Shown piece by piece: positions 1-20,538 of a DNA stretch of 20,538 nt. The stretch is taken from positions 1 to 20,538 of the IMG/VR virus record IMGVR_UViG_3300037189_009414; one strand, 5' to 3'. Under the pieces are notes generated by a model, which did no database searches, was not told the DNA's origin, and was given only the letters and a program-made list of their open reading frames with translations. The position numbers were made by a program, and so were the translations under genes. The stretch is from a virus. Positions within the stretch are counted from its first letter, which is position 1, and the number at the start of each line of letters is the position of its first letter.

Positions 1-111
1 GAAGCGTTGGAAAAACTTTCGTGTAACTGCACTTCAAATTGCGATTGGGATTTTGACGGCGAAATTTGTCCGTCATGGGTTGCCCGTGCCGCACTAAAGG
101 GAGATAAGTAA
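1..111 (+). CDS. C-terminal end of an unidentified small protein (partial)
   Basis: An open frame enters from the left edge and ends at the TAA at 109-111, giving 36 residues. The TAA overlaps the next ATG by one base (TAATG), which suggests translational coupling. The tail has four cysteines (C8, C10, C14 and C23 of the visible part) in a CNC...C...C pattern, followed by a basic helix-like end. A small metal-binding protein is possible, but no family is recognised. The start lies outside the window. Confidence 0.55.
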   Translation, partial: EALEKLSCNCTSNCDWDFDGEICPSWVARAALKGDK

Positions 112-350
112 TGCGATTAAATGCGGATGGTTTTGAAGAGGCGTTTATTGGAATTGGAATGCAATTCAACCGTGATTTGTCTGTTTACGATTGGGATAAA
201 TGCATTGAGATTTTGATGAAACGTGATGACATGGAATACGATGAAGCGGTCGAATTCATGGAATTCAATGTCATTGGAGCGTGGGTTGGTGATCACACGC
301 CAGTTTTTGTAAAATTGGGTGATGGATTAAACGAATTGGAAGGGGAATAA
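111..350 (+). CDS. Conserved small phage protein of unknown function (79 aa)
   Basis: Acidic 79-residue protein. The second half (EAVEFMEFNVIGAWVGDHTP, residues about 45-64) strongly resembles a small protein seen in many unrelated phages, where the EF-NV-GAWVG-TP-FV pattern is conserved; that is recall, not a search. No role is known to me. It starts at the TAATG junction with the upstream gene, and its stop is one base before the next gene at 352, so it sits inside a compact plus-strand operon. No signal peptide or membrane segment is visible. Confidence 0.75.
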   Translation: MRLNADGFEEAFIGIGMQFNRDLSVYDWDKCIEILMKRDDMEYDEAVEFMEFNVIGAWVGDHTPVFVKLGDGLNELEGE

Positions 351-351
351 A

Positions 352-690
352 ATGAAATTTGGGATAGTTTTTTTGTTATTCGCGAGCATTTCCGTGAGTT
401 CAATTGCGCGAGCGGAACAAATTTCAATTATCTGTAAAACTGAGGACACGAAAGAATTTATTGATATTGTCGCAAAAAGTGAAAGAACGAATGATGTTCT
501 TGTCCAATTCAATGGTGGTAAATTCTTTGATGGGTTTTCATCTTTTGAAGATCCGATATTTAAAGTTATCATTCCATTTGACGATGGAACAGCTTTAATC
601 GCTTATAATGTTGAAACGCAAAAAGGCGGCGTTATCACGACGTTATCGAAAGATCGTCAATTCCATAAATTGGAATGCGCGTTTCGATGA
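352..690 (+). CDS. Small exported protein with Sec signal peptide (112 aa)
   Basis: Residues 1-21 form a typical Sec signal peptide: a basic start, a hydrophobic core (FGIVFLLFASISV) and an ARA cleavage site before EQ. The mature part is about 91 residues and has exactly two cysteines, C28 near its start and C109 near its end, which could form a disulfide in the periplasm. The family is not recognised. The ATG follows the GGGGAATAA end of the previous gene, which provides the Shine-Dalgarno. It lies directly upstream of a two-helix membrane protein and an exported muralytic enzyme, so a part in lysis or envelope interaction is a fair guess from context only. It has no lipobox, so it is not an obvious o-spanin. 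Confidence 0.75.
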   Translation: MKFGIVFLLFASISVSSIARAEQISIICKTEDTKEFIDIVAKSERTNDVLVQFNGGKFFDGFSSFEDPIFKVIIPFDDGTALIAYNVETQKGGVITTLSKDRQFHKLECAFR

Positions 691-896
691 AAAGTTTAAT
701 TTATGCGATCACAATGAATATCGCTTTGATGTCAATGTGTTGCATGATTTACCTCGTCGCGAGTCCAATAGCGATGTTAATTAAAGAAAAACTTGCATCT
801 AAGTTGGACAAATTGATCAATGTGGTGTTATTCTTCCAATTGTCATGGATCTTCGCGCTGTGCGTGGATCTGTTTTTATTGTGGGTGACAAAATGA
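687..896 (+). CDS. Two-helix membrane protein, holin candidate (69 aa)
   Basis: The protein has two predicted membrane segments, about residues 4-28 and 44-66, separated by a short charged linker (KEKLASKLDK). This size and topology fit a class II-type holin. An ATG at 675 would add four residues, but the ATG at 687 forms the usual ATGA overlap with the upstream stop (688-690), so it is preferred. It stands ten bases before an exported lytic transglycosylase, as expected for a holin-endolysin pair. Holins share little sequence, so the call rests on topology and position. A general small inner-membrane protein remains possible. Confidence 0.6.
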   Translation: MKSLIYAITMNIALMSMCCMIYLVASPIAMLIKEKLASKLDKLINVVLFFQLSWIFALCVDLFLLWVTK

Positions 897-905
897 GGAT
901 CGTGA

Positions 906-1307
906 ATGAAAGCAATTTTCTTCGCAACGCTGTTGGCGGTATCGCCCGCATGCGCATCCGATGTTGATACGTTATTGAATGAAGCGGCTCGACGTCACAA
1001 TATCCCGCCCGAAATTATCAGGGCAGTAGCACACATTGAAAGTACGAAAAGATGCGGTCTCAAAGACGGGCCACACCGTGGCATTATGCAAGTCAGCAGA
1101 GCCACAGCGAAAGAGGTTGGATATCCTTGGCCATTCAAGAACTGTTTCGAAGAGATCGAAGCGGGTGCGATTTATCTCAGGAAAGCATTAGACCGTGGCG
1201 GCGAGGATTGCGATGGCATTTCCCTTTACAATACGGGAACTTACGCAAAGCCAAGATGTACCGCATACGGCAGGAAAGTAATCGCAGCGATGAGGCGCGG
1301 AGTTTAG
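906..1307 (+). CDS. Exported lytic transglycosylase / endolysin (SLT-lysozyme fold)
   Basis: 133-residue peptidoglycan-cleaving enzyme. Residues 1-17 are a signal peptide ending ACA before SD. The mature part shows the soluble lytic transglycosylase signature: HIES with the likely catalytic Glu45, GIMQV at 59-63 and YNTG at 108-111. Such enzymes cleave the MurNAc-GlcNAc bond, forming 1,6-anhydro-MurNAc. Four mature cysteines (C50, C80, C102, C118) could make two disulfides, consistent with a periplasmic site. A GAGGA Shine-Dalgarno lies in the end of the holin-like gene, about seven bases upstream. The mature protein is close to a bare catalytic domain, which fits a phage endolysin reaching the wall by Sec export. 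A virion-associated or entry role is less likely given its neighbours. Confidence 0.88.
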   Translation: MKAIFFATLLAVSPACASDVDTLLNEAARRHNIPPEIIRAVAHIESTKRCGLKDGPHRGIMQVSRATAKEVGYPWPFKNCFEEIEAGAIYLRKALDRGGEDCDGISLYNTGTYAKPRCTAYGRKVIAAMRRGV

Positions 1308-1317
1308 GAGATGAATG

Positions 1318-1536
1318 ATGCATGTCACTAAATTTATTATTGAAGAACGAACGCAATACAAGGGTTTAACGAGATTGGTTGAGCATAAAGAATTTGCGGC
1401 TTACGTGGAGAACAAGCCGCACATCCAAGGAATTGGAGATTCAATGCTTGAGGCGTTGGTTAAGTTAGATGTGCAATTGGATTTTCTTTACGGTGATCCA
1501 ACTGATCAATTGTTCTCAAATCCACGCCGGAATTAA
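1318..1536 (+). CDS. Small protein, weakly HicB-like (72 aa)
   Basis: Two in-frame ATGs are available, at 1315 and 1318. AGGAG at 1306-1310 is seven bases from the second, so 1318 is chosen. The middle of the protein (EFAAYVENKPHIQGIGDSML) followed by EALVKL loosely recalls the HicB-type fold, in which a strand with a G-DS/T turn precedes an EAL helix. No HicA-like toxin is next to it, so an antitoxin role is not supported. It sits between the lysozyme-like gene and the primase region and is probably co-transcribed. Function unknown. Confidence 0.65.
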   Translation: MHVTKFIIEERTQYKGLTRLVEHKEFAAYVENKPHIQGIGDSMLEALVKLDVQLDFLYGDPTDQLFSNPRRN

Positions 1537-1548
1537 GGAAATTGATTT

Positions 1549-1863
1549 ATGGACATTGCGGAGTGGGCAAGAACCAATCAGGTGAATCTTCGGTCAATGA
1601 CGGCGGGTTCGCAAAAAGTTAAATGTCCGAAATGCAGTTCTGTTCGGAAAAATGGTAGCGATCCGTGCCTCTCAGTCCGGATCGACAATACTGGAATCGG
1701 GTGGCGTTGCCACCATTGTGGATGGTCGGGAGGCCAGTTTAATGACGCGCATAGGGAAAATACACGCAAAGTTTTTGGAAGACAGGCATCTGAACGTCCA
1801 AGCGGCGGCGGATATGGGCATTTACAGCGGCTCGCAAGATCAGGATGGCAATGTCAATCCTGA
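1549..1863 (+). CDS. Zinc-binding domain of a T7 gp4-like primase, in a separate frame
   Basis: 104 residues. Residues 26-29 (CPKC) and 54-57 (CHHC, followed by GWSGG) form the zinc ribbon found at the N-terminus of T7 gp4-like primase-helicases, where it recognises the primer start site. Residues 1-62 look like real protein. The tail from about residue 63 is the out-of-frame reading of the downstream TOPRIM-helicase and has no family features. The rest of the enzyme lies one base over, in the +1 frame. The reading could be a free zinc-finger protein, the front half of a +1 frameshift product, or one half of a gene broken by an indel or assembly error. Start: ATG preceded by AAGGA about nine bases upstream. 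Confidence 0.7.
   Translation: MDIAEWARTNQVNLRSMTAGSQKVKCPKCSSVRKNGSDPCLSVRIDNTGIGWRCHHCGWSGGQFNDAHRENTRKVFGRQASERPSGGGYGHLQRLARSGWQCQS
1728..1733 (+). promoter_or_regulatory. Internal Shine-Dalgarno (GGGAGG) for the helicase start
   Basis: GGGAGG lies eight bases before the ATG at 1742, inside the end of the zinc-finger coding sequence. This is ideal spacing and decides the start of the TOPRIM-helicase reading frame. It matches the way T7 makes its short gp4B form from an internal start. Confidence 0.6.
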
Positions 1864-3238
1864 CATCGAAGGCAAGATTCTCGTCATGCCGTTCATTCGT
1901 GGCGGCAAAGAAGTCGGCGCGAAATATCGCGGCCCGAATAAAACGTTCTGGCAAAAAAAGGGCGGGGAGAAGGTCTTCTTCAATTCCGACGTATTGGATG
2001 ATCTCGCGCTCACGAAGGGGGACGCGGCATTGGTCATTACGGAAGGAGAATTGGACGCGGTCGCGGTCGCTGCGGCGGGTTATCCTTTTGTCGTATCTGT
2101 CCCAGATGGTGCGCCACCAGCGCGGGACGGGGAAGGCAAACTGATCAATGTCCCAAAGGGGACGGACGATATCGATCCCGAAACCGACACGAAATTTTCC
2201 TACCTTTTGGGAGAGTGGGATCGGCTCGCGAAAATCAAACGGATCGTCATCGCGACAGATGGGGATGAGGCGGGACAGAGACTGGCTCAAGAACTCATTA
2301 GGAGGCTCGACAGGGCGCGTTGCTCGTTCGTGACCTACCCAGAGGGGTGCAAGGACGCGAATGACGTTCTGAAGGCCGCAGGAAGCGCGGGAATCCACGC
2401 CCTGATCGAAGGGGCAAAGCCGTATCCAATCGACGGCCTGTATAAAATGGATGATTTCCCCGACACGGGGGCAATCCAAACCTATTCTACTGGCTTCCCA
2501 ATGTTGGACGATTACGCGAAACCATATCTCGGCGCGTTTATGGTCGTGGGCGGTTTCCCTGGTCATGGGAAATCCACTTGGACAATGCAATTAGCCGCCA
2601 ATATGGCTCGAATGCATAAATGGAATATCGCGGTCGCGTCGTTTGAAATGCAGATTGTGCCATACGTCACTGACGCATTAATGGGCGCATTTTTTGGCGG
2701 CAACATTCGTTACGCGGCCCCTTCCACGCGGCTGTCAGCGAGGCAATTTGTCAATCAGCGGTTTACGTTCATCGCGCCGAATCGGGCGGATTTTGAGACT
2801 GAGCATGATATCGATTGGCTCATTGATAAAATGCAGACGGCTGTCGTTCGCGAAGGCGTTAAAATGGTTTTAATCGATCCATTCAATGAAATTGAGCATC
2901 GCAAGCGGTCGGACGAATCAACAACGGAATATATTGGTCGAGCAATTCGCAAGTTAAAGAGTTTTGCTCATGAATTCAATGTCTTAGTTTGTGTCGTCGT
3001 TCATCCTACTAAAGCGTCGTCTCAAATGGATAGTGAGGATTTGGGATTGTATAATCTCGCGGATTCGAGCCATTGGGCCAATAAAGCAGATATTGGCATT
3101 ATTGTCGGTCGTCTTGGAAATCCGCAAATTGACACGTTGACGGGGATTTACGTCAAGAAAATCCGGTATCAACCGGACGCGGGGCAATTGGGAATGACGA
3201 CATTGAATTTTGATAAATCGACAAGATTGTTTTCGTGA
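1742..3238 (+). CDS. TOPRIM primase - DnaB-type replicative helicase (T7 gp4-like)
   Basis: 498 residues from the ATG at 1742. The N-terminal part carries a TOPRIM domain with TEGELDA (Glu101) and ATDGDEAG (Asp173, Asp175), the metal-binding residues for primer synthesis. The C-terminal RecA-like helicase has Walker A GFPGHGKST (271-279), Walker B-like MVLID (375-379) and VVVHPTK (His421). It would unwind the replication fork and, with a zinc domain, prime the lagging strand. The frame is open upstream to an ATG at 1652, but those 30 residues are the zinc-finger DNA read out of frame, so the start at 1742 is preferred. The zinc domain is supplied, if at all, from the other frame. It is followed by a strong terminator, making it the last gene of this operon. 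No DNA polymerase is in the window. Confidence 0.9.
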   Translation: MTRIGKIHAKFLEDRHLNVQAAADMGIYSGSQDQDGNVNPDIEGKILVMPFIRGGKEVGAKYRGPNKTFWQKKGGEKVFFNSDVLDDLALTKGDAALVITEGELDAVAVAAAGYPFVVSVPDGAPPARDGEGKLINVPKGTDDIDPETDTKFSYLLGEWDRLAKIKRIVIATDGDEAGQRLAQELIRRLDRARCSFVTYPEGCKDANDVLKAAGSAGIHALIEGAKPYPIDGLYKMDDFPDTGAIQTYSTGFPMLDDYAKPYLGAFMVVGGFPGHGKSTWTMQLAANMARMHKWNIAVASFEMQIVPYVTDALMGAFFGGNIRYAAPSTRLSARQFVNQRFTFIAPNRADFETEHDIDWLIDKMQTAVVREGVKMVLIDPFNEIEHRKRSDESTTEYIGRAIRKLKSFAHEFNVLVCVVVHPTKASSQMDSEDLGLYNLADSSHWANKADIGIIVGRLGNPQIDTLTGIYVKKIRYQPDAGQLGMTTLNFDKSTRLFS

Positions 3239-3246
3239 GATAGAAT

Positions 3247-3286
3247 AGGGCATCCCGCGTGTCCCTCCCACAGGCGGGATGACCCT
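3247..3286 (+). other. Hairpin just after the helicase stop
   Basis: AGGGCATCCCGC (3247-3258) pairs with GCGGGATG (3274-3281) plus CCCT (3283-3286), with one bulged A and a 15-base loop. No T-run follows, so it is not a complete intrinsic terminator. It may protect the 3' end of the message or pause transcription ahead of the terminator at 3325. Confidence 0.55.
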
Positions 3287-3324
3287 GTTCCTGATGCTTT
3301 TGAATGCGTCAGTTGAGCAGGATC

Positions 3325-3360
3325 GGGGGCCGAGTTTCTTCCCTTCTCGGCCCCCTTTTT
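3325..3360 (+). terminator. Rho-independent terminator of the replication operon
   Basis: A perfect ten-base stem, GGGGGCCGAG (3325-3334) with CTCGGCCCCC (3346-3355), has an 11-base pyrimidine loop and is followed by five T. It ends plus-strand transcription before the convergent minus-strand cassette. Confidence 0.92.
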
Positions 3361-3435
3361 CCTTTGCTCCGCAATGGTTTTGTGCTACATTTGTTCTGTT
3401 CTGATTCGGCTGTTTGATATCGTATTCAGTTGTGA

Positions 3436-3465
3436 CAGGGGCGGATTTGTCAGCGTCCGCCCCTG
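3436..3465 (-). terminator. Hairpin at the end of the minus-strand cassette
   Basis: A perfect ten-base stem, CAGGGGCGGA (3436-3445) with TCCGCCCCTG (3456-3465), lies four bases beyond the stop of the last minus-strand gene. No U-run follows on either strand, so termination would be weak or factor-dependent. The position suggests a 3'-end hairpin of this operon. Confidence 0.55.
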
Positions 3466-3469
3466 ACCA

Positions 3470-3700
3470 TCAAATTTGTGATTTTCCGTCCGCCAATGGA
3501 TTCATTGGAGCCACAGTTTCCGCATTAAAATTAATATCCGCGTGTCCGTTATCCTCATCCCAGAAATCAATAGGATGAGGCTCAAATATCGGGACGCGTT
3601 CGCTATCCGCCATATTGAACCCGAAAATTAGGGTGTCACGTGGCAATTGCTCCAATGCGTTAATCAATTTGGCGGCGGTTATGCCTTTTCGCTCGGTCAT
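3470..3700 (-). CDS. Small phage protein of unknown function (76 aa)
   Basis: Acidic 76-residue protein. Its N-terminal helix (TAAKLINALEQLPRDT) followed by a hydrophobic strand resembles a common type of short phage protein that starts with an LI-AL--LP-D pattern; no function is known for these. The ATG overlaps the upstream stop as ATGA (3697-3700), so translation is coupled. It is the last gene of the five-gene minus-strand cassette. Confidence 0.7.
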   Translation of the reverse strand: MTERKGITAAKLINALEQLPRDTLIFGFNMADSERVPIFEPHPIDFWDEDNGHADINFNAETVAPMNPLADGKSQI

Positions 3701-3885
3701 GGTTTCGGTTCCTTTATTTCTTTTTTAATCAAAACGACGTTTACTCTCTCGCAATCAGTGCAATAATTGTCGTCATAGACTGACACTAATTCCCAATCTT
3801 GGGTGTCCGTGTCCCATTCTACCCATGCATCGCGGACGACGTTTTCTGATCCGCAATGCGGGCAGCAAAATTTGATTTTTGTCAT
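3697..3885 (-). CDS. Small zinc-ribbon protein (62 aa)
   Basis: Two CxxC knuckles, C8PHC11 and C42TDC45, flank an acidic tryptophan-containing stretch (DAWVEWDTDTQDWELVSVYD), which makes a four-cysteine zinc ribbon. Short proteins of this build are frequent in proteobacterial phages and prophages and may bind nucleic acid or protein, but no member has a role I can name. The start has AGGGG about seven bases upstream. The stop overlaps the next start by four bases. Confidence 0.78.
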   Translation of the reverse strand: MTKIKFCCPHCGSENVVRDAWVEWDTDTQDWELVSVYDDNYCTDCERVNVVLIKKEIKEPKP

Positions 3886-3894
3886 TGTTTGCCC

Positions 3895-4164
3895 CTATTT
3901 CGGCATTTCGACGTTTAGAGCGGCGGCAATTTGTTTTGATATTTCCTCGGGCGAACCATAGACAATATGGAACCCCTCGGCCTTCAACCCGCCATCAATT
4001 CGCGCAATGTTCGGGATCGGGTTTTCGTCATGATATTTCTCATAAACGGTTTTGACCGTGAGATGCATTCCTTCACTGACGAAAAGGAAAATTATCCCGC
4101 CTCGTATCCAAGGTTGAGGGTGCGGGCCGCGTTGCACTGCATCATAGAATTTCAATAGTTTCAT
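3895..4164 (-). CDS. Hypothetical protein (89 aa)
   Basis: No family recognised. The N-terminal third holds a moderately hydrophobic strand region (GGIIFLFVSEG), too short and mixed for a clear membrane helix. The C-terminal part ends in a helix (SPEEISKQIAAALNV). AAGGGA lies seven bases before the ATG. It lies between the GP88-like gene (48-base gap containing a hairpin) and the zinc-ribbon gene (nine-base gap), so it is probably on the same transcript. Confidence 0.68.
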   Translation of the reverse strand: MKLLKFYDAVQRGPHPQPWIRGGIIFLFVSEGMHLTVKTVYEKYHDENPIPNIARIDGGLKAEGFHIVYGSPEEISKQIAAALNVEMPK

Positions 4165-4187
4165 GGTTTGATTCCCTTTGAGGATTA

Positions 4188-4208
4188 GGGCGGGTTTCCC
4201 CGACCCTT
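4188..4208 (-). other. Intercistronic hairpin after the GP88-like gene
   Basis: AGGGCGGG (4188-4195) pairs with CCCG (4200-4203) and CCCT (4205-4208) around one bulged A, with a four-base loop, three bases beyond the GP88-like stop. It has no U-run. It may tune the levels of the two halves of the operon. Confidence 0.45.
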
Positions 4209-4211
4209 GGT

Positions 4212-4988
4212 TTACAGGCGGACGACAAAACCGGACGTATCGCGTTTGGCTTTATGTCCTTTCGGGGTTAATCCGACGATGACTCCCGCCGGATCTAGAA
4301 ACCGCAAATCGTGCTCGTCTCCGTTAATCACCTTCGAATGAAGAAAAGACTCGGGATGAGGTAAAACACCAAATACCACAGCACAAGAGACGCTTCGTGA
4401 GAGTAGAATTCTGGCGGTTTCATGGTTCGTTTCCGATACGCTAAATGTTAAATGGTAATTCGGCGGTAACGTCCGGTCGAACCGCCGAGCATTTTTTGTA
4501 TAGTCGAGGAATTGGATTTCAGGGAATGCCTCGAATATGTTTCGATATTTTTGCGCGGGAAATTCCCGCCCGAGAATTCCGGAAATCTTTTTGGCTACTG
4601 ATTCCGGAATTTCAAACGCTACGCCTTCAAATGCGATATCGGTCGAGCCATTCGGGCGGATCGCTGTTTTGAGTCCGGCGGCTTGCGCCTTCCGGTATAG
4701 TTTCGCGCAATGCAGGGCGAATTCAGACATGAACGCGCCGCGCTCTTTCATGAAATACCGCGCCTTATAAATCCGGCTTTGCTTCACCTTGCTCGAAATT
4801 GCGGCTTGTCCGCTATGTTCGCCAAGACAAAGGGAAATGCACCCTTTCGACGCGTGAGAACATAGGTTCCCGACGCCGCCCGCCTTATGGGGAGCCATAT
4901 AGTTGATCCCGTTAAGATATCCGAAACCGCCCGCTTTTATGGCTTTCGGGTTGTCATGGGATAAAAATTTCTCAAATCTCGGTTTCAT
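4212..4988 (-). CDS. GP88-family phage protein (mycobacteriophage L5 gp88-like)
   Basis: 258 residues. The order of motifs matches what I recall of the GP88 family: LS-DN-KA near the start, NLCSHASKGCISLCLG at 41-56, a charged helix with KARYFM, RPNGSTDIAFEG at about 112-123, LDYTKNARRFD near 160, PPNYHLTFSVSE near 175, and a C-terminal GLTPKGHKAKRDTSGFVV. The three cysteines C43, C50 and C54 (CX6CX3C), with glycines around them, look like a metal or Fe-S site; this is inference, and no activity of the family is known to me. Its start overlaps the upstream gene by 17 bases. It is the largest gene in the minus-strand cassette and probably its main product. Confidence 0.78.
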   Translation of the reverse strand: MKPRFEKFLSHDNPKAIKAGGFGYLNGINYMAPHKAGGVGNLCSHASKGCISLCLGEHSGQAAISSKVKQSRIYKARYFMKERGAFMSEFALHCAKLYRKAQAAGLKTAIRPNGSTDIAFEGVAFEIPESVAKKISGILGREFPAQKYRNIFEAFPEIQFLDYTKNARRFDRTLPPNYHLTFSVSETNHETARILLSRSVSCAVVFGVLPHPESFLHSKVINGDEHDLRFLDPAGVIVGLTPKGHKAKRDTSGFVVRL

Positions 4989-5163
4989 CTGTTTTCTCGT
5001 TTTCTGTTTTCAGGGTGAAATCAAACGCGGTTAAATCCCCGAATTCGACGCATTCGCGGAGAAATTCCAAAAAGTCATCCATCGCCTCGGATTCGGAATC
5101 CGCCCGAAAAGCATGATCGGGAAGTGTAACGACGTAGATTTGCGTGGGTTTGTTCGTTTTCAT
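4972..5163 (-). CDS. Small acidic protein leading the minus-strand cassette (63 aa)
   Basis: A short acidic protein: a strand (QIYVVTLPDHAF) followed by a helix (SESEAMDDFLEFLREC) and a charged, probably disordered tail (KTENEKTDETEI). Family not recognised. It is the first gene behind the minus-strand promoter at 5204-5232, and its end overlaps the GP88-like start by 17 bases. GGA sits almost on the ATG, and a second AAAGGA lies about 11 bases upstream, so initiation may be moderate. Confidence 0.65.
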   Translation of the reverse strand: MKTNKPTQIYVVTLPDHAFRADSESEAMDDFLEFLRECVEFGDLTAFDFTLKTENEKTDETEI

Positions 5164-5203
5164 TCCTTTTGATCCTTTAGAATAAAAAGAGATTAACGGG
5201 ATT

Positions 5204-5232
5204 AAAATAAGGATGCCCTATTGCATTGTCAA
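5204..5232 (-). promoter_or_regulatory. Sigma70-like promoter for the minus-strand cassette
   Basis: On the minus strand, TTGACA (5232-5227) is followed by a 17-base spacer and TATTTT (5209-5204). The -35 is a perfect consensus and the -10 matches four of six. The 5' end of the 63-aa gene is about 40 bases downstream. Host RNA polymerase would recognise this, as expected for an early operon. Confidence 0.75.
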
Positions 5233-5255
5233 GGAAAAGTTGATACATAATTGAG

Positions 5256-5298
5256 ACCGCCGGAATTAGGGCGGTTCAAATCAAAAAGGGTTCAAATC
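5256..5298 (+). promoter_or_regulatory. Leader of the DUF932 gene: hairpin plus direct repeat
   Basis: ACCGCC (5256-5261) pairs with GGCGGT (5270-5275). An 11-base direct repeat GGTTCAAATCA starts at 5273 and again at 5289, sixteen bases apart. The second copy overlaps the Shine-Dalgarno AAGGG (5286-5290) and runs into the ATG at 5299. This layout could bind a repressor or translational regulator; that is inference. Confidence 0.45.
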
Positions 5299-6102
5299 AT
5301 GTTGCAAGAAATATCGAATTTCCCGCTTTCGGTTTATTCAACCGAGCCGCATTTCTCACGTTCGCCAAAATCGTATCGTCATGTCACGTCGACGGAAATA
5401 ATCGACGCGATGCGCGACGCGGATTTCATCCCGACTCGGGTTTTTGAGAGGAAAACCCGAAAGGCGGATCGGTCCGGTTTTCAACGTCATGTCATGCGGT
5501 TCACGCATCAAAGGGATATCGAAAATCCGATCCGCGAAAACCGCCCTGAAATTGTGATTGTGAATTCCCATGACGGGACAAGCGCAATCGACGTAATGGC
5601 GGGCTTGTTTCGGATCGTCTGCTCGAATGGCCTAATTGCGCGATCCCATGATTTCGGATCGATCAAATTTCCGCATCGCGGGGATAATCTCACAAGCCGC
5701 GTGATCGAAGGGGTTTTCCGGATCGTCGAGGATATCCCGTTAATCGAAAGGCGGGTTGAGGAATTTTCCCGAATCGAACTTGATCCCGAAGAGATTATGG
5801 ATTTCGCATGGCGGGCGGCATCGATTCGATGGGGTAACGAATCCGAAATTAAGATCGATCCGGTTTCCCTTCTCACATATCGTCGGCGCGAGGATTTCGG
5901 GACTGACCTTTGGCGGGTTTTCAACCGAGTGCAAGAGAATCTCACAAAGGGGAAAATTCAGGTTATGAACCGAGAGCATGATCGGATCCGGACTTTGCGG
6001 GCGGTTCGGGGTGCGGAAAGGGATTTAGAGATTAATTCCAAACTGTGGGCTTTGGCGGATGAATTCGCGGGCGGGAAAATTTTAAGCGCGCCAAATGCCT
6101 GA
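5299..6102 (+). CDS. DUF932 family phage protein (267 aa)
   Basis: The motifs NSHDGTSA (89-96), GLFRIVCSNGL (102-112) and a following HRGDN are hallmarks of DUF932, a family of phage and plasmid proteins usually found among early genes and without a proven biochemical role. Reading upstream to a TTG at 5251 would add 16 residues through a hairpin. The ATG at 5299 has AAGGG eight bases before it and is chosen. It is a single-gene unit, diverging from the minus-strand cassette and ended by a terminator at 6136-6170. The second half is rich in Arg and Glu and helical. It is probably expressed early, given its place beside an early-type promoter. Confidence 0.88.
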   Translation: MLQEISNFPLSVYSTEPHFSRSPKSYRHVTSTEIIDAMRDADFIPTRVFERKTRKADRSGFQRHVMRFTHQRDIENPIRENRPEIVIVNSHDGTSAIDVMAGLFRIVCSNGLIARSHDFGSIKFPHRGDNLTSRVIEGVFRIVEDIPLIERRVEEFSRIELDPEEIMDFAWRAASIRWGNESEIKIDPVSLLTYRRREDFGTDLWRVFNRVQENLTKGKIQVMNREHDRIRTLRAVRGAERDLEINSKLWALADEFAGGKILSAPNA

Positions 6103-6135
6103 ATCCCATATAGGGGAATATATTGAATAAGGGGG

Positions 6136-6170
6136 AAAGGATCAGGGGAAACTCTGGTCCTTTTTCTTTT
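6136..6170 (+). terminator. Rho-independent terminator of the DUF932 gene
   Basis: AAAGGATCAG (6136-6145) pairs with CTGGTCCTTT (6154-6163), including one G-T pair, with an eight-base loop. The T-rich run continues to 6170. It lies 34 bases beyond the DUF932 stop. Confidence 0.85.
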
Positions 6171-6264
6171 GGGGATCAGAACCGGATCATCCGGATCAGG
6201 GGGAAAATAGGGCTCCGCCTTCATCTCTCTCGAAAGCACCCTAGGGGTTCCGAATCGGCGCAAT

Positions 6265-6289
6265 AAAAAAGGCGAGGTTTCCCCTCGCC
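6265..6289 (-). terminator. Second of two tandem minus-strand terminators
   Basis: The stem is GGCGAGG (6271-6277) with CCTCGCC (6283-6289) and a five-base loop. On the minus strand it is followed by six U (AAAAAA at 6265-6270). It backs up the terminator at 6306-6333. Confidence 0.85.
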
Positions 6290-6305
6290 TTTCAATCGAA
6301 AGCAT

Positions 6306-6333
6306 AAAGAAAAAGGGGAGCCATTGGCTCCCC
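6306..6333 (-). terminator. First of two tandem minus-strand terminators
   Basis: The stem is GGGGAGCC (6315-6322) with GGCTCCCC (6326-6333) and a three-base loop. On the minus strand it is followed by UUUUUCUUU (complement of 6306-6314). It lies seven bases beyond the stop of the minus-strand gene ending at 6340. Confidence 0.88.
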
Positions 6334-6339
6334 TTCCCC

Positions 6340-6582
6340 TTATTTCAAGAATGTATATTCAGAGCATTCGGACGCGAGGTTGCAATGTCCTGACATCCTA
6401 GCGTCGGGCCATTGCATAAAACCGACATCCTCGACCGCGACGGGCGCACCTAGGTTGATCGATGCGATCCATCGATCCGCTTGGCGGATTTCAAAATCCT
6501 CAAGGCCGGACGGATCGTCATTTATGAAATAACAGGCCCAATGGGCCGGAGCGGTATAGGTATAGACTTTCAGTTTAGGCAT
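6340..6582 (-). CDS. Small phage protein of unknown function (80 aa)
   Basis: The frame is open back to 6672, but the ATG at 6582 has AAGGGGA about six bases upstream, and the next upstream gene ends at 6593, so this start is chosen. The opening (KVYTYTAPAHWACYFINDDP followed by SGLED) resembles a widespread small phage protein with a Y-Y-APAHWA---INDD-SGL pattern; its function is not known to me. Three cysteines (one near the start, two near the end) show no clear metal site. It is the last gene of this minus-strand run, before tandem terminators. Confidence 0.72.
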   Translation of the reverse strand: MPKLKVYTYTAPAHWACYFINDDPSGLEDFEIRQADRWIASINLGAPVAVEDVGFMQWPDARMSGHCNLASECSEYTFLK

Positions 6583-6592
6583 TTGTTTCCCC

Positions 6593-6778
6593 TTATGAAT
6601 GGCAATAGCCGTCGGTTTCGATAGCAATGAACATGCCTGACCAGTTCGCGACAATGGCCCCATCCATTCCAATGGTTCCCATGACAGTCTGGCGGAAGGC
6701 GCGATAGGAAGGGCGGCTCTCTAGCCGCCCCCATAGTTTATAAATTGCCTTGCGTTGGGCTTTTGTTGTCTTAATCAT
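6593..6778 (-). CDS. Conserved small phage protein of unknown function (61 aa)
   Basis: A basic N-terminal helix (TTKAQRKAIYKLWGR) is followed by SYRAFRQTV and a C-terminal WSGMFIAIETDGYCHS. The pattern TKAQR...YR-FR-TV...W-GM---IE-DGY-HS recurs in many phages and prophages, always unnamed in my memory. Its ATG overlaps the upstream stop as ATGA (6775-6778), and GGAG lies eight bases before it. Confidence 0.75.
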   Translation of the reverse strand: MIKTTKAQRKAIYKLWGRLESRPSYRAFRQTVMGTIGMDGAIVANWSGMFIAIETDGYCHS

Positions 6779-7014
6779 CTGGCGGGCTCCAATAGATCAT
6801 GGGGAACGCGAATTGTCTTTTTGGATCGATCCATTTTAACGTGGATCGATCGGCGGGTAATTTTCCGGACTGTGCCGAACCTATCGCCCATCATCCATCG
6901 ATCGGTGGCGGGGTGCAATTGAACCCTCGAACCCTCGCCTAGAATGAACATCGATCCATTCGGATCGCGATCCATCGAACAGTATGCGGATACGCTTTGT
7001 ATGATTTTCGTCAT
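6775..7014 (-). CDS. Small basic protein, possibly SH3/KOW-like (79 aa)
   Basis: The segment from about residue 28 (GSRVQLHPATDRWMMGDRFG, then TVRKITRRSIHVKMD) alternates strands and basic turns, as in small SH3-like or KOW barrels that bind nucleic acid. This is a structural guess, with no family identified. The nucleotide sequence is unusual for its dense GATC-containing repeats. The Shine-Dalgarno is weak (CCGGAA). It overlaps the next gene by four bases. Confidence 0.68.
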   Translation of the reverse strand: MTKIIQSVSAYCSMDRDPNGSMFILGEGSRVQLHPATDRWMMGDRFGTVRKITRRSIHVKMDRSKKTIRVPHDLLEPAR

Positions 7015-7039
7015 GGTTTTGTTTCCGGTTGAAAGGGAG

Positions 7040-7061
7040 ATGGGGACACGAATGTCCCCAT
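7040..7061 (-). other. Nine-base hairpin between minus-strand genes
   Basis: ATGGGGACA (7040-7048) pairs perfectly with TGTCCCCAT (7053-7061). The loop reads UUCG on the minus-strand transcript, a stable tetraloop type. It lies just beyond the stop at 7067 and has no U-run. It could be a weak terminator or an RNA-stability element. Confidence 0.6.
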
Positions 7062-7066
7062 CGATG

Positions 7067-7291
7067 TTAGTGCCATCTAATCAGGCAATCGCCCTTGGCG
7101 TTCAATGGGCAGTATTCATATTGACCCTTGATGATTGCCTTGACGATATCTTCTTCGAGGCCAAGGCCCGCCAGTAGCGTGGCGGCCTTCGCCTTATGTT
7201 CTTTGAAGGGTAGCATTCCTTGCGCGATCCAGTTGAAGAACCCGTAGGAGTGGATGAACCCTGTCGATCGTATGATGACTTCATTTTTCAT
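7067..7291 (-). CDS. Hypothetical protein (74 aa)
   Basis: No family recognised. The N-terminal half (FIHSYGFFNWIAQGMLPFKE) is aromatic-rich; the rest looks helical (KAATLLAGLGLEEDIVKAI) and ends with two cysteines. AAGGG lies about seven bases before the ATG. Hairpins lie on both sides (7315-7335 upstream, 7040-7061 downstream), so it may be expressed as a separate small unit. Confidence 0.65.
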   Translation of the reverse strand: MKNEVIIRSTGFIHSYGFFNWIAQGMLPFKEHKAKAATLLAGLGLEEDIVKAIIKGQYEYCPLNAKGDCLIRWH

Positions 7292-7309
7292 GGTGATAAC
7301 CCTTGCGCG

Positions 7310-7335
7310 AAAAAGGGGGCTGCAGCGCAGCCCCC
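7310..7335 (-). terminator. Rho-independent terminator after the coiled-coil gene
   Basis: GGGGGCTGC (7315-7323) pairs perfectly with GCAGCCCCC (7327-7335) around a three-base loop. On the minus strand it is followed by five U (7310-7314). It lies seven bases beyond the stop at 7342. It separates the coiled-coil gene from the four genes downstream. Confidence 0.88.
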
Positions 7336-7341
7336 AACTGG

Positions 7342-7701
7342 TTATAGAGAGATAGAGATTGTCGCGTCGTTAACCAGTTCGCGTATTTTCTCTTCGATCT
7401 GGTTATCGAGGTCATACTCGCTTGGGATTCCCTCGACCAAACGCTCGACGTCGCTTAGACGTTCTTGGATTCCATCAAACCGATCGTCGTTATCGATTTC
7501 TGAAGGGCGGTTTTCTAGTTCCGCAACCCGTGCTTCGAGCGGTACAATTTTATGGAAGTCGATGGAATGGATCTTGACCGCTGCCTCCAGAGCTTCGATC
7601 CGATCCATCAGGTTATCGATGAAGGTAGCGATAGCGGTGACCTTACCGCTGCTTAGATCGCTTATCTCAAGTGTGGTACGAACGAATAGATTGCTAGGCA
7701 T
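7342..7701 (-). CDS. Coiled-coil protein of unknown function (119 aa)
   Basis: From about residue 20 onward the protein is almost all acidic helix with heptad-like hydrophobic spacing (for example MDRIEALEAAVKI, LEARVAELENR, IQERLSDVERLVEGI), so it probably forms an elongated oligomer. The first 20 residues contain a short strand-like stretch. Family not recognised. GAGGGG lies about six bases upstream of the ATG. It is the first minus-strand gene beside the repeat-rich intergenic region and has its own terminator. I see no convincing -10/-35 pair for it. Confidence 0.72.
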   Translation of the reverse strand: MPSNLFVRTTLEISDLSSGKVTAIATFIDNLMDRIEALEAAVKIHSIDFHKIVPLEARVAELENRPSEIDNDDRFDGIQERLSDVERLVEGIPSEYDLDNQIEEKIRELVNDATISISL

Positions 7702-7742
7702 AGTAAACCCCTCAGTGAAACGGCAGGATTGCCGTCAAGAAA

Positions 7743-7811
7743 AAGTATGCAACAAATACTTCGCTGCGTCTCGCATAAAAATTAGATAGGGTCATGACGT
7801 TACGTGCGTCA
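7743..7811. repeat. Cluster of operator-like dyads
   Basis: AAGTAT (7743-7748) mirrors ATACTT (7756-7761) across seven bases. GTCATGAC (7791-7798) is a perfect palindrome. TGACG (7795-7799) mirrors CGTCA (7807-7811). These stand upstream of the leftward coiled-coil gene and could bind dimeric regulators. No gene is present here. Confidence 0.45.
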
Positions 7812-7878
7812 CCTATGTGACCATAGGTAATGCTTACCATAGGTAAGCATAACGTAGGGTAAGCATAGGACTATATGC
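7811..7878. repeat. 16-bp tandem repeats and nested inverted repeats
   Basis: Three 16-base units follow one another at 7821-7836, 7837-7852 and 7853-7868. The first two share CCATAGGTAA and the last two share GGTAAGCATA. On top of this lie perfect inverted repeats: ACCTATG (7811-7817) with CATAGGT (7822-7828); ATGCTTACC (7830-7838) with GGTAAGCAT (7842-7850); and GCATA (7863-7867) with TATGC (7874-7878). The pattern recalls replication-origin iterons or a multi-site operator. It lies in a gene-free stretch between divergent operons. Confidence 0.7.
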
Positions 7879-7960
7879 CCTCCAGGCCCAGCAATGCTAG
7901 GACTGTAGTCCAACCAGGCTGAGACGGGTTTCCTAACCTAGGATAAAAAACCCCCGCCAC

Positions 7961-7999
7961 CCCCCATCACGAAGTGATGGGGGCTCTGAAGGAGCCCCC
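7961..7999. promoter_or_regulatory. Two mutually exclusive hairpins
   Basis: CCCCCATCAC (7961-7970) pairs perfectly with GTGATGGGGG (7974-7983) over a three-base loop. GGGGGCTC (7979-7986) pairs perfectly with GAGCCCCC (7992-7999) over a five-base loop. Both use the same GGGGG at 7979-7983, so only one can form at a time. No plus-strand T-run follows; on the minus strand six T follow after ten further bases. An attenuator-like switch or a DNA cruciform is possible. Confidence 0.6.
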
Positions 8000-8023
8000 A
8001 CCCCGTTATCCCCCCAGAAAAAA

Positions 8024-8115
8024 ACCCCACTGAAGAAAAACTTCACACCCACCCCCTTCTTTTTTTGACCCCCAAATTCCCAAAAAAAATACCCCACCAT
8101 AAAGAAAAACTTGAC
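8024..8115 (+). repeat. Imperfect direct repeat in C/A-rich low-complexity leader
   Basis: ACCCCAC-n-AAGAAAAACTT occurs near 8024-8046 and again near 8091-8115, about 67 bases apart. The first copy folds as TGAAG-aaaaa-CTTCA. The second runs into TTGACT (8111-8116), a possible -35, but no good -10 stands at 16-18 bases; only an AT-rich ATTTAAAT at 8140-8147. Around it are long runs of C and A on the plus strand (G-runs on the other). Confidence 0.45.
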
Positions 8116-8163
8116 TAGGCAAACTGAGCAACTTCAAGTATTTAAATCTTGTTGGAGGAACAA

Positions 8164-8679
8164 ATGCCTACACCGCAGTCATTTAAGATGAGAAAACCGA
8201 CGCTGGATACGGAACTTGAAAAGCGCGGCCCAAAGCCAAAGATCGCTGATGAGGAAACTCGGCGGCGTGTCGTCGTAAGTTTGGCGCGAGCGGGAACCCC
8301 ATTGAAAGAGATCGCGAAGACGATTGGCTGTTCTTTAAAGTGGTTGAAGGAAAACCACGCGGATCAAATTCATTACGCCCGGGAGATCGCGAACGCTTTG
8401 GTGTCTGAGAACCTGTACCGCCAAGCGATGAAAGATAATCCCGCGTCGATCAACGCCGCGATTTATATCACGAAAGCGAAGATGGGCTGGGCGGATAAGA
8501 AGGACGATGAGAGCCGTTCTCCGCCGCAAGTTATTTTTAACTTTGGCGATATGTCCTACGATGAGCGCATGCATCTGATGCAGAAAATCAAATTCCAGTT
8601 GGGCCAGCCAGTCGATCAGGAATATTTGGACGGCGAGTATGACGTCGTAGAGGAAGAAGAAAGCGACGCTGATGAATGA
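8164..8679 (+). CDS. terS: Terminase small subunit
   Basis: 171 residues. An N-terminal helix-turn-helix region (residues about 33-63, with GTPLKEIAKTIGCSLKWLKE) would recognise the packaging site. The central NPASINAAIYITKAKMGWADK resembles the AAI-WLKNR-GW-D segment common in small terminases. The C-terminus is acidic (EEEESDADE). A TTG at 8149 would add five residues but lies over the Shine-Dalgarno GGAGG (8154-8158), which is five bases before the ATG at 8164, so that ATG is used. The stop overlaps the large-terminase start by eight bases. The dyad-rich DNA just upstream may include its binding site. Confidence 0.85.
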   Translation: MPTPQSFKMRKPTLDTELEKRGPKPKIADEETRRRVVVSLARAGTPLKEIAKTIGCSLKWLKENHADQIHYAREIANALVSENLYRQAMKDNPASINAAIYITKAKMGWADKKDDESRSPPQVIFNFGDMSYDERMHLMQKIKFQLGQPVDQEYLDGEYDVVEEEESDADE

Positions 8680-10276
8680 GAAGTCCGCGGCGTTTAAAGC
8701 GAAGAACGTAGAACACGCGATCAAGCAATACCCGAAAGAGGCACTGCTCGCACTGGATAGGCTCAATTGTGAAGAGAATCTCGTTGATTTCGTTGAGGGC
8801 GCTTGGAAATACATTGACCCTAATCCTTACCGCGCCGGGTGGCATCTCCAGGCGATTGCGGAGCATCTTGAAGCGGTGGCTCGCGGGGAAATTAGGCGTC
8901 TCGTAATCAACATCCCGCCAAGAACGTCGAAGTCCTCAATGGTCTCCGTCTGCTTTCCCGCGTGGTTGTGGTCACTTGACCCGACCGGGCCATTGGCGGG
9001 GCCACACGTCCAATTCCTGTTCGCGTCCTACGCGCAGACACTCTCCGTCCGTGATTCGATCAAGACACGCCGTCTGATTGAATCCCCCTGGTATCAGGAA
9101 CGCTGGAGCCAAAAATATCAGATCACGTCCGACCAGAATACGAAAATCCGTTTTGATAATAACAAAGGCGGATACCGCCTCGCGACATCCGTTGACGGCG
9201 CTCTGACGGGTGAAGGCGGATCAATTATCGTGGTCGATGACCCGCACAACGCGAATGAAGTCGAATCAGATCTTGTTCGTGGCGGGACACTTGAATGGTG
9301 GGATCAATCCATGTCCACCCGTCTCAACGACCCCAAGACAGGCGCGTACATCGTCATCATGCAGCGTCTCCATGAGGGTGATTTGACGGGACATATCTTG
9401 GAGAAAGACGTCGGGAACTGGACGCATCTCTGCCTTCCTATGCGGTTTGAATCAGACCGCAGATGTATCACGCCGTGGTTCATCGACGAACGCGAAGAAG
9501 GCGAACTCCTTGTTCCTGAACGCTTTGGGCCAAACGAAGTCTCGGAACTTGAGAGACGCCTCGGCCCGTTCGCAGCGGCTGGACAACTCCAGCAGCGCCC
9601 CCAGCCAAAAGGCGGCGGGATCATCAAGCGCGAGTGGTGGCAACTCTGGGATGAGAAGATCTCCAGCCGGGAAGGTCTCCCGAAAACCGTTTTCCCGCCA
9701 TTTGAATACGTCGTCGCGTCTTTGGATACCGCGTACACGACGAAACAAGAGAACGATTACTCCGCGATGACGATCTGGGGCATCTGGACAGATAAGCAAA
9801 TGAACCGCCGGATCATGATGATCTACGCGTGGCAGGATCGTCTGGAATTTCCTGAACTCGTCGGGAAAGTCATGTCCCTCTGCAACAAATTCAAAGTGGA
9901 TAAACTCTTGATCGAATCCAAGGCGGCTGGGATTTCCGTCGCGCAAGAACTCCGTCGACACCTCAATAAAGAGTCCTGGGGCATCCAACTCCTCGACCCG
10001 GGCAGGGGTGACAAAGTCGCTCGCGCATACGCGATCCAACACCTTTTCTCCGAAGGAATGATCTTCGCGCCAGATTTTGACTGGGCGGATAAAGTCATCT
10101 CACAAGCGGAATCTTTTCCTAAATCAACACATGATGACCTCGTTGACAGCATGACACAGGCATTAACTCATCTTCGTGTGATCGGATTCGCAGAAAAACC
10201 GACAGAAGTCCTTTCCGAAAAGTTTGATAGTATGTTATACAAGTCGAACGCGTCGCAACCTCTTTACCCGGTGTAA
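8672..10276 (+). CDS. terL: Terminase large subunit (ATPase-nuclease)
   Basis: 534 residues, normal for the family. The ATPase has a Walker A-type INIPPRTSKSSM (79-90), an adenine-side FASYAQTLS (117-125), Walker B IIVVDDPHN (185-193) and a MQRLHEGD motif (230-237). The RNase H-like nuclease has VASLDTAY (Asp352), KLLIESKA (Glu415) and STHDDLVDS (Asp488/489). The enzyme pumps DNA into the prohead and cuts the concatemer. The Walker A lysine-serine is kept although the usual glycine before the lysine is replaced by Ser. It overlaps the small terminase gene and is followed three bases later by the portal gene. Confidence 0.96.
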   Translation: MNEKSAAFKAKNVEHAIKQYPKEALLALDRLNCEENLVDFVEGAWKYIDPNPYRAGWHLQAIAEHLEAVARGEIRRLVINIPPRTSKSSMVSVCFPAWLWSLDPTGPLAGPHVQFLFASYAQTLSVRDSIKTRRLIESPWYQERWSQKYQITSDQNTKIRFDNNKGGYRLATSVDGALTGEGGSIIVVDDPHNANEVESDLVRGGTLEWWDQSMSTRLNDPKTGAYIVIMQRLHEGDLTGHILEKDVGNWTHLCLPMRFESDRRCITPWFIDEREEGELLVPERFGPNEVSELERRLGPFAAAGQLQQRPQPKGGGIIKREWWQLWDEKISSREGLPKTVFPPFEYVVASLDTAYTTKQENDYSAMTIWGIWTDKQMNRRIMMIYAWQDRLEFPELVGKVMSLCNKFKVDKLLIESKAAGISVAQELRRHLNKESWGIQLLDPGRGDKVARAYAIQHLFSEGMIFAPDFDWADKVISQAESFPKSTHDDLVDSMTQALTHLRVIGFAEKPTEVLSEKFDSMLYKSNASQPLYPV

Positions 10277-10279
10277 CAT

Positions 10280-12421
10280 ATGGCACTCGCTCCAATGAAC
10301 ATCCGTCAGAACCCTTTTATGGGTACTGAATATGGCAATCAAAACGATTTGGTTGTTGATGTCGCGACAGATGATCAATCAAATTCCACGTCAGTCGACC
10401 CCGATACGGGCGTCGTTAAGATTGAATTCCCAGACGGCTCCGTCACGATTAACCTTGGCGGCGGGCAAAAGAAAGCGAAAGAAGATCAGAAGTTTGACGA
10501 TAATATCGCGAACGAACTCGACAGCGGGGCGTTAGGCCAGATCTCGTCTGAACTCTATCGTTTAATCCAACAAGACGACGAATCCCGCTCCAAACTCCTC
10601 CAGCAATATGTCGCGGGCCTTGAACTTCTTGGGACTGAGATCCAAAAACCATCCTCTAACGCCTCAGACGGTTCGACCGCGGTCGAAGGACAAGCGACCG
10701 TTCGTAACCCACTCCTTTTGGAGGCGATCGTTCGATTCCAAGCGAATGCGCGAGGCGAACTTCTTCCATCCGGCGGCCCCGTAAAAGTCCGCAATGACGG
10801 ACTCTCAAGTCTTGTCTCCGACATTGAGGCGGACGCGTTGGAAAAAGATTTCAATCATTATCTGACGGTCACCGCAAAGGAATATTATCCTGATACGGAG
10901 CGTATGCACTTCTCGCTCGCGTTTATTGGGACGTCCTTCAAGAAAGTTTATTACTGCCCATTGCGCCGCCGCCCCGTGTCCGAATTCGTCGACATTCGTG
11001 ACGTCATTATCTCTGACGCGGAAACGTCCGCGCAGACCGCGCAACGCGTGACGCACGTCATCAAGATGGCTCCAAGCGTCCTGAAAAGAATGCAGTTGCT
11101 GGGCGTTTACAGGAACGTCGCTCTCTCCGCGACATCCTCGCCTAAAAAGAACGTTGCGGAAGAAAAAATCGACCAAATGTCGGGCGTGATCCCGAATTCG
11201 ACCTCCATGATGGAGACGGAAACAAGAGAAATTTGGGAATGTTATTGCGAACTCGATATCCCCGGCTTTGAACATGAGGACGATCAAGGACCAACGGGCC
11301 TGAAACTCCCTTACCGCGTCACGATGGACAAAAACTCTCAGGAAATCCTTGAGATCCGTCGCTGGTGGCGGGAGGACGATCCTCAATACATGAGACGCCA
11401 TGTTTTCGTGGATTATATCTTCGTTCCCGGTTTTGGTTTCTATGGCCTGGGGTTTGTGCATCTTCTTGGCAATACGACAATGGCGCTCACCGCGGGGTGG
11501 CGTTTGTGCATTGACAACGGGATGTTCTCGAACTTCCCCGGATTCTTGTACGCGAAGCAAGCGGGCCGCCAGAACACGAACGAATTCCGCGTACCGCCAG
11601 GCGGCGGTATGCCGATTGAGACAAACGGGCAGCCAATCAACAGCGTGGTCATGCCCCTTCCGTATAAATCAGTGGACGCGGGGTTCCTGAACCTTCTCCA
11701 AATGATTGAGCAAAACGGTCAACGCATGGCGGCGACGACAGAAGCGAACGTCGGTGAAGGCAATACGGAAGCGCCAGTCGGGACGACGATCGCACTGATC
11801 GAACAAGCGCAGAAAGTCATGTCCGCGGTTCACAAACGTATGCATGCGGCGCAAGCGGTCGAGTTTCAACTTCTTAAAGAATTGTTTAAAGAAAGCCCTG
11901 AAAGTTTCTGGGAAAACAACGTTTATCCCGCGCATCAATGGACACCGGAAACGCTTATCTCTTCTTTGAATAACATCAATTTGGTTCCCGTCGCGGACCC
12001 GAATACGCCAAGCCAATCTGCGAGAATCCAGAAGGCGATGGCGATCAAGCAGATGCAATCTGCGAACCCCGCACTTTACGACGCCCGTAAAGTAGACGAG
12101 CGAATTCTCACCATGCTTGGTGTCGAAGACGCGCAATCACTTTTTGCACCACCCGCACCTCCATCGCAGCAACCTGACCCAATGACGATGATGGCGCAAG
12201 CGAAGATGATTGATAGCCAAGCGCGAATGGCTGACGTTGAAGTCAAAAAGACAGTTGCCGCTTCTGATGCCCAGAACCATGCGGCTGATCGCGAAAGCAA
12301 GGAACGTATCGCGATGTTGCAACTCGCGAGCAAAATTGCTGTTCACCCTGAAAGCGCTGATGAAGCGCAACAGTTTATCAAACCCGACATTCAGGGTCTT
12401 ATCAACAACCCCAATGTCTAA
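10280..12421 (+). CDS. Portal protein (podovirus-type)
   Basis: 713 residues, the size of P22/T7-type portals. It follows the large terminase directly, the usual order. An acidic N-terminal region leads to a core with RNPLLLEAIVRFQANARGEL near 150, PSGGPVKV, and a long middle segment with a conserved-looking VDYIFVPGFGFYGLGFVHLL near 380. Residues 470-530 form the helical wing and stem region (KSVDAGFLNLLQMIEQNGQR, then MAATTEANVGE). The C-terminus is a long helix rich in Ala, Gln and Met, with Pro-rich linkers (PPAPPSQQPDPM). It forms the dodecameric ring through which DNA passes. No clear Shine-Dalgarno precedes the ATG, so translation is probably coupled to the terminase. Confidence 0.9.
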   Translation: MALAPMNIRQNPFMGTEYGNQNDLVVDVATDDQSNSTSVDPDTGVVKIEFPDGSVTINLGGGQKKAKEDQKFDDNIANELDSGALGQISSELYRLIQQDDESRSKLLQQYVAGLELLGTEIQKPSSNASDGSTAVEGQATVRNPLLLEAIVRFQANARGELLPSGGPVKVRNDGLSSLVSDIEADALEKDFNHYLTVTAKEYYPDTERMHFSLAFIGTSFKKVYYCPLRRRPVSEFVDIRDVIISDAETSAQTAQRVTHVIKMAPSVLKRMQLLGVYRNVALSATSSPKKNVAEEKIDQMSGVIPNSTSMMETETREIWECYCELDIPGFEHEDDQGPTGLKLPYRVTMDKNSQEILEIRRWWREDDPQYMRRHVFVDYIFVPGFGFYGLGFVHLLGNTTMALTAGWRLCIDNGMFSNFPGFLYAKQAGRQNTNEFRVPPGGGMPIETNGQPINSVVMPLPYKSVDAGFLNLLQMIEQNGQRMAATTEANVGEGNTEAPVGTTIALIEQAQKVMSAVHKRMHAAQAVEFQLLKELFKESPESFWENNVYPAHQWTPETLISSLNNINLVPVADPNTPSQSARIQKAMAIKQMQSANPALYDARKVDERILTMLGVEDAQSLFAPPAPPSQQPDPMTMMAQAKMIDSQARMADVEVKKTVAASDAQNHAADRESKERIAMLQLASKIAVHPESADEAQQFIKPDIQGLINNPNV

Positions 12422-12443
12422 TTAATCTTTACGGAGAACTCTT

Positions 12444-15400
12444 ATGTCCAATTGGAAAAAAGAGGCGAAAGCGGCATCAGAAGCAAAATTGAACCGCATG
12501 GGCCTTAATAAAAAGACCGCGAAAACGCCAACGTTTGATGGCGTACACGCGTGGGATGGCCTTGAAGGTCTCGATTCCGGCCATGCTGGCAAAATGCCCG
12601 TAAAGAAATCGCGCTTTAAGCGCGGCGGCAAAGTCAAGCATATGGCGGCTGAAGGCGGCGCGTCGAACAAGCATCTCGGGAAAGCCCCGCGCTCCAAGAA
12701 AGCGCATGGCGGCGTCCCTCCAATGGAATTTTATGAAAAGAAGAAATTCTCGACGCCTTACGTCAAGGGCGGCGGTCAAGGAACCGCGAACGAATATAAA
12801 GACGACAATCCTCGCGTTTATCAGCAAAGCGGTGGCATTGAACGCACCGCGATGGACCGCCTGAAAGAAAACGTTGGTCTTGTTCCGGAACAAAAGAAGG
12901 GTGGCCGCATCAAGAAATTGTCGGGCGGCGCTCTCGCACGTTACCGTGAGAAAGCGGGCGAAGATCTTCAAAATCAAAAGAAGTCAAAAGATCGCATGAA
13001 CCTCGCGAATATGAAATCCATGATGTATGGCGAGCCAAATCGTCCGTATCATCCTCGCGACATCATGGAAACGGAAAAGCGTATGTCACGTCGTGAACGC
13101 GGCATCCGTATGGCGGCTGATAAGTTCTCAGGAAAAGCGAACGTCGGCCCATCAGAAGATGAGTACGCTCGCGGTGGGTTCGCCGCCAGCAATCCAGCGG
13201 CCCGCAAAGCGATGGCAGCGAAAATCGCGTATAAGAAAAAGGGCCAAACAGGTTTTGGCAACATCAATTACGGCATGCCAAAAGCAAAGGGCGGCAACGT
13301 CGGACACGAAGACATCGCTGAAGATCGCAAGTTGATCCGTCAGGAAGTCAAAGAATCAGCGTTGAAAAACCGCGCTCGCAAAGGGGGCGGCGGAGAAACG
13401 CCTTATAATGGGCCAACTCATTCTTTTGATCTTGAAATGTCTGGAGGGGGCGAAAAAGCAATTCAAACTTTGGGCGGCCAAGAATCAGATTTTGAAGCCG
13501 CGTTGAATAAATGGCTCAATCTTGCGAAAAAAGCAGGATGGGAAGGCGTCAACGTTAAAAATATGCGGACATCTTATCCCGGAAGCAGCGCCGGGTTGAT
13601 GAACAAAGGTGGCCGCGCAAAGAAAGCGGACGGCGGGTCGCTTCGCGACCAATTCAATCAAGCGTTCCGTGATGCTCGCAATTCTGGCGAAAAGACGTTT
13701 GAGTGGAATGGCAAACAATACACGACGGAACTTTACAAACCAACGACTGGCCCATCGTTCCGTGGGCGTGGCCAAACTGTTCCTCAATATGGCCAAAAGC
13801 AAGTAAACAAAATGCCTGACGTTGACGTTATGGGCAACGCAACTGGCATGAAGAAGGGCGGGCGTGCGCATCGCGAAGATGGCGGACGTTTGTCAAAAGA
13901 TGAAATGGAAGCAAAGAAATTGAATATTTCTTCGCGCAAAAACGACATGGATAGCGATTTCAAAGCGCGTGATTGGCAAAATATTCCAGAAGTTGATTCT
14001 AAATGGAAACAATCTGGTAAAGCCGCGACAAAATCGGTTAACAAAAAAATGTATCCGCGCGGGAAATATCATCCATCTGAATATGGTGAAATGGGCGAAA
14101 ACCGTGCTGAAAATCCTATTTTGAAGGGACTCGCGGTAAATCGCGCTCTTGAAAAACAAATTGATATTGGCGGTTCTCGCACAAATCGTCCATCATTCAA
14201 AGGTTGGGCAAAAGAAACCAAAGAAAACCTTGGTTACAACGCAAAGGGCGGACGCATTCAACGTAAGTCCGGCGGTCGCACAAAGTCCAAAACCAACATC
14301 AACATCATCATGCCTCAAAATGGCGCTCCACAAGCACCACAAGGCGGCATGCCACAGGGAATTCCGCCGGAATTGATGGCGGCTCTTGCTGGTGGCGGTG
14401 GCGCTCCTGGAATGCCTCCTGCTGGCGCTGCTCCCGCAATCCCTCCAATGATGCCTCCTCCTGGCGGCATGCCTGGAATGGGTCCAGCGGGCGCTGGGCC
14501 TGGTCTTGGTGCGATGGGCGCGATGGGTGGCGGCGGGCCGGGCATGTCCCCTCCTATGCCTCCTATGCGTAAGGCTGGCGGTCGTATCGCAAAGCAAGGC
14601 GGCGGCGCTCTTGGCGAGTCTGGTTTTGGCGATCGTGCTGATCAGGGCGGTCGTCCGCGTGGTTCGCAATTCCATCGCGGCCCTGCGGGCGTTGGTGATA
14701 TGCCCAACCAAGGCGCAAGTTCACCTGTCCGCGGTGGCGGGATGACAAAGCCAGTTCCGGTTGGTGGAAAAGGTCCAACGCCATACGACCCGGGTCAAAT
14801 GAATAGTTTTGAACCGTGGCTTGGTGGCCAACCATCTCCTGGCGGCATGGGCGGTTATCCAATTCCTATGCGTCCACCGGGCGCGGAACAGCCAATGCCT
14901 ATGGGTCCGGGATTCCCGGGCGGCCCTCCGCTTTTCCCTCCGGGGTTTGGCGGCAGATATGACACAATGCCTAATCCATTTATTGGGCAAATTGGCATGC
15001 AACCATCGCCGTTTGGCGGGCAACCAATTTACCAAGGACCAGGTTCTCTTGGCCAAATTGGTGGGCAACCATTCCCAGCAGGAATGCCGCCTCAAGTACT
15101 TGGCATGCAACAAGGCCCATTTGCTTCAACGCAAGGTCCGCAAATGGGTTTTCAGCAACAAAACGCGACCCAGCAAGCGCAACCAATCCAGCAATCGCAA
15201 CCAATGGCCCGTAAATCCGGCGGTCGTGCGATGCCTAAGTATCGCATGAAGAACGAAGGTTCCGGCAGCGGATACGGACGTTTGCAGAAGGCAGATATGC
15301 CGCCAGCAAACGGAACGGCTCCTGTTGAACGCGGAAGAGGCGGTCGTAACGGTCCTTATGGAATGAGCGGTGTAGAGCATGCGCTTTACGGAACTCAAGG

Positions 15401-15572
15401 CCGTAAGGGCGATACGCCACAATATCCAAAAACGGATATCGCTCGCGCAGAAGGTTCTTACGCCGCGAAGAAGGGCCAAAAGTCTTCGGATAATCCTTAT
15501 CCAAAGGACCACGAATTCCACGAAGCGTGGGGTAGTGGTTACGGAATCGAATCCGGCAAAAAAGGAAAGTAA
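12444..15572 (+). CDS. Giant Gly/Pro/Met-rich repeat protein, virion- or assembly-linked
   Basis: 1042 residues, very basic and mostly low complexity. At least seven copies of a [KR]xGG[RK] motif, most followed 4-8 residues later by a second GG, begin near residues 58, 150, 386, 469, 599, 708 and 921. A compact segment near 408-428 (FRDARNSGEKTFEWNGKQYT) recalls a small motif seen in other phage proteins. Residues 623-707 and about 760-900 are Pro/Gly/Met-rich; 880-920 is Gln-rich. Near the end, EGSGSGYGRLQK recalls a pattern found in unnamed phage proteins. It lies between portal and the GroES-like/scaffold genes, with GGAG before the start, so a structural or assembly role is likely. Function unknown. 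The basic disordered chain could bind DNA; that is inference. Confidence 0.8.
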   Translation: MSNWKKEAKAASEAKLNRMGLNKKTAKTPTFDGVHAWDGLEGLDSGHAGKMPVKKSRFKRGGKVKHMAAEGGASNKHLGKAPRSKKAHGGVPPMEFYEKKKFSTPYVKGGGQGTANEYKDDNPRVYQQSGGIERTAMDRLKENVGLVPEQKKGGRIKKLSGGALARYREKAGEDLQNQKKSKDRMNLANMKSMMYGEPNRPYHPRDIMETEKRMSRRERGIRMAADKFSGKANVGPSEDEYARGGFAASNPAARKAMAAKIAYKKKGQTGFGNINYGMPKAKGGNVGHEDIAEDRKLIRQEVKESALKNRARKGGGGETPYNGPTHSFDLEMSGGGEKAIQTLGGQESDFEAALNKWLNLAKKAGWEGVNVKNMRTSYPGSSAGLMNKGGRAKKADGGSLRDQFNQAFRDARNSGEKTFEWNGKQYTTELYKPTTGPSFRGRGQTVPQYGQKQVNKMPDVDVMGNATGMKKGGRAHREDGGRLSKDEMEAKKLNISSRKNDMDSDFKARDWQNIPEVDSKWKQSGKAATKSVNKKMYPRGKYHPSEYGEMGENRAENPILKGLAVNRALEKQIDIGGSRTNRPSFKGWAKETKENLGYNAKGGRIQRKSGGRTKSKTNINIIMPQNGAPQAPQGGMPQGIPPELMAALAGGGGAPGMPPAGAAPAIPPMMPPPGGMPGMGPAGAGPGLGAMGAMGGGGPGMSPPMPPMRKAGGRIAKQGGGALGESGFGDRADQGGRPRGSQFHRGPAGVGDMPNQGASSPVRGGGMTKPVPVGGKGPTPYDPGQMNSFEPWLGGQPSPGGMGGYPIPMRPPGAEQPMPMGPGFPGGPPLFPPGFGGRYDTMPNPFIGQIGMQPSPFGGQPIYQGPGSLGQIGGQPFPAGMPPQVLGMQQGPFASTQGPQMGFQQQNATQQAQPIQQSQPMARKSGGRAMPKYRMKNEGSGSGYGRLQKADMPPANGTAPVERGRGGRNGPYGMSGVEHALYGTQGRKGDTPQYPKTDIARAEGSYAAKKGQKSSDNPYPKDHEFHEAWGSGYGIESGKKGK

Positions 15573-15785
15573 GTGGCATCACTTGATCTCTATTTTCTTC
15601 GACAACTCGAAGAAAGGTTAGAAGAGGAAAAGCGCGGTCGTTCAGAAGCACTTCTGAACGGCCTCGCAGCAAACTTTGAGGAGTACAAACAACACATCGG
15701 TTACATCCAAGGCATCCGTGATGCCATTATCTGGGCGAAAGAGATCAACGATAGGTTGATCGGCAAAGACGAAAAAGCGAGATAA
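15573..15785 (+). CDS. Small helical protein (70 aa)
   Basis: It begins with GTG immediately after the previous stop (TAA at 15570-15572), with AAAGGAAAG as Shine-Dalgarno. The protein is almost wholly helical and charged (RQLEERLEEEKRGRSEALL, then GYIQGIRDAIIWAKEINDRL). Small helical proteins of this kind often sit between portal and head-assembly genes in podovirus-like genomes, without a known role. It is closely spaced on both sides, so it belongs to the late operon. Confidence 0.75.
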   Translation: MASLDLYFLRQLEERLEEEKRGRSEALLNGLAANFEEYKQHIGYIQGIRDAIIWAKEINDRLIGKDEKAR

Positions 15786-15787
15786 TT

Positions 15788-16186
15788 ATGAAAACTTCCA
15801 GCATGAAGATGATCCATGTCACCGACCCGGTGCAGGATTTGAAAAAGGCCGTTGGCGATCTGTCAGATATTAAGATCTACAACAATTGGGTTCTCTGCGC
15901 GGTTTATAAACGTCCTGAACGTACAGCGTCAGGTCTTTATCTTGCCGACACGACGCGCAAAGAAGACGAATATCAAGGAAAAGTCGGACTCGTAATCAAA
16001 AAGGGACCGCTCGCATTTGTTGACGACGACAAAACGTCCTTCAATGGGCAGGATGTTGAACTTGACGAGTGGGTTGTATTCCGTGCGTCAGATGGTTGGG
16101 CGTTGAACGTTAACGGTGTGCTTTGCCGCATGCTGCAAGACGTCCAAATCCGCCTTGTCGTGCCGTCTCCAGACGTCGTTTATTGA
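15788..16186 (+). CDS. GroES-like co-chaperonin (Cpn10 fold)
   Basis: 132 residues. The segment NNWVLCAVYKRPERTASGLYL then ADTTRKEDEYQGKVGLVIKKGP has the Cpn10 order: a strand, a mobile-loop region with a hydrophobic GLYL in the place of the GroES GIVL, and the QGKVGLVIKKGP strand-turn matching the GVVVAVGPG region of GroES. The second half has GQDVELDEWVVF, matching the usual G--V----VVF strand. T4 gp31 is the classic phage case: it replaces GroES so that GroEL can fold the capsid protein. The gene lies just before a scaffold-like gene and three genes before the capsid, which suits that role. It is longer than bacterial GroES (about 95 aa), like other phage versions. Confidence 0.82.
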   Translation: MKTSSMKMIHVTDPVQDLKKAVGDLSDIKIYNNWVLCAVYKRPERTASGLYLADTTRKEDEYQGKVGLVIKKGPLAFVDDDKTSFNGQDVELDEWVVFRASDGWALNVNGVLCRMLQDVQIRLVVPSPDVVY

Positions 16187-16196
16187 GGAGGAATGA

Positions 16197-17171
16197 ATGG
16201 AAACGCAAGAATCGCGAACAATTACGCTTGAACAAGCGCCTAAAACCGTTCAAGTCGACCCTGAATTTGATTTTGGTCAGGATATGACTGAAAAATCAAC
16301 GAAAACTGAGGCAAAACTTCAGGAAACTCATCAAGAAGAACCAAATGGCGTTGAAATTCTTCGCCAACAATTGTCTCAAAAGCAGCAAGAAGCGGAAGAG
16401 ATGCGTAAAGCACGCATCGAAGCGGAGAATCTGGCTCGTCAACGCGAGTTTGAAGCGAAAAACGCTGTCGTTTATGCTCAAGACAGTCAAATGACGGCCT
16501 TTGACAACGCCATTTCGGGCTTTGAGCGCGATGGTGAAATGCTCGAAGAGCGTTACGCGGCTGCTTTGGAGCGTGGTGAGTATCAGGCGGCGGCGAAAAT
16601 CCAACGCGAGATGTCAAAAATCGAGTCAAAACTCGAATTTTTGAACAAAGGCAAGTATGATCTTCAGGAAAAACTTGAAGTTCACCGCCAATCACTCACT
16701 CCTCCAGAGCGTATTGAGTATGAAGGGCCACAAGATCCGGTTGAATCATACATTCAGAACCTCGCGCCCGTCGCGCAAAACTGGATTCGTCAACATCCAG
16801 AGGTTGTGACGGATAATTCGCTCCGGAATTTGATGACAGGCGCTCATTATGAGGCGGTTGGGCTTGGGTTGCAGCCAAATTCGGCTGAATACTTTGGCCA
16901 TATCGAATCAAAACTTGGATACGGCAATGGCGGAGAACCTGAAATGACCCGTACAGAGCCAACTCCTCAACTTCGCAGCCAGGGACGCGCTCCAATGACG
17001 TCTGCCCCTGTCTCTCGTTCCGCGAGTCCAACGTTTTCCCGAAATGGGAACCGGATGAGCGTTACTTTGACCCCCGCAATGCGCGAAGCAGCCGAAATCG
17101 CTGGCATGTCAGAAGAGGAATATGCCACCGAAATGGTTCGTCTCGCTAACCAAGGAAAGATCAAGCTGTGA
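16197..17171 (+). CDS. Scaffolding-like coiled-coil protein
   Basis: 324 residues. A long charged coiled coil covers roughly residues 50-165 (many E/Q/K/A, for example QKQQEAEEMRKARIEAENLA). The last part is a basic, Ser/Pro/Arg-rich linker and a small helical end (VTLTPAMREAAEIAGMSEEE) followed by an NQGKIKL tail. This design, with an acidic coiled coil and a short helical capsid-binding tail, and the position just before the capsid genes both fit an internal scaffolding protein. GAGGAGG (16185-16191) lies five bases before the chosen ATG; an out-of-frame ATG at 16193 is ignored. Its end overlaps the next gene as GTGA. Confidence 0.8.
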   Translation: METQESRTITLEQAPKTVQVDPEFDFGQDMTEKSTKTEAKLQETHQEEPNGVEILRQQLSQKQQEAEEMRKARIEAENLARQREFEAKNAVVYAQDSQMTAFDNAISGFERDGEMLEERYAAALERGEYQAAAKIQREMSKIESKLEFLNKGKYDLQEKLEVHRQSLTPPERIEYEGPQDPVESYIQNLAPVAQNWIRQHPEVVTDNSLRNLMTGAHYEAVGLGLQPNSAEYFGHIESKLGYGNGGEPEMTRTEPTPQLRSQGRAPMTSAPVSRSASPTFSRNGNRMSVTLTPAMREAAEIAGMSEEEYATEMVRLANQGKIKL

Positions 17172-17740
17172 GCAACGTAAAAACAACACGCGGCCCTGCC
17201 CGCATCTCCCGCCCATCAGAAGTTCCTGATGATGAGTTTGAAATGGATACAGGAGTTGTCGAAACGGCGGCTCCCAAGCCAGCGGTTCGTGGAATTCGTG
17301 AAGCGTCGATCCGCGCTGAACAACTTCGTCGCAAGATGGAGGAAGATGGCGGCAATTCTGACGTCCATGACGATTTTTATATTGATCCCCGTAAAATTCC
17401 GGAAGGATGGGATTACAATTGGAAGCGTCACACGGTCGCGAACATGCCAGATCCTGCTTATGAAACTGAATTGCTTCAGGCGGGCTGGGAAACGGTTGAC
17501 GCGTCCCGCCATCCAGACATGGTTCCGCCAGGATACAAAGGACCAATTATCCGCAAGGGCATGATCCTTATGGAACGTCCAAAAGAAATCAGCGACATGG
17601 CGAAAGACCGTGAAAACCGTAACGCTCGCGAACTTGTTTATAACAAGGAACGCGAACTTGGGATCGCGCCAAAAGGCACGTTCAATCGTGATGGCGGCGT
17701 GAAAAAATCTTACAGCCCTATGGATATTCCTAGGACTTGA
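17168..17740 (+). CDS. Conserved phage protein of unknown function (190 aa)
   Basis: It starts with GTG in a GTGA overlap (17168-17171) and has AAGGAAAG upstream. The N-terminal 60 residues look disordered. The middle (KIPEGWDYNWKRHTVANMPD, then PAYETELLQAGWETVDASRHPDM) matches a block I recall from many uncultured phage genomes, with P-GW-Y-WKR and AGWE-V-ASRHP conserved. The C-terminal half is charged and helical. It always seems to accompany head genes, so it may help head assembly or be a minor virion part. No activity can be assigned. Confidence 0.78.
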   Translation: MSNVKTTRGPARISRPSEVPDDEFEMDTGVVETAAPKPAVRGIREASIRAEQLRRKMEEDGGNSDVHDDFYIDPRKIPEGWDYNWKRHTVANMPDPAYETELLQAGWETVDASRHPDMVPPGYKGPIIRKGMILMERPKEISDMAKDRENRNARELVYNKERELGIAPKGTFNRDGGVKKSYSPMDIPRT

Positions 17741-17748
17741 TTCTTGTT

Positions 17749-17772
17749 GAGGGGGAGTATATTCTCCCCCTC
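17749..17772 (+). terminator. Strong hairpin before the capsid gene pair, weak U-run
   Basis: GAGGGGGAG (17749-17757) pairs perfectly with CTCCCCCTC (17764-17772) over a six-base loop, eight bases beyond the preceding stop. Only scattered T follow (GTACATATTTGTT), so termination is probably partial, or the hairpin marks an RNA end. Confidence 0.65.
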
Positions 17773-17810
17773 GTACATATTTGTTGCGTCACCTTTTGGT
17801 TTGACGTATA

Positions 17811-17840
17811 CAAAGTTTAACCTCCATTACGCGCTGTAGT
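17811..17840 (+). promoter_or_regulatory. Candidate promoter for decoration and capsid genes
   Basis: TTGACG (17811-17816), an 18-base spacer and TGTAGT (17835-17840) match the sigma70 consensus at five and four of six positions. The start would lie about 55-60 bases before the ATG at 17905. It would give the two most abundant head proteins their own transcript. Confidence 0.5.
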
Positions 17841-17860
17841 GGTTTTCATCGTCGGGCTAG

Positions 17861-17877
17861 GAAAACATGCTGTTTTC
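17861..17877 (+). other. 5'-leader hairpin upstream of the decoration gene
   Basis: GAAAACA (17861-17867) pairs perfectly with TGTTTTC (17871-17877) over a three-base loop. It lies in the predicted leader just before the Shine-Dalgarno GAGGAGA (17893-17899). A stem at the 5' side of a leader can protect abundant mRNAs from decay; that is inference. Confidence 0.5.
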
Positions 17878-17904
17878 TGATGCTTTACCGAAGAGGAGAA
17901 TCCT

Positions 17905-18507
17905 ATGCCAAATACACTTGCGCCTTTTGGATTCCAACTTGCGGGCTTTCTGGACGGACGTACTGGCTCTTTGGGTCAGTCGCAGTGGCAGATTCAGTCC
18001 GGTTTGACTTATAACATCTATTCTGGTGACCCCGTAACTCTGACGAGCGGATACGTTGTAAACGCTGGTACGTCAGACGTTATTCTTGGCGTTTTCATTG
18101 GCTGCGAATATTATTCGTCCGCTGTGAACCGCAAAGTTTGGTCGCCATACTGGCCAGCATCGACGACGGTCCCAACGGGAACGACAATCGACGCATGGGT
18201 TGTCACCGACCCACAGGCTGAATTCCGCGTTCAAGCGAATAACACTTCCGCCCTTGCTCAGTCGGTTCTCAACGGCAGTTACACCTTTGGTGGCAACGGC
18301 ACGACTGGCGCTGCTCCATCGTCTCAAGCGCTTAACGGCCAGTCCGTCGCGTATCTTGATACGGTTGCTGGTGCTGGCTCGACAAAGCAATTCCGCGTTC
18401 TTTCGTTCGTCTCTGCACCTCCGGGCGCAAACGGAACGGATACAACATCTGCGTATCAAGTCGTGACGGTTGGTTTCAATAACCAGACCTATCGCGTGAA
18501 CGCATAA
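17905..18507 (+). CDS. Head decoration-like structural protein (200 aa)
   Basis: Beta-rich protein with small residues (G, T, S, N, V) and few charges. The segment VILGVFIGCEYYSS followed by VWSPYWPA near 60-85, then a DPQAEFRVQ strand, matches a pattern I recall from unnamed structural proteins that precede the capsid gene in many phages. Its place before the capsid, strong Shine-Dalgarno and own leader suggest abundant expression, as for a capsid decoration or cement protein. No assignment to a characterised family is made. GAGGAGA lies five bases before the ATG. Confidence 0.75.
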   Translation: MPNTLAPFGFQLAGFLDGRTGSLGQSQWQIQSGLTYNIYSGDPVTLTSGYVVNAGTSDVILGVFIGCEYYSSAVNRKVWSPYWPASTTVPTGTTIDAWVVTDPQAEFRVQANNTSALAQSVLNGSYTFGGNGTTGAAPSSQALNGQSVAYLDTVAGAGSTKQFRVLSFVSAPPGANGTDTTSAYQVVTVGFNNQTYRVNA

Positions 18508-18522
18508 TAGGAGTAAGGCAAC

Positions 18523-19437
18523 ATGGCTATTAATCTTTCACAGATCCGTGACCTTCTCCTCCCGGGCCTCCGTGGTGTTGAAGGCAAGTACTCGCAGATC
18601 CCGTCTCAGTACGACAAGGTGTTTGAAATCACCAAGTCGAACATGGCGCTCGAACGTACCGCAGAAATGCGTTACTTGGGTCTCGCGCAGATCAAGACTG
18701 AAGGTGGAAACACCCAGTTCGACAACGCTGCTGGTGAGCGTTACGTGTACAACCAAGAGCATAACGAAATTGCTCTCGGTTACGCGATCACCCGTAAAGC
18801 AATCGACGACAACCTCTACAAGGCACAGTTTAAGCCAACGAACCTTGGATTGGGTGAATCGTTCCATCAGACCAAAGAAATTTATGCCGCCAACGTGTTG
18901 AACACCGCGACGACATACAATGCTGCGGTTGGTGGTGACGGTGTCGCGCTCTGCTCGACATCGCATCCGATTGATGGCAGCACAATCGCTAACAAGCCAA
19001 CGATTGACGTTGATCTTAACGAAGCAACGCTTCTCAACGGCATGATCGCGATTCGTCAGAACTTCAAAGACATCGCAGGAATCAAGATCTTCGCACGTGC
19101 GCGTAAGTTGATCATTCCTCCGTCACTTGAGCCTGTCGCGATCCGTTTGACCAAGACGCAATTGCGTCCGGGTACTGCCGATAACGACGAAAATGCGATC
19201 CTTTTTACTGGCGGCGGCCTTTCGGAAGGTTACATGGTCATGGACTTCTTGACCTCTAACTTCTCCTGGTTCTTGCTGACCAACATCAAGGGTCTTGTGT
19301 ATATGGAACGCGTACCCTTCGAAATGGACATGCAAGTCGACTTTACAACAGATAACCTGTTAGTAAAAGGCTACGAGCGTTACTCTCTCGGATACTACAA
19401 TTGGCGTTCGATCTACGGCTCTTTCCCAACCGCTTAA
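18523..19437 (+). CDS. Major capsid protein (HK97-fold type)
   Basis: 304 residues, a usual length for an unprocessed capsid subunit. An N-terminal helix (LSQIRDLLLPGLRGVEG) leads to EYNQEHNEIALGYAITRKAI-type sequence and a long helix with NLGLGESFHQTKEIYAANVL. Then comes ALCSTSHPIDG, the LFS-HP-type motif of gpT-like capsid proteins, and a C-terminal FARARKLIIPPSLEP with beta strands. Codon choice is visibly biased to a few codons (CGT, AAC, ATC, CTC), more than in its neighbours, as expected for the most abundant protein. Shine-Dalgarno: TAGGAGTAAGG before the ATG. No protease is nearby, so cleavage is unlikely. Confidence 0.93.
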   Translation: MAINLSQIRDLLLPGLRGVEGKYSQIPSQYDKVFEITKSNMALERTAEMRYLGLAQIKTEGGNTQFDNAAGERYVYNQEHNEIALGYAITRKAIDDNLYKAQFKPTNLGLGESFHQTKEIYAANVLNTATTYNAAVGGDGVALCSTSHPIDGSTIANKPTIDVDLNEATLLNGMIAIRQNFKDIAGIKIFARARKLIIPPSLEPVAIRLTKTQLRPGTADNDENAILFTGGGLSEGYMVMDFLTSNFSWFLLTNIKGLVYMERVPFEMDMQVDFTTDNLLVKGYERYSLGYYNWRSIYGSFPTA

Positions 19438-19455
19438 CCCAAAGGAGACTGCAAT

Positions 19456-20538
19456 ATGTCTATTTCAGCATTCTCTGGTCCGGTTATTTCGTTCGGAACG
19501 GCTCCGATTTATACGTTCGATACGGACAATAATCCGGAAGCAGGGCCATCGCTCTTCTATGCTGGCGCGGGTCTTCTTGACCCGCGCCCGTACTACACTT
19601 ACACACCAGGCCAAAATTTCGGCGCTGCAACGCTTGGGTTCCTTGGAACTCAAAACATTATGACACTCAACGCAGTGCCATATACGTTGAGCAACGTTGC
19701 GATCGCGGCGGCTGCGAATACGGTCGCGAACACGGCGATGACATTGGTTTCTTCGAATGCTCTTACCTCTGCTGGTACGGGTATCGCAGTTTCCCAGTCA
19801 ATTGTCCGTGCGGACACGGGTGCAACTGTTACTGGCCTTTTGGCTATTGATGGCGGCACAAGCGTCAGCGGCTATATTTGCAACGGTACGAGCGGAACTG
19901 CGGGAACAATCCTCGTGGTCACAACGGCTTCGGCTGCTCCTCTCGTTATCGGTCAGGTTCTTACTGGAACTGGTGTTACTGCTGGAACGGTGGTTACTGG
20001 ATATGGCCCTGCCATCTCCGGAACAGCCGCTGGAACTGGTGGTACAGGTACTTATACTGTCAGCGTTTCTCAGGCTGCGGGAACAAGTGGATCTCCAATC
20101 GTTATCACCGCCACAAACGGATCGGCTACGTTAAACGCCGTTGCGAATTGTGCGATTGGTTTCGGGTCGGCGGACACAATCCAAATTTGGAACCCGCAAT
20201 CGCTTCTGGGCCGCGCTGTTCAGGTTAAGCCAACCTCTGCGTCTGTTACGAATACCTTCCTCGTCTCTGGATATGACATTTATGGCTATCCAATGTCGGA
20301 ACTTATCAGCACTGCCGCCAACTCGACGGCTGTGAATGGTAAGAAGGCGTTCAAATACATCGCATCGGTTACACCTTCCGCGACTGACGCTACTGGTACT
20401 TACAGTGTTGGGACGACAGATATCATTGGACTTCCGATCCGCTCTGACGTCTTCGGGGATATTGGCATCAATTATCCTGCGACAGTCGTCACAGCATCAA
20501 CGGGATACACTGCGGCTGTAAACAGCATCGCTACCACA
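19456..20538 (+). CDS. Structural protein with inserted Gly/Thr-rich module (partial, C-terminus missing)
   Basis: The frame is open from the ATG at 19456 to the window end: 361 residues with no stop. AAGGAG lies about eight bases upstream. Residues 1-115 (for example GPSLFYAGAGLLDPRPYYTY and LNAVPYTLS-AIAAAA-like text) recall an unnamed virion protein found after the capsid gene in many phages. Residues about 120-215 are an internal module rich in Gly and Thr with GQVLTGTGVTAGTVV and GTGTYTVSVSQ, a pattern that turns up inside many different phage proteins. The original protein seems to resume with NAVANCAIGFGSADTIQIWN. A head-associated or decoration role is likely, not proven. Confidence 0.8.
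   Translation, partial: MSISAFSGPVISFGTAPIYTFDTDNNPEAGPSLFYAGAGLLDPRPYYTYTPGQNFGAATLGFLGTQNIMTLNAVPYTLSNVAIAAAANTVANTAMTLVSSNALTSAGTGIAVSQSIVRADTGATVTGLLAIDGGTSVSGYICNGTSGTAGTILVVTTASAAPLVIGQVLTGTGVTAGTVVTGYGPAISGTAAGTGGTGTYTVSVSQAAGTSGSPIVITATNGSATLNAVANCAIGFGSADTIQIWNPQSLLGRAVQVKPTSASVTNTFLVSGYDIYGYPMSELISTAANSTAVNGKKAFKYIASVTPSATDATGTYSVGTTDIIGLPIRSDVFGDIGINYPATVVTASTGYTAAVNSIATT

Follow-up and report, generated by a model that had tools for sequence, protein, structure and literature searches.

T7 gp4 is the textbook one-chain primosome, in which a zinc domain is tethered to each primase. What, then, should be made of a viral locus in which the zinc ribbon and the TOPRIM-helicase of such an enzyme are encoded in two different reading frames? 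We address this question for a 20,538-nt stretch of viral DNA (IMG/VR record IMGVR_UViG_3300037189_009414; the whole stretch is called the window below). An earlier note on this DNA had placed the zinc ribbon in a frame that opens at 1549 and the TOPRIM-helicase in the +1 frame, and it had left several readings: a zinc part that is a protein of its own or is joined to the helicase by +1 frameshifting, a one-base indel, or a broken gene.

Layout of the locus and its two predicted products

The coordinates given in that note are correct to the base. The zinc open reading frame (ORF) runs from an ATG at 1549 to a TGA stop at 1861-1863, and the helicase ORF, in the +1 frame relative to it, runs from an ATG at 1742 to a stop at 3236-3238. 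The note had also singled out GGGAGG at 1728-1733, eight bases before the ATG of a 498-aa ORF, and direct reading of the sequence bears out the distance of 8 nt. The features of the locus are as follows.

1535..1539, plus strand: AAGGA, which lies 9 nt before the ATG at 1549 and probably serves the zinc ORF as Shine-Dalgarno site (direct reading)
1549..1863, stop included, plus strand: zinc-ribbon protein of 104 aa, with a primase-type zinc ribbon and a C-terminal tail (ORF reading, alignments, core profile)
1624..1635, plus strand: CPKC, the first Cys pair; C26 and C29 invariant (alignments A2-A4)
1708..1719, plus strand: CHHC, the second Cys pair; C54 and C57 invariant (alignments)
1728..1733, plus strand: GGGAGG, Shine-Dalgarno site of the helicase and codons for the conserved Gly-Gly after the zinc motif (duplex dG −9.6)
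1742..1863, plus strand: dual-coding overlap of 122 nt, which encodes the zinc tail and, in the +1 frame relative to it, the N-terminus of the helicase
1744..1809, plus strand: zinc protein residues 66-87, a low-confidence linker; residues 70-83 below pLDDT 50 (AlphaFold2)
1813..1848, plus strand: zinc protein residues 89-100, predicted C-terminal helix with the family motif YGxLxRxARxxW (AlphaFold2, alignments)
1742..3238, plus strand: TOPRIM primase and RecA-type helicase of 498 aa, counterpart of T7 gp4B (domain, profile, and fold matches)
2042..2050, plus strand: EGE of the TOPRIM catalytic centre (E101-E103), invariant (alignments)
2258..2266, plus strand: DGD of TOPRIM (D173, D175), invariant (alignments)
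2552..2575, plus strand: Walker A motif GFPGHGKS (G276 and K277 invariant; alignments)

The 498-aa protein carries the Pfam Toprim and DnaB_C domains in one chain, and its profile places T7 gp4 first among solved structures (5ikn, 6n7i, and 1q57). An AlphaFold2 model begun at the Met encoded at 1742 has a mean pLDDT of 91, is confident from about residue 6 onward, and has T7 gp4 chains (5ikn, 6n9x, and 1q57) as its best PDB fold matches. The TOPRIM EGE, the DxD, and the Walker A lysine are invariant in alignments A1 and A5. An N-terminal zinc domain in the helicase's own chain and frame is absent from the window and from the 193 loci of like layout described below. Taking the domain matches and the structure model together, the best reading of the ORF from 1742 is a complete T7 gp4B-like primase-helicase with an internal start. 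An upstream ATG at 1652 was considered as the helicase start and was ruled out; the relatives, the Shine-Dalgarno site, and the fold boundary all favour 1742.

The AlphaFold2 model of the zinc protein consists of a confident zinc ribbon (residues 1-65), the low-confidence linker, and the C-terminal helix, predicted with moderate confidence (pLDDT about 70). Searches with this protein against PDB sequences, PDB folds, Pfam, and NCBIfam returned nothing significant; the T4 primosome chains 8dvf and 8gao were among the top fold matches, at E values of 0.26-0.58, and weak PHROG matches pointed to DNA primase families. Homology with the primase zinc domain is nonetheless supported, because a profile of the zinc core also picks up the N-terminal ribbon in 62 fused primase-helicase loci, where it lies in frame with the helicase.

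Compared with phages by blastn, the region gave no match. Other genes of the window include a small SLT-type transglycosylase (906-1307, plus strand), two genes upstream of the zinc ORF; a 258-aa protein (4212-4988, minus strand) that matches phrog_1617 (E 2.5e-49), a conserved family with no assigned function; and, directly after the portal gene, a 1,042-aa low-complexity ORF rich in Gly, Met, and Pro and in Lys (12444-15572, plus strand).

Distribution and origin of the split

A change of frame between two domains that are normally fused has the look of an assembly indel or of a recently broken gene, and the relatives of the locus speak directly to that reading. The near-identical assembly IMGVR_UViG_3300032285_002150 aligns with the window across 8,235 bases without a gap and with 2 mismatches. 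The check that the earlier note had proposed, whether relatives keep the two frames, is answered in the affirmative: the layout is retained in all 20 of the other relatives found in the first search (viral contigs with helicase identities of 32-68% and overlaps of 113-155 nt) and in 193 of the 268 loci that were fetched in all by wider searches, a count in which duplicates are included and some virus contigs figure twice. The other fetched loci comprise 62 in which the two parts are fused in one frame, 12 that are truncated or without a zinc ribbon, and a single locus (L069) with an apparent −1 relation, which is probably an indel because its helicase reading frame is broken further downstream. 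Reduced to a nonredundant set at <90% nucleotide identity, the +1 loci number 123 and form 68 clusters. A +1 relation maintained across 68 divergent clusters, among them a deposited phage, a complete plasmid, and cultured strains, together with a second assembly free of gaps, rules out the indel and the broken gene; we would give that reading next to no chance.

The split occurs in cultured-host records of Nitrobacter, Bradyrhizobium, Methylobacterium, Sphingomonas, and Paracoccus, and also in Bradyrhizobium phage BDU-MI-1 (KY940711) and on a plasmid of Microvirga ossetica (NZ_CP016620). Both of these last two are annotated records, and in both of them the annotation includes the helicase but misses the zinc ORF:

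KY940711.1, 17537-17743: unannotated zinc ORF in a deposited phage
L269 (NZ_CP016620), 2077-2370: unannotated zinc ORF in a PGAP-annotated complete plasmid

As judged from these sequences, many phages and prophages, chiefly those of Alphaproteobacteria, encode the T7-type primase-helicase as two overlapping, out-of-frame genes.

The relatives also include some loci of other kinds. Five records (L237, L241, L244, L245, and L268; Reyranella, Asaia, Rhodospirillales, and Rhodopila) hold gp4-like helicase genes, and a search of the 1.5 kb upstream of the helicase, in all frames, found no zinc ribbon. The TOPRIM motif of L241 looks degenerate. A Twinkle-like loss of priming is possible for these five genes. 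In the Nitrobacter winogradskyi copy (L200), the end of the zinc motif and the tail can still be recognised; the zinc gene may be truncated or rearranged there, because no complete zinc ribbon lies upstream.

How often did the split arise? In a tree of the helicase part (104 clusters), the 68 split and the 36 fused clusters fall on opposite sides of one branch with an SH-aLRT value of 98, which amounts to one change, and no return to a fused frame was seen among the members of the split clade. The tree was built by a quick method, and some long branches, such as that of L234 with the Rhodobacter-type group, are placed uncertainly. This topology points to a scenario in which a T7 gp4-type primase-helicase would have split once, long ago, into two overlapping genes.

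Internal start of the helicase and selection in the overlap

A start codon preceded by a Shine-Dalgarno sequence (dG of −4 kcal/mol or better) lies inside the zinc ORF in 113 of the 123 nonredundant +1 loci, and the start codons, which stand at the same place, are ATG in 102 of them, TTG in 8, and GTG in 3. Shine-Dalgarno pairing with a dG of −5.5 or lower precedes 87% of the helicase starts versus 10% of 982 control in-frame internal ATGs from the same genes. The spacing between site and start in the relatives is mostly 5-9 nt. The site often doubles as the Gly-Gly codons after the second Cys pair, yet relatives with other residues there (L019-L021) have it too. Four sphingomonad-type loci (L096, L098, L107, and L226) have no ATG, GTG, or TTG at the usual helicase start; L226 carries GGAGG 8 nt before a CTG, and these four may begin the helicase further upstream or at a CTG. 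A T7-like internal start, which would give a zinc-less form, is a feature of this locus, but it is out of frame with the zinc ORF.

Past the helicase start, 68 of 68 clusters have no stop in the zinc frame for 28 codons or more, a number far above the 30.8 expected when helicase codons were exchanged synonymously under each gene's own codon usage; the clusters are related, and the combined probability is only a guide. We considered whether this openness is purely an effect of GC content. That explanation holds in part for GC-rich genes, since the corresponding place is open in 13 of 16 fused genes above 50% GC as well, and it fails for low-GC ones, where 15 of 15 split genes below 52% GC are open versus 1 of 18 fused genes at or below 50% GC.

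The overlap also differs from the rest of the helicase gene in how it evolves. Among the 20 sequences nearest the window (the near group), stops in the zinc frame amount to 0% in the first 35 helicase codons versus 7.1% in the rest of the gene, the BLOSUM similarity of the zinc frame is 1.80 versus 0.38 (sd 0.30), and codon identity at shared amino acids is 0.536 versus 0.397 (sd 0.022). The Bradyrhizobium-type group behaves in the same manner, with stops of 0% in the overlap versus 3.0% in the rest, similarity of 2.16 versus 1.04, and codon identity of 0.676 versus 0.572. The excess in codon identity (Mann-Whitney p 2e-5 in the near group and p 0.008 in the Bradyrhizobium-type group) peaks at codons 21-34 and drops to background at the zinc stop (codons 36-40), and the strongest synonymous constraint coincides with the predicted tail helix. 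In these two groups, both frames of the overlap are under purifying selection.

The picture varies across the clade. Sphingomonas-type tails are long (75-175 codons) and show excess codon identity at codons 40-80; no clear excess was seen in the Rhodobacter-type group; and in high-GC members of the two types the first 35 tail codons are not conserved above background. Selection on both frames thus appears weaker, or is not seen, in the high-GC members, and we limit the proposed tail function to the near and Bradyrhizobium-type groups because in the high-GC members those 35 codons are at background and high-GC fused genes, too, are often open at this place.

Two probable products of translation, their rivals, and their precedents

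The internal start and the selected overlap bear on two further accounts of the locus. One holds that the two proteins are separate but that the out-of-frame tail has no function, the overlap being a frozen by-product of the original frameshift. The background-level tail codons of the high-GC clades, the variable length of the tail, and the partial dependence of openness on GC content all agree with this account. Against it stand the amino-acid and synonymous constraint on the zinc frame in the near and Bradyrhizobium-type groups, which is confined to the overlap and strongest at the C-terminal helix, and an openness across the clusters more than shuffling leads one to expect, and we regard it as unlikely. 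The other account holds that programmed +1 frameshifting joins the zinc part to the helicase in one gp4A-like chain, made either alongside the separate proteins or in their place. In its favour, the frame relation is always +1, every zinc ORF extends 28 codons or more past the helicase start, and four loci are without a canonical internal start; in addition, the NCC TGA C/T that closes the zinc ORF of some members is similar to known +1 sites of the RF2 type (PMC5009743).

The details of the junction nevertheless weigh heavily against a programmed shift. A search of the relatives for a slip cassette at the junction and at the zinc stop found no conserved P-site codon, stop, or junction motif: the last sense codons vary (AGA, CGT, CCC, ACC, GCC, and others), as do the stops (TGA, TAG, and TAA), with whole clades using TAG or TAA. 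In L002, L007, and L008 a helicase-frame stop stands directly before the ATG, so that the slip would have to fall inside the overlap; a slip near the ATG, for its part, would not need zinc-frame selection up to the zinc ORF's own stop. A strong Shine-Dalgarno site with a start codon, moreover, is conserved in nearly all of the nonredundant loci. The locus resembles RF2-type +1 frameshift genes in that a short 0-frame ORF precedes the main product in the +1 frame, and differs from them in that it has no conserved slip cassette, that its downstream ORF has its own start and Shine-Dalgarno site, and that its upstream ORF is a conserved domain (PMC5009743). We therefore consider frameshifting very improbable, and the chance is just as slim that minor +1 shifting yields three products from the one locus (a free zinc subunit, a helicase-primase, and a tethered chain) in a ratio set by translation alone. 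With respect to the choice that the earlier note had posed, it is very probable that the zinc part is a small protein of its own: two findings support this, the conserved internal start that a Shine-Dalgarno site precedes and the selection on the zinc frame as far as the stop of that frame. Frameshifting is not supported, since no conserved slip site was found at the junction or at the zinc stop.

We favour, at a probability of roughly 85%, a locus that encodes two separate proteins: a free zinc subunit with an overprinted tail and an internally started gp4B-like primase-helicase. Ribosomes starting at 1549 would make the 104-aa zinc-ribbon protein, whose last ~40 residues would derive from the beginning of the helicase gene, translated in the other frame, and are predicted to form a flexible linker and a short helix. 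Ribosomes starting at 1742, on the Shine-Dalgarno site inside the zinc coding sequence, would make the complete 498-aa TOPRIM primase and helicase. Since the TOPRIM residues are kept, we infer from analogy with the T7 and DnaG literature that the free zinc protein would supply template recognition to the primase in trans. The tail helix may dock on the helicase ring or on another replisome protein, in the role that a covalent linker has in T7 gp4A. With separate starts, the phage could adjust the amounts of zinc subunit and helicase independently of each other, and it is plausible that the layout sets the ratio of primase to helicase.

Parts of this arrangement have precedents. Overprinting is common in viruses. 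Corn and colleagues reportedly found, in 2005, that the zinc domain of DnaG primase acts in trans on a neighbouring subunit; such trans-action would make a free zinc subunit workable, but the DnaG zinc domain is covalently attached. T7 gene 4 makes a 63-kDa gp4A and a 56-kDa gp4B in equal amounts by means of an in-frame internal start (PMC12593628, PMC9198812); the zinc domain is found only in the 63-kDa form, and the 56-kDa form, to which the helicase ORF here corresponds, keeps helicase activity and has lost primer synthesis (PMC9198812, PMC12593628). The locus is like T7 gene 4 in having a primase zinc ribbon upstream and a TOPRIM-RecA helicase of matching fold downstream, and in having an internal ribosome-binding site and start that would give a helicase without the zinc domain. 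It is unlike T7 in that the two T7 products share one frame and the zinc domain of gp4A is covalent, whereas here the zinc part lies in another frame and has a tail of its own, and a counterpart of the 63-kDa gp4A would not arise without frameshifting. Group 2 jumbo phages likewise have stand-alone primase-type zinc ribbons, separate from the TOPRIM enzyme and beside what is described as a DnaG-like primase (PMC7824862); the description consulted mentions no overlap, whereas in the present locus the partner is of the gp4 type and its 5' end is overprinted with the zinc gene.

Our search of the open-access literature found no paper that deals with the overlap or with any split gp4-type gene. 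Separate primase zinc ribbons are already known, but an out-of-frame overlap of zinc and gp4-type genes with a dual-coded tail, split once and held clade-wide, looks undescribed. Because the zinc gene is unannotated in the two records examined, these phages look as if they were without a template-recognition domain. A clade with a diffusible zinc subunit and an overprinted tail would allow a direct test of whether the zinc domain of a primase must be tethered, and the split enzyme would also let one test what the tail binds and how the ratios of the subunits are set.
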